Shown: positions 1-64,000 of the stretch, one piece after another
Numbering within the stretch: the stretch's first letter is position 1
Layout: each line of letters begins with the position of its first letter
From: an uncultured Paracoccaceae bacterium
Lineage (GTDB): Bacteria > Pseudomonadota > Alphaproteobacteria > Rhodobacterales > Rhodobacteraceae
Length of the DNA: 64,000 nt
Direction of reading: 5' to 3'
NCBI GenBank assembly: GCA_937146765.1
Contig: CAKZRP010000075.1
Span: 62,001-126,000, forward strand
Notes under the pieces: model-generated
Seen by the model: only the letters and a program-made list of their open reading frames with translations
Databases searched by the model: none
What the model was told of the DNA's origin: nothing
Translations under genes and position numbers: made by a program

Positions 1-791
1 TGGCGCTGCGCTCGCCGGATATCCTCGCCTCTGAACAGGCCCTTCTGAAGGCGCGCCAGGGAGATTTCAACAGCCGCCGCAACAGTGCCGAAGATCTCCT
101 GCGGCAGTTGAAAAACGAATTGTCCAACCTGCAATCGCTGCATGAACAGAAGATCGTCGCCCTGTTGGAAGTGAACGAAGCCAAGAAAAAGGTCAGCGAT
201 GCGCAGGCCAGGTTCGACGAGATCGGCACCCAGGCGGAGCTGACGCTGGCGGAGGAATACTCCGACACTCTGCGCCAGCTGACCTCGCTGCGGCAGGAAC
301 AGCGACTGGCGCGCGACCAGCTCAATCGAACCGTGATCACCTCGCCCATGGCAGGGATCGTGAACAGCCTTGCGGTGACCACCATCGGCGGCGTGGTGCG
401 CCCCGGTGACGAGATCCTGGAGATCATCCCCCTCGGCGAAGAGCTCTTTGTCGAGGCGCGGGTGAAGCCCGAGGATATCGCCAATGTGGAACGCGGCCAG
501 GATGTGACGATCAAGCTCTCGTCCTATGACTACACCATCTATGGCTCGCTGCGCGGCAAGGTGGATGTGGTCTCGGCCGACACCTTCGAGGATGAGCGCG
601 ATCCGCGTGCGACGCCCTATTACCGGGTCACGGTGCGGGTGGACCGGTCCAGTCTCACCGCCCGCCAGCAGCAGATCGAGATCCGCCCCGGGATGCGGGC
701 CATTGCCGAGCTGCAGACCGGATCCAAGACGATCCTGACCTATCTGCTGAAACCGCTCTACAAGTCGCGCGAAGCCTTCCGCGAGCCCTGA
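1..791 (+). CDS. HlyD-family (type I secretion) periplasmic adaptor, C-terminal part; 5' end lies outside the window
   Basis: Open frame continues to the window edge; coiled-coil then 'VITSPMAGIVNSLAVTTIGGVVRPGDEILEIIPLGEELFVEARVKPEDIANVERGQDVTIKLSSYDY' is typical of HlyD/PrtE adaptors. The listed start at 108 is an internal TTG. Confidence 0.9.
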   Translation, partial: ALRSPDILASEQALLKARQGDFNSRRNSAEDLLRQLKNELSNLQSLHEQKIVALLEVNEAKKKVSDAQARFDEIGTQAELTLAEEYSDTLRQLTSLRQEQRLARDQLNRTVITSPMAGIVNSLAVTTIGGVVRPGDEILEIIPLGEELFVEARVKPEDIANVERGQDVTIKLSSYDYTIYGSLRGKVDVVSADTFEDERDPRATPYYRVTVRVDRSSLTARQQQIEIRPGMRAIAELQTGSKTILTYLLKPLYKSREAFREP

Positions 792-825
792 GCCGTCGCG
801 ACCCCTGCCCCGCAAGACCCATGGA

Positions 826-864
826 ACAACCCGCCCCGGCATGACCGCGGCGGGTTGTTATTTT
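826..864 (+). terminator. Rho-independent terminator
   Basis: Perfect 10-bp stem ACAACCCGCC...GGCGGGTTGT followed by TATTTT, 35 bp after the HlyD stop. Confidence 0.8.
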
Positions 865-895
865 GAGCCTTGGGCGGTTTTCGGCCGCGGCGGCG

Positions 896-1603
896 TCAGA
901 TCGCCGCCCGCATCATCGCCTGCAGCGTATTGTCGAGCGTGGTGCTGATGGAGACCGGCCGTCGGCCCATCGCGGCCTTGGAAGAGATCACCGAGACGAT
1001 CCGCGGCGACTGCCCGGGACGCAGTTCCAGCACCGGCGCACCGGAAGCGCCGAAGTCCACCTGGCAGGACATCACCAGCAACCGGGTGCGCTGCGAGATC
1101 ACCTGGCAGCCCTGTTCCAGACTGGGCCGGGTCGCATTGTGGTAGCTGTAGGACAGCACATTGAGGTTGGTGCCCTTGCCGCCGGCGGGGGCGGTGCCGA
1201 AGGGGCGCACCTCGGCCTGGCTGATCGGGCTGGCGAGGCGCAGCACCGCGAGGTCATGTCCCAGCTGGTTCTTGCCGGCCGCGCGATATTCATAGGACGG
1301 GTGTACCACCGCCTTGGTGGCCATCCGGGAAGCCTTGACCCGGCGGCCATCCAGTCCCGCCTCGAAGCGGATGCCGGTGGGATTGACCTGCCGGCCGGTC
1401 CGCGCATCATAGACGCAATGCGCCGCGGTCAGCACCAGATTGGGGGCAATCAGCGTGCCCGTGCACATGTATTTCCCGGCGATGTTGAGGCGCCCCACGG
1501 CTTCCCACCCCGGCAGGCTGTTCGCCCGGTGATCCCCTGCCTCGGCCGTGACGGACATGCCCAAGGACAGGCATGCCGCGAGTATCGCAAGCATCAGTCT
1601 CAT
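896..1603 (-). CDS. Secreted trypsin-like / V8-like serine protease
   Basis: Signal peptide MRLMLAILAACLSLGMSVTAEAG; triad motifs TAAHC, HDLAVL and GASGAPV. Confidence 0.85.
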   Translation of the reverse strand: MRLMLAILAACLSLGMSVTAEAGDHRANSLPGWEAVGRLNIAGKYMCTGTLIAPNLVLTAAHCVYDARTGRQVNPTGIRFEAGLDGRRVKASRMATKAVVHPSYEYRAAGKNQLGHDLAVLRLASPISQAEVRPFGTAPAGGKGTNLNVLSYSYHNATRPSLEQGCQVISQRTRLLVMSCQVDFGASGAPVLELRPGQSPRIVSVISSKAAMGRRPVSISTTLDNTLQAMMRAAI

Positions 1604-2003
1604 CGTTCCACTCCATATTCCCACCCGGACAGCCTCAATCAGGGCTGGGGCTGGAATATGGCTGGTTGCGGATCGGCCTTGGCCAATTCGTGGAGTGATT
1701 GTGACATCGTTAACATTTCTTAACCCCCCCAGGTCAGAGAGGTCCAGTGTGGCAGAATGTTAAGGAAATGCTTGGGGAAAGGATAAGAATATAGACAAAT
1801 GCCAGACAACCCTCCGGTATTTAACAATAATTATCTAGATTTTCCGGCGCCGAGCGCTGGCGGAAGTCAGGTTTTCTTGGCGATGGCTGCGTAAGGCCCC
1901 CGTGATTTCGACGGAATTTGTCAGAATCGCCACAATTGTACGCCCACTGGAATGCATCAAATCAGGCGGCATTGCGTAAACTTTTAGGCATCAGAACGTG
2001 AAA

Positions 2004-2026
2004 CGCGCGCCCGGTCAGGGCGCGCG
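2004..2026 (-). terminator. Hairpin downstream of the agl operon
   Basis: CGCGCGCCC-ggtca-GGGCGCGCG perfect 9-bp stem just after the aglK stop. Confidence 0.55.
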
Positions 2027-2048
2027 CAGACAGGTCAGACCGGGCCCC

Positions 2049-3140
2049 TCAGCGATAGAGCAGGGATTGGCCATTGTGGAAGAGATGCACCTTCTCCGGC
2101 CGCGCCGAGAGCCGCACGCGGGTGCCGCGCAGACCCTGGTGGATGCCGGGCAGTTTGGCGATCAGAGGATCGCGCCCCGCTTCCGGCGTGAAATAGAGCA
2201 CGGTGACTTCGCCCAGCGCCTCGACGATATTGACGGTGGTGTCGATCACCGCGCCGCCCTCGCCGCCCTCAACCAGATCCTCGGGGCGCACGCCCACATT
2301 GACCTTGAGGCCCATGTCGCTGTCACGGGTCGGCACGGTCGAGGAAACCTCCTCGCCATTCTCCAGCCGAAGCCGGGTCAGCGCGCCAGTTCCGATCACC
2401 TCGCCGGGAAGGAGGTTCATCGCGGGCGAGCCGATGAACTGGGCAACAAACTCATTCTCCGGCCGCTCATAGAGCTCCAGCGGCGTTCCCACCTGCGCGA
2501 TCCCCTTGTTGGCGAGCACCACGATGCGCGAGGCCAGCGTCATCGCCTCCACCTGATCGTGGGTCACATAGATCATGGTGCTGTCGGGCATCGCCTCTTT
2601 CAGCTGGGCAATCTCGATCCGGGTTGCCACGCGCAGGGCGGCATCGAGGTTGGAGAGCGGCTCGTCAAACAGATAGACCTTGGGATCGCGCACGATGGCG
2701 CGGCCAATGGCCACCCGCTGCCGCTGCCCGCCCGACAGGGCCTTGGGCAGACGGTCGAGGTAAGGCTCCAGCTGCAGGATCTTCGCCGCCCTTGTGATGG
2801 CCGCGTCGATCTCCTCCGCGCCCTTGCCCGCAATCTTGAGGGCAAAGGCCATATTGTCGCGCACCGTCATATGCGGATAGAGCGCGTAGCTCTGGAACAC
2901 CATGGCAATGCCGCGCTGCGCGGGCGGGATGTCGTTCATCACGCCCCCGTCGATCTCCAGCGTGCCGCCGGTGATCCGCTCCAGCCCTGCAATCATCCGC
3001 AAGAGCGTGGACTTGCCGCAGCCCGACGGTCCAACAAAGACGATCAGCTCGCCCTGTTTGATGTCGAGGTTGATGTCCTTCAGGACGTTGACCGCGCCGG
3101 CATAGGTCTTTTCTACCCCGGTCAGTTTCAAATTCGCCAT
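2049..3140 (-). CDS. aglK: Alpha-glucoside ABC transporter ATP-binding protein (UgpC/MalK family)
   Basis: Walker A GPSGCGKST, LSGGQRQRVAIGRA signature, C-terminal TOBE-like region; last gene of an aglEFGAK-ordered operon. Confidence 0.9.
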   Translation of the reverse strand: MANLKLTGVEKTYAGAVNVLKDINLDIKQGELIVFVGPSGCGKSTLLRMIAGLERITGGTLEIDGGVMNDIPPAQRGIAMVFQSYALYPHMTVRDNMAFALKIAGKGAEEIDAAITRAAKILQLEPYLDRLPKALSGGQRQRVAIGRAIVRDPKVYLFDEPLSNLDAALRVATRIEIAQLKEAMPDSTMIYVTHDQVEAMTLASRIVVLANKGIAQVGTPLELYERPENEFVAQFIGSPAMNLLPGEVIGTGALTRLRLENGEEVSSTVPTRDSDMGLKVNVGVRPEDLVEGGEGGAVIDTTVNIVEALGEVTVLYFTPEAGRDPLIAKLPGIHQGLRGTRVRLSARPEKVHLFHNGQSLLYR

Positions 3141-3160
3141 GGTCTCCTCCCAAAGTTATT

Positions 3161-4837
3161 TTATGTGCGCTGCGCGAGGCAGGCTTGCCAGGGGCCGAGT
3201 GTCACGCTGCCGCCCGTTTGCGGAACATCCACCGTGCCGAGATCGCCGCCCAGCTGCACCCAGGCGCCCGATGGGATCACCACCTCCTGCGCTTTGTAGC
3301 TGAGGTTGAAGGCGCAAAAGATCTCCTCGCCGCTGCCCATGCGGGTGAAGCTGACGACCGAGCCGCTGGCCTTCACCCCGTCGTGGTCGCCATTGGCCAG
3401 CGCCGGGTGGGCGCGGCGCAGGGCGATGACCCGGCGGTAGTGGTGCAACAGCGCCTCCGGGTTGGCCTCTTGTTCCGCTACGGCCAGCGCGCCGTGCTCA
3501 AGGCTGACCGGCAACCAGGGGCGCGCCTCGGAGAAGCCGCCGTAGGTATTGTCCTGCGCCCAGACCATCGGGGTGCGGCAGCCATCGCGGCCTTTGAACT
3601 CCGGCCAGAACTGGATGCCATAGGGGTCCTGCAAGTCCTCAAAGGCGATCTCGGCTTCGGGCAGGCCCAGCTCTTCGCCCTGATAGATACAGACCGAGCC
3701 GCGCAGACACATGATCATCGTGGCATGCAGACGCAGCGCCGCATCGGACAGCGACCAGCGGCTGACATGGCGCTGCACATCGTGGTTGGAAAACGCCCAG
3801 CAGGCCCAGCCCTCAGAGGCGACCGAGTCAAACTTGGTGAAAACCTCCGCCAGATAGGGCGCGGTCAGCTTCACGTTACAGAGGAACTCGAAGGCGTAGC
3901 ACATATGCACGCCGGTGCTGCCTGCGGTGTACTCACCAAGGATCTCCAGCCCGCGCTGGCCATCCCCCACCTCGCCCACGGCGGTCTTGGCCGGGTATTC
4001 GTCCAACAGCGCCCGGAACCGCGCCAGGAACGCGAGGTTCTCCGGCTGGTTCTTGTCGTAGAGGTGGCGCTGGTGGTTATAGGGGTTCACCGAGGGCGCG
4101 ATGGTGTCGTTGCGCTCTTCCTTCGGCAAGGGTGGGTTGGAGCGCAGCTCCTTGTCGTGGATGTAGAAGTTGATGGTATCCAGACGGAACCCATCCACCC
4201 CGCGCTCCAGCCAGAAGCGGGTCACATCCAACAACTCGTCCTGCACCGCCGGACAATGGAAGTTGAGGTCGGGCTGCGACACCAGGAAGTTGTGCAGGTA
4301 ATACTGCTCGCGCCGCGCGTCCCACTGCCAGGCCGAGCCGCCAAAGATCGACAGCCAGTTGTTCGGCGGGTTGCCATCGTCCTTGGGATCGGCCCAAACG
4401 TACCAATCGGCCTTGGGGTTGTCGCGGCTCTGGCGGCTTTCCTTGAACCAGGCGTGCTGGTCCGAGCTATGCGACAGCACGAGGTCGATCATCACCCGCA
4501 GGCCCAGCGCATGGGCCTTCGCGACCAGCGCGTCGAAATCCTGAAGCGTGCCGAACATCGGGTCCACGTCGCGATAATCGCTGACGTCATAGCCGTAGTC
4601 CTTCATCGGCGAGGTGAAGAAGGGCGAGATCCAGATCGCATCCACCCCCAGCGAGGCAATGTGATCAAGGCGCGACGTGATGCCCGGCAAGTCACCGATC
4701 CCGTCGCCATTGCTGTCCTGATAGCTGCGCGGATAAATCTGATAGATCACCGCACCACGCCACCAATCGGGATCAGCGGAGAGGACAGAGGCGGGGTTGA
4801 GTGTGGTCTGAGCGTTCATTCTGAGGTGGTCCGTCAT
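3161..4837 (-). CDS. aglA: Alpha-glucosidase, GH13 family
   Basis: 'WWRGAVIYQIYPRSYQDSNGDGIGDLPGI', 'GVDGFRLDTINF', 'SNHDVQRHVSRW'. Start set at MTDHLRMNAQ; the longer ORF extends into aglG. Confidence 0.92.
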   Translation of the reverse strand: MTDHLRMNAQTTLNPASVLSADPDWWRGAVIYQIYPRSYQDSNGDGIGDLPGITSRLDHIASLGVDAIWISPFFTSPMKDYGYDVSDYRDVDPMFGTLQDFDALVAKAHALGLRVMIDLVLSHSSDQHAWFKESRQSRDNPKADWYVWADPKDDGNPPNNWLSIFGGSAWQWDARREQYYLHNFLVSQPDLNFHCPAVQDELLDVTRFWLERGVDGFRLDTINFYIHDKELRSNPPLPKEERNDTIAPSVNPYNHQRHLYDKNQPENLAFLARFRALLDEYPAKTAVGEVGDGQRGLEILGEYTAGSTGVHMCYAFEFLCNVKLTAPYLAEVFTKFDSVASEGWACWAFSNHDVQRHVSRWSLSDAALRLHATMIMCLRGSVCIYQGEELGLPEAEIAFEDLQDPYGIQFWPEFKGRDGCRTPMVWAQDNTYGGFSEARPWLPVSLEHGALAVAEQEANPEALLHHYRRVIALRRAHPALANGDHDGVKASGSVVSFTRMGSGEEIFCAFNLSYKAQEVVIPSGAWVQLGGDLGTVDVPQTGGSVTLGPWQACLAQRT

Positions 4838-4890
4838 CAGAGGTTGAAGAAAGAGGTCGGTGCCGGGGGGAGACCGGCGTAACGCACGCG

Positions 4891-6039
4891 TTACTTGACC
4901 GACCCAGCCAGAAGCCCGCGTACGAGGTACTTCTGCATGGCGAAGAAAACACCGAGCGGTACGGCGATGGAGACAAAGGCGGAGGTCGCAAGGATCTCCC
5001 AATTGCCGCCCCTTGTGCCGAGGAGCTCGACGATCTGTTTGGTCATCACCGTGGTCTCGCCCGTCGCGTCGATCAGGAACACCATGGCCACCAGAAGGTC
5101 ATTCCACGTCCACAGGAACTGGAAGATCGCAAAGGAGGCCAGCGCCGGGAAAGACAGCGGCAGGATGATCCGGGTGAAAATCTGGAAATCCGTCGCCCCA
5201 TCGACCCGCGCATTCTCGATAATGTCGCGCGGAATGCCGACCATATAGTTGCGCAACAGATAAATGGCGAGTGGCAGGCCAAAGCCGGTATGGGCCATCC
5301 AGACGCCTAGGTAGCCTTTGCCGATGCCGATCTCGTTGTGAAACTTCAGCAAGGGGATCAGCGCCAGCTGCAAGGGCACCACCAAGAGGCCGACAATGGC
5401 GGCGATCAGCAACGCGCGCCCCGGGAACTCCATCCAGGCCAGCGCATAGGCCGCAAAGGCCGCCACCAGGATCGGGATGATCGTCGCCGGAATGGTCACG
5501 GTCAGCGTGTTGAAAAACGCCTTGGCCATATTGTCGGTGGAGCCGCCCGAGATCAGGATGGTCTCGTAGTTCTGCAAGGTGAACTCCGGTGGAACCACGG
5601 CGGTCACAAAAACCCGCTCGCCCCGGCGGCCCTCCATCTGAGTGGGGGATTGCAGGCTGTAAGCGCCATCCGCCGCCACGGTCAGTGTCGCGCCATCCTT
5701 CAGCGTGGCAGTGTCGCCCGCCGCATAGGCGTCGATTTCGCGCGCATTGATGCCCCAGACCGAAATTTCGGCCGAGGTGGCTTCCTCAAAGAGGTTGCCC
5801 TCGATCACCCACATATCGCCCACCTGCACCTGCGTCTCCGGTGCGGCGGTGCGCAGGGTCTGGTTCTGCTCGGTCGGAAAAAGCGCCTTCCACCAGCCCG
5901 AGGTGGCGATCTGGTCGCCGGTGCGGAAGGAGGAGATCAAGAGCCCCAGCGTCGGGAACAGCCAGAGGCCGACCAGCACCACGACCGAGATCCGAAGCGC
6001 CCAGATCAGACCGGGCTTTTGTCCTGCAATTGCATTCAT
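4891..6039 (-). CDS. aglG: Alpha-glucoside ABC transporter permease
   Basis: MalG-type permease with C-terminal EAA loop 'ENARVDGATDFQIFTRIILPLSFPAL'; start MNAIAGQKPG. Confidence 0.9.
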   Translation of the reverse strand: MNAIAGQKPGLIWALRISVVVLVGLWLFPTLGLLISSFRTGDQIATSGWWKALFPTEQNQTLRTAAPETQVQVGDMWVIEGNLFEEATSAEISVWGINAREIDAYAAGDTATLKDGATLTVAADGAYSLQSPTQMEGRRGERVFVTAVVPPEFTLQNYETILISGGSTDNMAKAFFNTLTVTIPATIIPILVAAFAAYALAWMEFPGRALLIAAIVGLLVVPLQLALIPLLKFHNEIGIGKGYLGVWMAHTGFGLPLAIYLLRNYMVGIPRDIIENARVDGATDFQIFTRIILPLSFPALASFAIFQFLWTWNDLLVAMVFLIDATGETTVMTKQIVELLGTRGGNWEILATSAFVSIAVPLGVFFAMQKYLVRGLLAGSVK

Positions 6040-6053
6040 TGTCCCACTCCCCC

Positions 6054-7061
6054 TCAGCGCATTTCGCGGCGTGCGTTGTAGACGTTCCAGACCAGGATCG
6101 GCAGCACCAGAAGCATGATCACCATGGCCGAGGCCGAGCCCACGCCCCAATCATTGGCGCGGAACAGCTTGTCATACATGTAGTTGGCCAGAACCTGCGT
6201 CTCCCACTGGCCGTTGGTCAGGGCAAACACGATGTCAAAGACCTTGAGCACCACGATGGTGATGGTGGTCCAGACCACCACGATGGTCCCCATGATCTGC
6301 GGCACCTTGATCTTGAAGAAGATCTGAAACGGCCCCGCCCCGTCTACAATGGCGGCCTCGACAGTCTCCTCCGGAATGCCCCGGAGCGCGGCCGAGAGGA
6401 TCACCATGGCGAACCCGGTCTGAATCCAGACCAGCACCATCATCAGGAAAAAGTTGTTCCAGAAGGGAATGGTCAGCCATTGCTGCGGCTCCACGCCGCC
6501 AAGCCAGATGTAGAGCGCGTTCAGGATGCCGATCTGCTCGGTGCCCGGCGGGCGCGCGTCATAGACCAGCTTCCAGATCACCGCCGCACCGACAAAGGAG
6601 ATCGCCATCGGCATGAAGATCAGCGACTTGGCGATATTGCCCCAGGCCAGACGGTCGGTGAGCTGAGCGGCCAGAAGGCCAAAGGCGGTCGAGGCCGCAG
6701 GCACAAACAACAACCACAGGAAGTTGTTCTTGAGCGCCTCCCAGAATTTCACCTCCGCCAGCATCTGGCGATAGTTATCAAGACCGACAAACTCCGACCC
6801 GCCGCCGGGCACCCTCTCGGTCAGCGACAGGCGCATCGTCTCGACCACCGGATAAGCCAGATAAAGCCCCAGCGCGATCAGCGCGGGCAGCAGGAACAAC
6901 CAGGGGCGCACCATATTGGCGCGACGGATGTTCTTGGCGATGTCCTTGCCGCGAGCAGGAAAGACGAAGGTGTCGAGGATGACATTGGAAAGGTAGAAAT
7001 AGCCGACGCAGCCCCCGACGCCAAAGGCGATGGTCAGCAGCCCTTGAATGGCTGGATGCAT
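6054..7061 (-). CDS. aglF: Alpha-glucoside ABC transporter permease
   Basis: MalF-type permease, EAA loop 'EAAIVDGAGPFQIFFKIKVPQIMGT'; start MHPAIQGLL preceded by AGGAG. Confidence 0.9.
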   Translation of the reverse strand: MHPAIQGLLTIAFGVGGCVGYFYLSNVILDTFVFPARGKDIAKNIRRANMVRPWLFLLPALIALGLYLAYPVVETMRLSLTERVPGGGSEFVGLDNYRQMLAEVKFWEALKNNFLWLLFVPAASTAFGLLAAQLTDRLAWGNIAKSLIFMPMAISFVGAAVIWKLVYDARPPGTEQIGILNALYIWLGGVEPQQWLTIPFWNNFFLMMVLVWIQTGFAMVILSAALRGIPEETVEAAIVDGAGPFQIFFKIKVPQIMGTIVVVWTTITIVVLKVFDIVFALTNGQWETQVLANYMYDKLFRANDWGVGSASAMVIMLLVLPILVWNVYNARREMR

Positions 7062-7219
7062 GACTGGCTCCTGAAAAAACATGGGTGCCGGGGCTTGGGA
7101 TCCGCCAGGAGGCGTCCGTCACAAGGTCCGTCGAGGCGGGCCGCTTGAGGCGCAGGCAGGGCCACCGGCAAGGGGCAGGGCCACCCGGATGGGCAGCCCT
7201 GCGGGATACGCGAGGTCAG

Positions 7220-8569
7220 TTACTTGAGCGCGTCCCAGGAGGACTGGATCTCGGCCGCGACTTCCACTGCGGGCTTGCCGCCTGCATAGTCAACCATACC
7301 GGTCCAGAAGGAGCCTGCGCCCACACCGCCCGGCATCAGGTCCGATGCGTCAAAGCGGAAGGTGTCAGCAGAGAGCAGGATCTCCCCCATCTTTTTCAGC
7401 GTGTCGGTGGCATAAAGGTCGGTGTTCACGCCCTTGAGCGGGGTCAGGAAGCCCTGCTGCGCCATCCAGACTTCATGTGCAATCGGCGACTGCAGGAAGC
7501 TCATCAGCGCCTGCGCGCCCGTGCTGTCCTTGGTGATCGACCAGACGGTGCCTGCACCCAGGACCGGGTTGCCAAGGCCCTTCTCGGCATAGGCCGGGAA
7601 GTAGAAGAAGTCCGCATCCAGACCCATTTCCACACCTTCCGGGAAGAAGGCCGGAATGAAGGACGCCTGACGGTGCATCAAACACTGCGGCGGGCTGGAG
7701 AACAGGCCCTTGGGGCTGTCGCGGAAATCGGTCGAGGCCACCGCCCCTGCCCCACCAGAGACATAGGCGTCGTTGCGGGCAAACCAGCCGAATTCCTCAA
7801 TCGCGCCTACCACGGCCGGGTCGTCAAACTTGATCTCGTTGGAGACCCATTTGTCGTAGACCGCAGGCTCCTGCGTGCGCAGCATCATGTCTTCCACCCA
7901 GTCGGTCGCCGGCCAGCCGGTCGCGCCGCCAGACCCCAGACCGATACACCAGGGCGTATTGCCATCGGCGGCCATCTTCTCGGTCAGCGCCTTCAGCTCT
8001 TCCATGGTTTGCGGAACCTCATAGCCGAGGTCCTCGAAGTTTTCCGGATTGTACCAGACCAGCGATTTCAGGTCGGCCTTGAAGAACACGCCAAACAGCG
8101 CATCGTTGCCATCCGCACCGGGGAAAGTGCCGAGATCGACCCAGGACTGACCGGCTGCGTAATTGTCGCGCACCCAATTGGCGGTCTCTTCACCGAGCGG
8201 GGTGATAAAGCCGCGCTTGGCCATGTCGGCGACCAGACCGGGTTGCGGGAAAACGGCGATGTTCGGCGCGGAGCCGGCTTCGGCATCCACAACGATCTGC
8301 TGCTCAAAGCTGTCAGAGCCGGCATAGCGCACGTCGGCACCGGTGGCGGCGGCGAAATAAGCCAGCACATTCTCAACCAGCTCCTGATCCGGCCCGAGCC
8401 AGGGACCAAAGACGGTGACCTGCTCGCCGTTCAGGTCGATCTTCTCCAGCTCCGCATAGCTGTCCCAATTAAAGGCGCCCTCGCCGACCGGAAAAATCAA
8501 GTCCTGCGCGTGTGCAGTGCCGGCCATCAGCGCCATGACACCCGCAGCCGTCATCAAAGTCCGTTTCAT
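7220..8569 (-). CDS. aglE: Alpha-glucoside ABC transporter substrate-binding protein
   Basis: Signal peptide MKRTLMTAAGVMALMAGTAHA; extracellular solute-binding family 1 protein; first gene of the operon. Confidence 0.9.
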   Translation of the reverse strand: MKRTLMTAAGVMALMAGTAHAQDLIFPVGEGAFNWDSYAELEKIDLNGEQVTVFGPWLGPDQELVENVLAYFAAATGADVRYAGSDSFEQQIVVDAEAGSAPNIAVFPQPGLVADMAKRGFITPLGEETANWVRDNYAAGQSWVDLGTFPGADGNDALFGVFFKADLKSLVWYNPENFEDLGYEVPQTMEELKALTEKMAADGNTPWCIGLGSGGATGWPATDWVEDMMLRTQEPAVYDKWVSNEIKFDDPAVVGAIEEFGWFARNDAYVSGGAGAVASTDFRDSPKGLFSSPPQCLMHRQASFIPAFFPEGVEMGLDADFFYFPAYAEKGLGNPVLGAGTVWSITKDSTGAQALMSFLQSPIAHEVWMAQQGFLTPLKGVNTDLYATDTLKKMGEILLSADTFRFDASDLMPGGVGAGSFWTGMVDYAGGKPAVEVAAEIQSSWDALK

Positions 8570-8657
8570 CGTTTCTCCTCCCGATGTTTTTGCACTTCTC
8601 GTGTGGATGGAAGTCGTTTTTGAGATGCTAGTTTAACGCGCATTCAATCCAAACATC

Positions 8658-8669
8658 CAAAGCGCTTTG
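8658..8669. promoter_or_regulatory. LacI-type operator 1 (CAAAGCGCTTTG)
   Basis: Perfect 12-bp palindrome with central CpG in the aglE/LacI intergenic region. Confidence 0.7.
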
Positions 8670-8784
8670 ATAGATCACAAACTTTCGGATTCGACGTCAT
8701 CTGTCAATGAGTCTCTGTTAGCGCCTCAAACTTCACAAGATAATTAGGGACTTTCCCTTTTGGGCAAAGACGGGCAAGTTGGGG

Positions 8785-8806
8785 GTCCTGCAACCGATTG
8801 CAGGAC
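8785..8806. promoter_or_regulatory. Second class of LacI-type palindrome (GTCCTGCAACCGATTGCAGGAC)
   Basis: Perfect 9-bp arms around CCGA; central CpG, resembles the GCAAnCGnTTGC type of LacI-family sites. Confidence 0.5.
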
Positions 8807-8814
8807 TGAAATTT

Positions 8815-8824
8815 AAAGCGCTTT
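8815..8824. promoter_or_regulatory. LacI-type operator 2 (AAAGCGCTTT)
   Basis: Second copy of the AAAGCGCTTT palindrome, 15 bp before the regulator start codon. Confidence 0.65.
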
Positions 8825-8838
8825 GGAGACCCGGACGC

Positions 8839-9870
8839 ATGAACCTCAAAGAACTTTCAGCGCATCTGGGCCTGTCGCAGACCACGGTGAGCCGGGCGCT
8901 GAATGGCTATCCAGAGGTCAGCGAGGAGACCCGCAAGCGGGTGATGCAGGCGGCGGACCAGTTCAACTACCGCCCCAATACCCGCGCCAAAGCGCTGGCG
9001 ACGGGCCGCGCCATGGCCATCGGCCACGTGATTCCGCTGTCCACCCAGCACGAGATGATGAACCCGATCTTTGGCGACTTCATCTCCGGCGCGGGCGAGA
9101 TCTATAGCCAGTCCGGCTATGACATGGTGCTGTCGCTGGTGGCGGACGAAGACCAGTCGCGCGCCTATCACGAGATGGCGGCCAAGAGGAACGTCGATGG
9201 CATCGTGCTGCACGCGCCCGAGATGCGTGACCGCCGCATCACCATGCTGCAAGAGATCGGCCTGCCCTTTGCGGTGCATGGCCGCGCCACCGATATCGCC
9301 ACGCCCTACAGCTGGCTCGACGTGAACAACAAAAGCGCCTTTCAGCGGGCGACCGACTTTCTCCTCGACCTTGGCCACCGTCGGATTGCGCTGGTCAATG
9401 GTCAGGAAAGCATGGACTTCGCCTTTCGCCGTCGTCGCGGCTACGAGGCTGCCCTGGCGGCGCGCGGGATCACGCCTGACCCGGGATTGATGTTTGCCGG
9501 CGAGATGACCGAGGTCTATGGCTACGACAGCGTGCGCCGCACCCAAGCCCTGGACGATCCGCCCACCGCCTATCTGGTGTCGTCGATCATCGCCGCCTTC
9601 GGGGTGCGCCGCGCGGTTGAGGAAGCCGGGCTGGTCATGGGGCGTGATGTCTCCATCATCACCCATGACGATGATCTGTCGTACCTGCGCAACGGGGCAG
9701 AGGTGCCGGTCTTCACCGCCACCCGTTCCTCGGTGCGCGAAGCCGGGCGCAGGCTGGCGAAACTGTTGATTTCCCAGATCGAAAACCCCGGCACCGCTCC
9801 CCTGACCGAATTGCTCGAAGCCGAGCTGACCGTGGGCCGCTCCACCGGGCCCTCGCCCAACAGGACGTGA
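8839..9870 (+). CDS. aglR: LacI-family transcriptional regulator, probable regulator of the agl genes
   Basis: N-terminal HTH 'MNLKELSAHLGLSQTTVSRALNGYPEVSEETRKRV'; divergent from aglE. Confidence 0.88.
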   Translation: MNLKELSAHLGLSQTTVSRALNGYPEVSEETRKRVMQAADQFNYRPNTRAKALATGRAMAIGHVIPLSTQHEMMNPIFGDFISGAGEIYSQSGYDMVLSLVADEDQSRAYHEMAAKRNVDGIVLHAPEMRDRRITMLQEIGLPFAVHGRATDIATPYSWLDVNNKSAFQRATDFLLDLGHRRIALVNGQESMDFAFRRRRGYEAALAARGITPDPGLMFAGEMTEVYGYDSVRRTQALDDPPTAYLVSSIIAAFGVRRAVEEAGLVMGRDVSIITHDDDLSYLRNGAEVPVFTATRSSVREAGRRLAKLLISQIENPGTAPLTELLEAELTVGRSTGPSPNRT

Positions 9871-9874
9871 CCAA

Positions 9875-11209
9875 ATGGACAATTTCACCTTTACGCGCAA
9901 GGACTTCCCGCAAGGATTCCTGTTCGGAAGCGCGACCTCCTCTTACCAGATCGAAGGCCATCAATTCGGCGGCGCCGGTCCAACCCATTGGGACAGTTTC
10001 GCCGCCACGCCGGGCAATGTGGTGCGCGCAGAGAATGGCGCGCTGGCCTGCGATCACTACCACCGATTTGAGGAGGACTTTGACCTTGCCGCCGCCGCCG
10101 GGCTGGATTGCTACCGCTTTTCCACCAGCTGGGCGCGGGTGCTGCCCGAGGGCACCGGTACCCCCAATGCCGAGGGTCTCGACTTCTACGACCGTCTGGT
10201 GGATGCGATGCTGGAGCGCGGCTTGAAGCCCTGCGCGACGCTCTATCATTGGGAATTGCCGCAGCCCCTCGCCGACCTTGGCGGCTGGCGCAATCGCGAG
10301 ATCGGCAATTGGTTTGCCGAATTCACCCATGTCATCATGTCCCGCATCGGCGACCGGATGTATTCCGTTGCGCCCATTAACGAGCCGTGGTGCGTCGGCT
10401 GGCTGTCGCATTTCCTCGGCCACCACGCGCCGGGCCTGCGCGACATCCGCGCCACCGCCCGCGCCATGCACCACGTCCTGCTGGCCCATGGCCGCGCGAT
10501 TGAGGTGATGCGGGGCTTGGGGATGAAGAACCTCGGCGCGGTGTTCAACTTCGAATGGGCGGAACCTGTAGACCAAAGTGCCGAGGCTTTGGCGGCAGCA
10601 GAGACCTATGATGCCATCTACAATCGGTTTTTCCTCGGCGGCGTGTTCAAAGGCGCCTACCCCGAACCCGCGCTGAAGGGGCTGGAGCCGCATCTGCCGA
10701 AAGGCTGGCAGGACGACTTCGCCACCATCAGCCAGCCGGTCGATTGGTGCGGGTTGAACTACTATACCCGCAAGGTGATCGGCCCCGACGCAGGCCCTTG
10801 GCCGCATTACGCGGAACTCGATGGCCCGCTCCCCAAGACGCAGATGGGCTGGGAGATCTACCCCGAAGGGCTCTACAAGTTCCTGAAGCGCACGGCGGCG
10901 GACTACACTGGCGACCTGCCCTTGATCGTCACGGAAAACGGCATGGCCAACCCGGATGTGCTGGTCGATGGCGCTGTGCCGGATCAGGGCCGCATCGCCT
11001 ATGTGGACGCCCATCTCGCCAAGGTACGCCAGGCCATTACAGAAGGAGTCCCGGTCGAGGGGTATTTCCTCTGGTCGCTTCTGGACAATTACGAATGGGC
11101 TCTGGGATACGAGAAACGCTTTGGCATGGTGCATGTGGATTTCGACACGCTGACCCGCACGCCGAAAGCATCGTATCATGCGCTCAGCCGCGCCCTGACC
11201 GAACGGTAA
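9875..11209 (+). CDS. GH1 family beta-glucosidase
   Basis: 'FLFGSATSSYQIEG', 'YHWELPQPL', 'INEPWC', 'PLIVTENGMANPD'; starts 4 nt after the LacI gene stop. Confidence 0.93.
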   Translation: MDNFTFTRKDFPQGFLFGSATSSYQIEGHQFGGAGPTHWDSFAATPGNVVRAENGALACDHYHRFEEDFDLAAAAGLDCYRFSTSWARVLPEGTGTPNAEGLDFYDRLVDAMLERGLKPCATLYHWELPQPLADLGGWRNREIGNWFAEFTHVIMSRIGDRMYSVAPINEPWCVGWLSHFLGHHAPGLRDIRATARAMHHVLLAHGRAIEVMRGLGMKNLGAVFNFEWAEPVDQSAEALAAAETYDAIYNRFFLGGVFKGAYPEPALKGLEPHLPKGWQDDFATISQPVDWCGLNYYTRKVIGPDAGPWPHYAELDGPLPKTQMGWEIYPEGLYKFLKRTAADYTGDLPLIVTENGMANPDVLVDGAVPDQGRIAYVDAHLAKVRQAITEGVPVEGYFLWSLLDNYEWALGYEKRFGMVHVDFDTLTRTPKASYHALSRALTER

Positions 11210-11216
11210 GGTCACA

Positions 11217-11251
11217 GACTGGCCGCGCGGTAAGGCGCGGCCAGTCCGTTT
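11217..11251 (+). terminator. Intrinsic terminator between convergent genes
   Basis: Perfect 12-bp stem GACTGGCCGCGC/GCGCGGCCAGTC followed by CGTTT. Confidence 0.75.
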
Positions 11252-11263
11252 AGCTTCAGGTCC

Positions 11264-13153
11264 CTAGCCCGCAGGCACCCCCTTGGCGCGCATCAGGCGT
11301 TTCTGGGCGGCAATCCGGAACGGCGCATTCGGGCCGCCAAAGCCCTGATAGCCCGCATCCCGCTGCACGATCTCAAAGAACACCCCGCCCGAGAACCCGC
11401 GCGAGAAGAGCTGGAAAAACTCCGCCCCACCTTCGGCATCATAGAGGAGGTTGGCCTCCCGCATCGCCGCCAGACGCTCTGGCGCGATGTCGAACCGGGC
11501 GGCGATATCGTCGTAGTAATTGGCCGGGATCACCAGCGCCTCGAACCCCAAATCCTTGAGCTGCTCGGCGGTGGCAAAGATGTCATTAGTGCCAAAGGCC
11601 AGATGCTGCACAGAAGCACCAAAGCTCTCGGCGAGGAAATTGCCCGCCAGGGTCCGATGGGTCTCCGCGCCGTTCAGCGTCAGCCGCAGCGCGCCGTCGC
11701 GGGTTGCCATCGCCTGACTGCGCACCAGACCGTCGGGGTCCACCACGTCGATCATCGGCATTTTCTGAATGTCAAACAAGGAGGTATAGAACAGCGACCA
11801 GCTGAGCATATCCTCGTAGCTCATGGTCTGCGCAAGGTGGTCAATGCGGGTGAGGCCTGCATCCGGCACATCCTCAGCCGCCTCTGCCACAAACTCCACG
11901 TCCCAGACCTGCGCGCCTTTGGGGCGCGCCTCAAGGAAATGCAAAACCGAGCCGCCAAGGCCGCGAATGGCGGGGATCTCCATCTCGCCCGGCCCCAAGG
12001 GCTGGCCAAAGGGGCTGGCCCCCAAGGCCCGCGCCCGCGCCACCGTGTCAGCGGCCGAGCGCACCGAGAGGCCCACGTCACAGACCGAGGTGCCGCGCGC
12101 GTTCCAGGTGCTGGCGGCGTGGCCCTCGGTTTCCGAGTTCACCACGATGCGGACCTCCCCCTGCTGCCAGAGGGTGATCGCCTTATTGCGATGGGTGCCG
12201 GCCTTGCGGAAGCCCAGCGTGGCAAGTTTCAAGCCCAGCGCCGTGGCCTCAGCCCCGCGCGCGGTAAACTCGACAAAGGCGACGCCATGGGTCGCCACCC
12301 GCGCCGGAAAGGCGGGCAGATCCACCGCCGCCGCAGGCTCTGCCCGGCGCACGTCGTCCATCAGCGCGATCAAGGACCGATAGCCGTCCCGCGCCACGGT
12401 CAAAGGGTTGGAGCCGCGAAACTGGTCGTTGAAAATCTCCAGACTGATCGGACCTTGATAGCCCGCCGCCATCACCGCGCGCATAAAGCCGGTGACGTCA
12501 AGGTCACCCTCCCCCGGCATATTGCGGAAGTGGCGTGACCAATAGAGGAGGTCCATCTCGATGAGCGGCGCATCCGCCAGCTGCACAAAGAAGATCTTGT
12601 CGCCGGGAATGGCGCGGATGCTCTCCGGGCTGAGTTTGCGCCCCAGCGTGTGGAAGCTGTCGAGGATCAGCCCGACGTTGGTGTGATCCGCACGACGCAC
12701 GATCTCCCAGGCGTCCCGGTGGTCACTGACATGCCGCCCCCAGGCGAGCGCCTCATAGCCGACCCGCAGGCCGCGTGCGGCGGCGCGCTGCCCGAGGTCG
12801 TGCAAATCCGCCGCCGCCCGCTCGATCCCGCCGAGGGAAGCGGGATGCACAGAGGAGCAGATCAGCACCAGATCGGTGCCCAGCTCCTGCATCAGGTCAA
12901 ACTTGCGCTCCGCCCGGTCAAAGGCCTTGGCGCGCAGCGGCTCCGGCAGGCATTCAAAGTCGCGGAACGGCTGGAACAGGGTGATCTCGAGCCCATGGTC
13001 GCGGATCATCTGCCCCACCTCGCGCGGCGCGCCCTCATGGGTCAGAAAGTCCTGCTCGAAGATCTCGATCCCGTCAAAGCCCGCCTTGGCGACGGCCTCC
13101 AGCTTTTCCAGCAGGGTGCCGGAAATGGAGACGGTGGCGATAGAGGTTTTCAT
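11264..13153 (-). CDS. quiC: 3-dehydroshikimate dehydratase-like TIM barrel fused to a C-terminal HPPD/VOC-like domain (QuiC1-type)
   Basis: N-terminal sugar-phosphate isomerase/epimerase-like fold 'MKTSIATVSISGTLLEKLEAVAKAGFDGIEIFEQDF'; C-terminal 'IDHLAQTMSYEDMLSWSLFYTSLFDI' and 'GGVFFEIVQRDAGYQGFGGPNAPFRIAAQ' of the HPPD type. Confidence 0.85.
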   Translation of the reverse strand: MKTSIATVSISGTLLEKLEAVAKAGFDGIEIFEQDFLTHEGAPREVGQMIRDHGLEITLFQPFRDFECLPEPLRAKAFDRAERKFDLMQELGTDLVLICSSVHPASLGGIERAAADLHDLGQRAAARGLRVGYEALAWGRHVSDHRDAWEIVRRADHTNVGLILDSFHTLGRKLSPESIRAIPGDKIFFVQLADAPLIEMDLLYWSRHFRNMPGEGDLDVTGFMRAVMAAGYQGPISLEIFNDQFRGSNPLTVARDGYRSLIALMDDVRRAEPAAAVDLPAFPARVATHGVAFVEFTARGAEATALGLKLATLGFRKAGTHRNKAITLWQQGEVRIVVNSETEGHAASTWNARGTSVCDVGLSVRSAADTVARARALGASPFGQPLGPGEMEIPAIRGLGGSVLHFLEARPKGAQVWDVEFVAEAAEDVPDAGLTRIDHLAQTMSYEDMLSWSLFYTSLFDIQKMPMIDVVDPDGLVRSQAMATRDGALRLTLNGAETHRTLAGNFLAESFGASVQHLAFGTNDIFATAEQLKDLGFEALVIPANYYDDIAARFDIAPERLAAMREANLLYDAEGGAEFFQLFSRGFSGGVFFEIVQRDAGYQGFGGPNAPFRIAAQKRLMRAKGVPAG

Positions 13154-13166
13154 GTCTGAGGCTCCC

Positions 13167-14441
13167 TCAATACCCAAGCACGCGCGGCAGCCAGATCACG
13201 GTTTCCGGCACAAAGGTGAGGATCAGCAGAACCAACACCTCGACAAAGAAGAACGGCAGGATCGACCGCGTCAGCCGGGCCATGCCGACCTGGGCGATGC
13301 CTTCGGCGACGAACATACAGAGGCCCAAGGGCGGCGTGATCAGCCCGATCATCAGGTTGAAGATCACCAGGATGCCGAAATGCACCGGGTCCACCCCCAT
13401 CGAGACGGCGATGGGATGCAGGATCGGCACCAAAACCAGCATGGCCGCGATGCCTTCAAGGAACAGCCCCACAAAGAGGAACAGCAGGATGACCGCGATC
13501 AGAAAGGTGGTCTTGCTATCGACATTGCCGAGCACCCAATCGGTCAGCATGTTGGGCACGCGATTATACGTCAGCAGCCAGTTGGCAGCCCCCACGGCGG
13601 CGATGATCACCAGAATCACTGCACTGTCGCGCATGGCCTCGGAAAAGATCCGGGGCAGCGCGCCAAGTGTGATCTTGCGGTAGACAAAGGCGCCCAAGAA
13701 CAGCGCATAGGCCACGGCGAAAGACGCCGCCTCGGTCGGGGTCACGATGCCTGCAAGGATGGAGCCGACGACAAAGACCGGCATCAGCAGGGGCAGGATG
13801 CCGCCCAGCAGGGCTTGGGTCGCCGGTTGCTGCTCCATCGCGACCTCGGGCAACGGGTCCTCGACCTTGACGGTCAGCATGACATAGGCGGAGAGGAACA
13901 CCGCAAGCAGCAGCCCCGGCACCACACCGGCCATAAACAGGGCCGGAACAGAGACGCCCGAGACGATCAGCGCATAGATGATCACCGGGATCGAGGGCGG
14001 GATGATCGGCCCGATCACCGAAGAAGCCGCCGTCAGCGCCGCCGCAAAGGAGCGGTCATAGCCGTGCTTTTCCATCTCGGGGATAAAGACCCGCCCCAAG
14101 GCCGAGGTATCCGCCACGGCCGAACCCGAAAGGCCGGCAAAGATCACCGAGGCCCAGATATTGACCATGGCAAGCCCCGCCCGCATCCGACCCACCAGTA
14201 CGTTGGCAAAGGCGATGATGCGCCCGGTGATGCCGCTTTCGTTCATCAACTCGCCCGCGAGGACAAAGAGCGGGATCGCCAACAGCGGAAAGGAATTCAT
14301 GCTGCGGAACATCTCCGAAGCAACAATGCGCAGCGCATAGGGTGCCTCGCCCGTGGCCATAAAGACCAAGAGGGCCGAGATGATCGCAATGGCGATGGGG
14401 GCACCGATCAGAAGGCCCGCGATCAGAACAAAATAGACCAT
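13167..14441 (-). CDS. dctM: TRAP transporter large permease (DctM)
   Basis: DctM-type multi-TM protein 'MFRSMNSFPLLAIPLFVLAGELMNESGI', 'SVIGPIIPPSIPVIIYA'. Confidence 0.92.
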   Translation of the reverse strand: MVYFVLIAGLLIGAPIAIAIISALLVFMATGEAPYALRIVASEMFRSMNSFPLLAIPLFVLAGELMNESGITGRIIAFANVLVGRMRAGLAMVNIWASVIFAGLSGSAVADTSALGRVFIPEMEKHGYDRSFAAALTAASSVIGPIIPPSIPVIIYALIVSGVSVPALFMAGVVPGLLLAVFLSAYVMLTVKVEDPLPEVAMEQQPATQALLGGILPLLMPVFVVGSILAGIVTPTEAASFAVAYALFLGAFVYRKITLGALPRIFSEAMRDSAVILVIIAAVGAANWLLTYNRVPNMLTDWVLGNVDSKTTFLIAVILLFLFVGLFLEGIAAMLVLVPILHPIAVSMGVDPVHFGILVIFNLMIGLITPPLGLCMFVAEGIAQVGMARLTRSILPFFFVEVLVLLILTFVPETVIWLPRVLGY

Positions 14442-14444
14442 GGC

Positions 14445-14972
14445 TCAGGCGCTCCGCAGGGCGGAGAGACGCTCCGCGAATTTCAACAGGGCGGCAAGGC
14501 ACAGGAGCGCGCCGCCAATCGCCAGCGCATATTGCCAGGTGCCGGTTTTGCCGACCCAGACCAACGCCTCGATGCCTGTGGTGTCTCGCAGCCAGCCAGC
14601 GGCGGACTTCAGACCCGAGGAGTCGAGATTGCCGCGCCGAGTGGCAAAGGCATGGCCGGCAATCATCAGCCCCAGACCGCTCAGGGCGGTGACCAGATCG
14701 ACCAGCAGATAAAGCCGCTCGCGCGCGCCCTCCGACAGCATGTCGGTGACCAGCGTGAAGCGGATATGGCGGTCCTGCATATAGGCCAGCGCAAGGCCGA
14801 ACATCACGCCATAGATGGTGAGGTAGATCGGCAGCTCCTCGCCCCAGGGCAACGACTTGCCCATCGTGTAGCGGCGCAGCGCGTTGAAAAAGATGATGGA
14901 AAAGACCAGCGCCATGGACAGTCCCGCGAGGCTCGCGAGGATCCGTTCGACACGGCGATTGAGACTGTGCAT
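14445..14972 (-). CDS. dctQ: TRAP transporter small permease (DctQ)
   Basis: Four-TM DctQ protein 'RRYTMGKSLPWGEELPIYLTIYGVMFG'; start MHSLNRRVER. Confidence 0.88.
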   Translation of the reverse strand: MHSLNRRVERILASLAGLSMALVFSIIFFNALRRYTMGKSLPWGEELPIYLTIYGVMFGLALAYMQDRHIRFTLVTDMLSEGARERLYLLVDLVTALSGLGLMIAGHAFATRRGNLDSSGLKSAAGWLRDTTGIEALVWVGKTGTWQYALAIGGALLCLAALLKFAERLSALRSA

Positions 14973-15036
14973 GGCAGGGCCCCCTTGGGTGCCGGGCCGC
15001 CCTTCCGAAGAAAGGCAGCCCGGTCTGCTCGATTTA

Positions 15037-16050
15037 TCAGTTGGCAGCAGCGACGGCGGCCTGCAGGTTATCGATCCAGACAGCATCGTCGCCCAGTTCG
15101 CCGCGCAGGTATTCCACCACCGCAGGCTGCGCTTTTTCGGCAAAGGCGGCAATCTCATCGGCGGTGGGCGAGTAAACCTGCATGCCCTCGGCCTGCACCT
15201 TGTTCACGCCCTCGGCGGTGCCCCACTGCTGGATCGCACGGCCCATGGTGCCGGCAACGCGCGCCGCTTTCTGCACCACTTGCTGCTCGGCCGGTGTGAG
15301 GCCCGCATAGAAGTCATCCGAGATCAGGATGAAGTCGGCGGCATAGACGTGACCGTCCAGCGTCATGAACTTTTGCAGCTTGTGCAGCGAGTTGTTGTAG
15401 ATCACGCCCACCGGGTTTTCCTGCCCGTCCACCACGCCAGTCGACAGCGCATTCGGCAGCTCGGTCCAGGCGATCGGGGTGGGCTCGCCGCCCAGACCTT
15501 TGACCATCTCGACATAAAGCGGGATCGGCTGCACGCGGAACTTCAACCCTTCCATATCGGCGGGGCTTTTGATCTCGCGGGTGTTGTTGGTGAAGTTGCG
15601 GAAGCCCGTCTCGCCATAGGCCAGCGTGCGCAGGCCGGTCTGCTCAAGGCAGTGCGCCGCGAGATTGTCGCCAAACTCCCCGTCCAGCACGTCCCAGGCC
15701 ACGGTGGCGGAGGAGAAGGTATAGGGGATATCCAGCACGGAGGCCGCCGGGCAGACCTTGGACATGGCGCCAGAAACCAGCACAACCTGCGTCAAACCTT
15801 CCTGCGCTTGCGCGACCAGCTCGTCCTCATTGCCGAGCGCCCCTGCGGGGAACAGCTCCACCGTCAGATCGGTCTCGCCTTCGACGATGTTCTTGAAGAT
15901 ATGGGCGGCAGCGCCTTTTTTCGATGCGGTCCAGTCGTCCGGGTCCACATGCGCCAGACGGATGGTCTGCGCCTCGGCACTTGCCGCCATGCCGAAGCTC
16001 AGCGCGGCAACCGCAACGGTGGTGGCCCATTTGGTGAAACTCTTGGTCAT
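15037..16050 (-). CDS. dctP: TRAP transporter substrate-binding protein (DctP)
   Basis: Signal peptide plus 'GLKFRVQPIPLYVEMVKGLGGEPTPIAWTELPNALSTGVVDGQENPVGVI'. Confidence 0.92.
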   Translation of the reverse strand: MTKSFTKWATTVAVAALSFGMAASAEAQTIRLAHVDPDDWTASKKGAAAHIFKNIVEGETDLTVELFPAGALGNEDELVAQAQEGLTQVVLVSGAMSKVCPAASVLDIPYTFSSATVAWDVLDGEFGDNLAAHCLEQTGLRTLAYGETGFRNFTNNTREIKSPADMEGLKFRVQPIPLYVEMVKGLGGEPTPIAWTELPNALSTGVVDGQENPVGVIYNNSLHKLQKFMTLDGHVYAADFILISDDFYAGLTPAEQQVVQKAARVAGTMGRAIQQWGTAEGVNKVQAEGMQVYSPTADEIAAFAEKAQPAVVEYLRGELGDDAVWIDNLQAAVAAAN

Positions 16051-16082
16051 GCTTTTCTCCTCCCGATAAGCAATGTCAGTGT

Positions 16083-16967
16083 TCAGATCGTGGTGTCTTG
16101 TGCCGGGTCGCGCGGGCGATCAAAGGCGTCGAATGTCGCCTTCATCCGGCTGGGGTCTGCTTTGCGGCCGGTAAACAGCTCAAAGGCGCGCACCGCCTGA
16201 AAGACGGCCATGCCGGAGCCGGGCAGCACCCGGCAGCCCTTGGCACGGGCGGCGCGCAGAAGTTCGGTTTCCAGTGGGAAATAGACGATATCCGCCACCC
16301 ACATGGTGGGCTGCAACAGGCCGGTGTCCAGCGCCGTGCCCGGCAGTTTTGCCATCCCCATCGGGGTGGCATTGACCACGCCGTCGGGGCACGCCGCACG
16401 CATCATCGCCGCAACATCCGTCACCGCAACCGCGTCGCATCCCGCCTGTCCCGCGCTGACCTGTTCGGCCAGGGCGCCGGCGCGCATGGGATCGGTGTCA
16501 AAGATCGACAATTGCGAAACACCCAAACCGGCCAGCGCATGGGCCACGGCAACCCCTGCCCCGCCCGCGCCCAGCAGCAGCACATGGTCGCGCGCCGCCT
16601 CAGGCAGGCCCCGGCGGAACCCTTCGGCAAAGCCCCACAAATCGGTGTTATGGCCAAAACGGCGCCCGTTTCGGAAGGCAATCGTATTGACCGCTCCCAC
16701 CGCACGCGCATTCGCCGACAACTCGTCAAGCAGGGGCAATACGTCGATCTTAAAGGGATAGGTCACGTTCAAACCGTTGAACCCCATCATCTCTGCCGCA
16801 TCGAGCAGAGCGGGCAGCGATTGCGACAGACGGTCCGCATCAAGCAGGCGATAGGCCGCATGCAGACCCTGCGCCTCACCCTCGGCCATATGCATCGCCG
16901 GGGTGCGCGACAGCGCGATACCGCGTCCGACCAAGCCGGCCAGCAGGATATCCCCACCCTTGTGCAT
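16083..16967 (-). CDS. aroE: Shikimate/quinate dehydrogenase (AroE family)
   Basis: 'GFNGLNVTYPFKIDVLPLLDELS', 'LLLGAGGAGVAVAHAL', 'NATPMGM'; start MHKGGDIL. Confidence 0.9.
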   Translation of the reverse strand: MHKGGDILLAGLVGRGIALSRTPAMHMAEGEAQGLHAAYRLLDADRLSQSLPALLDAAEMMGFNGLNVTYPFKIDVLPLLDELSANARAVGAVNTIAFRNGRRFGHNTDLWGFAEGFRRGLPEAARDHVLLLGAGGAGVAVAHALAGLGVSQLSIFDTDPMRAGALAEQVSAGQAGCDAVAVTDVAAMMRAACPDGVVNATPMGMAKLPGTALDTGLLQPTMWVADIVYFPLETELLRAARAKGCRVLPGSGMAVFQAVRAFELFTGRKADPSRMKATFDAFDRPRDPAQDTTI

Positions 16968-17033
16968 CTCGCGTCCTCCCCTTTCGCCTGCCCCTCCACG
17001 AGGGATGCGGCGAATCTCTCTCACCACCCAAAA

Positions 17034-17049
17034 TGAACCGCACGGTTAA
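17034..17049. promoter_or_regulatory. TetR-type operator (TGAACCGCACGGTTAA)
   Basis: AACCG-CA-CGGTT inverted repeat in the divergent aroE/TetR promoter region. Confidence 0.6.
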
Positions 17050-17064
17050 TTCAGTCAAGAGGAT

Positions 17065-17080
17065 TGAACCGGGGGGTTAA
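17065..17080. promoter_or_regulatory. Second TetR-type operator (TGAACCGGGGGGTTAA)
   Basis: Near-copy of the 17034 site, 31 bp further on. Confidence 0.55.
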
Positions 17081-17117
17081 TTGTGGCACTGATCGGATCT
17101 CAGGGAGAGCGCGTGAA

Positions 17118-17771
17118 ATGACCGAAAAACCGCAGAAGAAACCCAGCGCCCGCAGCTGGAAACAGGACCCCGAAGCGGTACGGGCCGATATCCTGCGGGC
17201 CGCGCGGGCGGAGTTCGCCGAACACGGGCTTTCCGGCGCCAGAGTGCAGGACATCGCGGAGCGGATCAAAACCTCCAAACGCATGATTTTCTACTATTTT
17301 GGCGATAAAGAAGGCCTCTACCGCGCCGTCCTCGAAGCCGAGTACAAAAGCGTCCGTCAGGCAGAATCCGAGCTGAATCTGGAGGGGCTTGCCCCCCTTG
17401 AGGCACTGCAAAAACTGGTGGAGTTCACCTTTGATCACCACCGCGCCAACCCGGAATTCATCCGGCTGGTGATGATCGAGAATATTCACAACGCCCGCCA
17501 CCTGAAAGAGCTGCAGAACCTCGCCAGCACCAGTTCGGCGGCGATTTCGCAGCTGGAACGCATCTGCGCGGCGGGCAAGGCGGCGGGGGTGTTTCGCGCC
17601 GATGTCTCGCCCCTCGTGCTGCACTGGCAGATCAGCGCCATGAGCTTTTTCAACGTGGCGAACGAAAACACCTTCCGCACCAACTTTGGCGCCGATCTCT
17701 TTGCGGCAGAGGGTCAGGCGCAGCTGCGGCGCGAGGCGGTGCGCAGCATCCTGAGCGCGGTGCGCCCCTAA
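17118..17771 (+). CDS. TetR-family transcriptional regulator, divergent from the shikimate cluster
   Basis: HTH 'VRADILRAARAEFAEHGLSGARVQDIAERIKTSKRMIFYYFGDKEGLYRAVLEAEY'. Confidence 0.9.
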   Translation: MTEKPQKKPSARSWKQDPEAVRADILRAARAEFAEHGLSGARVQDIAERIKTSKRMIFYYFGDKEGLYRAVLEAEYKSVRQAESELNLEGLAPLEALQKLVEFTFDHHRANPEFIRLVMIENIHNARHLKELQNLASTSSAAISQLERICAAGKAAGVFRADVSPLVLHWQISAMSFFNVANENTFRTNFGADLFAAEGQAQLRREAVRSILSAVRP

Positions 17772-18421
17772 ACCCCGTAGCGCGCGAGGAACATCTCGAC
17801 CGCGCTGGTGACGGTGCGCTCGATCTCCTCGGCCGTGGGTTTCCCGCGCACCTTGGCAAACAGCCGCTTGCGCCAGAGCCCGGCGATGGACAGTTCCGCC
17901 AATTGCGCCCCCGCCAGCTGGCAATCGTCAATCTTGAGCCGCCCCGCCGCGCATTCACGCTCAAGAAAGGTGGCAAGGCTGCGGTGGGTCTGGCTGGCAC
18001 CCGCGTCATAGAACCGGCCCGCCATCTCTGGCATCTTTTCTGCCGAGCCAATGATGATGCGCTGCGCCCGGATCACCTCGTCCGAACACAGCATCTCGGC
18101 CATGCGGCGGCTGAACAGATAGAGACGATGCTGAAGCGGCGCATCGGTGTTCAGCTCTTCCTCGAGGCCGCGATAGAACCGCTCTCGCTTGCGCGAGATC
18201 AGCGATTGGAACAGGTCCAGCTTATCCTCGAAATAGACATAGAGCGTGCCTTTGGAGACCCCGGCGGCACGGCAAATGTCATTCATGCTCGCCCCGTCAA
18301 AGCCCTTTTCCAGAAACACGACCCCCGCCCCGTCGAGGATCTGGTCGCGCTTCGCCGGGTCTTCGCCGGCGGAACGTCGACCGCTGCGCGCGGGCTGGTC
18401 TGGGGTCTCGGTATCAGTCAT
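17768..18421 (-). CDS. TetR/AcrR-family transcriptional regulator, divergent from EmrAB
   Basis: HTH 'ILDGAGVVFLEKGFDGASMNDICRAAGVSKGTLYVYFEDKLDLFQSLI'. Confidence 0.9.
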   Translation of the reverse strand: MTDTETPDQPARSGRRSAGEDPAKRDQILDGAGVVFLEKGFDGASMNDICRAAGVSKGTLYVYFEDKLDLFQSLISRKRERFYRGLEEELNTDAPLQHRLYLFSRRMAEMLCSDEVIRAQRIIIGSAEKMPEMAGRFYDAGASQTHRSLATFLERECAAGRLKIDDCQLAGAQLAELSIAGLWRKRLFAKVRGKPTAEEIERTVTSAVEMFLARYGV

Positions 18422-18473
18422 CGGATCGGTTCAAAGCCTATGTGAGACGCAAAGCGTGCTTGGACTCTATATA

Positions 18474-18493
18474 ATCGAACCGAACGGTTCGAT
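18474..18493. promoter_or_regulatory. TetR-type operator (ATCGAACCGAACGGTTCGAT)
   Basis: Perfect 9-bp arms around AA. Confidence 0.75.
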
Positions 18494-18531
18494 AAAGGCT
18501 TGAAACCGGCCTTTGAGAGGCCTAGCTATTT

Positions 18532-18551
18532 ATCGAACCGAACGGTTCGGT
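18532..18551. promoter_or_regulatory. Second TetR-type operator (ATCGAACCGAACGGTTCGGT)
   Basis: Near-identical copy 58 bp downstream, before the emrA-like start. Confidence 0.75.
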
Positions 18552-18608
18552 CTAATTTGACTCCCAACCGTTCCGCCCCTGCCTCTGCCGCCCGAATGGA
18601 AGTCTTTG

Positions 18609-19769
18609 ATGAAACAGGACCGCACCCCCTCTGCCGTTGACGCCCAGCCGGTGAATGCGCCTGCTGTGGCCCCTGCTCTCACGCCCGAGGCACCAGCCAA
18701 GCCCCCGCGCCGCAAAAAGGTGATCCTTGGAACGATCGCGCTGCTGGCGCTGATCGGCGGCGGCTATGAGGCGCAGGAGTGGTGGACCACCGGGCGGTTC
18801 ATGGTCGGCACCGATGACGCCTATGTGCAGGCGGATATCACGCTGATCTCCAGCCGGGTGCAGGGCTATGCGCAGGAAATCCTCGTCTCCGACAACGACC
18901 ATGTGAAGGCCGGCGATGTGCTGGTGCGGCTTGAGGATGGTGACTACCGCGTCGCCCTCAGAAGCGCGCAAAGCCGGGTCGAGACCGCTGGCCGCGCGAT
19001 CGAGCGGATCGAGGCGCAGACCGAAGCCGCCCGCGCCACCGTGGAAGAGGCCCGCGCCAGCCAGCAGGCAGCCGAGGCGCAGTATCAAAACGCCAAGACC
19101 AATTTCGACCGCACCAAGGACCTGCGCGACCGCAAGGTGGCGGCTCAGGCGCAATTTGACAGTGCGACCGAGGATCTGGCCACCGCAACCGCCAACCTCG
19201 CCAAGGCCAAGGCCGCCGTCGCCAGCGCCACTGCTCAGGTCTCGGTGCTTGAAGCCCAGCACGCCGAGGCCGAAAGCCAGCGGCACGAGCTGGAACTGGC
19301 GGTGGAACAGGCGCAGCGCGATCTCGACCTCACCGTCCTGCGCGCCCCTGCCGATGGGGTGATCGCCAACCTCGCGATGGAGCAAGGCGACCTCGTCAGC
19401 CCCGGCGCGCGTCTGGCCGCGCTGGTCGCCGATGGCGGGCTCTATGTGGAAGCCAACTTCAAAGAGACCCAGATGGCGGGCATCCGCCCCGGCGCCCATG
19501 TCCACATCAGCTTTGACGCCCTGCCCGATCAGGAGTTTGAGGGCGTGGTGGAATCCGCCGCCCCGGCCACCGGCTCGGTCTTCTCCCTTCTGCCGCCGGA
19601 CAATGCCACCGGCAACTTCACCAAGATTATCCAGCGCGTGCCCGTGCGCATCTCGATCCCCGCCGAGGCTGCTGCCACAGGCCAACTGCGCGCCGGTCTT
19701 TCGGTCGAGGTGGAGGTGGACAGCCGCACCCATGGCGCAGAGGCGCCTCAACTGGCCAACGCCCACTAA
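18609..19769 (+). CDS. emrA: HlyD/EmrA-family efflux membrane-fusion protein
   Basis: 'TDDAYVQADITLISSRVQGYAQEILVSDNDHVKAGDVLVRLEDGDYRVAL', 'APADGVIANLAMEQGDLVSPGARLAALV'. Confidence 0.9.
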   Translation: MKQDRTPSAVDAQPVNAPAVAPALTPEAPAKPPRRKKVILGTIALLALIGGGYEAQEWWTTGRFMVGTDDAYVQADITLISSRVQGYAQEILVSDNDHVKAGDVLVRLEDGDYRVALRSAQSRVETAGRAIERIEAQTEAARATVEEARASQQAAEAQYQNAKTNFDRTKDLRDRKVAAQAQFDSATEDLATATANLAKAKAAVASATAQVSVLEAQHAEAESQRHELELAVEQAQRDLDLTVLRAPADGVIANLAMEQGDLVSPGARLAALVADGGLYVEANFKETQMAGIRPGAHVHISFDALPDQEFEGVVESAAPATGSVFSLLPPDNATGNFTKIIQRVPVRISIPAEAAATGQLRAGLSVEVEVDSRTHGAEAPQLANAH

Positions 19770-19826
19770 GACCTCCGCGCCGCCCCAGACCGAAGGGCGG
19801 CGCGACCGCTTTAAAGGACCCGTGCC

Positions 19827-21392
19827 ATGGCACAAACCGCCCCCGCCCCCCAAGCCCCGCCCGACATGACGCCGAAACGGATGCTGGCCTTTTTGGTCAT
19901 GGTCTTTGGCATGTTCATGGCGATCCTCGACATTCAGATCGTCTCCGCCTCGCTGCCCGAAATCCAGGCCGGCCTTGGTGCCAGCCCGGAAGAGATCAGC
20001 TGGGTACAGACCAGCTATCTGATCGCCGAGGTGGTAATGATCCCGCTTTCCGGCTTTCTAGCGCGGCTGATGTCCACCCGCATCCTGTTCACCATCGCGG
20101 CGGCGGGCTTTACCGCGGCGAGTTTCTTTTGCGCGCTCTCCAGTTCGATCAACGAGATGATCCTGTGGCGCGGCATCCAAGGCTTCTTGGGCGGCGGCAT
20201 GATTCCTTCTGTCTTTGCCGCGGCCTTCACCATCTTCCCGCCGTCCAAACGGCCCATCGTCTCGCCGATGATCGGCCTAGTGGCGACGCTGGCGCCCACC
20301 GTGGGGCCGACCGTGGGCGGCTATCTCAGCCATACCTTCTCGTGGCACTGGCTGTTTCTGGTCAACGTGCCGGCCGGCATCGCCGTGGCCATTGCCGCCT
20401 GGTCCCTCATCGACTTTGACAAGCCGCAATGGGAGCTGCGCAGCAAGTTTGACTGGTTGGGTCTTGCCTCTCTCGCGGCCTTTCTTGGCGGTTTGGAATA
20501 CGTGCTGGAAGAAGGCCCGGGCAACGATTGGCTGCAGGACGAGAGCGTGGCGATCCTTGCCGCAGTTATGGTGGTGGGCGGTGTCGTCTTCTTCTGGCGG
20601 GCACTGACGCGGGAGGAGCCGATTGTCGACCTCTCCGCTTTTGGCAATATCAACTTCACGCTGGGGTCCACCTTCAGCTTCGTGATGGGGATCGGGCTTT
20701 ACGGTCTGACCTATCTCTACCCGCTCTACCTCTCGTCGATCCGGGGCTATGACAGTCTGATGATCGGCGAGACGGTCTTTGTCTCCGGTCTTGCAATGTT
20801 CCTGACCGCGCCCATCGCGGGGATGCTCTCGGCCAAGATCGACCTGCGCCTGATGATGCTGATTGGCTTCCTCGGCTTTGCACTCTCCACTTGGATGCTG
20901 ACTGGCATGACCGCAGACTGGGACTTTCAAGAACTACTGATCCCGCAGATCCTGCGCGGCATGAGCCTGATGATCTCCATGGTGCCGATCAACAACATGG
21001 CGCTTGGCACCCTCAGCCCCGACAAGATCAAGGGCGCTTCGGGCCTCTTCAACCTGACGCGCAACCTTGGCGGCGCGGTGGGGTTGGCGGTGATCAACAC
21101 CATCCTCAGCGACCGGCGCGAGCTGCACTATGCACGCCTCTCGGAGTCCGTCACCTGGTCCAACCCCGAGGCGCTGACCCAACTCAAGATGATGGCGGCC
21201 AACCTCACTGCGCGCGGGCTGGATGGCGAGGCCGGGGCGCTGGCGCAGATGAGTGGCCGTCTGCACGGTCAGGCTGCGGTGATGTCCTTCATCGACATCT
21301 TCGTGCTGTTGGCGGTGGCTTTTGCCAGCCTCTCCGTGGCCGCGATGCTGATGAAGAAACCTGCCGGCCCTCGCGCTGTCGGCGGCCATTGA
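19827..21392 (+). CDS. emrB: DHA2-family MFS multidrug efflux transporter (EmrB type)
   Basis: 14-TM MFS; 'MFMAILDIQIVSASLPEIQAGLGASPEEISWVQTSYLIAEVVMIPLSGFL'. Confidence 0.92.
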   Translation: MAQTAPAPQAPPDMTPKRMLAFLVMVFGMFMAILDIQIVSASLPEIQAGLGASPEEISWVQTSYLIAEVVMIPLSGFLARLMSTRILFTIAAAGFTAASFFCALSSSINEMILWRGIQGFLGGGMIPSVFAAAFTIFPPSKRPIVSPMIGLVATLAPTVGPTVGGYLSHTFSWHWLFLVNVPAGIAVAIAAWSLIDFDKPQWELRSKFDWLGLASLAAFLGGLEYVLEEGPGNDWLQDESVAILAAVMVVGGVVFFWRALTREEPIVDLSAFGNINFTLGSTFSFVMGIGLYGLTYLYPLYLSSIRGYDSLMIGETVFVSGLAMFLTAPIAGMLSAKIDLRLMMLIGFLGFALSTWMLTGMTADWDFQELLIPQILRGMSLMISMVPINNMALGTLSPDKIKGASGLFNLTRNLGGAVGLAVINTILSDRRELHYARLSESVTWSNPEALTQLKMMAANLTARGLDGEAGALAQMSGRLHGQAAVMSFIDIFVLLAVAFASLSVAAMLMKKPAGPRAVGGH

Positions 21393-21444
21393 TCGCGGAG
21401 GGCAGGCCCTTGGGCCCGGCCCCTTTGGACCGGGCCGGGATCAC

Positions 21445-22413
21445 CTAGACCAGCCCCGCCAGCCAGAGGTAGAGCGGCAGGCCAAGGGTGATGTTGAACG
21501 GGAAGGTCACTCCCAGCGACAGTGTGAGATAGATCCCCGCCTCCGCCTGCGGCAGCGCGATCTTCATCGCCGCCGGCACCGCGATATAGGAGGCCGAGGC
21601 TGCCAGCACCATCAAGAGGAACAGGCTGCCGGTCCCGAGGCCGATCAGAACGCCAAGGCACAGGGCAAAACCCGCGCCGATCACCGGCATCAGCAGACCA
21701 AAGGCAAAGAGCCCGGGGCTGAGCATCTGCCGGTTGCGCATCAGGCTGCGCCCTGCCGAGAGTCCCATGTCGAGCAGGAACAGGCAGAGGATTCCGGTGA
21801 AGGGCGTCACAACGAAGGGGGCGATCATCTCCATGCCCTTGTCGCGGGTGACGGCGCCAATCAGGAATGCTCCGGCAAGTAGCACGATGGAGCCGTTGGC
21901 CAGCAACTCGCGCAGCGGCACGTGACCGCCGCCGCCCGCGGCTCCGAACCGATGCGCGATCCAGAGCGCCGAGAGGATCGCAGGCACCTCCATCGCCGCG
22001 GCAACCGCCACCATGAAACCATCGGCCGCCAGACCGGTCAGCTCCAGGAGGCTGGAGGCCGCCACGAAGGTGACGATGGAGATCGACCCATAGTGGCCCG
22101 CCACAGCCGCCGCATTCATCGCGTTCAGCCGCGTCATCACCCGGAGCAGACCGAAGGCGGCAAAAGGGATCAGGAACGACAGCACGAGACCCGCGCCAAG
22201 CGCCGCAAAGACATCGGCCTGCAACCCGTGACCGGCAAGGCTGTTGCCGCCTTTGAAGCCGATGGCAAGCAGGAGATAGAGCGACATGAACTTGGCCGCC
22301 CCTTCCGGAATGGACAAGTCACTGCGCAGGACTGCGGCAACCAGTCCCAGCACGAAAAACAGGATTGTCGGCACCATGAGATTGCCGACAAGGCTTTGAA
22401 AAACATCTGGCAT
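21445..22413 (-). CDS. SbtA-like sodium-dependent bicarbonate transport family permease
   Basis: 'NLMVPTILFFVLGLVAAVLRSDLSIPEGAAKFMSLYLLLAIGFKGG' is characteristic of the SbtA/DUF897 family. Confidence 0.82.
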   Translation of the reverse strand: MPDVFQSLVGNLMVPTILFFVLGLVAAVLRSDLSIPEGAAKFMSLYLLLAIGFKGGNSLAGHGLQADVFAALGAGLVLSFLIPFAAFGLLRVMTRLNAMNAAAVAGHYGSISIVTFVAASSLLELTGLAADGFMVAVAAAMEVPAILSALWIAHRFGAAGGGGHVPLRELLANGSIVLLAGAFLIGAVTRDKGMEMIAPFVVTPFTGILCLFLLDMGLSAGRSLMRNRQMLSPGLFAFGLLMPVIGAGFALCLGVLIGLGTGSLFLLMVLAASASYIAVPAAMKIALPQAEAGIYLTLSLGVTFPFNITLGLPLYLWLAGLV

Positions 22414-22491
22414 GAAAGAGCTCCGTTTCAGCGTTGCCCCCTGTTGCCGTAAAACTTTCCATAGCTAAAATACAAAAAACCCACTCCACGA

Positions 22492-22506
22492 ATAGCATGA
22501 GGCTAT
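22492..22506. promoter_or_regulatory. LysR-type box (ATAGC-ATGAG-GCTAT; T-N11-A)
   Basis: 5-bp inverted repeat with T-N11-A geometry, just upstream of the LysR gene and divergent from the SbtA-like gene. Confidence 0.5.
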
Positions 22507-22509
22507 GAA

Positions 22510-23418
22510 ATGAGGCCCACCCTGCGGCAGATGGACTACATTGTCACCGTGCACCGGCTGCGCAGCTTCGGACTGGCGGCCGACACATTGAATGTCAGCC
22601 AGCCCTCGCTGTCCAACCAGATCGCAGCTGTCGAAGCGGATCTGGGTGTGCGGCTGTTCGAACGAGGCCGTCTAGGCGCGGAGGCGACGGCCAAGGGGTT
22701 GGAGTTTGTGCGCCATGCCCAGCGCATACTTGCGGAAGCCGAAACCCTGCGCCGGGTGATGACCTCCGACGTGGCCTTTGGCGGTCGCTTACGGTTGGGC
22801 GTACTGCCGTCAATCGGTCCCTATCTCTTGCCGCAGAGCATGCGCGCCTTGCATCTGTCGCAACCCGACCTGCGGGTGGTGGTGCGCGAGGAAAACACCC
22901 AGAGCCTGAACGACGGCCTGCGCAGCGGTCGGTTCGATGCCATTCTCTCCACCCCCGAAGATCACCCCAACACCCGCCAATACCCGCTTTTTGTGGAACC
23001 TCTCTGGGTGGCGCTGTCGCTGGATCATGACCTGTCCACCAAGACGCGCATCGGGGCGGCCGACCTGTCCGGGCAACGTCTGCTGACGCTGGATCGTGGT
23101 CACCGGTTGGCACGGATCGTCTATGGGATCGCCGGAAAAAGCGGTGCCGTGGTCTCGGACGACTATGAAGGCACCAGCCTCGATTCCATCTTGCTGATGG
23201 CGGCGACTGGCTCCGGCATCGCCGTTCTGCCCGACCTCTTCGTCCGCAGACAGGCGGTGCACCGAAGCGAGGTCAAGGTTCTACCGCTCGCGCTGGAAGA
23301 TGCCAACCGGACCATCAGCCTGTTGCTGCCGGATGACCGCGCCCCGGGGCCCGGCGGGGAACAACTCGCCGAAATCCTGCGCCAGAGCGCCCGTGACCTG
23401 AACATGCAAATGGCCTGA
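22510..23418 (+). CDS. LysR-family transcriptional regulator (OxyR-like)
   Basis: 'LRQMDYIVTVHRLRSFGLAADTLNVSQPSLSNQIAAVEADLGVRLFERGR'. Confidence 0.9.
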   Translation: MRPTLRQMDYIVTVHRLRSFGLAADTLNVSQPSLSNQIAAVEADLGVRLFERGRLGAEATAKGLEFVRHAQRILAEAETLRRVMTSDVAFGGRLRLGVLPSIGPYLLPQSMRALHLSQPDLRVVVREENTQSLNDGLRSGRFDAILSTPEDHPNTRQYPLFVEPLWVALSLDHDLSTKTRIGAADLSGQRLLTLDRGHRLARIVYGIAGKSGAVVSDDYEGTSLDSILLMAATGSGIAVLPDLFVRRQAVHRSEVKVLPLALEDANRTISLLLPDDRAPGPGGEQLAEILRQSARDLNMQMA

Positions 23419-23545
23419 CCACCTGTTTCGCCACCACCACCAAGACCTCCCCCCATCCTCCGGCTGAGCGGGGGGTCTGTCTCAGCCTCAGCGTCGACAC
23501 ATGCGCCAGAATCTCAGCTGGATTGACAGAACGGAAAAAATCTAC

Positions 23546-23570
23546 TTAGTTCGGTTATAGAACGAACTAA
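23546..23570. promoter_or_regulatory. Inverted repeat upstream of the ROK regulator (TTAGTTCG-N9-CGAACTAA)
   Basis: Perfect 8-bp arms, 7 bp upstream of the ROK ORF start. Confidence 0.65.
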
Positions 23571-23577
23571 CAGAGTC

Positions 23578-24804
23578 GTGAGAAATCCGGTGACCTCCCA
23601 ATCCAAAATCTCCCGCCGCATGTCGCAGAGCGCCGTCATCCAGGCGATTGCAAATCTTGCTCCGGTGTCGCGGGCCAGCGTCGCCAAGGTCACCGGCCTG
23701 TCAAAACAGACCGTCTCGGAGATCGTTGGAAACCTCGAAGTCGAAGGTTGGATACGGGAGGTCGGGCAAACCGAAGGTCATATCGGCCGACGCGCCGTGG
23801 TCTACGAAATTTCACCCGCCGCTGCGACAGTGGCGAGTGTCGATCTTGGCGGGACAAAGGTGCGGGTGGCCCTGTGCGACCTGCGCGGCAAGGTGCTGGC
23901 AGAGGAGATCGAACCCACCGCCCCGGCCGGAGGGAGCGACGTGGTGGATCAGATCGCGCGCTTGGTCCGCCGCGCGGCGGCCGCTCCCGGCGCGGGCATC
24001 GGCCTGCTGCAGACTGCGGTCGTTGGCGTGCCCGGCGTTCCCGATCCCAAGAGCGGCGCGATCCTGATGGCCCCAAATATCGTCGGGATCGATCGCATCG
24101 ATCTGGCCGGAAGCCTGCGGGAGATGCTGGGGGTCGAGGTCTTTGTCGAGAATGACGTCAACCTCGCTGCCCTCGGCGAACATTGGCTGGGCAATAGGGG
24201 TGAGGGTGATGATCTGGTCTTCATCTCAGTGGGAACCGGCATCGGCGCTGGCATCGTGATGGGCGGCACCCTGCTGCGGGGACACTCCGGCGCGGCGGGC
24301 GAGATCGGGTATCTGCCGTTTGGAACCGATCCTTTCGAACCGGAAAGCCTCGGCACCGGGGCCCTTGAACGCGCCGCCGCCACCGAAGCTATCATTCAAG
24401 GGTTTGAAGCCCGCAGCGGGCACAGGCTGACCGTGCCCGCGGTCTTTGATGCAGCTGCCGCTGGCGACCAACACGCGCAGGAAACCTTGGATGCGGTGTC
24501 AAGACAGATTGCCCGCGCGATCTGCGCCATGGTGGCGATCGTTGACCCCTCCGTGGTGGTGATCGGCGGCTCCATCGGTGCAAGAGAGGAACTGCTGGCC
24601 CGGATTCGCCATTTTGTGAGCCTCTGCTATCCCCGCCCGGTGACCGTGGAACGCTCGCATCTCGGCGATCATGCGGCCCTTGCCGGCGGTGCCTCCATCG
24701 CCTTGTCACATCTGCACCTCACCCTCTTTGCCGAAGGCCAGAGCGGCGCTCGGATCGCGGTGCCACCCCCTGCCATCGAAGACTTCAAGGCTGGTGCAAG
24801 ATGA
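23578..24804 (+). CDS. ROK-family transcriptional repressor with sugar-kinase-like domain
   Basis: N-terminal wHTH 'VSRASVAKVTGLSKQTVSEIVGNLEVEGWI', then ROK domain 'VDLGGTKVRVALCDL' and 'GTGIGAGIVMGGTLLRGHSGAAGEIGYLPFG'. Confidence 0.9.
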   Translation: MRNPVTSQSKISRRMSQSAVIQAIANLAPVSRASVAKVTGLSKQTVSEIVGNLEVEGWIREVGQTEGHIGRRAVVYEISPAAATVASVDLGGTKVRVALCDLRGKVLAEEIEPTAPAGGSDVVDQIARLVRRAAAAPGAGIGLLQTAVVGVPGVPDPKSGAILMAPNIVGIDRIDLAGSLREMLGVEVFVENDVNLAALGEHWLGNRGEGDDLVFISVGTGIGAGIVMGGTLLRGHSGAAGEIGYLPFGTDPFEPESLGTGALERAAATEAIIQGFEARSGHRLTVPAVFDAAAAGDQHAQETLDAVSRQIARAICAMVAIVDPSVVVIGGSIGAREELLARIRHFVSLCYPRPVTVERSHLGDHAALAGGASIALSHLHLTLFAEGQSGARIAVPPPAIEDFKAGAR

Positions 24805-26063
24805 GCGCGCCCCTGCTCCAGCGCCTTGCCGCGTCACAGGACGCTGCCGCCGATCTCGCGCTCCTGAAGGCGGCGCTGGCGGTGGAAAGCGTGACCGGAA
24901 ACGAGACGGGGTTTGCGCGGTTTCTCGAAGGTCAACTCGCCCCCCTTGGCCTGAGCACCGGGCGGGGTGAATTCCGGCCCGGGCGGGAAAACGTCTGGGG
25001 GGTGTCGGCACCGGAGGTTGGTCCAAGGCTGATGATCCTCGGTCATACCGACACCGTGCATGTGCGCGGCTGGGAAGATCATTGGGACACTCAGGCGCCT
25101 GGTGACCCGCGCCGCAATCCCTTTGGCGGCTCTGAGGCGGAAGGGCAGGTCTGGGGTCGGGGTGCCAGCGACCTCAAGGGTGGCATCTGCACCGCCATCG
25201 CGGCCCTGCGCCTGTTGCAGCGGGCGGGGATCGCTCTTGATGGGCAGGTGACGCTGGCTTTTATCGGCGACGAGGAAAGCGGCGAACCCGGCAGCGGCGT
25301 CAGCGCCGGAGCCAAGGATCTGGTGCGTCGCATTCTGGCGGGCGAGATCCCGCGCCCAGACTTCGGCCTTTATGTGGAACCGACACGGCTGGATGTCTAC
25401 ACCGCCCAGATCGGCTTCTTCATTGCCGAGATCACGCTGACCGGCCGGACCGCCTATTTCGGCACGCCCGAACTGGGGGTGGATGCGCTCAAGGCCACCC
25501 ATGCGGTGCTTGCGGCACTCTGGGCGCATGAGGCCGAGCTGGCCGCAGGGCCGCGTCACGATCTGGTCGGCGCCTCCTCGCTTCTGGTGACCGGGATCGA
25601 GGGCGGCGGTTTTATCGCGGTGCCGGGTCACTGCAAGCTGTCGCTGATCCGCAAGCTGCGCCCCGGCGAGGCGCTGGACGATGCGGTTGCGGCCTTTGAG
25701 GCGGCGGTGAAAGCGGTAGATCTGGCAGAGGGGATCACGCTTCAGATTGACTATCCGGCAGGACGCGATCACCCGCAGGGCGGCTCTCCGGTGGAAATCC
25801 CGCAGGACACCGCCCCGGCCCGGCTATTGGCAGAATGCGTCCAACTGGCCCGCCCCGGGGCAGGTCAGATTGGCGGCGCGCCTTATTGGTCCGAAATGCC
25901 CTTCCTGACCAAGCAGATCGGTTGTCCCACGGTCTATTGCGCGCCCGGCGACATTGCTGTGGCCCATACCTACGAGGAGAGGATCGAGGTGCAGGAATAC
26001 CTCGCCGCGATCCGCGCCTTTGCCCTGTTCATCGCCCGCTACTGCGGCGGTGCAGACACCTAA
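24801..26063 (+). CDS. M20-family metallopeptidase/deacylase (ArgE/DapE-like)
   Basis: 'RLMILGHTDTVHVRGW', 'WGRGASDLKGGICTAIAALRLL', 'GDEESGEPGSG'; overlaps the ROK stop by 4 nt. Confidence 0.9.
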   Translation: MSAPLLQRLAASQDAAADLALLKAALAVESVTGNETGFARFLEGQLAPLGLSTGRGEFRPGRENVWGVSAPEVGPRLMILGHTDTVHVRGWEDHWDTQAPGDPRRNPFGGSEAEGQVWGRGASDLKGGICTAIAALRLLQRAGIALDGQVTLAFIGDEESGEPGSGVSAGAKDLVRRILAGEIPRPDFGLYVEPTRLDVYTAQIGFFIAEITLTGRTAYFGTPELGVDALKATHAVLAALWAHEAELAAGPRHDLVGASSLLVTGIEGGGFIAVPGHCKLSLIRKLRPGEALDDAVAAFEAAVKAVDLAEGITLQIDYPAGRDHPQGGSPVEIPQDTAPARLLAECVQLARPGAGQIGGAPYWSEMPFLTKQIGCPTVYCAPGDIAVAHTYEERIEVQEYLAAIRAFALFIARYCGGADT

Positions 26064-26108
26064 GACCAAGAAAAACATATAAAACAGATCCAACCTGTGG
26101 AGGTTCCC

Positions 26109-27161
26109 ATGAAACATCTCAAACAGACCCTGCGCGGCGCTGCCCTTCTGGCGCTGCTATCCGCCCCGGCCCTTGCCGAAACCACCGGGCCCGGCGGCGA
26201 GGCGGCAACGCCCTCGTCCTCTGTCATCGTCGACGACGCAGTTGTCGCCAAGGTGCAGGCGGGCGGGCACAAGGCGGCGTTGCTCTGGCACGACCAATCC
26301 GATTTCGTGAATGCGGTGACGGCGGGGGCCAGCGATGAATTCGCCCGCCTCGGCATCGAGGTTGTTGCCGTCACCAGTGCCGGTTTTGACGCAGCCAAGC
26401 AGCGCAGCGACATCGAGACCGCGATGGCAAAGCAACCCGATATCATCTTGTCGCTGCCTCTTGATCCGGTGACTTCCGCTGCCGCCTTTGCGGAAGCCAA
26501 GGAGGCCGGTGTGGCGCTCTCTTTCCTGTCGAACCTGCCCGCAGGCTATGAACATCCGCAGGACTACGCCGCCATCGTCACCGACGATCTGTTCCAAATG
26601 GGCAAGCAGGCCGCCGATGCTCTGGCCGCCTCGATGGGGGGCAAGGGCACCGTCGGCTGGATCTACCATGACGCCACCTATTACGTGACAAACCAGCGCG
26701 ACAATGCCTTCAAGGCGACGATCGAGGCGGATTACCCCGACATCTCCATCGTGGCGGAACAGGGCATCAGCGACCCGGCCCGCGCCGAAGACATCGCCAA
26801 TGCGATGCTCCTGAAGAACCCCGATCTGGGCGGCATCTACGTGACCTGGGCCGGTCCTGCCGAGGGCGTGCTGGCCGCGCTGCGCGCCAATGGCAACACG
26901 AGCACCAAGATCGTGACGCTGGATCTCTCCGAACCGGTTGCCCTCGACATGGTGCGCGGAGGCAATGTGGCAGCCATCGTCGCGGACGAGGCCTATGAGC
27001 TGGGCCGCGCCATGGCAGCCTCGGCGGTGCTGGACCTGCTCGGCGAAAAGGTGCCGCCCTTTGTCGTGGCTCCTGCAGTCACCGTGACGGCAGACAATGT
27101 CGTCGAGGGCTGGAAACGCTCGCTCAACGCCGCGCCGCCCGCAAGCCTTGCGTCGCAGTAA
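26109..27161 (+). CDS. Sugar-type ABC transporter substrate-binding protein (type 1 periplasmic binding fold)
   Basis: Signal peptide MKHLKQTLRGAALLALLSAPALA; 'SDIETAMAKQPDIILSLPLDPVTSAAAF'. Confidence 0.88.
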   Translation: MKHLKQTLRGAALLALLSAPALAETTGPGGEAATPSSSVIVDDAVVAKVQAGGHKAALLWHDQSDFVNAVTAGASDEFARLGIEVVAVTSAGFDAAKQRSDIETAMAKQPDIILSLPLDPVTSAAAFAEAKEAGVALSFLSNLPAGYEHPQDYAAIVTDDLFQMGKQAADALAASMGGKGTVGWIYHDATYYVTNQRDNAFKATIEADYPDISIVAEQGISDPARAEDIANAMLLKNPDLGGIYVTWAGPAEGVLAALRANGNTSTKIVTLDLSEPVALDMVRGGNVAAIVADEAYELGRAMAASAVLDLLGEKVPPFVVAPAVTVTADNVVEGWKRSLNAAPPASLASQ

Positions 27162-27194
27162 GCCTCCCCGCCTCAACGGACGCGGCATCTGCGC

Positions 27195-28187
27195 ATGGCG
27201 CGTCCGGCCTTCTCCTCTTTGACGGATCCGGCGATGACTCTGGCCTATCAAAAACTCAAATCCTTCGATCTGCAGCAGGGCGTGATCTACATCGGCTTTC
27301 TGGCGATCTTCCTCTTCTTTGCGCTGACCTTGCATGACGACGGCTTTCTGACCAGCCGCAACCTGACCAACATCGTGCTGCAAACGGCACCCGCGACCAT
27401 CATGGCGATCGGCCTCGTTTTTGCCCTGTCGGCAGGTGAAATCGACCTCAGCTTCGGCTCGGTGGTGGCGGTCTCGGCCCTGTCGGCGGCAGTGGTGATG
27501 CAGCATTTCCCGATGCCGGTTGGCATTCTTGCCGGACTTGGCGCCGGGCTTGCCATCGGCGCCTTTAACGGCGCATTGGTGGCCTATGGGCGGCTGCCCT
27601 CCTTTTTGGTGACGCTTGCCACCATGGGGCTTTTTGCCGGCATTGCCCGCACGATGACCGACCTGCGCTCGATCCCGGTGCTGAACGAGAATTTCACCGG
27701 CCTGTTTGGCTCCGGCAAGCTCCTCTCCGTGCCCTCGCTGGTGATCTGGACCGCGATTGCGGTGGGCATCGGCCATATCGTCTACCGCAACACCCGCTTG
27801 GGCGCTCATGTTCTGGCGGTGGGCGACAATGCCCGCGCAGCCCAGGTCTCGGGCATCAAGGTGGCGCGCGTGCGGCTCTATGTACTCACCCTCTGCGGTG
27901 GCTGTGCCGGTCTGGCGGGGCTGCTTTACGCGGGGCGCCTGCAGGCGGCGAAATACACCCTCGGTGAGAGCGACCTGATGACGGTGATTGCTGCCGTGAT
28001 CGTCGGCGGCACCGCGCTGAACGGTGGCAAGGGCTCGGTCATCGGCGCGCTGCTCGGCTCGCTCCTGATGGGGATGCTCAACAACGGGCTGATCCTGATG
28101 GGTCTCGACGTCTCCGATCAGATGATCGTCCGGGGCCTCATCATTCTTCTCGCGGTCGCAGTTTCCCTGCGCGACACCAGCCGCTGA
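27195..28187 (+). CDS. ABC transporter permease, RbsC family
   Basis: 'TIMAIGLVFALSAGEIDLSFGSVVAVSAL', 'VIAAVIVGGTALNGGKGSVIGALLG'. Start may instead be 27234. Confidence 0.9.
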   Translation: MARPAFSSLTDPAMTLAYQKLKSFDLQQGVIYIGFLAIFLFFALTLHDDGFLTSRNLTNIVLQTAPATIMAIGLVFALSAGEIDLSFGSVVAVSALSAAVVMQHFPMPVGILAGLGAGLAIGAFNGALVAYGRLPSFLVTLATMGLFAGIARTMTDLRSIPVLNENFTGLFGSGKLLSVPSLVIWTAIAVGIGHIVYRNTRLGAHVLAVGDNARAAQVSGIKVARVRLYVLTLCGGCAGLAGLLYAGRLQAAKYTLGESDLMTVIAAVIVGGTALNGGKGSVIGALLGSLLMGMLNNGLILMGLDVSDQMIVRGLIILLAVAVSLRDTSR

Positions 28188-28214
28188 ATTGGCGGACTTT
28201 CGGAAGGACACGAC

Positions 28215-29426
28215 ATGTTTCTTGATCTTCTCATCCGGCGCAATCCTGCCTTTGCCGAGGCCGCAATGGCGCTGCACCAGCAGGGTGCGATCCCGGCCAA
28301 TGCCTATGTGCTCGACCTCGACGCGGTGGAGCGCAATGCCCGGCTGATCCAGACAGAGGCCGACCGTCTGGGCCTCACCGTCTTTGCCATGACCAAACAG
28401 GTGGGACGTCACTCGGGCTTCTGCGAGGCAGTGATGGCGGGCGGTATCACCCGCTCTGTCGCGGTGGACATGGCCTGCGCGATGGCCTGCGATAGGGCCG
28501 GACTGAAGACCGGCCACCTGGGACACCTGGTTCAGGTGCCCGCGCGCGAGGCTTCTTATGCCGCCACCCATCTGCGACCCGACTACTGGACGGTGTTTTC
28601 CGACGCAAAGGCAGGCGAGGCTGCCGCCGCCGCCCATGCCGCGGGGCGCAATCAGGCGCTGATGGCGCGGATCCAGACGGAGGGCGATACGTTTTATCGC
28701 GGCCACGAGGGGGGCTTTGCCGCCGGGGAAATCACCGCCGTTGCCGACCGTCTCGACACGCTGGACGGAGGGCATTTCGCAGGCATCACCACCTTTCCGG
28801 CGCTGCTGTTTGACCCCGAGACACGTCGGGTGCGACCGACCCCGAACCTCGCCACGCTCAACCGCGCGGCCGAAGCGCTGGCAGCAGCGGGACGCCATGG
28901 CATCGCGGTGAACGCGCCTGGCACCACCTCCGCCACGGTTCTTTCCGCCCTTGCCGAGGCCGGCGCGACGCAGGTGGAGCCCGGCAACGGGCTGCATGGC
29001 ACCACGCCCCTGCACGCGGTGGAGGATCTGCCGGAGGATCCGGCCGTGCTCTACCTTTCCGAGGTTTCGCATCACCACGGCGGCAAGGCCTATTGCTTTG
29101 GCGGCGGCCTCTATATCGACCCGGTCTTCCCCAGGTATCAGGTGCAGGCCTTGGTCGGCGCGACCCCGACCACCCAACGCCATGCCCTGCGCGACGTGGA
29201 GATCCCGGATTACTCTGCCATCGACTACTACGCGATGATCGAGGCCACAGGACCCGAGGCACCAAAGACGGGAGATACCGTGGTCTTCGGCTTTCGCGGT
29301 CAGGCGTTTGTCACCCGCGCCTTGGTGGTCGGCCTGCGGGGCGTCGCCTCGGGTGCGCCGCGTGTCACCTCGATCGAGAACGGCTTTGGAGATCCCGTTC
29401 ACTGGGCCGGAGGGCTGGGCGCATGA
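28215..29426 (+). CDS. YhfX-like PLP-dependent enzyme (alanine-racemase-like fold)
   Basis: 'NAYVLDLDAVERNARLIQTEADRLGLTVFAMTKQVGRHSGFCEAVMAGGITRSVAVDMACAMA' and 'EVSHHHGGKAYCFGGGLYIDPVFP'. Confidence 0.75.
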   Translation: MFLDLLIRRNPAFAEAAMALHQQGAIPANAYVLDLDAVERNARLIQTEADRLGLTVFAMTKQVGRHSGFCEAVMAGGITRSVAVDMACAMACDRAGLKTGHLGHLVQVPAREASYAATHLRPDYWTVFSDAKAGEAAAAAHAAGRNQALMARIQTEGDTFYRGHEGGFAAGEITAVADRLDTLDGGHFAGITTFPALLFDPETRRVRPTPNLATLNRAAEALAAAGRHGIAVNAPGTTSATVLSALAEAGATQVEPGNGLHGTTPLHAVEDLPEDPAVLYLSEVSHHHGGKAYCFGGGLYIDPVFPRYQVQALVGATPTTQRHALRDVEIPDYSAIDYYAMIEATGPEAPKTGDTVVFGFRGQAFVTRALVVGLRGVASGAPRVTSIENGFGDPVHWAGGLGA

Positions 29427-30172
29427 CCGGTTCCACGCCTGTTCTGTCGCTTGCCAATATCCACAAGGCCTTTGACGGGGTCATTGCGATAGAGGATTTC
29501 TCCCTCGACCTTTATCCCGGCGAAATTGTTGCACTCGTGGGCGACAATGGCGCGGGCAAATCGACCCTGATCAAGATGATCTCCGGCGTTTACAGCCCCA
29601 CCTCGGGCACCGTGCGGCTCGAAGGGGATGAGGTCAGCTTTGCCGACGCCAGCTCCGCGCGCAGTCGCGGTATCGAGGTGGTCTATCAGGATCTCGCTTT
29701 GGCCGATCAACAACCGGTCTACATGAACATGTTCCTTGGGCGCGAGCTGACCAAGCCCCCCTTTGGCCTGTTGGACAAGGAGCGGATGCGCCAGGAAACC
29801 CAGGCGCTGGTGGATGAACTGGACGTGCGGATCCCCTCTGCCAGCTCGACCATCCGCGACCTCAGTGGAGGGCAGCGGCAAGGTATCGCCATTGCGCGCG
29901 CAACCCATTGGGCCAGCAAGCTGATCCTGCTCGACGAACCCACCGCGGCGCTAGGCGTGGCCGAGACCGCCCGGGTCGAGGAACTGGTGGCCCGCCTGCG
30001 CGCCCGAAACCTCGCGATCCTGATCATCAGCCACAGCCTCGATCAAGTGTTCCGCCTGTCGGATCGCATCTGCGTGCTGCGCCGGGGTCAACAGATCGGC
30101 ATTCGCAAGACCGTCGAGACCAACAAGAACGAGATCGTTTCGATGATCACCGGGGTTCACGCGCCGGCATAG
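29423..30172 (+). CDS. Sugar ABC transporter ATP-binding protein, single nucleotide-binding domain
   Basis: Walker A GDNGAGKST, 'LSGGQRQGIAIARA', 'LLDEPTAALGVAE'; true start MTGSTPVLS overlaps the YhfX-like stop by 4 nt. Confidence 0.92.
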   Translation: MTGSTPVLSLANIHKAFDGVIAIEDFSLDLYPGEIVALVGDNGAGKSTLIKMISGVYSPTSGTVRLEGDEVSFADASSARSRGIEVVYQDLALADQQPVYMNMFLGRELTKPPFGLLDKERMRQETQALVDELDVRIPSASSTIRDLSGGQRQGIAIARATHWASKLILLDEPTAALGVAETARVEELVARLRARNLAILIISHSLDQVFRLSDRICVLRRGQQIGIRKTVETNKNEIVSMITGVHAPA

Positions 30173-30194
30173 GCGGGAACCTGCGCCGGGCGCC

Positions 30195-31527
30195 TTACCA
30201 GCCGGGCGGTCGGCGCAAGCGCCACGACCCGGTTTCAAACTCCATCTGCGCCCCGTTCAGATCGAGGTGCACAAGCTGTCCGCTTGTGTCCTCCATCAGG
30301 GAGAACGAAAATTCCGGCCCGAGTGCCCCAAGAAAAAAGGAGACAGGTCTGCGCGGTATCCTTGGGACAGAAGACTTTGGCAGATGCCCGGATTTTCACC
30401 GGTCCGCCCCGCCGTACCTTGGCGAGACTCTCCTGCATCAGACGCGGGAAACGTTGCATCATGGCAAGAGGGTGCTCCGGCCCCATCGGTCGGTCGCGGT
30501 CGCCGCAGGTGGCGCGCTTGCGTCCGTCCCGCGCGGCCTTTCCTCCAGAGGGGTCATCAAGGGTGCAAACGATCCCGCGGTCCCGGCGGCGATCAGAAGC
30601 CGTGCATTCTTCGGGATGTCCAGCCAACCGCCGTTATCCCAGACCTCTATGCCCTGACGTCCAAAATAGACGGCATGGCCCGAAGCCCGGTCGAGGAACT
30701 CTGTGTAATCCCAGTCCGGATCATAGGTAGAGCCGCCTCTCCGATGTTGATGCGCAACATGCACCCCCTCGGGTCGAGACGGATGTCGCGGATCAGGGTC
30801 CGGCTCCCGCCCTCGTTTTGCCCGAGGTTCTACCGGATCTGATCGGAGGAACGGCCTCGGAGCGCTACAAAAGACAAAACCGGCGTGATCTCTCCCCTTT
30901 AGGCGGAGAGTACCGGGACAAGGAGCCTCTGTGCCTCTGTCTCGGTGAGGAAACAGTCAGCGATCAGCGGGGCCCGCCTCCCAGCTTCAACACATGTCGG
31001 CAGGTCGAACCCCACTCCGCCCCCGGTCAGTCTCAAATCATAGGTCTGATGCTGCGAAAGGGACGGCTGTGCGGCCATGGTGCTGATGACCACCATGGCC
31101 ATCAGGATTTCAGGCTCCACCGCAAACCGCAACTCGAGGTCCAGCCAAGGCATTGGCGCGATCCGATCTTGCGTTATGAGGCACATGTCTTCGGGAACGC
31201 CTGGAAGAAGGATCTCCTTGCAAAAAGCCAGCACCCGATCCCATTCCTCCAAGGTCGCCTGACCACCTTGGCACTGTCCTCCCATACCCGCCAGATCCGC
31301 GGCCGCCGGTGCCACCATCCGGGTGACAGTGACCTGCTGGGGTGCCGGCGCCGATGGCAGGAGCGTCAGTGTCGCTGTCGGCTGCGCGTCTTAGCTCCGG
31401 TAGTTATTGCGATCCAAAGAATGGCTTTGGAGAAACCGCGGGAAATACTCGGCCAACCATCGGCCACAACGAGGTGAGGTGGAGCCAAAAGGGAAAAGAC
31501 GACCAAGATCAGTAGAGCGGGCCGCAT
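30195..31527 (-). pseudogene. Exported protein gene disrupted by several frameshifts
   Basis: Signal-peptide start MRPALLILVVFSLLAPPHLVVADGW... at 31527, then coding-like fragments in changing minus-strand frames: 'PTATLTLLPSAPAPQQVTVTRMVAPAAADLAGMGGQCQ...LLVPVLSA*', 'GSRTLIRDIRLDPRGCMLRINIGEAAL', 'RRGGSTYDPDWDYTEFLDRASGHAVYFGRQGIEVWDNGGWLDIPKNARLLIAAGTAGSFAPLMTPLEER', 'KIRASAKVFCPKDTAQTCLLFSWG', 'ALGPEFSFSLMEDTSGQLVHLDLNGAQMEFETGSWRLRRPPGW*'. Confidence 0.75.
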
Positions 31528-31531
31528 CGGA

Positions 31532-33688
31532 TCAGTTTCCCGCGCCAGCGGCAGCATCCAGCAGCCCCTTCATCGCCGCAGCCGCCTCGGGCGCCTCCCG
31601 CTGCAGATCCTCAATCACCTTGGACAGGGCTTCGGCTGGGTTTGGCGACCGGCGCGGGGCAGTGTCGCGGATCGAGCGGCGGATCAATTCCAGCGCGGCC
31701 AGGGTTGCCTCCGGCGCCGCCTGGAAATGGCAGAGTAGCCCGGCCTGAACCGCGATGCAGGGCCCGTTCATCGGTACCCATTGGTGCGGGTTGAGCACGA
31801 TGTCTTCCCCCTCCTGCCCATCATCCCCCGGCGCGAGGAAGGTCATTTGCACCCCACCCTCCTGTCCGGCGGAGGCGGCTCCCGCTGTCGCAGCCACCCG
31901 CGTGGGCTGATCCACGGACCATCCTTGCGGCACGATGGTCATGATCCCCACCGCCTCGTCATGAAAAACGCAGCTGCCGGTCTGCTCGCAGGTGAAGCCT
32001 GAGGTGACGGCGTCCCGGCCCGAGCCCTCGACGGCCTCGGGCTGCGACTGCCCGCTAGAGGCCTGGGCCTGCAACGCATCTGTGTCCCCCGTTCCAGCCA
32101 CGGCACTGGCGGAGGTTGCCGGAGTTGGCGCATTCGCCGAAGCCTCTTCGTATTGTACGCCCACAGCCACATGGAGAGGCTGGCGCGCCGCGATGCTCTG
32201 CGGCCCGTCCACGTCGGAGAAGATGTAGACCAGCTCATAGCTTCCCGCGTCTTGCGGGGCGAGCAAAGGCTTGCGCGGGCCATATTCATTGTCAAAGGCC
32301 GCTTCCATGTAGAGGCTCTGGTCCCAGCTGTAGAGCTGCCCGTCTTTCCAGACCTCAAGCCGATCCGCATGGGCAAAACCACCTGTCACCGTCACGGGGA
32401 TTTCCGCCCCTGGCGCCACGGCGTCGGGGGCATTGAGGACAACCTCCGGCCGATCCATGATGTCCAGCGGGAAGAGGGCCAAGGTGTGGGACAGGTCCTC
32501 CTCGCCGTAACGGTGGAAGGCAACCATATACGTCCCGGGATCAGTGGGCAGGTTCAAGCGCCCCACATAGGCGCCCTCAAGTCCGCTCTGGCTGCTCCAG
32601 GTCACCGCACGGTCCGTCAGCGCGCGAGCGTCTGCCGGTAACAAAGTGAGCTGGAAGTCCGCACCGCCCAGTGCCAGCCCTGCGCGGGTGATACGGAAGG
32701 GGAAAATGCCGCTGGCTGCAGCCCGCATGGCGCCGAGGGGCGGCACCAGTTCAAGGCTCGGCAAGTTCCCCTGGAAAGGCACATAGATCGTGCGCGCCTC
32801 GCCCGCGACCAGAACCTCCCGTGCCTCGCCATGGCCCTCCTCCCCTGCGTCCGCAGTCAGGATCCAGGCGCCGGGCGCCAGTTCAACCGGCAGACTGTCC
32901 GCATAGGCAAAGTCCAGCACGCCAAGTTCGACCATCGCAGTGCCCGTTTCGTGCACACCGCGAAAGGACACCCGGGCCGGGCGCCCGGCGATGTCATGGC
33001 GCAAGGTCAGATGCGCCTGGGCCTTGCCCGGCGCGACCTTCTCTGCCTCCGTCGAAGCGGTCGCAGTGGCACCAGTCCGGATCAGCGCTTCCGAGAGTTC
33101 CTGGCCAGACTGCGTGGACAGCACCAGACCGCCGGTTGCTTCAGCCACACAAGCGATCTGCTGGACCTCTGTCGCGCTGAGCCCAAAGCCAACCACATGC
33201 GCCCGCAGCGCGACCCCGGCGGCGGACAGTTCCTTTGCCACCGCGCAGGGATCGCCACCGCAGGTTTCCAACCCATCGGTCACCAGAACAATATCCGCCG
33301 CTTCAGCCGTCACAGGGATCTGGGCTGCGGCAAGGCGAAGCGACTCCGCGAGGGGCGTCTTGCCCTTGGGCGACAAGGCCCGAAGCCGAGCGCCCAGAGC
33401 TGCGGTGTCGTGCAGCGCCACGGGAGCCACAACCGCGATATCGGCACAGTCACCCTTGCGATTGTGCCCATAGGCGATCACACCTAGAGGTACATCACCG
33501 GAACGGGCACCCAGAAAGTCGGTCAGGACATCCCGCGCCACTTCGATCCGGGACTGGCCCTCCGGGAGTTCGGTCCACATGGAGCCGGATGCATCGAGAA
33601 TCAGGACAGACGCCCGATCAACCTCCTGCTCTGCCGACAAACTGGACGCCCAGAGACCAAAAACAACAGCAAACCCAATACCACGCAT
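31532..33688 (-). CDS. Secreted von Willebrand factor A domain protein
   Basis: Signal peptide MRGIGFAVVFGLWASSLSA; MIDAS 'VLILDASGSMW'; 'IVLVTDGLETCGGDPC'. Confidence 0.88.
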   Translation of the reverse strand: MRGIGFAVVFGLWASSLSAEQEVDRASVLILDASGSMWTELPEGQSRIEVARDVLTDFLGARSGDVPLGVIAYGHNRKGDCADIAVVAPVALHDTAALGARLRALSPKGKTPLAESLRLAAAQIPVTAEAADIVLVTDGLETCGGDPCAVAKELSAAGVALRAHVVGFGLSATEVQQIACVAEATGGLVLSTQSGQELSEALIRTGATATASTEAEKVAPGKAQAHLTLRHDIAGRPARVSFRGVHETGTAMVELGVLDFAYADSLPVELAPGAWILTADAGEEGHGEAREVLVAGEARTIYVPFQGNLPSLELVPPLGAMRAAASGIFPFRITRAGLALGGADFQLTLLPADARALTDRAVTWSSQSGLEGAYVGRLNLPTDPGTYMVAFHRYGEEDLSHTLALFPLDIMDRPEVVLNAPDAVAPGAEIPVTVTGGFAHADRLEVWKDGQLYSWDQSLYMEAAFDNEYGPRKPLLAPQDAGSYELVYIFSDVDGPQSIAARQPLHVAVGVQYEEASANAPTPATSASAVAGTGDTDALQAQASSGQSQPEAVEGSGRDAVTSGFTCEQTGSCVFHDEAVGIMTIVPQGWSVDQPTRVAATAGAASAGQEGGVQMTFLAPGDDGQEGEDIVLNPHQWVPMNGPCIAVQAGLLCHFQAAPEATLAALELIRRSIRDTAPRRSPNPAEALSKVIEDLQREAPEAAAAMKGLLDAAAGAGN

Positions 33689-33748
33689 CACCAAGATCCA
33701 ATCAGAAACACCTGACTTGCCAGTGTGGCGAGGATTGCCGTTAATTCT

Positions 33749-33768
33749 ACTTATCAATTTTCATAGGT
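33749..33768. promoter_or_regulatory. lux-box-like 20-bp dyad (ACTTATCAATTTTCATAGGT)
   Basis: 20-bp imperfect inverted repeat (7 of 10 half-site positions) starting AC and ending AGGT, just upstream of the LuxR-type gene. Confidence 0.4.
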
Positions 33769-33777
33769 ATTTAAGCC

Positions 33778-34494
33778 ATGCAGACCTCGCTTGCGATCGG
33801 CGCGCTTGTGGAAGCTCTCGCCGCGCCTTCGCCCCCCGAAGACCTTTGGCACCACGCGACGACCTATCTGGAGCTCAAAGGCTTTGATCGGGTGTTTCAC
33901 ATCGATTGCAGCCAAGGCAGAAGCAGACCGACGGTACGAACCACCATGCCGCCCGGCTTTCTTGAGACCTATCACTCAGAACAGTTCGCCCGCCATGACC
34001 CGTTCCTGACCTACTGCCTTCCATCAAAGCACAGCATCTCCACGGGCATCGCCTATGTCGACGATTACGACTATCTGAGCCGCAAAGCGCGGGATCTGAT
34101 CGAACACGCGGCCCAATCGGGCTTTCAGGCTGGGTTTTCCCTCACAACCTCCCGGTCCGGCGGCCAGGGACTTGAAGGTTGGAATGTCGGCTCCTCCCTG
34201 CCCCGCAAAGAGGTTGAACAGATCCTGCTCCACTCCGGGACCGAGATCCGCCTTGTCCTGACTGCCTTGAAAGGGCGGCTCTCGGCACGGGAACACAGGC
34301 TGACCCGGCGCGAACATCAGGTCATGCAGCTGTTGATCGAAGGGCTTCGAACCAGGGAAATCGCCAATCGTCTGGATCTTCGCGAGGTCACGGTTGAATT
34401 CCACATCGCCAATATCCGCCGCAAACTGAAAGCGCCCACCCGGGAATCCGCCGTCGCCCGTTACTTGACGCACGCCGGGACAAACGCGCCGTAG
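33778..34494 (+). CDS. LuxR-family regulator with autoinducer-binding-like N-terminus and GerE HTH
   Basis: 'LTRREHQVMQLLIEGLRTREIANRLDLREVTVEFHIANIRRKLKA' HTH; N-terminal 'YHSEQFARHDPFLTYC' resembles autoinducer-binding domains. Confidence 0.88.
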   Translation: MQTSLAIGALVEALAAPSPPEDLWHHATTYLELKGFDRVFHIDCSQGRSRPTVRTTMPPGFLETYHSEQFARHDPFLTYCLPSKHSISTGIAYVDDYDYLSRKARDLIEHAAQSGFQAGFSLTTSRSGGQGLEGWNVGSSLPRKEVEQILLHSGTEIRLVLTALKGRLSAREHRLTRREHQVMQLLIEGLRTREIANRLDLREVTVEFHIANIRRKLKAPTRESAVARYLTHAGTNAP

Positions 34495-34620
34495 GCTCCC
34501 GAAGGGCCACGGTCGGCCGCTTCAGTCAAAGGCTTGCGTGCGTAAGGGTCTCTCACCGGGCCATTGTCTGGGCCTCAATCGCGGGCTGACCCCGCGCGTG
34601 CGCCCATCAATTCGTCTCGC

Positions 34621-35583
34621 CTATCGGGCGGCCAGGTAGTTCCGCGCACCGATCAGACCGAAATTCGGCTGGTGATAGAGATGCAGCGGCAATTCCTGCC
34701 GCCAGGCGGTGTGCCGTCCGCCCGCGTTGAAGGCATCGACAAAGGCCGCATCAAAAATCCACGGGTTCGCCGCCGCCACGCCGCCGGTGACAAAGACTCC
34801 GCCCTTGGCGGCAAAGACCAGTCCAAGATCGCCCGCAACCGAGGCGAGATATTGAGCAAAGAGCGCAACAGCACGCATGGCGGCGGTGTCCAGTTTCGCC
34901 TTGGCGGATTCAAAGATCTCCGCGCCGGTTTCCAAGGGGGCCGTCAGCTCCATGCTCTTGGCCACCGCGCGATAAAAGAACGGCAGGCCAGTGCCGGAGA
35001 GAATCGCTTCGGCCTCGACCACCAGACCGGGGCCCATGCCGACCTCGGGCCATTCCTCACGCAGGGCCTCAAAGATCGGAACTTCCTCGGGCGTGCGGGG
35101 GGCAAGCGCCACATGGCCGCCCTCGCCCGGCACCACACAAGGATCGCCATTGGCCCAGACCAGCGCGCCCACACCGAGACCCGTACCGGGGCCGATGATC
35201 AGGCAGGGCTCCTTGGGAAATTTCGCCTCGCCTTGCAGGGTGGTCACATCGCCCGCACTCACCGTGGCGAGCGACCAGGCGGCGGCCTCAAAATCATTCA
35301 GCACCTTGGCGCGTTCGATCTTCAGCGCGGCGGCGATGCCCCGCTCGGAAAAGCTCTGATGGGCATTGGTCAGCTGCACGGAGCCATCACGCACCACGCC
35401 CGCCGCTGCAATCACCGCCCGACCGGGGGCCGAGCCGCGATGGGTGGCAAAATCCGCACAGGCCTGTTCGAGGTTCAGCTCGCCCTTGGTGTTGTAGCGC
35501 GCCTGCTCGAGGATCTCGCCCTCGGCATTGACGGCCGCGAGCCGCATGTTGGTACCGCCAACGTCAGCGATGAGATTCCACAT
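34621..35583 (-). CDS. glk: Glucokinase
   Basis: 'MWNLIADVGGTNMRLAAVNAEGE', 'LIIGPGTGLGVGALV', 'VPGEGGHVALAPRTPEE', 'GGVFVTGGVA'. Confidence 0.93.
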   Translation of the reverse strand: MWNLIADVGGTNMRLAAVNAEGEILEQARYNTKGELNLEQACADFATHRGSAPGRAVIAAAGVVRDGSVQLTNAHQSFSERGIAAALKIERAKVLNDFEAAAWSLATVSAGDVTTLQGEAKFPKEPCLIIGPGTGLGVGALVWANGDPCVVPGEGGHVALAPRTPEEVPIFEALREEWPEVGMGPGLVVEAEAILSGTGLPFFYRAVAKSMELTAPLETGAEIFESAKAKLDTAAMRAVALFAQYLASVAGDLGLVFAAKGGVFVTGGVAAANPWIFDAAFVDAFNAGGRHTAWRQELPLHLYHQPNFGLIGARNYLAAR

Positions 35584-35787
35584 TTCTACCCCTCCAGCCT
35601 GTCCCCGCCACAGCGATCCGGCCCGATACTCAGCCTGTCCCTTGCCAGAGGTCAAACAGGCAAGCGCCGCAGAGGTCAAGCCCTGCGCGCGCTTTCACGC
35701 CCGGTTTGCGTCCAATCCTGCAAAGTTGGCGCCACTCTTGCGCCAAGCCCTGCCGAAGTGCAAGCGTTAGCGCAAACAGATGAGGAT

Positions 35788-36528
35788 TTACACGCCCCCG
35801 CGTGTCAGCCGCGCTATGGGATCAAAGTGGTGCATATCCTCGAAATTGCACAGCTCCAGCGGGCCGAGGTCGATCCGGGCCAGCCGCGCGGCATGGGGTG
35901 CAAAAACCGCGTCAGAGAAGGCCACCAGCTCCGCCGCCTCGACCGCGTCGACCCAGCGCAGAGGGTACGCGAGGGTGGAGTGGAAGGTATAGGTGTCGAA
36001 GTGATCGTGGCGCAGGCCAGTGAGTTCGCGCAGCGCCAGACGGGTGGCGCGCAGGCGGGCTTCCTCGGTCGGATCAACCCCTTCCAGCGTGACGGAATGG
36101 CCGGCAAAGAGCCCCTTGGCGGTGACACTGCGACGCTCGGGCAGGTCTTGGCCCATCAGGCAGTCCTTGAAAAAAGCGGTCACCGCGTCGCGGCTGGCGC
36201 CTTTGGGTAGATCGGCGGGCCAATTGCCTTCGTCCGGGCCGATGCCCTGAAACACCGTCATATGCAGGCTGGAAGGCGGCAGAAAGGTGAAGAGCGCGGC
36301 AAACGCGCTCTGGCGGATCTCCTCCTGCATCTCGCAGAGCGCGGCATGGGCGTCGCTTTTGGGGTCGATGTGGCAGATCACCGTATTGCCGGGAAAGGGC
36401 AGCACCGCGCCATCGGGGGCGAATTTGCCGCCCTGCCCCGGCTCGGTGATCGCACGCGGGCGCGGGGTGGTGGCATCGGCACCGGTCAACAGGTGGATCG
36501 GGTCGGGACGGAAGGTGGCCATGCGCAA
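35788..36528 (-). CDS. DUF1868-like / 2H phosphoesterase-like protein
   Basis: 'SSLHMTVFQGI' and 'DTYTFHSTLAYPL' match the two HxT/S-type motifs of 2H phosphoesterases. Confidence 0.75.
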   Translation of the reverse strand: MRMATFRPDPIHLLTGADATTPRPRAITEPGQGGKFAPDGAVLPFPGNTVICHIDPKSDAHAALCEMQEEIRQSAFAALFTFLPPSSLHMTVFQGIGPDEGNWPADLPKGASRDAVTAFFKDCLMGQDLPERRSVTAKGLFAGHSVTLEGVDPTEEARLRATRLALRELTGLRHDHFDTYTFHSTLAYPLRWVDAVEAAELVAFSDAVFAPHAARLARIDLGPLELCNFEDMHHFDPIARLTRGGV

Positions 36529-36593
36529 GGCTCCGGTCTAAGGGGTCTTCGGCGCGGTCTATCCGGGCTTCATGTCAGGGGTTTGACAGGTGC

Positions 36594-37388
36594 TTAGCCC
36601 GGCGACACAGGCGAGACCGCATGGCCGGTCAGCGCCTTTAGGCTGTTGACCACGCGCACCAGCTCGGGGCCGACCTGATCGTGAATGCGCTGGTCGCTGA
36701 GGTCATCCACATTGGCGCCGCAAAAGAACGACACCGGCTCGCCGATTTCAGTGGGGCGGAACGGGGTGGCCACCGCGTTGATCGACTTGGAATAGCGCGC
36801 CTCGCCTTGAACAAAGGCATAGCCCTCGCGGCGCAGGATGGCGCGTTCACGGTCCCAGACCGCTTCGCACTCAGTGGCGGCCTCTTCCGGCAGATGCGCC
36901 TCCAGCTTTTCCCGCTCATCCCGTGACAGGGCGCCGAGATAGGCAATGCCCGACGAGGAAGTCAGCACCGGCATCCGGTAGCCCACATCAAGCCAGATGG
37001 TGCGCGAGCCTTCGGGGCGCCAGGTCTTCACGATCAGCATATTGCCGTCGTCCTGAATGGACACGCCGACCATGGCGCCCATCTCATTGGCGAGCTTCTG
37101 CATCAGGGGCGTCGCGACAGAGACAAAGCCAAAGGCCGCCGAGGCGATATTGCCCAAGGCGAGCGCGGCCGGCCCGAGGCGATATTTGTCGAAATGCCGC
37201 CCATGGGTCAGGTAGCCCAGCGCGCAGAGCGTGAAGGTCAGCCGCGACACGGTGGAACGCGGAATGCCCGTGCGCTCGGAAATCTCGAGGTTGCCGAGGC
37301 CGTTATCCGAGGGGCGAAAGGCGCGCAGGATGCGCAAGCCTCGCGCCAGAGTATTGGCGTATCGGCGGTCCTGCTCAAGATCGCGCAT
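36594..37388 (-). CDS. IclR-family transcriptional regulator
   Basis: 'LARGLRILRAFRPSDNGLGNLEISERTGIPRSTVSRLTFTLCALGYL'; start MRDLEQDRRY. Confidence 0.92.
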   Translation of the reverse strand: MRDLEQDRRYANTLARGLRILRAFRPSDNGLGNLEISERTGIPRSTVSRLTFTLCALGYLTHGRHFDKYRLGPAALALGNIASAAFGFVSVATPLMQKLANEMGAMVGVSIQDDGNMLIVKTWRPEGSRTIWLDVGYRMPVLTSSSGIAYLGALSRDEREKLEAHLPEEAATECEAVWDRERAILRREGYAFVQGEARYSKSINAVATPFRPTEIGEPVSFFCGANVDDLSDQRIHDQVGPELVRVVNSLKALTGHAVSPVSPG

Positions 37389-37458
37389 TGTCTTTCGTCC
37401 CTTTGCCTCGGTTTGGGGCGCCATCATACAAGGGTTTCCGTGACCAAGAAAAGCACCT

Positions 37459-38799
37459 TCACTTCACCCCCTCCGACAGGATCAGTGAAATCGCCGGAAA
37501 GGCGAGGATCAGGCCCAGCACCACAACGTCGGCACAAAGAAAGCGCCAGATGCCCGCAAAGATCGCCCCAATCGGCGCGGCGCGTCCCACCACATTCGAC
37601 AGCACAAAGACGTTTAGGCCGACGGGCGGGGTGATGAGGCCGATTTCAAGGAGCTTGACCACCACGACCCCGAACCAGATCAGGTTCATGCCGTAAGCTT
37701 CGACCATCGGCACCGCGAGCGGCAGGGTCAGCACCATGATGCCGATCGGATCGAGGAACATGCCAAGCGCGAGATAGACGAGACAAATGCACAGGAGGAG
37801 CATCGGAAAGGACATATTGGCCTCCCGCACCGTCTCCACCAAGGCGGGGGCAAGCCCGGTGAGGGCGATGGCCGCGACAAAGATCTTGGCCGCTGCCGCG
37901 ACGATAAAGATCGAGGTGGACTGGATACAGGTCTCGCGCACCGCCTGCCACATGTCGGGCAAGGTCAGGCGTCGCTGGGCAAAGCCGATCGCCGTGGTCG
38001 CCACCACAGAAACCGCCGCCGCCGCCGTAGCGGTGAAGAACCCGCCGTAGATGCCGACCACCACGATGACAAAGATCAGGACTGCGGGCCAAGCTTCCAT
38101 CGCGGCTTTCAGGCGCTCGGCCCCGCTGGCGCGGCTCCCCGCCGACGGGGCGACCTTGGGGTCAACGGCGGACCAGACCAGCACCACGGTGACAAAGCCC
38201 ACAAGGGTCAACAGCCCCGGCAGGATGCCCGCGAGGAACAGTTTAGAGACCGAGGTTTCGGTGAAAATCGCATAGACGATGAACAGGACGCTGGGCGGGA
38301 TCAGCGACCCCATGGTGCCCCCCGCCGCGACTGAGGCGGTGGCGAGGCGGTTGTCATAGCCCATTTTCAGCATCTCGGGCGTACAGATCCGCCCCATGGT
38401 CGAGGCGCAGGCGATGGAGGAGCCGGTGATCGCGGAAAACCCCGCGCAGCCCACAATCGACGCCATCGCCACCCCGCCGCGCAGCTGTTGCAGCCAGACG
38501 CGCGCAGAGTTGTAGACCGCAGTGGTGATCCCGGCGCGATAGGCGATATTGCCGAGCACCACAAAGAGCGGGATCATCGACAGATCAAAGCTGTGGATGA
38601 GGTCAAAGGAGTTCGAGAACACCAAGGAGGCGGTAGCCCGGATCGCCCGCTCCGGCATAAATGTGCCTGTGCGAAAGGCAAAGATCGCAAAGGCCGCCAA
38701 GGTCGCCACCCCCATCAAGGCAAAGGCAATCGGCACCCGCATCGCGAGCAACAGAAGCATGACGCCAAACGCGATCAATCCAATGGTAGCCGGATCCAT
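37459..38799 (-). CDS. dctM: TRAP transporter large permease (DctM)
   Basis: 'IYNSARVWLQ'-type DctM context: 'SIVGCAGFSAITGSSIACASTMGRICTPEMLKMGYDNRLATASVAAGGTMGSLIPPSVLFIVY'. Confidence 0.92.
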   Translation of the reverse strand: MDPATIGLIAFGVMLLLLAMRVPIAFALMGVATLAAFAIFAFRTGTFMPERAIRATASLVFSNSFDLIHSFDLSMIPLFVVLGNIAYRAGITTAVYNSARVWLQQLRGGVAMASIVGCAGFSAITGSSIACASTMGRICTPEMLKMGYDNRLATASVAAGGTMGSLIPPSVLFIVYAIFTETSVSKLFLAGILPGLLTLVGFVTVVLVWSAVDPKVAPSAGSRASGAERLKAAMEAWPAVLIFVIVVVGIYGGFFTATAAAAVSVVATTAIGFAQRRLTLPDMWQAVRETCIQSTSIFIVAAAAKIFVAAIALTGLAPALVETVREANMSFPMLLLCICLVYLALGMFLDPIGIMVLTLPLAVPMVEAYGMNLIWFGVVVVKLLEIGLITPPVGLNVFVLSNVVGRAAPIGAIFAGIWRFLCADVVVLGLILAFPAISLILSEGVK

Positions 38800-38866
38800 G
38801 AGGTCTTCCTGTTCGTTTTGAGGTCAGTACGCCGGGGGCAGGGCCAAACGGTCTGAGTGCCAGGGA

Positions 38867-39364
38867 TCAGTGTCCAAGCACGTCGATCTCTTCGCCCCGA
38901 AGGGCCGTGGCCGCGTCCACCACCACCATCACCAAAAGCCGCAGCCAGGCGAGGCTCATGCCGAGGACAAAGGCAAGCCGCCCGGGCCATTGCGGCAGGT
39001 TGAGATCGCCGTAAAACACGCTGGCGTTGCTCCACTGGTGCAAGAGCTCCTTGCCCCCGGCCCAGATCAGCGGGCTGAGCGCGAGAAGTGCAAAACCGCT
39101 GCCAAAGACCACAAACCAGTTCACCACCCGTGCGGGCAGAAAGTTCGTCACAAACTCCACCGCGATATGGGCGCGGGCCGTGGTCGCAGCGGCAAGCGGC
39201 ATGACGATGGCGATGACCATGAGTTCGCGCACCAGAATGATCGTGTCCGGCAGCGGCGCGGCAAAGACATTGAGCGCCACCACATCGGCAAAGATCAACA
39301 GTCCCAGAAGAATGGTGGCCAGCGCCGCCACATCCACAAAAATCCGCTCGATCCGTTCCAGCAT
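38867..39364 (-). CDS. dctQ: TRAP transporter small permease (DctQ)
   Basis: Four-TM DctQ-like protein between DctP and DctM genes. Confidence 0.88.
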   Translation of the reverse strand: MLERIERIFVDVAALATILLGLLIFADVVALNVFAAPLPDTIILVRELMVIAIVMPLAAATTARAHIAVEFVTNFLPARVVNWFVVFGSGFALLALSPLIWAGGKELLHQWSNASVFYGDLNLPQWPGRLAFVLGMSLAWLRLLVMVVVDAATALRGEEIDVLGH

Positions 39365-39451
39365 ATCCGTTTGGCCCTCCCCTGCCCGTTAATCTGATGT
39401 GTTGCCTGCGGGTCCGACAAGAGGCGCCGAACCCGCAGCTTCGGGGACCGG

Positions 39452-40513
39452 TTAGTTCCGGGTCCAGGGGTAGCCTTTGGCCTCCAGCTCGGCGGTATAA
39501 TCGACCACCGCCTGCTCGTAGACCTGCATCAGCGCCTCGGGGTCGAGGCCAACGCTCTTGGTGGTCTCCACCCATTCCGCAATAAAGGGCTGGGCGGCGG
39601 CGTTCAGCTTGTCGCGCTCTTCGGGGCTGACCTCGATCAGCTTCACCGGACGTTCGTAGCCATTGGTGCGCATCGCCTCGACCGCCTTGTTGTTGGCGCC
39701 CATCACGATCTGCGCGAATTTCTCCGGCAGCTCCTCGCCCACCTGGCGCAGGGCGGCCTGAACCTCCTCGGGGTAGCTGTCAAAGATCTGCTTGTTGAAG
39801 AACATGCCGTAGCCGCCGATCTGGCCCCAGTTCAACAGCGTGTAGCTGTCGATCTGCTCGTGCCATTTCAACGCCGGAACGATGTAAGAGTACCCTTGGG
39901 TGCAGTCGATCAACCCGGTGTCGAGCCCCTGATAGGCCTCATAGACGTCGAGGTTGACCATGGTCGCGCCCAATTCGCCAAAGACCTTGCCATAGACGCC
40001 GGCGCCGCGCACCTTCTTGCCCGCGATATCGGCGATCGAGGCGATCTCGCCGCCCTTACAGGCCACGTTCACATCCGAGGCGGTGAAGGTGCCGATATAG
40101 ACGAGGTTCTGCGCCGCGAGGTTCTCGGTCACCTCCGGCAGGCGCATCATCTTGTCCGCCGCGTGCATCCCCACCCAGGAATCCGGCCCGCCGAGCGGCA
40201 GGTCAGCCAGCGCATAGGCGGCCATCTCCTTGGGAAAATAGGCCGAGATGATGGAGCCTGCATCCGCCACGCCATCGCCGATGGATTGCACCGCCGAGGG
40301 CGCCTTGAACAGGGCGCCGCCCCATTGGATGTCCATCTTGATCTCGCCGCCGGAGACCTCGCCCAAGCGGTCGTTGAACCAGTTGAGTGCTGCGGGAACG
40401 GTGCCGCGCGGCGGGCCGGCATGGCCGTAAAAGATCACCGTCTCCGCAAGGGCCATGGAGCCCATGCCAAGGGTCAGGGCCGCCGTGGCCAATAGGGTCT
40501 TGAGAGTGTTCAT
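39452..40513 (-). CDS. dctP: TRAP transporter substrate-binding protein (DctP)
   Basis: Signal peptide MNTLKTLLATAALTLGMGSMALA; DctP-type 'GKKVRGAGVYGKVFGELGATMVNLDVYEAYQGLDTGLIDC'. Confidence 0.9.
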   Translation of the reverse strand: MNTLKTLLATAALTLGMGSMALAETVIFYGHAGPPRGTVPAALNWFNDRLGEVSGGEIKMDIQWGGALFKAPSAVQSIGDGVADAGSIISAYFPKEMAAYALADLPLGGPDSWVGMHAADKMMRLPEVTENLAAQNLVYIGTFTASDVNVACKGGEIASIADIAGKKVRGAGVYGKVFGELGATMVNLDVYEAYQGLDTGLIDCTQGYSYIVPALKWHEQIDSYTLLNWGQIGGYGMFFNKQIFDSYPEEVQAALRQVGEELPEKFAQIVMGANNKAVEAMRTNGYERPVKLIEVSPEERDKLNAAAQPFIAEWVETTKSVGLDPEALMQVYEQAVVDYTAELEAKGYPWTRN

Positions 40514-40562
40514 CCGAATGCCTCCTCCAGTCATCGGGATTTCATTTATTCCACTATGCAGA

Positions 40563-40583
40563 ATTAAATTCCGCAAGTGGAAA
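40563..40583 (-). promoter_or_regulatory. Candidate shared operator, copy A (minus strand TTTCCACTTGCGGAATTTAAT)
   Basis: 19 of 21 identical to 48800-48820; overlaps the dyad GCAGAATTAAATTCCGC at 40558-40574. Confidence 0.65.
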
Positions 40584-40704
40584 TTGTTAGCGCCAGTCGA
40601 TTTCTCTGCGACGCATGGTATGATCTGCGATGGCGCGGCTAGGGTCGCGCGATTGCGGTTTGGATTTCAGAACGTTACGCCAGCCGCGCCACAGCGCAGC
40701 GGGC

Positions 40705-42240
40705 TCAGGCCAGCTGGGTGGCGAAGGTCTCGATCAGCTTCGATTTCAGGATCTTGCCGGTCGGGGCGGCGGGCAGGTCCTGCGCCAAGACGATTCGCGA
40801 TGGCCGCTTATAGGGCGCGAGGCGGGTGGCGACGTAGTCCTTCAGCTCCGCTTCGGTCAGCGCGCTTTCGGCGGCCACTTTGACGAAAGCCAGCACCTCT
40901 TCGTTGCCTTCCACCGCGCGGCCCACCACGGCTGCGATAATCACGCCGGGATGGTCGGTCAGGATCGCCTCCACCTCCACCGGATAGACGTTAAAGCCGG
41001 AGCGGATGATCAGCTCCTTGGAGCGCCCGACGATATAAAGCCGCCCCTTCTCGTCATAGCGCCCGAGATCACCGGTGCGGAAAAACCCATCAGGTGTAAA
41101 GGCTTTGGCGCTTTGTTCGGGGTCGCGGAAATAGCCCTTCATCACCTGCGGGCCTGCCACCAGAACCTCGCCAATGCCCTCGGCGGGGTTGGCGCCCGTG
41201 GCCTCCAGATCGAGGCGAAAGCGGCATTGCCCCATGGGCCTGCCGACCGAGATATCGGGATCGCCGAGCGCGTTTTTGGTCGCGCAGACCCCGGCGGCGG
41301 CCTCGGTCATGCCATAGCCGTTCTGCAGGGCGACGCCGTAAAAGGCCTCCGCCTCGCGCTTCCAGGCCGGGTCGAGGGGAGCGCCGCCTGAGGAGACGTA
41401 GCGCAACAGCCCCCGCGTGTAGCGCGGCTTGCCCTGGCTGCGGGCGAAGTGAAAGAGATGCGCATGCATCTGCGGCACCGCCGGCAGGAAGGTCACATCC
41501 TCCTGCAGGGCTTCATAGAGCCGCTCTGCCGAAAACCGCGCCTCGAGCCGCATCGCGCCCTGCGACAGGGTCACCGCCAATAGGGTCACGATGCCGAAGA
41601 TATGCGACAAGGGCAGCGCGAGGAAACAAACGTCATCGGCGCGCAGGTCGCGCATGTCGGCAGCGGCGGCGGCGGCAGAGGCGAGGTTCTCATGGGTCAG
41701 CATCGCTGCCTTCGGCGCGCCGGTGGTGCCCGACGTATAGAGCAGCAGCGCAACCTGGTCCCGCCCCGCGGCACAGATCGCCTCCCTCACCGCGCCTTCG
41801 CGCGCTTGAACCGCGACGGTTCCGAAGGCGCCTGCGATGGGCTTGGCGGCAGAGCGCGCGGCATGGGCGGCAGCGGCCTCGGAGACATCGGTGGCAAAGA
41901 TCACCGCCGCGGGGTCGCTATGGGCGATCACTCGCGCCAGCTCGCTTTCGGTGCCGCGCGCGTTGATCATCACGGCTGTGGCGTCCAAGCGGCTGCAGGC
42001 AAAGAAGAACGCCGGCACCGAGGCGCAGTTTTCAAACACCAGCACGACCCGGTCCCCGGCCCTGACGCCCGCCTCGGTCAGCACCGCTGCCGCCTCAAGG
42101 CTCGCCGCAGCAAAGTCCGGCCAACTGCGCGGCTGACCGGTGAAGTCCACCAAGGCCTGCGCCACCCCCCGGTCGCGCGCGGCGGCGTCGAGCAGGTCGT
42201 GAATGCGACGACCGCCTTTGATCTCTGGCTGTTCTGTCAT
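40705..42240 (-). CDS. AMP-forming acyl-CoA ligase
   Basis: 'LLLYTSGTTGAPKAAMLTHENL', 'YGMTEAAAGV', 'FRTGDLGRYDEKGRLYIVGRSKELIIRSGFNVYPVEVE', C-terminal 'PTGKILKSKL'. Confidence 0.93.
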   Translation of the reverse strand: MTEQPEIKGGRRIHDLLDAAARDRGVAQALVDFTGQPRSWPDFAAASLEAAAVLTEAGVRAGDRVVLVFENCASVPAFFFACSRLDATAVMINARGTESELARVIAHSDPAAVIFATDVSEAAAAHAARSAAKPIAGAFGTVAVQAREGAVREAICAAGRDQVALLLYTSGTTGAPKAAMLTHENLASAAAAAADMRDLRADDVCFLALPLSHIFGIVTLLAVTLSQGAMRLEARFSAERLYEALQEDVTFLPAVPQMHAHLFHFARSQGKPRYTRGLLRYVSSGGAPLDPAWKREAEAFYGVALQNGYGMTEAAAGVCATKNALGDPDISVGRPMGQCRFRLDLEATGANPAEGIGEVLVAGPQVMKGYFRDPEQSAKAFTPDGFFRTGDLGRYDEKGRLYIVGRSKELIIRSGFNVYPVEVEAILTDHPGVIIAAVVGRAVEGNEEVLAFVKVAAESALTEAELKDYVATRLAPYKRPSRIVLAQDLPAAPTGKILKSKLIETFATQLA

Positions 42241-42291
42241 GGCGCCTCCTCCCCGAGTGCCTATAATTCCCGGCCTTTGCGCCCGGATGGC

Positions 42292-43074
42292 CTAGCGAAA
42301 GACCGGTTTTTCCTTGTTCAGAAAGGCGGTGATGCCGGTGCGGGCCTCCTCGCCCCCCAGCGCCGCCGCCATGGCGTCGCGCTCGCGCGCCAGTTGGTCC
42401 TCAAAGCTGCCGCCCTCCTCGGCGGTGTTGATCAGCGCCTTGATCTCAGCAATCGCACCTGCGGGACCGTGTTTGATCTCCGCTACGAGGGTCAGGGCGG
42501 TCTCGACCGCGCGCCCTTCGGAGACCAGATCGCTGACGACGCCGAGGGCATGGAGCCGCTCCGCCGCAAGAGGACGCCCCATAATTGCCATCTGCGCCAG
42601 TGTTGCCCGCGGGATCGCGCGGGACAGGGCCCAAGTCGCCCCGCCATCCGGCACCAAGCCCGCCTTGACGTAGGCAAGGGTAAAGCGCGCAAGCCTTGAC
42701 GCGACGATCATATCGCAGGCCATCGCAAGCGAGACTCCTGCCCCAGCGGCGCCGCCCTCAACGGCGGCAATCACCGGCTTTGGACAGGCGCGGATCGCGC
42801 GGATCACGTCGTGCAGCCGCTCGATATTGGCCTTGCGCTCCTTCAGCGTCATCTCGCGCCGCGCCTTCAACAGAGTGAGATCGCCGCCCGCGCAGAAAAA
42901 GCCCCCTTCGCCCGCCAGCACCACCGCGGCGACCTCTGGTGTCTCTGCAGCCCTGCGCAAGCCGTTGATCAGGCCCGCATAATACTCCGGACTCAGCGCA
43001 TTTCGGCGGGCGACGTTGCAGTTCCACAGAACCAGCGCGTCGCCGCGATGTTCGCTGCGGAACAGGTCAGCCAT
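42292..43074 (-). CDS. Enoyl-CoA hydratase/isomerase family protein
   Basis: Crotonase motifs 'VVLAGEGGFFCAGGDLTLLK' and 'KPVIAAVEGGAAGAGVSLAMACDMIVAS'. Confidence 0.9.
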   Translation of the reverse strand: MADLFRSEHRGDALVLWNCNVARRNALSPEYYAGLINGLRRAAETPEVAAVVLAGEGGFFCAGGDLTLLKARREMTLKERKANIERLHDVIRAIRACPKPVIAAVEGGAAGAGVSLAMACDMIVASRLARFTLAYVKAGLVPDGGATWALSRAIPRATLAQMAIMGRPLAAERLHALGVVSDLVSEGRAVETALTLVAEIKHGPAGAIAEIKALINTAEEGGSFEDQLARERDAMAAALGGEEARTGITAFLNKEKPVFR

Positions 43075-44204
43075 CAGGCGGCCTCCAGCCCGAGCTGGAT
43101 AAAGCGCTCCAGGTGGTGATCCACGTCGCCAAACAGATGGTCGATCATCACGATGCGGCGCACAAAATGCGACAGGGCGTATTCATCCGTCATGCCGATG
43201 CCGCCATGGAGCTGCACCGCCTCCTCGGCCACCAAGGCACCCACCCGACCGATCAGGTTCTTGGTGGCGCTGACGTGGCGTTCCCGCAGGGCGCGCGGGG
43301 CGTCCAGGTGACCGGCGAGGTTCACCACGGCAGAGCGGGCCTGCTCCACCTCGATCAGCACATCAGCCATACGGTGTTGCAGGGCCTGAAACTTGCCAAT
43401 GGCGCGACCAAATTGCTGGCGCTCCTTGAGATAGGTGATGGTCATCTCCTTGGCGCTTTCCATCGCGCCGAGGGCCTCGGCACTCACCGCGAGGGTGGCG
43501 CGGGCGAACACCTCCTCGATGACGTCATAGGCGGTGCCAGCGGTGCCAAGCCGGGCCTCCTCGTCCACGGCAACACTGTCAAAGGTCACAGTAGCGGCGG
43601 AGAACCCGTCAACGGTGACATGGCGCGTCACGGTCAAGCCGGGCGCATCGGTGGGCACGAGGATCAGCGACAGGCCATCGGTATCGCCCGCCGCACCGCT
43701 TTCGCGGACAGAGACCACCAGCATCTGCGCCTCAGCCCCGCCCAGCACATGGGTCTTGGTGCCGCTGAGGGTCATATCCGGCCCAAGCGCCAGCGACACA
43801 TCCGCGAGATCATAGCGGGTGCCGGGTTCCGCGTGGGCAAAGGCAAGGCGTGTCTCGCCCGCGATCACCTCGGCCACCAGCGCCTGTTGATCGGCGCGCC
43901 CCAGCTGCGCCACCAACCCGCCGCCCAGAATGGCGGAGGACAACACAGGTTCAATCCCCCCGGCGCGGCCCAGTTCCTCGAACACCAAGGCGATATCAAA
44001 ACCCGCGCCGCCAAAGCCGCCCTGATCCTCAGGAAACAGGGCGCCGAGGATGCCGAGTTCCGCCAGTTGCGCCCAAAGCGCGGCATCAAAGGGCGCGCCA
44101 GAGGCCAGCAGAGCGCGGCGCTTTTCATGGTCGGTGTTCTCGGTCAGGACACGCCGCAGCATGTCCTTGAGCATCGCGCGGTCTTCGGTCGGTGTGAAAT
44201 CCAT
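43074..44204 (-). CDS. Acyl-CoA dehydrogenase (PimD-like small subunit)
   Basis: 'LAELGILGALFPEDQGGFGG', 'YLKERQQFGRAIGKFQALQHRMADVLIEVEQARSAV'; paired with a second ACAD. Confidence 0.9.
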   Translation of the reverse strand: MDFTPTEDRAMLKDMLRRVLTENTDHEKRRALLASGAPFDAALWAQLAELGILGALFPEDQGGFGGAGFDIALVFEELGRAGGIEPVLSSAILGGGLVAQLGRADQQALVAEVIAGETRLAFAHAEPGTRYDLADVSLALGPDMTLSGTKTHVLGGAEAQMLVVSVRESGAAGDTDGLSLILVPTDAPGLTVTRHVTVDGFSAATVTFDSVAVDEEARLGTAGTAYDVIEEVFARATLAVSAEALGAMESAKEMTITYLKERQQFGRAIGKFQALQHRMADVLIEVEQARSAVVNLAGHLDAPRALRERHVSATKNLIGRVGALVAEEAVQLHGGIGMTDEYALSHFVRRIVMIDHLFGDVDHHLERFIQLGLEAA

Positions 44205-44219
44205 GTGCTTGCCCTGCCC

Positions 44220-45416
44220 TTAGAGTTCCAGAATGGCTTTGGTGATGATCCCGCGCTGGATCTCATTCGAGCCACCAAAGATCGACAGTTTGCGCATGTT
44301 GAAATAACTCGGCGCGGCGGCGGGCGCGTGCTCCGGCAGATCGAGGGTCTGGTTGTCACCGCCCTCAAGGTAGTCCGGCAGGAAGGGCATCGCATCCGGC
44401 CCGGTTGCGCGACGCAAGAGCGAGGTCAGCTCCTGTCGGATCTGGGTGCCCTTGATCTTCAGCATCGAGCTTTCCGCACCGGGGGCCTGCCCCTTGGCGG
44501 CCGCCGAGACCACCCGCAGATTGGTGGTGCGCATCGCCATCAGGTCGATTTCCACCTGCGCCATGCGGGCGGCGAAATGCGGGTTCTGCGCCAAGGGCTT
44601 GCCCCCGGACATGGTGCTCGCCGCCACCTGTTTCAGCGTCGCAAGCGCCGCGTTGGAAAACCCGACCCCGGCGATATTGGTCCGCTCATGGGTCAGCAGG
44701 TATTTGGCGTAGGTCCAGCCCTTGTTTTCCTCGCCCACCAGATTGGCGACGGGAACGCGGACGTTGTCGAAAAAGACCTCGTTCACCTCTGCCTCGCCAT
44801 CAATCAGCGTGATCGGGCGCACGGTGACGCCGGGGGTCGCCATGTCGATCAGCAGGAAGGAAATCCCCTCTTGCGGCTTGCCCTCGGTGCCGGTGCGGAC
44901 AAGGCAGAAGATCCAGTTGGCGTGCTGGCCAAGGGTGGTCCAGGTCTTTTGCCCGTTGACCACGTAATGATCGCCCTCGCGCACCGCACGGGTCTTGAGG
45001 CTGGCCAGATCCGAGCCCGCGCCGGGTTCGGAATAGCCCTGACACCACCAATCCTCGCCACTGAGGATGCGCGGCAGGTAGTGGCGTTTCTGCTCTTCCG
45101 AGCCGAAGGCCAGCAGCACCGGTGCCAGCATCATCAGGCCAAAGGGCACCACGCGGGGCGCATAGGCGAGGCAGGCCTCTTCTTCAAAAATCTGCCGCTG
45201 CACCGCGTCCCATTCCGCCCCGCCATAGGCGGCGGGCCAATTCGGCGCCAACCAGCCTTGCGCGTTGAGGAGGGCGTGCCATTCCTCCATCTCGGATTTG
45301 GTCAGGCGTTTGCCCAGACGCACTTTCTCGCTCAGCCGTTTGGGCAGGTTGTTGGCGAGAAAGCTTCGCACCTCGGCGCGAAAGGCCTCCTGTTCGGCGG
45401 TGTAGCTCAGGTCCAT
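44220..45416 (-). CDS. Acyl-CoA dehydrogenase (PimC-like large subunit)
   Basis: 'WWCQGYSEPGAGSDLASLKTRAVREGDHYVVNGQKTWTTLGQHANWIFCLVRT'. Confidence 0.92.
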   Translation of the reverse strand: MDLSYTAEQEAFRAEVRSFLANNLPKRLSEKVRLGKRLTKSEMEEWHALLNAQGWLAPNWPAAYGGAEWDAVQRQIFEEEACLAYAPRVVPFGLMMLAPVLLAFGSEEQKRHYLPRILSGEDWWCQGYSEPGAGSDLASLKTRAVREGDHYVVNGQKTWTTLGQHANWIFCLVRTGTEGKPQEGISFLLIDMATPGVTVRPITLIDGEAEVNEVFFDNVRVPVANLVGEENKGWTYAKYLLTHERTNIAGVGFSNAALATLKQVAASTMSGGKPLAQNPHFAARMAQVEIDLMAMRTTNLRVVSAAAKGQAPGAESSMLKIKGTQIRQELTSLLRRATGPDAMPFLPDYLEGGDNQTLDLPEHAPAAAPSYFNMRKLSIFGGSNEIQRGIITKAILEL

Positions 45417-45428
45417 TGCGGCCTCCGC

Positions 45429-46607
45429 TCAGAAAATCTCAAAGAGGCCGGCCGCGCCCTGACCGCCACCGATGCACATGGTCACCACGCCCAGCTTTGC
45501 CCCGCGCCGCTTGCCCTCAAGCAGGATATGCCCGGTCATCCGCGCGCCGGTCATGCCGAAGGGATGCCCGATGGAGATCGACCCACCGTTCACGTTGCAG
45601 ATCGCCGGATCAATCTCCAGCCGGTCGCGGCAATAGAGCGCTTGGGAGGCGAAGGCTTCGTTCAGTTCCCAAAGGTCGATGTCAGAGACCTTGAGCCCAT
45701 GGCGTTGCAGCAGACGCGGCACCGCAAAGACCGGACCGATGCCCATCTCATCAGGCTCGCAACCAGCGGTGACAAAACCTTTGAACGCGCCGAGCGGCTC
45801 CAGCCCCTGCTGTGCTGCCAGATCCGCGTCCATCACCACCAGCGCCGCCGCACCGTCCGACAGTTGCGAAGCATTGCCGGCAGTGACAAAATTGCCCTCG
45901 CCGCGCACGGGGTTCAGGCTTGAGAGCCCCTCCAGCGTGGTGTTCGGACGGTTGCAATCGTCCATCGCGAAGGTGACCTCCTGATAGGAGACCTCCTTGG
46001 TTTCCTTGTCGGTGATCTTCTGCGTCACGGTGATCGGCACGATCTCATCGGCGAATTTGCCAGAGGCCTGCGCGGCGGCGGTGCGCAGCTGGCTTTCGAG
46101 CGACAGCTGGTCCTGCGCCTCGCGGCTGATGCCATAGCGCTGTGCGACGATATCGGCAGTCTCAATCATGGTCATATAGACCTCGGGTCGGTTCGCCTCG
46201 ATCCAGGCATCCCGGCGTTGGGCGGGGCGCGACGGGGGCATCTGGCTGATACTTTCCACCCCGCCCGCGATGGCGGCAGAGGCGCCCTCCATCACCACGG
46301 CATGAGAGGCCATCGCCACCGCTTGCAGGCCGGAAGAGCAGAAACGGTTCACCGTCGCCGCCGCCACAGTCACCGGCAGACCTGCCCGGATCACCGCCTG
46401 CCGCGCGATATTGCCGCCGGTCCAGCCCTCGGGGTAGCCGCAGCCGATAAAGGCATCCTCAATCAGCGCAGGGTCCACCTTGGAGCGCTCGACCGCATGC
46501 TGGATCGCGTGACCCGCCATCTCGGCCCCATGGGTGTCGTTGAAGGCACCGCGATAGGATTTGGCCAGACCAGTGCGGGCGGTGGAGACGATAACAGCTT
46601 GTTTCAT
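45429..46607 (-). CDS. Acetyl-CoA acyltransferase / thiolase
   Basis: '[16 protein letters not shown]', '[20 protein letters not shown]', C-terminal '[14 protein letters not shown]'. Confidence 0.94.
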
Positions 46608-46644
46608 GGTAAGTTTCCTCTCGGAGGCAATGGGGTCAGGGCGT

Positions 46645-48735
46645 TTACGCGTTGTTGAGGTCGGCGAAAGTCTTGCCCTCGGCCACCAGACGGGTCAGCA
46701 GCGGGGCCGGCTGCCAAAGGAAATCGTCCTCCTCGGCAAACCGCTTGATATCGCGCAGGATTTTGTCGAGGCCCACCGTGTCCGCATAGTGCATCGGACC
46801 CCCACGCCAGCGCGGGAAGCCATAGCCGTTCAGCAAGGTCACATCGACGTCGAGCGGGCGCAGGGCGATGCCCTCTTCCACCACGCGGGCGGCCTCGTTC
46901 ACCATCGCGGCCATGTAGCGGTCGACGATCTCTTGCTCGGATATCTCACGCGCGGTAATGCCCTTGGCGGCGCGATCCGCCGCGACATGCTCCAGCACCT
47001 CGGCGTTTTCGCGGGTGCCACCTTCCGCATAGACGTAATAGCCCATGCCGGTTTTGCGCCCGAAATGGCCCGCCTCGCAGAGACGATCGGCAAATTCAGC
47101 GTAAACCTCGCGCGCATCGCGGGTCGGCGCCAGACGCTTGCGAGTGGCCCAGCCGATATCGAGCCCGGCCAGATCGCTCACCGCGAAGGGGCCCATGGCG
47201 AGGCCAAAGTTGACCAGCGCGCGGTCCACGTCAAAGGGGCTCGCCCCCGCCAGCACGGCGCCATCGCAGGCCTTGCGATAATGGCTGAGGATGCGGTTGC
47301 CGATGAAGCCATCACAAACGCCCGCGCGCACCGCGATTTTGTTCAACCGTTTCGCCAGCGCAAAACCGGTGGCGGTGACCTCCGGCGCGGTCTGGTCGGC
47401 GACCACGATCTCCAACAGCCGCATCACATGGGCGGGCGAGAAGAAATGCAGCCCGATCACATCACCCGGGCGGCTGGTCATCTGGGCGATTTCATTGAGA
47501 TCAAGGTAAGAGGTGTTGGAGGCCAGGATCGCCCCCGGTTTGCAGACCGCATCGAGCTGGGTGAAGACGTCCTTCTTCACCTCCATGCTCTCGAACACCG
47601 CCTCGATCACCACATCGGCATCGGCCAAGGCCTTGTAATCATTGCTGGCGCGGAAGCGGTTGGCGAGGATCTCATCATAGGTCGCCTGCGAGAGCTTGCC
47701 GCGCTCGACCGATCCCTTCAGCGTTTTGCGCACGAGATCGCCGGACCGGAGCGCGGCTTCGGCGTCGCGTTCGACCAGGGTCACGTCCAACCCTGCCAGC
47801 AGGCCGGAGGTGGCAATACCCACCCCCATTGTGCCGCCCCCGATGACGCCGACCTTATTGGTGCCGCGCGGCTCAATCCCGCTGATGTCCGGAACTTTTG
47901 CCACCTGACGCTCGGCAAAAAAAGCGTGGATCAGCGCGGCGCGCTGATCGCTGTCCATCAGCTCCTGGAACAGGGCGCGTTCATTGGCAAGGCCTTCGGC
48001 GAAAGGCAGTGTCGCGGCACCTTCGACCGCCTTAATGCAGTATTGAGGGGCGAGCTGGCCGCGCGCTTTTTTGGCCATCTTGGCCTTGGCGGCTTCAAAG
48101 ACCTCCGGCGCGACCGCATCAATCTTGATATCGCGAGTGCGACGCGGCCCCTTGCCTTCGGCCAACAGGTCGCGCGCAAAGGCGATGCCCGCGGTGCGAA
48201 CATCGCTGTCTGCGCTGATACGGTCGATCAGACCCACTTTCAGCGCCTCTTCGGCGTCGATTTGGCGACCCGACGTGATCGCTTCGAGTGCGAAATCGAC
48301 CCCCGCCAGACGCGGCAGTCGTTGAGTGCCCCCCGCGCCCGGCAGAATGCCCAGCGTCACCTCAGGCAGACCAAAACGCGCCGAGGACACCGCTACCCGG
48401 TAGTGGGCGCCCATGGCCACCTCCAGCCCGCCGCCAAGGGCAGTTCCATGCAGCGCGGCCACCACTGGCAAGTGACAGGATTCGATCCGGTTGATCAGAT
48501 CTGGCAGGAATGGCTCCTGCGGCGGCTTGCCGAACTCGCGGATGTCGGCGCCTGCAATGAACGTCCGGTCGCTGCCGTAGATCACCACCGCCCTCAGATC
48601 GAGACGGGCACCTATGTCGGCAAAGGCCTTATCGAGGCCGACGCGCACCGCATGGCTCAGCGCGTTTACGGGTGGATTGGCAATTGCAATGGTTGCGATA
48701 CCATCAAGGATCTCGACGGAAACAGGCTGAGACAC
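46645..48735 (-). CDS. 3-hydroxyacyl-CoA dehydrogenase / enoyl-CoA hydratase fusion (FadJ/PimF-like)
   Basis: N-terminal crotonase domain, then NAD-binding '[30 protein letters not shown]' and HADH C-terminal domains. Confidence 0.93.
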
Positions 48736-48799
48736 GAGCGGGTTCTCCTTCCACGGCGTAGCTGCGATTCCCTAGAGTCTTACGTGCCAGGCCATAAAA

Positions 48800-48820
48800 T
48801 TTCAACATGCGGAATTTAAT
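48800..48820 (+). promoter_or_regulatory. Candidate shared operator, copy B (TTTCAACATGCGGAATTTAAT)
   Basis: Upstream of the beta-oxidation operon; 19 of 21 match to copy A. Confidence 0.65.
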
Positions 48821-48821
48821 C

Positions 48822-48839
48822 TTTCAATGTGGAATTAAT
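48822..48839 (+). promoter_or_regulatory. Candidate shared operator, degenerate copy C (TTTCAATGTGGAATTAAT)
   Basis: Direct repeat of copy B with small indels, 1 bp downstream. Confidence 0.45.
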
Positions 48840-48865
48840 ATCCCCTTCCGCGAGTCGCAATAGGA

Positions 48866-48902
48866 TGCGCCCCCGACCGGGCAAATGCCAGACGGGGGCG
48901 CA
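48866..48902 (-). terminator. Hairpin downstream of the chemoreceptor gene
   Basis: Perfect 10-bp stem TGCGCCCCCG/CGGGGGCGCA; no strong U tract. Confidence 0.45.
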
Positions 48903-48943
48903 GGATCTGTCAATCTTGTGCGGGCCATCGCCCGAGGGTGCCG

Positions 48944-51700
48944 TCAGGCGGCACCAGAGGCCGGGGCGTCATCATCCCAGTTGAAGTCTGACCAATCGGT
49001 CTCGGCCACCGGGACTGGCGTCGCCTCTTCCCACTCGTCCCCCGCGTCGTCCCCCCAGGCAGTGGCGGCAGGAACAGCTTCGGTTGTCCGCACGCTCGCT
49101 CGGGCGCCCGCTTCGATCTGGAACCGGCCCACCAGCTGAGCCAGTTTCTGCGCATCCGTGTTGAGCAGATGTCCGGCGGCGGTGGCCTCTTCAACCATGG
49201 CGGCGTTCTGCTGCGTCACCTGGTCGAGCTGGTTCATGCCGGTGTTGATTTCGAACAGGCCGGTCGATTGTTCTTGCGCGCCGGTGGCGATGGTGGAGAT
49301 CAGCTCGGATATATGGGTCACCCGCTGCAGGATCGACTGCAGGGCGCCGCCGGCCTTGCCCACCAGATCGACACCGCGCTCCACCTGTTTGGAACTGTCG
49401 CTGATCAAGGTCTTGATTTCCAGCGCAGCAGCGGAAGACCGTTGCGCCAGGCCGCGCACCTCGCTGGCCACCACTGCAAATCCGCGTCCAGCCTCACCTG
49501 CTCGTGCCGCCTCGACCCCCGCGTTCAGAGCCAGCAAATTGGTCTGGAAGGCGATATCGTCGATCACCGAAATGATCTGGGAGATCTTGGCCGAGCTTTG
49601 TTCGATCTCGGTCATCGCAGAGACAGCATTCTGCACGATCTCGCCGCTGGCCTGAGCTTCGGACCGGGCTTCGTTGGTCGTGCGTTCCACGTCCCGAGCC
49701 CCTTCGGCAGCAGATTTGACGCTGGCGGTCATCTGGTCCAGTGCCGCTGCCGTTTCTTCGAGAGTGGCGGCCTGGCTTTCGGTGCGATGCGACAGGTCCT
49801 GCGACGCCTGACTGATTTCGGACGCGCCGCTGCGGATCGACGCCGAGGTATCGACCACCTGACCCACCGTCTCGTTCAGCGTGTCGAGGGTCCGGTTGAA
49901 GTCAATGCGAAGCTGTTCGTAGCCCTCGGCAAGTTCGTCGTGGATACGGGCGGTCAGATCCCCCTCGGACAGTCGGGACAGACCGCTGCCAAGAGCCGCA
50001 ACCGCCTTGTTCTGGGCTGCCATGCGGGCGTTGCGTTCCTCTTCCGCAAGACGCTCCATCTCTTCCCTCGCCACGATCCCGTCCCGGAACACGGCGAGCG
50101 ATCGGGCGATGCGGTAGATTTCCGAGCTGGCCCGGTCAAAGCCGGTGATCGGGCTGCGATCGCCATCGGCAAGCTGCTCGGTGCTGGCACTGACACGATT
50201 GAGCGGACGCAAGATCAGGACCTGGATCAGGAGCAAGGCACCGAGGAAGACGGCAGCCGCGATCCCCATGGCCCCATAAAGGTTGCGTTTGGCCAGATCC
50301 ACCTCGCGCGAGATGCCTCCGGCCATTGCGTCAATGGCTGAAAGGGTGCCGGTGGTCAACTGAGACGCCCGCTCCGCAATTTCAACCACCGCAGCTTCGG
50401 TCAGGCGCGAGGCCTCGCTGGCCTGGGCTCCGGCATTCAGCGCATTGATCTTGAGAGCCGGCAGACCGGTTTGCGGATCGTTGAGGGCATCGAGCTTGCC
50501 GATCAGCGCGCCCACACGGGCATCCTGGAAATCCTCGTAGAAGGACAGGTTCATACTGGCGCCTTCCATGTCGAAGGCCGCGTCCCGGACCATTTCTTCG
50601 GTAGTCGCAGTCAAGGCATCCAGCGCGGAAACCTGGAAGGTGCTGACCTGGGTGCTGATCTCCATCAGCGTATTGAGGAACCCCACCTCGTTCTTCATCA
50701 GGTTGCGCAGGGTTTCGCCATTGTCATTGCTCGCCTTTTCCGCGGCGGCGGTCAGTTTCAGCATCTGAGCCTCGATGGCCATGACGATGACCTTGTCGGT
50801 GTCTGCCCGAGCCTTCATGGCCGCCTGACGCAGGGACTCCGACGGGAAGAGGCTCTGGGCGATGACCGACTGCAAGGTGAAGACCGCAGCCTCTATCACC
50901 GAGACATCCATCAATTCCGGTGCATTGGTCTCGATCAGGGTCGAGATTTCCGCCAACCGCGCATCCGCGCCGTCCGCAAGTCCGGTCAACTGTTCAAGCG
51001 TAACCGGATCCTTGGTGCCGCCAAAGGCGACGGCGGTCCCGGCCAGAAGGTTCAGCTCGGACCGTGCCTCAAGCAGGAGTTGCAGGTTCTTGAAATCCAC
51101 CTCGAGAAGCTTTTTCAGCGACGCATCAATGGAGTTGTAGGTGGTAACGGCGCCCTTGTTCAATTCGACCGAGGCCAGCTGCGACAGTTCCGCCATGATC
51201 TCGCGCAGCTCGCCGCTGACCGAATGCAATTCGACAACGCGCTCCTGGATCTCGCTGTCGGAGGTCAGAACGGTTCGACGGGCCTCGGACAGCGTATCGA
51301 GGGCTGCCTTTGCGGCACTGGCACTGGCGGCAAAAGCGTCCCGGTTCTGCTCGTCGAGCGACGCCACCAGAACGTTCAGATCATTGGCATATTTCGCCGT
51401 GCGCTCTGACAGCTCATCCAGCGTGGCCATATCCTGCGCCACGATCAGAGAGATCATGTTGTCCTTGGTGTGACCTGCTTCGACCAGGAGGTTGCCCGCG
51501 ACCGTGAGGTCAGGCAGACTGTCCTGGGTCAGGGAGGTCATGTCCTTGTCGATCCCCTCGAGAACGGCGTTCATCAGGTAGCCGAAGCCCCCGAAGCACA
51601 CCGCCATCAACAAGAGGATGACCGCCATCTTGGCACGAATACTGCGCAGGATACCGCGGCGGCGGATACGGGTCGTCTTGGGAGCAGGTTTTTCGGACAT
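48944..51700 (-). CDS. Methyl-accepting chemotaxis protein
   Basis: N-terminal TM, long periplasmic region, HAMP, then 'IDDIAFQTNLLALNAGVEAARAGEAGRGFAVVASEVRGLAQRSSAAALEIK'. Confidence 0.95.
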   Translation of the reverse strand: MSEKPAPKTTRIRRRGILRSIRAKMAVILLLMAVCFGGFGYLMNAVLEGIDKDMTSLTQDSLPDLTVAGNLLVEAGHTKDNMISLIVAQDMATLDELSERTAKYANDLNVLVASLDEQNRDAFAASASAAKAALDTLSEARRTVLTSDSEIQERVVELHSVSGELREIMAELSQLASVELNKGAVTTYNSIDASLKKLLEVDFKNLQLLLEARSELNLLAGTAVAFGGTKDPVTLEQLTGLADGADARLAEISTLIETNAPELMDVSVIEAAVFTLQSVIAQSLFPSESLRQAAMKARADTDKVIVMAIEAQMLKLTAAAEKASNDNGETLRNLMKNEVGFLNTLMEISTQVSTFQVSALDALTATTEEMVRDAAFDMEGASMNLSFYEDFQDARVGALIGKLDALNDPQTGLPALKINALNAGAQASEASRLTEAAVVEIAERASQLTTGTLSAIDAMAGGISREVDLAKRNLYGAMGIAAAVFLGALLLIQVLILRPLNRVSASTEQLADGDRSPITGFDRASSEIYRIARSLAVFRDGIVAREEMERLAEEERNARMAAQNKAVAALGSGLSRLSEGDLTARIHDELAEGYEQLRIDFNRTLDTLNETVGQVVDTSASIRSGASEISQASQDLSHRTESQAATLEETAAALDQMTASVKSAAEGARDVERTTNEARSEAQASGEIVQNAVSAMTEIEQSSAKISQIISVIDDIAFQTNLLALNAGVEAARAGEAGRGFAVVASEVRGLAQRSSAAALEIKTLISDSSKQVERGVDLVGKAGGALQSILQRVTHISELISTIATGAQEQSTGLFEINTGMNQLDQVTQQNAAMVEEATAAGHLLNTDAQKLAQLVGRFQIEAGARASVRTTEAVPAATAWGDDAGDEWEEATPVPVAETDWSDFNWDDDAPASGAA

Positions 51701-52265
51701 GTGTCTCACTCTGTTAAAGTGGCGAGCCGTAAGGCGACGGAAGTATCGCGCGGCAGGTGCAGCCGCGAAAACGGTTTGGGTTCGGATAGCCCTGCCCCGT
51801 TTCCAGCCCCTTTAGCGGTCCCTCGCCTCGCTGCCTGACGCATCCCCGTCCGGGGAAGTTCGGTCAGTGAAGACGCCGAGAGCCACTAAGGTGCAAAGGG
51901 AAGACTCCTTTTCCGATCGGCACCAACTCTGCTCTTCGCGCGCTTAATTTTCGATGAAAGACCAGCCGTTTTACGGCCGTATTACCGATGATTTGCGAGC
52001 CGATTGCGGAAATTCAGGCAAAAGGACAGGGATTTTTCCATAGTATTTTCGCTAATTTTTTATGACCTTGCCGGAGCCCTGCCGATGTTGGGCAGCGCCC
52101 TTTGCCGCCCGCTCTCGCCGACTGCACACAAACTGCAACAAGGCCGATTTCTCCCCACCGCTCGCAGAAGGTGGCGAAACGGAACAGCTGGATGCCGTTT
52201 TCCCGTTGGGCAGATCCAATCGTCTCTGCTTGGTTGGGACCAAAGTCGACAGAGAGGACCTCAGG

Positions 52266-53723
52266 ATGCACGCATTACCTAAGTATGGCCAGAACCACAT
52301 TGATGGCGCCTGGGTGGATGGTGGCGCGGGACGGATCGACGTCCTGAACCCTGCCAATGGGGAAATCGTCGCCACACAGGCCCTGGCGGACGCGGCGGAT
52401 GTGGATCGCGCCGTTCAGGCCGCCCGGGCGCTACATCTCTCCGGCGCGCTGACCGCCATGCGCCCGATCGAACGGGGCCGGATGGTGCAGGCGATGGGGC
52501 GCTACCTGCTGGAGCACAAGACCGAGATCGCGCGGATGCTGGTGCTCGAACAGGGCAAGCCCTTTTGGGAGTCGGTGATCGAGGTCGAAGGCGCGGGACT
52601 CTACTTCGAATATTACGGCAATCAGGCCAGCACGGTCGAGGGGCGTTCAATCCCGCTTGGGGCAGGCTATTACGATTTCACCGACCACGAGCCGATGGGG
52701 GTTTCGGCGCAGATCATCCCGTGGAACTATCCGGTGGAGATGACGGCGCGATCTCTTGCGGCGGCTCTGGCCACCGGTAATACCTGCGTGATCAAGAGTC
52801 CGGAGCTGACCCCGCTCACCAATGCCTGGTTCGTGCATGCGGCCGAGGCTGCGGGTTTTCCGCCCGGGGCTGTGAACCTGATCTGCGGCCTCGGCCGCGA
52901 GGCGGGTGCGGCCTTGGCCGGACATCCGCAGGTCAACCAGATCGTCTTTACCGGCTCGGTGCAGACCGGCATTGCCATCGCCACCGCGGCGGCGCGCAAT
53001 GTGGTGCCCTCGGTGCTGGAGCTCGGCGGCAAATCCGCCGCCATCGTGCATGACGATGCCGACCTCGACGCGTTCGAGACCGATATCCGCTGGGGGATCT
53101 ACTTTAACGCCGGACAGGTCTGCTCGGCGATGAGCCGGGTGATCGTGCATGAAAGCCGCGCCGAGGAGCTGATCGCGCGGGCCGAAGCCATTGCCAACAG
53201 CCTGTCCGTCGGCCCCGGGATCGAGCGGGAGGTCTTTGGTGCGACCATGGGCGCCATGGTCTCCGAAGCGCAGCGCGACCGCGCCGAGGCGATGGTTCGC
53301 CGAGCCGAGGATCAGGGGGCGCGGCGGGTTGCCGGGGGACGCGCACTGAACCGGCCCGGTGCCTTTCTGCAGCCGACCGTTCTGGCAGGTGTCACGCCCG
53401 AGATGGAGATTGCCCGCGAAGAGGTTTTTGGCCCGGTGCTGTCCGTGCTCACCTTTCGCGACGATGCCGAGGCCATCGAGATCGCCAATTCCACCGATTA
53501 TGGACTTGTCGGCGGGGTTTTCACCCGCGATCTGGACCGGGCAACCCGGGCGGCGCGGCAGATCCGCGCCGGGCAGGTCTTTGTCAACGAATGGTATGCC
53601 GGCGGGGTCGAGACCCCCTTTGGCGGCGTCGGCAAGTCCGGCTATGGCCGCGAAAAGGGACGCGAGGCGCTGTGGAACTACGTGCAGACCAAGAATATCG
53701 CTATCCGCATGGGACGCGGCTGA
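52266..53723 (+). CDS. NAD(P)-dependent aldehyde dehydrogenase
   Basis: 'VLELGGKSAAIVHDDADLD', 'NAGQVCSAMSRVIVHES', 'EEVFGPVLSVLTF'; start MHALPKYGQNHIDG. The ORF-track start at 52062 lies in the leader. Confidence 0.93.
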   Translation: MHALPKYGQNHIDGAWVDGGAGRIDVLNPANGEIVATQALADAADVDRAVQAARALHLSGALTAMRPIERGRMVQAMGRYLLEHKTEIARMLVLEQGKPFWESVIEVEGAGLYFEYYGNQASTVEGRSIPLGAGYYDFTDHEPMGVSAQIIPWNYPVEMTARSLAAALATGNTCVIKSPELTPLTNAWFVHAAEAAGFPPGAVNLICGLGREAGAALAGHPQVNQIVFTGSVQTGIAIATAAARNVVPSVLELGGKSAAIVHDDADLDAFETDIRWGIYFNAGQVCSAMSRVIVHESRAEELIARAEAIANSLSVGPGIEREVFGATMGAMVSEAQRDRAEAMVRRAEDQGARRVAGGRALNRPGAFLQPTVLAGVTPEMEIAREEVFGPVLSVLTFRDDAEAIEIANSTDYGLVGGVFTRDLDRATRAARQIRAGQVFVNEWYAGGVETPFGGVGKSGYGREKGREALWNYVQTKNIAIRMGRG

Positions 53724-53726
53724 CCA

Positions 53727-54719
53727 TCAGCTTCCCTTGATGGCGATAGTGTATTGCCGCAGCGCCCCTTCCGGAGGGGGCGGAAAGGGGGCAGCCTGCT
53801 GGATCTGGCGCAGGGCCAGACCGTCCAGTTCCGGGGAACCGGAGCTGCGCGCCAGGTTTACCGCGGAAAGCGCCCCGTTGGCCGCGATGGAAAAGGTGAC
53901 ATGCGCCACCCCTTTCACCGAGGTGCGCAGCTTCTTCTGGCGCGAGATCTGCCGCATCACCTGACCGGGGTAATTCGTGGCAGCCGCGTTGCCGGCGCCG
54001 GAGGATTTGCCCTGAACCTCGCTGGCGGCCTGTGCGGCGTGCTGATCCTCCTGCCCGGTCTCGGTGCCGGCTTTTGCGTTCACGGAACTGTTGCCGCGCG
54101 GCGCCGAGGTCGGATTGGATGCCTGACGCGGCTCGGGCGGGGTCTCGACCTTCGGCGCGTTCGTCCGTTCTGGGCGGGTTTCGGGTCGTTTGGTTTCTGT
54201 GGGCGCCAGTTCCGATGACTCCTCCACCGGGGCCAGAGCCTCTGCAACCGGGGCCAGGCTGGCAGTCTTGACCGGGGCGGCAAGTGCCGTCGCGACGGGT
54301 GAGGCAAGGGGTGATGCAGCGATCCCCTCCTCGGCCGGCACTTGTGGCTGCACCGGTAGGGCCGCGACTTCCATAGAAGACGTCACCACCGGCGGAGTGA
54401 CATGGGTCGGTGTCGGTCTAAGCTGTGCCTGTGGCGTCACAGGCCGCGTCGCGGTCGCCGTGCTGACGGCTGAACTCTCTGCCGGTTGCACCTCGACCAC
54501 CTCCGTCGGCGGAGCGGTTTCGCTGACCGTCTCGGCCTCCACTGCCGAAGCGGTGCCCTGGGCCATATCTGCAAAACTGTTGCCCAGTGCGGCAGAGGCC
54601 AGAGTGCCTCCGCCCTCGATTTCCACTCCGGGAGCTTCGGTTTCCACCAAGAGGGCGGCATGGGCCGCAAGGGCGACAAAAACGGAAAGACCGGCCACAA
54701 GTGGGGAACGCGGGATCAT
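53727..54719 (-). CDS. tonB: TonB-family energy transducer
   Basis: N-terminal TM, Pro/Ala-rich linker, C-terminal 'GVAHVTFSIAANGALSAVNLARSSGSPELDGLALRQIQQAAPFPPPPEG'. Confidence 0.88.
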   Translation of the reverse strand: MIPRSPLVAGLSVFVALAAHAALLVETEAPGVEIEGGGTLASAALGNSFADMAQGTASAVEAETVSETAPPTEVVEVQPAESSAVSTATATRPVTPQAQLRPTPTHVTPPVVTSSMEVAALPVQPQVPAEEGIAASPLASPVATALAAPVKTASLAPVAEALAPVEESSELAPTETKRPETRPERTNAPKVETPPEPRQASNPTSAPRGNSSVNAKAGTETGQEDQHAAQAASEVQGKSSGAGNAAATNYPGQVMRQISRQKKLRTSVKGVAHVTFSIAANGALSAVNLARSSGSPELDGLALRQIQQAAPFPPPPEGALRQYTIAIKGS

Positions 54720-55108
54720 GGCAGGCTCCGTTCGGACAGCAGCGTGATGCGGGTGGCACCAAGTTGGCGCAACTCCTTGGCCACGGCGATCAGCCGCGCT
54801 GCGGGCAAGGTGCGATCAGGCACGAGGCGGGCGACAAATTCGGCTTCTTCCTCGCGCACGATCCGGACATAGGCCTCGGGCGAGGTCAGTTCCGCCCCGC
54901 GAAAGCTCAAGGTGCCATCGGCGCGGATCACCAGCGCATCCGGCGGCGGGCTGGTTTCAAGATCGGCGGCCTGAACCAATTGCACCCTGGGGTCCATCGC
55001 CGGGGCGAGCGAGCTGGCCACCATGAAGAAGACCAGCATCAGAAAGACCACGTTGATCAGCGCGATGGTCGGTTCGGCATGGGATTTGGACCGGTGGCGG
55101 ACGATCAT
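54716..55108 (-). CDS. exbD: ExbD/TolR-family protein
   Basis: 'PTIALINVVFLMLVFFMVASSLA' and ExbD fold. Confidence 0.88.
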   Translation of the reverse strand: MIVRHRSKSHAEPTIALINVVFLMLVFFMVASSLAPAMDPRVQLVQAADLETSPPPDALVIRADGTLSFRGAELTSPEAYVRIVREEEAEFVARLVPDRTLPAARLIAVAKELRQLGATRITLLSERSLP

Positions 55109-55115
55109 CTCGGCA

Positions 55116-55505
55116 TCATCCCAAAACGGTCACGGCAAGGTGCGAAGTGGAGCGCAGCACCGCAAGCACGTCCACCAGCCGCTGCGCGCTGACCTCGCCG
55201 GTGAGGCTGAGCAGGAGATGGGTGGGGTCCTCAGTTCCGGCAACGTCGCCCTGCAGTCGCGCCTTGAGGTCGGCCAGGGCCACCTCCTCGCCATTGAGTG
55301 AAAGGCTTTCCGGCGCCAGCCGCAGGAACAGCGGCGGCGTCTCGCCCGTGGCCCCCTGCCCGGCATTGGCGGCCATCAGATCGACGGTGCCAAAGCGGGA
55401 AAAGGTCGAGGAGAGCATGAAGAACAGCAACAGCAGGAAAATCACGTCGATGAGCGAGGTCATCGACAACCTGCGGCGCCTCTTCCTGCGCAGCGCCAAG
55501 GCCAT
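55116..55505 (-). CDS. exbD: ExbD/TolR-family protein, second copy
   Basis: 'RRRLSMTSLIDVIFLLLLFFMLSSTFSRF'. Confidence 0.88.
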   Translation of the reverse strand: MALALRRKRRRRLSMTSLIDVIFLLLLFFMLSSTFSRFGTVDLMAANAGQGATGETPPLFLRLAPESLSLNGEEVALADLKARLQGDVAGTEDPTHLLLSLTGEVSAQRLVDVLAVLRSTSHLAVTVLG

Positions 55506-56176
55506 CAGGCGGCCTCGCGCGCGGCTTGCGGCTGGGGGGCTCCAGCCGGGGCAAAGATCTGCCTCAGGGCCTTGTTGGCAAAGACACGGTCCCGTTCCAC
55601 CGCGCCGCTGAGCCAGCTTTGCACCGCGGCCACCGGCATCGCCACCGCAAGGCCCGCCGCGGTGGTCAGAAGCGCCACCCAGATCCCCCCGGCCAGCACG
55701 GTCGGATCCACCGAGGAGCCAGCAGATTGCAGGCCCTGAAAGGCCTCGATCATGCCGATGACGGTGCCAAACAACCCGATCAGCGGTGCCAGCTGCGCCA
55801 CCAGATCGAGAAAGCCAAGCCCGGTCTCCAGCCGCAGGAACAGCGACTCCGCCTCGGCATCGCAGCGATCCGAAAGGGCGGCGCGCTCCCCACCTCCCCC
55901 CCGCAGGGCGCGGATCAGGGTCGGAGCAAGATAGGACCGGGTTTCGTTGAGAAGGGCGGCGGCGGTCTGAGTGTCACCGCGCTCGACCGCGGCCAGGGCC
56001 ATATGCACCCGCCGGTGTCGACCGACGCGCGCGCGGCGGAACTGCCAGAGCTTGTAAATGACAGTGGCAAAGCTGACCACCGAGAGTCCCATCAACAGCC
56101 CGACCACCGGGCCACCGACGGTGAGGATCTCGTGGAGCGAGGCCAGAAGGCCCGACCAGATCGCAACGGGGCTCAT
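55505..56176 (-). CDS. exbB: MotA/TolQ/ExbB proton channel family protein
   Basis: 'LVAQLAPLIGLFGTVIGMIEAFQGLQSAGSSVDPTVLAGGIWVALLTTAAGLAVAMP'. Confidence 0.93.
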   Translation of the reverse strand: MSPVAIWSGLLASLHEILTVGGPVVGLLMGLSVVSFATVIYKLWQFRRARVGRHRRVHMALAAVERGDTQTAAALLNETRSYLAPTLIRALRGGGGERAALSDRCDAEAESLFLRLETGLGFLDLVAQLAPLIGLFGTVIGMIEAFQGLQSAGSSVDPTVLAGGIWVALLTTAAGLAVAMPVAAVQSWLSGAVERDRVFANKALRQIFAPAGAPQPQAAREAA

Positions 56177-56619
56177 CCCAGCACCTCCACATCGGTGCGC
56201 GTGGTAAGAAACAGCTGCTGGGCACAGACCGAGCTGTCACTGCCGCCGGTCACGCAGCGGTTGGCGCCATTGACAAGGACCCGGCCGACCTCCGCGCAGG
56301 CCAGGCCGGGCAGGTCGAACTGGCGCACCCGCGGGCGATCCACCGGCAGGTCGCGGAAATCAAACAGGGTGAGCATCATCACGCCGCCCTCCTGATCGAA
56401 GAGAACGGTTTCATAGATCGCCTCGGAGATATCCTCCTCAAGGCTATTGGTGGCGACAAAGGAGAGGCGGCACGCCCCCTCTCCTTCGCTCAGGGCATTC
56501 AGCTCGATGTGAATACCCTCGACTGGCGGGGTGTAGTTCTCTGCCACCGCCGCCCGACCGAGGGAGGACAGGCAAAGCGTCGCAAGAAGAACCCGAAGAA
56601 CCTGGCTGTATCTGGTCAT
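56173..56619 (-). CDS. Small exported protein linked to the Ton system, function unknown
   Basis: Signal peptide plus cysteine-containing short domain; 4-nt overlap with exbB. Confidence 0.7.
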   Translation of the reverse strand: MTRYSQVLRVLLATLCLSSLGRAAVAENYTPPVEGIHIELNALSEGEGACRLSFVATNSLEEDISEAIYETVLFDQEGGVMMLTLFDFRDLPVDRPRVRQFDLPGLACAEVGRVLVNGANRCVTGGSDSSVCAQQLFLTTRTDVEVLG

Positions 56620-56637
56620 GGTCAGACGTCTCCCGGA

Positions 56638-58638
56638 TCAGAAGGCCGCGGCCAGCGACAGTTTGATGTTGCGCCCGGGCGCGGCGCGCGTGGCGAGATG
56701 CGGCGTGTATTGCGTGTCAAAGAGGTTCTCGATCCCGACACGGATCTCCGCTTCCTTCAGCATGGCGGTGTCCAGCGCATAGGTGGCCCGCAGGTTGTGC
56801 ACCGCATAGCCGGGGGTGGACTGAATGTCCTTGGTCAGCACCGCTTCCCAGGACAGATCGAGGGTGTCGTTGAACTTCTTGCCGAGGGTCAGGCCGAGGC
56901 TGTTGGCCGGCATCCGGGTGTAGTCGGCGGTCGACCCGTCCACATAGGCCCATTCGCCGCTGGAGAAGTTTGCATTCATGTCCACATAAAGACCGGAGCC
57001 GTGGCTGTAGGAGGCTTCGATCTCAAGACCTTCGGTATTCACCCGGTCCACCGTCGCATAGTCGGTGCCAGACGTGTAATCCCAAAGGCGGGTCTGCCAG
57101 AGGTTCGCCTTGGCCTTGAGCTGGTCGTCGCCGGAGAACAGGCCGACCCGGTCATAAGAGACGCCAAGCTCGTAGGTCACCGCCTTCTCGCTTTGGGTCA
57201 TGTAGGTCTGATAGGTGGCATAGTCGAAATCATCGAGGATCGGCAGACCGGCGGTATAGGCCACCGAGCCGAAGACCGCGAACCCGTTGTCAAAGGCATA
57301 GCGCGCGGAGACGCCTCCCATCAGTTCGGAGTTGGAGAAGCTCTCCCCCTCGGTCACATAGGTGCCGGTGGAATTGGACTCGATGTCCTGCGTCTCGTAG
57401 CGCAGGGCGGGGGTCAGGGTAAGGCCGTTGCCAAAGTCGATCTCGTCGATGGCAAACAGTGCAAACCGCTTGTCGGTGCCCCCCGGTGCCGAAGAGGCGC
57501 TCAGACGTTCCTTGTGGATGATCTCTCCCCCGGCGCGAAGGTTGTGATCCACACCAAAGGCAGAAAACAGCGAGGTATTCTTGACGGTCAGCTTGGTGGT
57601 CTCATAGCGGTGATCTGCGTTCAGGAGCGCCGCTGAAAAAGGCGAGCCGCTCACCATTTCCTGCTCGATATACTGATCCGCGTAGGACAGGTTCGCAGTC
57701 AGGTCGATCAGGTCGTTGCCAGCCGGATTATAGGCATATTGCAGGCTGGTGGTCGTGGTTTCGGTATAGCGGTCCACATTGCCAAAGGTCCTAGTGCCGG
57801 CAAAGGCATCATAGGGCACGTCCTTCTCATCCGAGGTGGTTTCGGAGCGTGAGAAGGTCAGCGACTGGTCCGCGTTGTCGCCAAAGCTGTACTTGCCCTT
57901 GACCAGATAGGAGGGCAGTTCGTAGCCGGTATTTGCGACCTCGTTGCCGTCGCCGTCCTTGTAGTTGCCCTGTTCGCGCCAAGTGTAATTCAGCAGGAAC
58001 TCGAGCTGTTCGGTGGGCTGCCAGCCGAGGATGGTGGACGAAACCTTGGTATTGCCATTGCCGTAGTATTCGAAGGTCTGCCGCCCGGAGAGACCGATCT
58101 CCCCCTCGGTCAGATCGGAGGCGTCGATGGTTTCGAGGTTCACCACCCCACCGATGACGCCGGAGCCGTATTCGTAGGACCCCACCGTGCCCCGGATCAC
58201 CGATACTTCGCGGAACAGGGACGGGTCGGTGTAAAGCTGGGTGCCGATCCGGTAGAGTTCTTCCGACCCCATCGAAGCGCCGTCGAGCTGGATCTGCACC
58301 TTCTGGTTCGACCCGTAGGTGCCATCCGCGCCATAGCCGCGAATGTTGATGCCGGCGCCGGTGGGCGTGCCAGAATTCACCAATGTCACGCCCGGCACAG
58401 AATCGATCAGCTCGGCGATGCTATTGGCCTGACGGTCGCGGATTTCCTCGGCAGTGATGGTGGTTTCCGGCGTCGCGGTATCGGTCTGCACGTCGCGCTT
58501 GTTGTTGCCGAGCACGAGGGTGCCGAGGAACCCCTCAGCCGCGCTCAGGTCCTGGGCGGTGGATACGGTTGCGCTGAAGGCCAAGGCCATGCCGGAGGCC
58601 GAGCACAGCAAGGCTCGGCGCAAAGTGATGATGTTCAT
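56638..58638 (-). CDS. hmuR: TonB-dependent heme/hemoglobin receptor
   Basis: Plug domain 'VPGVTLVNSGTPTGAGINIRGYG', beta-barrel, terminal 'NIKLSLAAAF'; next to hmuSTUV and tonB. Confidence 0.9.
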   Translation of the reverse strand: MNIITLRRALLCSASGMALAFSATVSTAQDLSAAEGFLGTLVLGNNKRDVQTDTATPETTITAEEIRDRQANSIAELIDSVPGVTLVNSGTPTGAGINIRGYGADGTYGSNQKVQIQLDGASMGSEELYRIGTQLYTDPSLFREVSVIRGTVGSYEYGSGVIGGVVNLETIDASDLTEGEIGLSGRQTFEYYGNGNTKVSSTILGWQPTEQLEFLLNYTWREQGNYKDGDGNEVANTGYELPSYLVKGKYSFGDNADQSLTFSRSETTSDEKDVPYDAFAGTRTFGNVDRYTETTTTSLQYAYNPAGNDLIDLTANLSYADQYIEQEMVSGSPFSAALLNADHRYETTKLTVKNTSLFSAFGVDHNLRAGGEIIHKERLSASSAPGGTDKRFALFAIDEIDFGNGLTLTPALRYETQDIESNSTGTYVTEGESFSNSELMGGVSARYAFDNGFAVFGSVAYTAGLPILDDFDYATYQTYMTQSEKAVTYELGVSYDRVGLFSGDDQLKAKANLWQTRLWDYTSGTDYATVDRVNTEGLEIEASYSHGSGLYVDMNANFSSGEWAYVDGSTADYTRMPANSLGLTLGKKFNDTLDLSWEAVLTKDIQSTPGYAVHNLRATYALDTAMLKEAEIRVGIENLFDTQYTPHLATRAAPGRNIKLSLAAAF

Positions 58639-58901
58639 GTCGTCCCCAAAGGTCAGAAAAGCAGGCTGGAACCGCGTGCTCGCCTTGGGGCTGGCTTGGT
58701 CTCTGGCGTGTTATGGTGTCGGATCCGGGCGCCGAAATAACCGCCGCGCGCAATCCCTCTTGCGGCGCCTAATTTAATTTATTAATTCTGTCAAGAAATA
58801 TCCCGGCATCCAGAGATGGCCCGGCGTCAGCCTGCCCCGCCCATGCAGATGGGTCGCAAGCCAGCAGTTCTTCCCAGATACACCAACACCCGAGGACCCT
58901 G

Positions 58902-59957
58902 ATGGCCCAAGATATCCCCACGTCTGCGGACGCAATCCGTGCGCTGCGCGCAGAACATTCCACCCTGCGGGCGCGCGATTTCTGCGACACCTATGGTCTT
59001 TCCGAAGCCCAGCTTCTGGCCGCCGACACCGGGCGCGGTGTGACCCGGATCAGCGCCGACCCCGACAGGCTGATGCCCGCGGTGGAACGTCTGGGCGAGG
59101 TGATGGCGCTGACGCGAAACATCTCCTGCGTGAACGAACGCGTGGGCACCTATGGCAATTACACCAGCGGTCCCCATGCGGCGATGGTCTTGCAGCCGGA
59201 AATCGACCTGCGCATCTTCCCCGCCCATTGGGTGCATGGCTTCGCGGTGGAGGTCGAGACGGAAAAGGGCGTGAAGCGTTCCCTGCAGGTCTTTGATGCT
59301 GCCGGTGATGCGGTACACAAGATCCACCTGCGCGACAGCTCCCTGCATGCGGAATGGGACTCGGTGGTGGCCGAGCTGGCCACGGGCGAGACCTCCGATA
59401 CGATAGCTGTGGAGCCGCGCAAGGCACCGGAAGCGCCGAAATTCAACGCCGACAAGCTGCTGATCCTGCGCGAGGAATGGGCCAAGATGTCGGACACCCA
59501 TCAGTTCCTGCGCCTAACGTCGAAGCTGAAAATGAACCGCCTTGGCGCCTATCGCCACGTCGGCGCGCCCTTTGTGGAACAGGTCGAGACCGGCGCGGTT
59601 GATGCAGCACTGCAGGCGCTGGCAGGCAGCGGCACCGAAATCATGCTGTTTGTTGGCAACGAGGGCTGCATCCAGATCCACGGCGGCACCATCGAGACCC
59701 TGCGGGCCATGGGGCCTTGGCAAAACGTGATGGATCCGCGCTTCAACCTGCATCTGCGGGTTGATCACATTGCCGAGGTCTATGTGGTGACCAAACCAAC
59801 CCAGCGCGGCGATGCGGTCTCGCTGGAGGCTTTTGACGCCGAGGGCAGCATCATCCTGCAAATCTTCGGCCGCCGCACCGAGGCGCTGGACAGCCGCCCC
59901 GCCTGGGAAGAGATCCTGCGCGCCCTGCCCCGTCTGCGCGCGGAGGAGCTGGTCTGA
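58902..59957 (+). CDS. hmuS: Hemin-degrading factor / heme utilisation protein
   Basis: Duplicated HemS/ChuS-like domain 'NYTSGPHAAMVLQPEIDLRIFPAHWVHGFAVEVE' and 'IMLFVGNEGCIQIHGGTIETLRAMGPWQNVMDPRFNLHLR'. Confidence 0.93.
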   Translation: MAQDIPTSADAIRALRAEHSTLRARDFCDTYGLSEAQLLAADTGRGVTRISADPDRLMPAVERLGEVMALTRNISCVNERVGTYGNYTSGPHAAMVLQPEIDLRIFPAHWVHGFAVEVETEKGVKRSLQVFDAAGDAVHKIHLRDSSLHAEWDSVVAELATGETSDTIAVEPRKAPEAPKFNADKLLILREEWAKMSDTHQFLRLTSKLKMNRLGAYRHVGAPFVEQVETGAVDAALQALAGSGTEIMLFVGNEGCIQIHGGTIETLRAMGPWQNVMDPRFNLHLRVDHIAEVYVVTKPTQRGDAVSLEAFDAEGSIILQIFGRRTEALDSRPAWEEILRALPRLRAEELV

Positions 59958-60805
59958 TGCGCCACACGCTCTTTGCCTTCACCCTCACCTCTGCCCTTGT
60001 CGCCCCCCTTGCGGGGGCGGCTGCCGACCGGATTCTGTCGATTGGCGGCTCGGTGACCGAGATCATCTATGCCCTGGGGGCCGGGGACCGGCTGGTTGCC
60101 CGCGACACCACCTCCAGTTTCCCGGTCGAGGCCGAGGCTCTGCCCGATGTCGGCTACATGCGCGCCCTTGCACCCGAAGGAGTGCTGTCGGTGAACCCGG
60201 ACCTGATCGTTTCCGAAGCGGGTGCCGGCCCGGTGGAGACCCTCGACGTTCTGAAACAGGCGGAGATCGCCTTTGTCGAGGTGCCGGATGAATTCTCCGG
60301 CGCAGGCATCCTCGCCAAGATCCGCGCCGTGGGCGCAGCGATCTCCTTTGAGGAAGAGGCAGCCGCCTTGTCCGGCGAAGTGCAGGCTGACCTCGACAGT
60401 GTCGCGGCCAAGGTTGCAACCGTCGCCGAGAGCAACCGCAAGAAGGTCCTGTTCATCCTCTCCACCCGCGGCGGCCGCATCATGGCTTCCGGCACGGGAA
60501 CGGCGGCGGATGGGATCATCAAGATGGCCGGTGGCATCAATGCACTGGATGACTTTGACGGCTACAAGCTGATGACGGACGAGGCGGTGTCGCAAGCCGC
60601 CCCCGATGTGATCCTGATGATGGATCGCGGCGGCGACCACGGTGCGCCGGACGCCGAACTGCTGGCAATGCCCGCGCTTGTCACCACCCCCGCCGCCGAA
60701 ACCGGGGCCGTGGTGCGGATGAACGGTCTCTATCTCCTCGGCTTCGGGCCGCGCACGGCGGATGCGGCGCTCGATCTGGCGCAGTCGCTTTACGGGCCAC
60801 TCTGA
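59957..60805 (+). CDS. hmuT: Heme ABC transporter substrate-binding protein
   Basis: Signal peptide and 'DRILSIGGSVTEIIYALGAGDRLVARDTTSSFPVEAEALPDVGYMRALAPEGVLSVNPDLIV'. Confidence 0.92.
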   Translation: MRHTLFAFTLTSALVAPLAGAAADRILSIGGSVTEIIYALGAGDRLVARDTTSSFPVEAEALPDVGYMRALAPEGVLSVNPDLIVSEAGAGPVETLDVLKQAEIAFVEVPDEFSGAGILAKIRAVGAAISFEEEAAALSGEVQADLDSVAAKVATVAESNRKKVLFILSTRGGRIMASGTGTAADGIIKMAGGINALDDFDGYKLMTDEAVSQAAPDVILMMDRGGDHGAPDAELLAMPALVTTPAAETGAVVRMNGLYLLGFGPRTADAALDLAQSLYGPL

Positions 60806-60808
60806 GCC

Positions 60809-61885
60809 ATGGTGGCCTTGAGTGACCCTTCGCCCGGTATGCGCGCCGAGGTCCCCGACCGCCGTGTGCAGGCGCAGAGGCTGAGCATCCTTTTGACCTT
60901 CCTTCTGGCCTGCGCCGTGGTGGTGAACCTCGCCATGGGGGCTTCCGGCACCTCGCTCTGGGGCGCGTTGGGCAAGCTTGCCACGGGCGAGGACCTGACC
61001 ACGATGGAGCGCGTGGTGCTCTGGGATATCCGCCTGCCCCGCGTGTTGCTATGCGTGCTGGTCGGGGCCGCGCTGGCCAGTTCCGGCGCGGTGATGCAGG
61101 GGCTGTTCCGCAACCCGCTCGCCGACCCCGGTCTGGTCGGCGTGGGGGCGGGTGCCGGTCTGGGAGCGATCCTGTCGATCGTGCTCGGCAGCCTGTTACC
61201 CCTGGGGGTGCAGGCCTGGCTCGGCCCCTATCTGACGCCGGTGGCGGCATTCTTCGGCGGCTGGGGCAGTACACTCCTGCTCTATCGCGTGTCCACCCGC
61301 GGCGGCCGTACTTCGGTGGCGACCATGCTCTTGGCAGGCATTGCACTGGGTTCCCTTGCCGGTGCTGTCTCCGGCATCCTGATCTATATGGCCGATGACC
61401 AACAATTGCGCGACCTGACATTCTGGCAGATGGGCTCACTCGCGGGAGCAACCTGGGAGAAATCCCTGATCGCCGGGCCGGTGATCCTGGCAGCAATTGC
61501 GGGCACCACCTGGCTTGCGCATGGGCTCAACTGTCTGGCCCTGGGCGAGGCGGCGGCAGCCCATATGGGGGTGCCCGTGCAGCGGATGAAGAACGCGGCG
61601 ATCTTTTCGGTGGCAGCGGCAACCGGCGTGGCAGTGGCTGCCACCGGTGGCATCGGCTTTGTCGGGATCGTGGTGCCCCATGTGCTGCGACTGGCCACGG
61701 GGCCGGACCACGGCACGCTCCTGCCGAATGCCGCGCTGCTCGGCGCGACGCTCCTGCTTGGGGCGGATCTCATCAGCCGGACGCTGATTGCTCCGGCCGA
61801 ATTGCCCATTGGCATCGTCACCGCAGTCCTCGGCGCGCCGGTGTTTCTCTGGATTCTGCTCAAACGCCGGGGGTTGGTGGAATGA
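60809..61885 (+). CDS. hmuU: Heme ABC transporter permease (FecCD family)
   Basis: 'DIRLPRVLLCVLVGAALASSGAVMQGLFRNPLADPGLVGVGAGAGLGAI'. Confidence 0.93.
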   Translation: MVALSDPSPGMRAEVPDRRVQAQRLSILLTFLLACAVVVNLAMGASGTSLWGALGKLATGEDLTTMERVVLWDIRLPRVLLCVLVGAALASSGAVMQGLFRNPLADPGLVGVGAGAGLGAILSIVLGSLLPLGVQAWLGPYLTPVAAFFGGWGSTLLLYRVSTRGGRTSVATMLLAGIALGSLAGAVSGILIYMADDQQLRDLTFWQMGSLAGATWEKSLIAGPVILAAIAGTTWLAHGLNCLALGEAAAAHMGVPVQRMKNAAIFSVAAATGVAVAATGGIGFVGIVVPHVLRLATGPDHGTLLPNAALLGATLLLGADLISRTLIAPAELPIGIVTAVLGAPVFLWILLKRRGLVE

Positions 61886-62664
61886 GCCTCGTTGCACAGA
61901 ACCTTACCCTGACCCTTGGGAAGAAGCAGATCCTGAAAGAGGTCAGTTTCACCGCTGCCCCGGGCGCGGTCACCGCCATCGTCGGCCCCAATGGATCCGG
62001 CAAGTCGACCCTGCTGAAAGCTCTGGTCGGAGAACATGTGACAGAGGGCGAGATCACCCTCAACGGGCGGGCCTTGGGCAGCTATCGTCCTTGGGAACTG
62101 GCAGCCCTGCGGGCCGTTCTGCCTCAGGCCACCGTTCTGGCCTTCCCTTTCACGGTGCTGGAAGTGGTGCGCCTTGGCCTTGCTGCGGGTCCGGACGCTG
62201 CCAGACCGGAACTGGCCCATGAGGCGCTGGCCCTGGTCGATCTCGAGGGCTATGCCGCCCGCTCCTATCAGGACCTTTCCGGCGGCGAGCAGCAAAGGGT
62301 GCAGCTGGCGCGTGTGCTGGTCCAGGTCTGGCAGCCGCTCCGAGAGGGCACGCCGCGCTGGCTGTTCCTGGACGAGCCGGTCTCCAGCCTCGATATCGCC
62401 CATCAGCTGACGGTCATGGCCCTCGCCCGCCGGTTTGCCCAGCGCGGAGGCGGCGTGATTGCGGTCATGCACGACCTGAACCTGACCGCGATGTTTGCGG
62501 ATCGCGTCCATGTGATGTCGAGAGGGCAGACCGCAGGCGCGGGCCCGGTTGCGGAGGTCCTCACCGACCGATGCCTCAATGACGTCTACGGCTGCAATCT
62601 GCGCATCAGCACGGTGCCGAAGGATGTCGGCCTCTTTGTACTGCCGCAGACGGCGCGCATGTAA
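61882..62664 (+). CDS. hmuV: Heme ABC transporter ATP-binding protein
   Basis: Walker A GPNGSGKST, 'LSGGEQQRVQLARVL', 'LFLDEPVSSLDIAHQ'. Confidence 0.93.
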   Translation: MSLVAQNLTLTLGKKQILKEVSFTAAPGAVTAIVGPNGSGKSTLLKALVGEHVTEGEITLNGRALGSYRPWELAALRAVLPQATVLAFPFTVLEVVRLGLAAGPDAARPELAHEALALVDLEGYAARSYQDLSGGEQQRVQLARVLVQVWQPLREGTPRWLFLDEPVSSLDIAHQLTVMALARRFAQRGGGVIAVMHDLNLTAMFADRVHVMSRGQTAGAGPVAEVLTDRCLNDVYGCNLRISTVPKDVGLFVLPQTARM

Positions 62665-62666
62665 CG

Positions 62667-64000
62667 TCAGGCCGAGGCGGCATCGAAAAAGGGTCCCGCC
62701 TCGTCCATCACGGCCGCCATGCTTTCGAGAAGCTGGGCCTTGTTGATCGGTTTGGAGAGGAAACTGTTCATCCCTGCAGCCAGACAGGCCTCGCGGTCGC
62801 TGGCAAAGGCATTGGCTGTCAGCGCCACGATCGGAGGCTGGGCGATCGCCTTGGCCCGGATTGCGCGAGTGGCCGTGATCCCGTCCATTTCCGGCATGGA
62901 CATGTCCATCAACACCACATCCGGGGCATGGCTGACACAGAGCTCCACTGCTTCGCGCCCGTTTACCGCCTCAAGCAGCTCCACCGAAAGATCCGACAGA
63001 TACTTGCGGATCAGCAGCCGATTGGTGCGATTGTCCTCCGCCAGAAGCACACGCGCGCCCCGGATCCGGTCAAGGTTGGGCACCTTGACCACCTCGGTCG
63101 TCTGCTTTGTTCCGAGCGGAGGGCGGCACTGGATCAGGAGCGAGAAACAGCTGCCCTTGCCGATCTCGGATCGCACCAGAATGTCGCCGCCCATCTGCTG
63201 TGCCAGATACCGGGAAATCGTCAGGCCAAGGCCGGTGCCGCCAAAGGCGCGGGTGGTGGCTGCATCCGCCTGCGAGAACCGCTCGAAGATGCTGCTCAAT
63301 TGCAGCGCGGAGAGGCCGATGCCGGTATCTTCCACGTCGATGGTCAGCCTGTAGGGATCGCCCGCCGCGCGCATCACCCGGACATCGACCCGCCCGGACG
63401 AGGTGAATTTCACCGCATTGCCGATCAGATTGACCAGCACCTGCCGCAGACGCCCGTCATCGGCGCGCAGCTTGTGGGGCAAATCGCCGGCATAGGCGAC
63501 ATTGAGCGTCAGACCTTTCTCCTGCGCCACCGGACGCAGCAAATCCAGGGAGCTTTCGATGCAGGCTTCGAGGTCGAAATCCTCTTCCGAGAGCGCCAGC
63601 TTGCCGGATTCGAGCCGTGACAAGTCCAGAATGTCGTTGATGATCTTCAACAGCGCGCGCGAGGAGGTGCGGATAATCTCGACATATTGCAGTTCCTCCT
63701 CGGGCAGGTTGCAGTCCGCCAGAAGATCCGACATTCCCATGATGCCATTCATCGGCGTGCGGATCTCATGGCTCATATTGGCGAGGAATTCAGATTTGGC
63801 ACGATCAGCCTGCTCCGCCGCCTGCTTGGCCTCGGCCAGTTCCACGGCATGTCGTTTCGCCTGGGTGATATCCCGTTCGATCCCGATCACCATCCGCACG
63901 GAGCCATCCTCTTCGAGGACCGGGACCAGATGGGTCTCCACCCAGATCTCCTCACCGAACTTGGTGTAGTTGAGGATCTCGGTGCGGTGCCGCTTGCCGT
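62667..64000 (-). CDS. Hybrid sensor histidine kinase/response regulator; 5' end outside the window
   Basis: PAS/PAC remnant, HisKA '[23 protein letters not shown]', HATPase '[18 protein letters not shown]', receiver '[23 protein letters not shown]'. Frame stays open to the window edge. Confidence 0.93.

Follow-up and report, generated by a model that had tools for sequence, protein, structure and literature searches.

A conserved ROK–M20–ABC importer–YhfX operon with a possible role in amino-sugar catabolism

Introduction

The yhf operon of Escherichia coli (yhfS-yhfT-yhfU-php-yhfW-yhfX-yhfY-yhfZ) is uncharacterised in RefSeq, and although a crystal structure of YhfX has been available since 2014 (4kbx), its E. 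coli annotation still reads "putative PLP-binding protein." We found no functional papers in the open literature on YhfX, YhfW or the phosphotriesterase homology protein, or on any of these together with ROK, M20 or NagB proteins. Here we analyzed an operon encoding a YhfX-like enzyme on a 64,000-nucleotide stretch of DNA from an uncultured Paracoccaceae bacterium (the window). The yhf operon resembles this operon and its relatives in having a YhfX homologue and a phosphotriesterase (PTE)-family hydrolase, Php. It differs in lacking a CUT2 importer, a ROK protein, an M20 hydrolase and NagB, and it has extras of its own (YhfT/YhfU, the mutase YhfW and the aminotransferase-like YhfS); a domain search found none of yhfS, T, U, W, Y or Z in the window operon.

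Two catabolic routes for amino sugars are also close. Like nag catabolism (a kinase or PTS, NagA and NagB), whose end point, glucosamine-6-phosphate, is also the one proposed here, relatives of the window operon carry NagB-I or NagB-II together with a ROK kinase; however, this type of operon has no NagA, its hydrolase is of the M20 or PTE family, and it invariably includes a further PLP enzyme. The ong pathway for GlcNAc1A of Pseudoalteromonas likewise combines an N-deacylase, a fold-III PLP enzyme related to D-serine deaminase and a sugar kinase (PMC9537276), but its hydrolase family, importer, regulator and kinase are different, and NagB is absent there.

Results

The operon spans positions 23578–30172 on the plus strand. 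Gene calls and a repeat search bore out an earlier sequence-only reading of six co-directional genes behind a perfect inverted repeat. That reading had spoken of several 4-nt gene overlaps; the overlaps are real, but there are only two (24801–24804 and 29423–29426), and the remaining gaps are 27–45 nt. Its view of an uncharacterised, tightly linked operon is supported, as the gene set is kept together in other bacteria: the gene-neighbourhood comparison that it had proposed recovered a conserved but patchily distributed set in Rhodobacterales, Rhizobiales and Acidimicrobiia, with variants in Actinomycetes. The order ROK-M20-binding protein-permease-YhfX-ATPase is retained in Alphaproteobacteria and Acidimicrobiia. 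Ruegeria sp. TM1040 (L134) is among the relatives that carry the operon. The LysR/Sbt_1 pair beside the operon does not accompany it in the compared loci, no Rfam element was found in the window, and scans for sigma-70 promoters and terminators gave no signal above chance.

The inverted repeat ahead of the six genes (23546–23570, no strand) is a perfect 8-N9-8 palindrome, TTAGTTCG-N9-CGAACTAA. No second such site occurs in the window, where 0.02 would be expected by chance, and it is the sole occurrence in the 4.7-Mb genome, allowing up to 3 mismatches. With at least 14 of 16 positions matching and a distance within 120 bp of the ROK gene, the operator precedes this gene in 31 of 32 alphaproteobacterial loci; at the same threshold, one other operator-like site occurs in the 618 kb of these loci. 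The layout is identical to that of the Bacillus subtilis xyl operator, TTAGTTTGTTTGGGCAACAAACTAA (PMC12034463), and the palindrome is a XylR-type ROK operator. An HTH domain and a palindromic operator 5' of its own operon mark the ROK protein as a regulator of the ROK/XylR type, with which it shares both the operator TTAGTT-YG-N9-CR-AACTAA and the HTH-ROK architecture.

The ROK protein (23578–24804, plus strand) consists of an N-terminal HTH (MarR_2) and a ROK kinase-type domain (PF00480, 7.9e-55). GTG 23590 is more likely its start than 23578, because of comparison with relatives such as that at locus L005 (MPAQSKISRRM). Alignment showed that VDLGGTK, ND and GTGIG, corresponding to the ATP loop (DxGGTK), catalytic ND and GTGIG motifs of ROK sugar kinases, are intact, whereas E. 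coli NagC and Mlc have lost them; the aspartate of the ND motif is D193. In the tree, the alphaproteobacterial ROK proteins are the sister group of stand-alone ROK kinases located within the operons of Actinomycetes (support 96/95). Because the kinase motifs are kept and the nearest relatives are in-operon kinases, the protein is probably an HTH-kinase fusion, predicted to be repressor and pathway kinase in one, and the earlier statement that there is no sugar kinase is probably wrong. XylR may differ in this respect: in the comparison with E. coli NagC and Mlc the window protein has intact kinase motifs, and its nearest domain relatives in the tree are free-standing kinases. If the reading is true, joining the repressor to the kinase of its own pathway would make a neat sensing device.

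The importer comprises a CUT2 (RbsB-class) periplasmic binding protein (26109–27161, plus strand; PF13407, 3.6e-39), a CUT2 permease of the BPD_transp_2 type (27195–28187, plus strand; PF02653, 2.9e-38) and a single-domain sugar-type ABC ATPase (29423–30172, plus strand; PF00005, 1.8e-32). The AF2 model of the binding protein (pLDDT 91.3) has 5dkv as its nearest Foldseek match and also matches the ribose-binding protein 2ioy, so that the domain and structure matches agree with the sugar (RbsBC) class assigned earlier. CUT2 importers usually, though not universally, have an RbsA-type double-domain ATPase of about 500 aa. The window ATPase is not of this type; it has 249 aa and one ABC domain, and in NCBIfam it is matched best by the first halves of YtfR/XylG/RbsA.

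The second gene (24801–26063, plus strand) encodes an M20 metallo-hydrolase (PF01546, 2.2e-26; M20_dimer), predicted to be an N-deacylase. The usual substrates of M20 enzymes are N-acyl amino acids. All metal-ligand motifs (GHxDTV, RGxxDxKGG, DEE, EPT and an H near the C-terminus) are present and conserved. The dimer domain lacks the His of GxxaHxGxPExGxNA, which is seen in the 7uoi and 1cg2 alignments, and has an unusual Tyr (AYFGxPE) that is invariant in 50 of 50 orthologues. Among 58 complete loci, which are related by descent and are not independent events, M20 occurs in 45 (44 from the locus survey and L005, seen by tblastn) and a PTE-family hydrolase in 11, never both. The PTE-family enzyme replaces M20 in Actinomycetes, and its nearest solved structure is E. 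coli Php; one genome, G399, has an operon of each type (PTE at L037, M20 at L079). With PTER, an N-acetyltaurine hydrolase, amide hydrolysis is documented among phosphotriesterase-related proteins (PMC11374699), and a PTE-family enzyme could therefore take the place of M20, although PTER is a mammalian enzyme with another substrate. The variant locus L131 has a D-aminoacylase-like amidohydrolase, named by sequence from a superfamily match only.

The YhfX-like fold-type III PLP enzyme (28215–29426, plus strand) has the Ala_racemase_N barrel (PF01168, 1.7e-14) and the YhfX-like C-terminal domain (PF21279, 3.5e-26), both above cut-off, and is about 38% identical to E. coli YhfX (4kbx, 1e-75). K61, the predicted Schiff-base lysine, is invariant in 52 sequences including gammaproteobacterial YhfX. 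Orthologues in public plasmid records are labelled "alanine racemase"; this family name is ruled out by the YhfX-type C-terminal domain, and in domain searches the N-terminal domain alone matched, with no match to Ala_racemase_C. In Foldseek searches with the AF2 model (pLDDT 92.8), the closest fold after YhfX itself was the D-threonine aldolase/D-serine dehydratase family (2.7e-16), nearer than alanine racemase. However, a domain search gave no match to PF14031 of that family, and by hhalign its metal ligands, the His and Cys of PNHxC, fall on Gln363 and Phe365, both invariant. A metal-dependent D-threonine aldolase or D-serine dehydratase is thus ruled out, as the metal ligands are replaced.

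Sugar enzymes, which the sequence-only reading had found to be lacking, are not absent from this type of operon in general. NagB-I and NagB-II have unrelated folds and share one reaction, glucosamine-6-phosphate deamination. A NagB-II-like gene is present in 20 of the 58 complete loci and NagB-I in 13, never both, so that 33 have either and 25 have no nagB nearby. The gene is mostly directly 3' of the ATPase gene; at L052 it lies upstream of the binding protein gene. The NagB-I of L024 scores 263.7 against a TIGR00502 cut-off of 236.9, and the NagB-II-like members score below their NCBIfam equivalog cut-off (about 180–260 of 430 bits) and could therefore act on another amino-sugar phosphate. 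The window contains no nagB, nor any remnant 3' of the ATPase gene, and both NagB types are present elsewhere in this genome. A gene after the operon at L029 was rejected as NagA and not counted, since a model search identified it as PhnM, behind a 400-bp gap. Separate ROK kinases are found inside the operon in Actinomycetes (L037, L040 and L153–L161). Three loci (L077, L137 and L048) have an APC amino-acid permease instead of the ABC importer; they have no M20 or PTE nearby and keep the kinase and YhfX, two of them also with NagB-II, which places YhfX with the kinase/NagB branch rather than with the acyl group.

Discussion

We lean, by a modest degree, toward the operon serving to break down an amino sugar that carries an N-acyl group, or an amino-sugar conjugate, with entry at glucosamine-6-phosphate/fructose-6-phosphate. 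The earlier proposal had left amino acid and amino sugar side by side; comparative genomics favors the latter, because in relatives the operon also includes NagB-I/NagB-II genes and ROK kinases. Import followed by deacylation, as then proposed, is supported. The CUT2 importer would take up the N-acyl compound, and M20 (in Actinomycetes, the PTE-family hydrolase) would strip the acyl group to leave a free amine. The ROK repressor-kinase would phosphorylate the sugar and, with ligand bound, come off the XylR-type operator. The YhfX-like enzyme would then act at the carbon that bears the amine in the (phosphorylated) amino sugar to yield glucosamine-6-phosphate, which a NagB-I or NagB-II deaminase, encoded in many relatives' operons and elsewhere in this genome, would convert to fructose-6-phosphate and ammonia. 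The gene content and its conservation, the operator, the kinase motifs and the mutual exclusion of the NagB types and of the hydrolase types are observed; we infer the order of steps, the substrate class and the induction, and the YhfX reaction and the identity of the acyl group are the least certain parts. The simplest reaction for YhfX would be epimerisation at the amine-bearing carbon; we know of no case of PLP-dependent amino-sugar epimerisation, and that the enzyme is itself the epimerase seems rather doubtful. A broader suggestion, still tentative, is that YhfX is a new kind of PLP epimerase/isomerase or lyase acting on an amino sugar (phosphate) at its amine-bearing carbon and feeding glucosamine-6-phosphate, with the operon's repressor as its sugar kinase. 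OngC, a fold-III PLP enzyme related to D-serine deaminase and D-threonine aldolase, acts on a deacylated amino-sugar acid and offers a precedent (PMC9537276).

As far as could be found, the operon is the first context that narrows the substrate of YhfX: it places the enzyme downstream of an amide hydrolase, with a sugar kinase on one side of it and a glucosamine-6-phosphate deaminase on the other. Solving it would name a family of E. coli, roseobacters, rhizobia, sponge-associated Acidimicrobiia and soil actinomycetes, together with their shared nutrient.

Several observations speak against this main reading: the usual M20 substrates, N-acyl amino acids; the scores of the NagB-II-like members, which lie below the equivalog cut-off; the APC permease, which suggests an amino-acid-like ligand; the lack of nagB in the window and near 25 of the 58 complete loci; and the E. 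coli yhf operon, which has the same YhfX and a PTE-like hydrolase without NagB or a ROK kinase. The ligand could instead be an N-acyl amino acid with an amino sugar attached, such as an O-glycosylated D-serine/threonine-like conjugate, from which M20 or PTE would deacylate the amino-acid nitrogen, ROK would phosphorylate the sugar, YhfX would eliminate the sugar phosphate as a D-serine-dehydratase-like lyase and NagB would deaminate it. The substrates typical of M20 and of the L131 amidohydrolase, the APC permeases in place of the ABC importer and the fold of YhfX, nearest to D-threonine aldolase and D-serine dehydratase, are consistent with such a conjugate, and an enzyme that has lost the metal by which a hydroxyl is activated to leave would suit a substrate with a better leaving group. 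We nevertheless consider it unlikely: NagB would require a free amine on the sugar and there is no deacetylase or glycosidase for the sugar amine, nor is a natural compound of this kind evident.

Less probable again is an ong-like route for N-acetylglucosaminate (oxidised chitin), in which deacylation to an amino-sugar acid and fold-III PLP deamination to a keto-deoxy acid would precede the kinase. It follows the OngB/OngC logic of deacylase, fold-III PLP deaminase and sugar kinase (PMC9537276), and a ligand that is both a sugar and an N-acyl-D-amino acid would explain importers of both the sugar and the amino-acid type. However, this route has no place for the glucosamine-6-phosphate deaminases of related operons, the metal site that marks the D-serine dehydratase family is missing from YhfX, and a domain search found no D-aminoacylase OngB, KdgK, RidA or SSS importer among the six window genes. 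Most improbable is the amino-acid version of the sequence-only reading, in which an N-acyl amino acid would be taken up, deacylated by M20 and racemised by YhfX, with no sugar involved. The alanine racemase N-terminal fold and the "alanine racemase" label of plasmid-borne orthologues agree with it, but the sugar-class CUT2 importer, the XylR-type operator and the ROK kinases and NagB of related operons do not, and YhfX is retained where the hydrolase is absent.

An accessory operon with its own operator

The sequence-only reading had described six co-directional genes behind a perfect palindrome, and gene positions, Pfam domains and the palindrome itself (23546–23570) bore this out. The genes, confirmed on the + strand at 23578–30172, encode ROK; M20 with its dimer domain; a CUT2 periplasmic binding protein; a CUT2 permease; Ala_racemase_N plus YhfX-like_C (28215–29426); and one ABC ATPase domain. 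The ATPase (249 aa) has this single domain and differs from the double-domain RbsA type. The 4-nt overlaps reported as several do exist, but at two junctions. Adjoining the operon at 21445–23418 are two divergent genes, one for a LysR regulator and one for a protein of the Na+-dependent bicarbonate transporter superfamily (Sbt_1); among the loci compared, this pair was not conserved with the operon. At 31532–33757 lies a VWA-domain gene, adjoining a LuxR-type autoinducer-binding regulator (33778–34494).

Searching a collection of genomes for the YhfX-like protein yielded 80 loci, to which tblastn and gene calling were applied. The order ROK-M20-SBP-(SBP)-permease-YhfX-ATPase, where SBP is the binding protein, was found throughout Rhodobacterales and Rhizobiales, was identical in Acidimicrobiia and was repeated in another alphaproteobacterium (L184), so that the joint conservation of YhfX, M20, ABC and ROK genes, which the earlier reading had put forward as a test, was found. 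Of the genomes compared, 4 of the 385 from the class and 11 of the 399 from the phylum encode any YhfX-like domain, and the phylum figure includes yhf-type operons of gammaproteobacteria; thus, the module is a rare and patchy accessory trait. Tandem same-family binding-protein genes with one permease (L003, L019, L027, L029, L032, L135, L136 and others) suggest two ligands or two ligand forms.

An operator-like site, counted when at least 14 of 16 defined positions matched, lies within 120 bp upstream of the ROK gene in 31 of the 32 alphaproteobacterial loci having that gene, with just one further site in their 618 kb; Acidimicrobiia carry a diverged palindrome at the corresponding position. 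The layout equals that of the B. subtilis operator of the ROK-family protein XylR, TTAGTTTGTTTGGGCAACAAACTAA (PMC12034463; also PMC12285236). Because of this conservation and layout, we take the palindrome to be an autoregulatory ROK operator, and its single copy in the genome indicates a regulon confined to the operon.

A predicted kinase, and deaminase genes that point to a probable end product

The operon had been read as lacking a sugar kinase, a view that the ROK protein itself probably contradicts. In Actinomycetes, the operon has two ROK genes, one for a divergent HTH-ROK regulator and the other for a kinase that lacks the HTH. A second kinase of the ROK family, a relative of polyphosphate glucokinase, is added in Acidimicrobiia. 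In a 31-row tree with long branches and without XylR, the alphaproteobacterial ROK proteins, including that of the window, clustered with the actinomycete HTH-less kinases (support 96/95), apart from actinobacterial regulators, NagC and Mlc. Kinase-domain identity was 44–49% to the closest actinomycete kinases versus about 30% to regulators, and VDLGGTK, the ND aspartate and GTGIG are kept, whereas all three are degenerate in NagC and Mlc. Since it clusters with kinases and keeps their motifs, we predict a repressor-kinase fusion. A Glk-type glucokinase gene a few kb downstream (34621–35679, − strand), not linked to the operon in relatives, could in principle phosphorylate a sugar.

Among 58 loci with sufficient flank, 20 encode a NagB-II-like SIS-domain protein and 13 NagB-I, never both, mostly directly after the ATPase gene; within Rhodobacterales alone, L024 and L031 have NagB-I and other loci NagB-II. 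NagB-II was the best match of the SIS-domain proteins tested (E 1e-52 to 1e-77, below the model's strict cut-off), and their solved relatives include glucosamine-6-phosphate (GlcN-6-P) deaminase 8eol. Because all that these unrelated folds share is the conversion of GlcN-6-P to fructose-6-P, their alternation is the strongest pointer to the pathway end product. The window genome encodes NagB-I in a sialic-acid-type NagA-NagB-ROK kinase-NanE-TRAP cluster (L112, 6612–12964) and NagB-II in a MurQ-like/NagB-II/NagA cluster next to a CUT1-type importer (L113, 3637–9870); these could complete the route here.

Hydrolase and YhfX-like enzyme

In the same 58 loci, M20 (45, including that of L005 via tblastn) and a phosphotriesterase (PTE)-family protein (11) never co-occurred. 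The closest solved structure to the latter is E. coli Php (1bf6), whose gene neighbors yhfX; PTE-family proteins can hydrolyze amides, as PTER does (PMC11374699). The operon M20 retains its metal ligands but represents a specialized subfamily, because the dimer-domain His of 1cg2 and 7uoi is replaced by a Tyr invariant in 50 orthologues.

The AlphaFold model of the YhfX-like protein (pLDDT 92.8) matched E. coli YhfX (4kbx) first; next came D-threonine aldolases, beta-hydroxyaspartate aldolase and D-threo-3-hydroxyaspartate dehydratase, whereas alanine racemases and chicken D-serine dehydratase ranked somewhat lower. In a profile alignment (E 2e-15) with D-serine dehydratase/aldolase homologues from the window genome and relatives, Gln363 and Phe365, each invariant in YhfX like K61, replace the metal-binding His and Cys of D-serine dehydratase and D-threonine aldolase; this makes YhfX a metal-free fold-III enzyme. 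Diverged second YhfX paralogues lie within or beside the operon in L073, L079, L152 and L131.

Three loci (L077, L137, L048) have an APC amino-acid permease in place of the ABC system and no M20 or PTE gene nearby, two of them being short of sequence on one side. All three keep the kinase and YhfX, and two NagB-II. Because YhfX stays with the kinase where the hydrolase is absent, these loci are suggestive of a role for YhfX other than on the released acyl or amino-acid part.

A proposed amino-sugar route

The N-acyl form of an amino sugar would be imported, N-deacylated, phosphorylated, converted to GlcN-6-P in a PLP-dependent step and deaminated by NagB. For free glucosamine YhfX would be superfluous, so an isomer or a conjugate is the expected substrate, with a mannosamine-type C2 epimer and a glycosyl-amino acid that is split by elimination as candidates. 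In oxidative chitin use, OngC, a D-serine deaminase-type PLP enzyme of fold III, likewise acts after deacylation, on an amino-sugar acid, but the ong route has no NagB (PMC9537276). The operon is real, conserved and, as far as searches show, undescribed; we regard it as a novel form of amino-sugar catabolism rather than a separate category, with a substrate and YhfX reaction amenable to testing.

In Planosporangium, L131 (3377–6900) brings together two copies of YhfX, a ROK kinase, an SIS protein, a ribulose/allulose-phosphate 3-epimerase (RPE/allulose-6-P) and a D-aminoacylase-like amidohydrolase; this cluster may serve use of a related sugar. The E. coli type yhf operon occurs in gammaproteobacterial, Cetobacterium and some actinobacterial genomes, once with an amidase. 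YhfX and an amide hydrolase thus form a recurring pair. The amidase belongs to the Cetobacterium operon (L138, 2994–11357); an actinobacterial one (L133, 6687–15260) adjoins a PTS enzyme I/HPr-like fusion.
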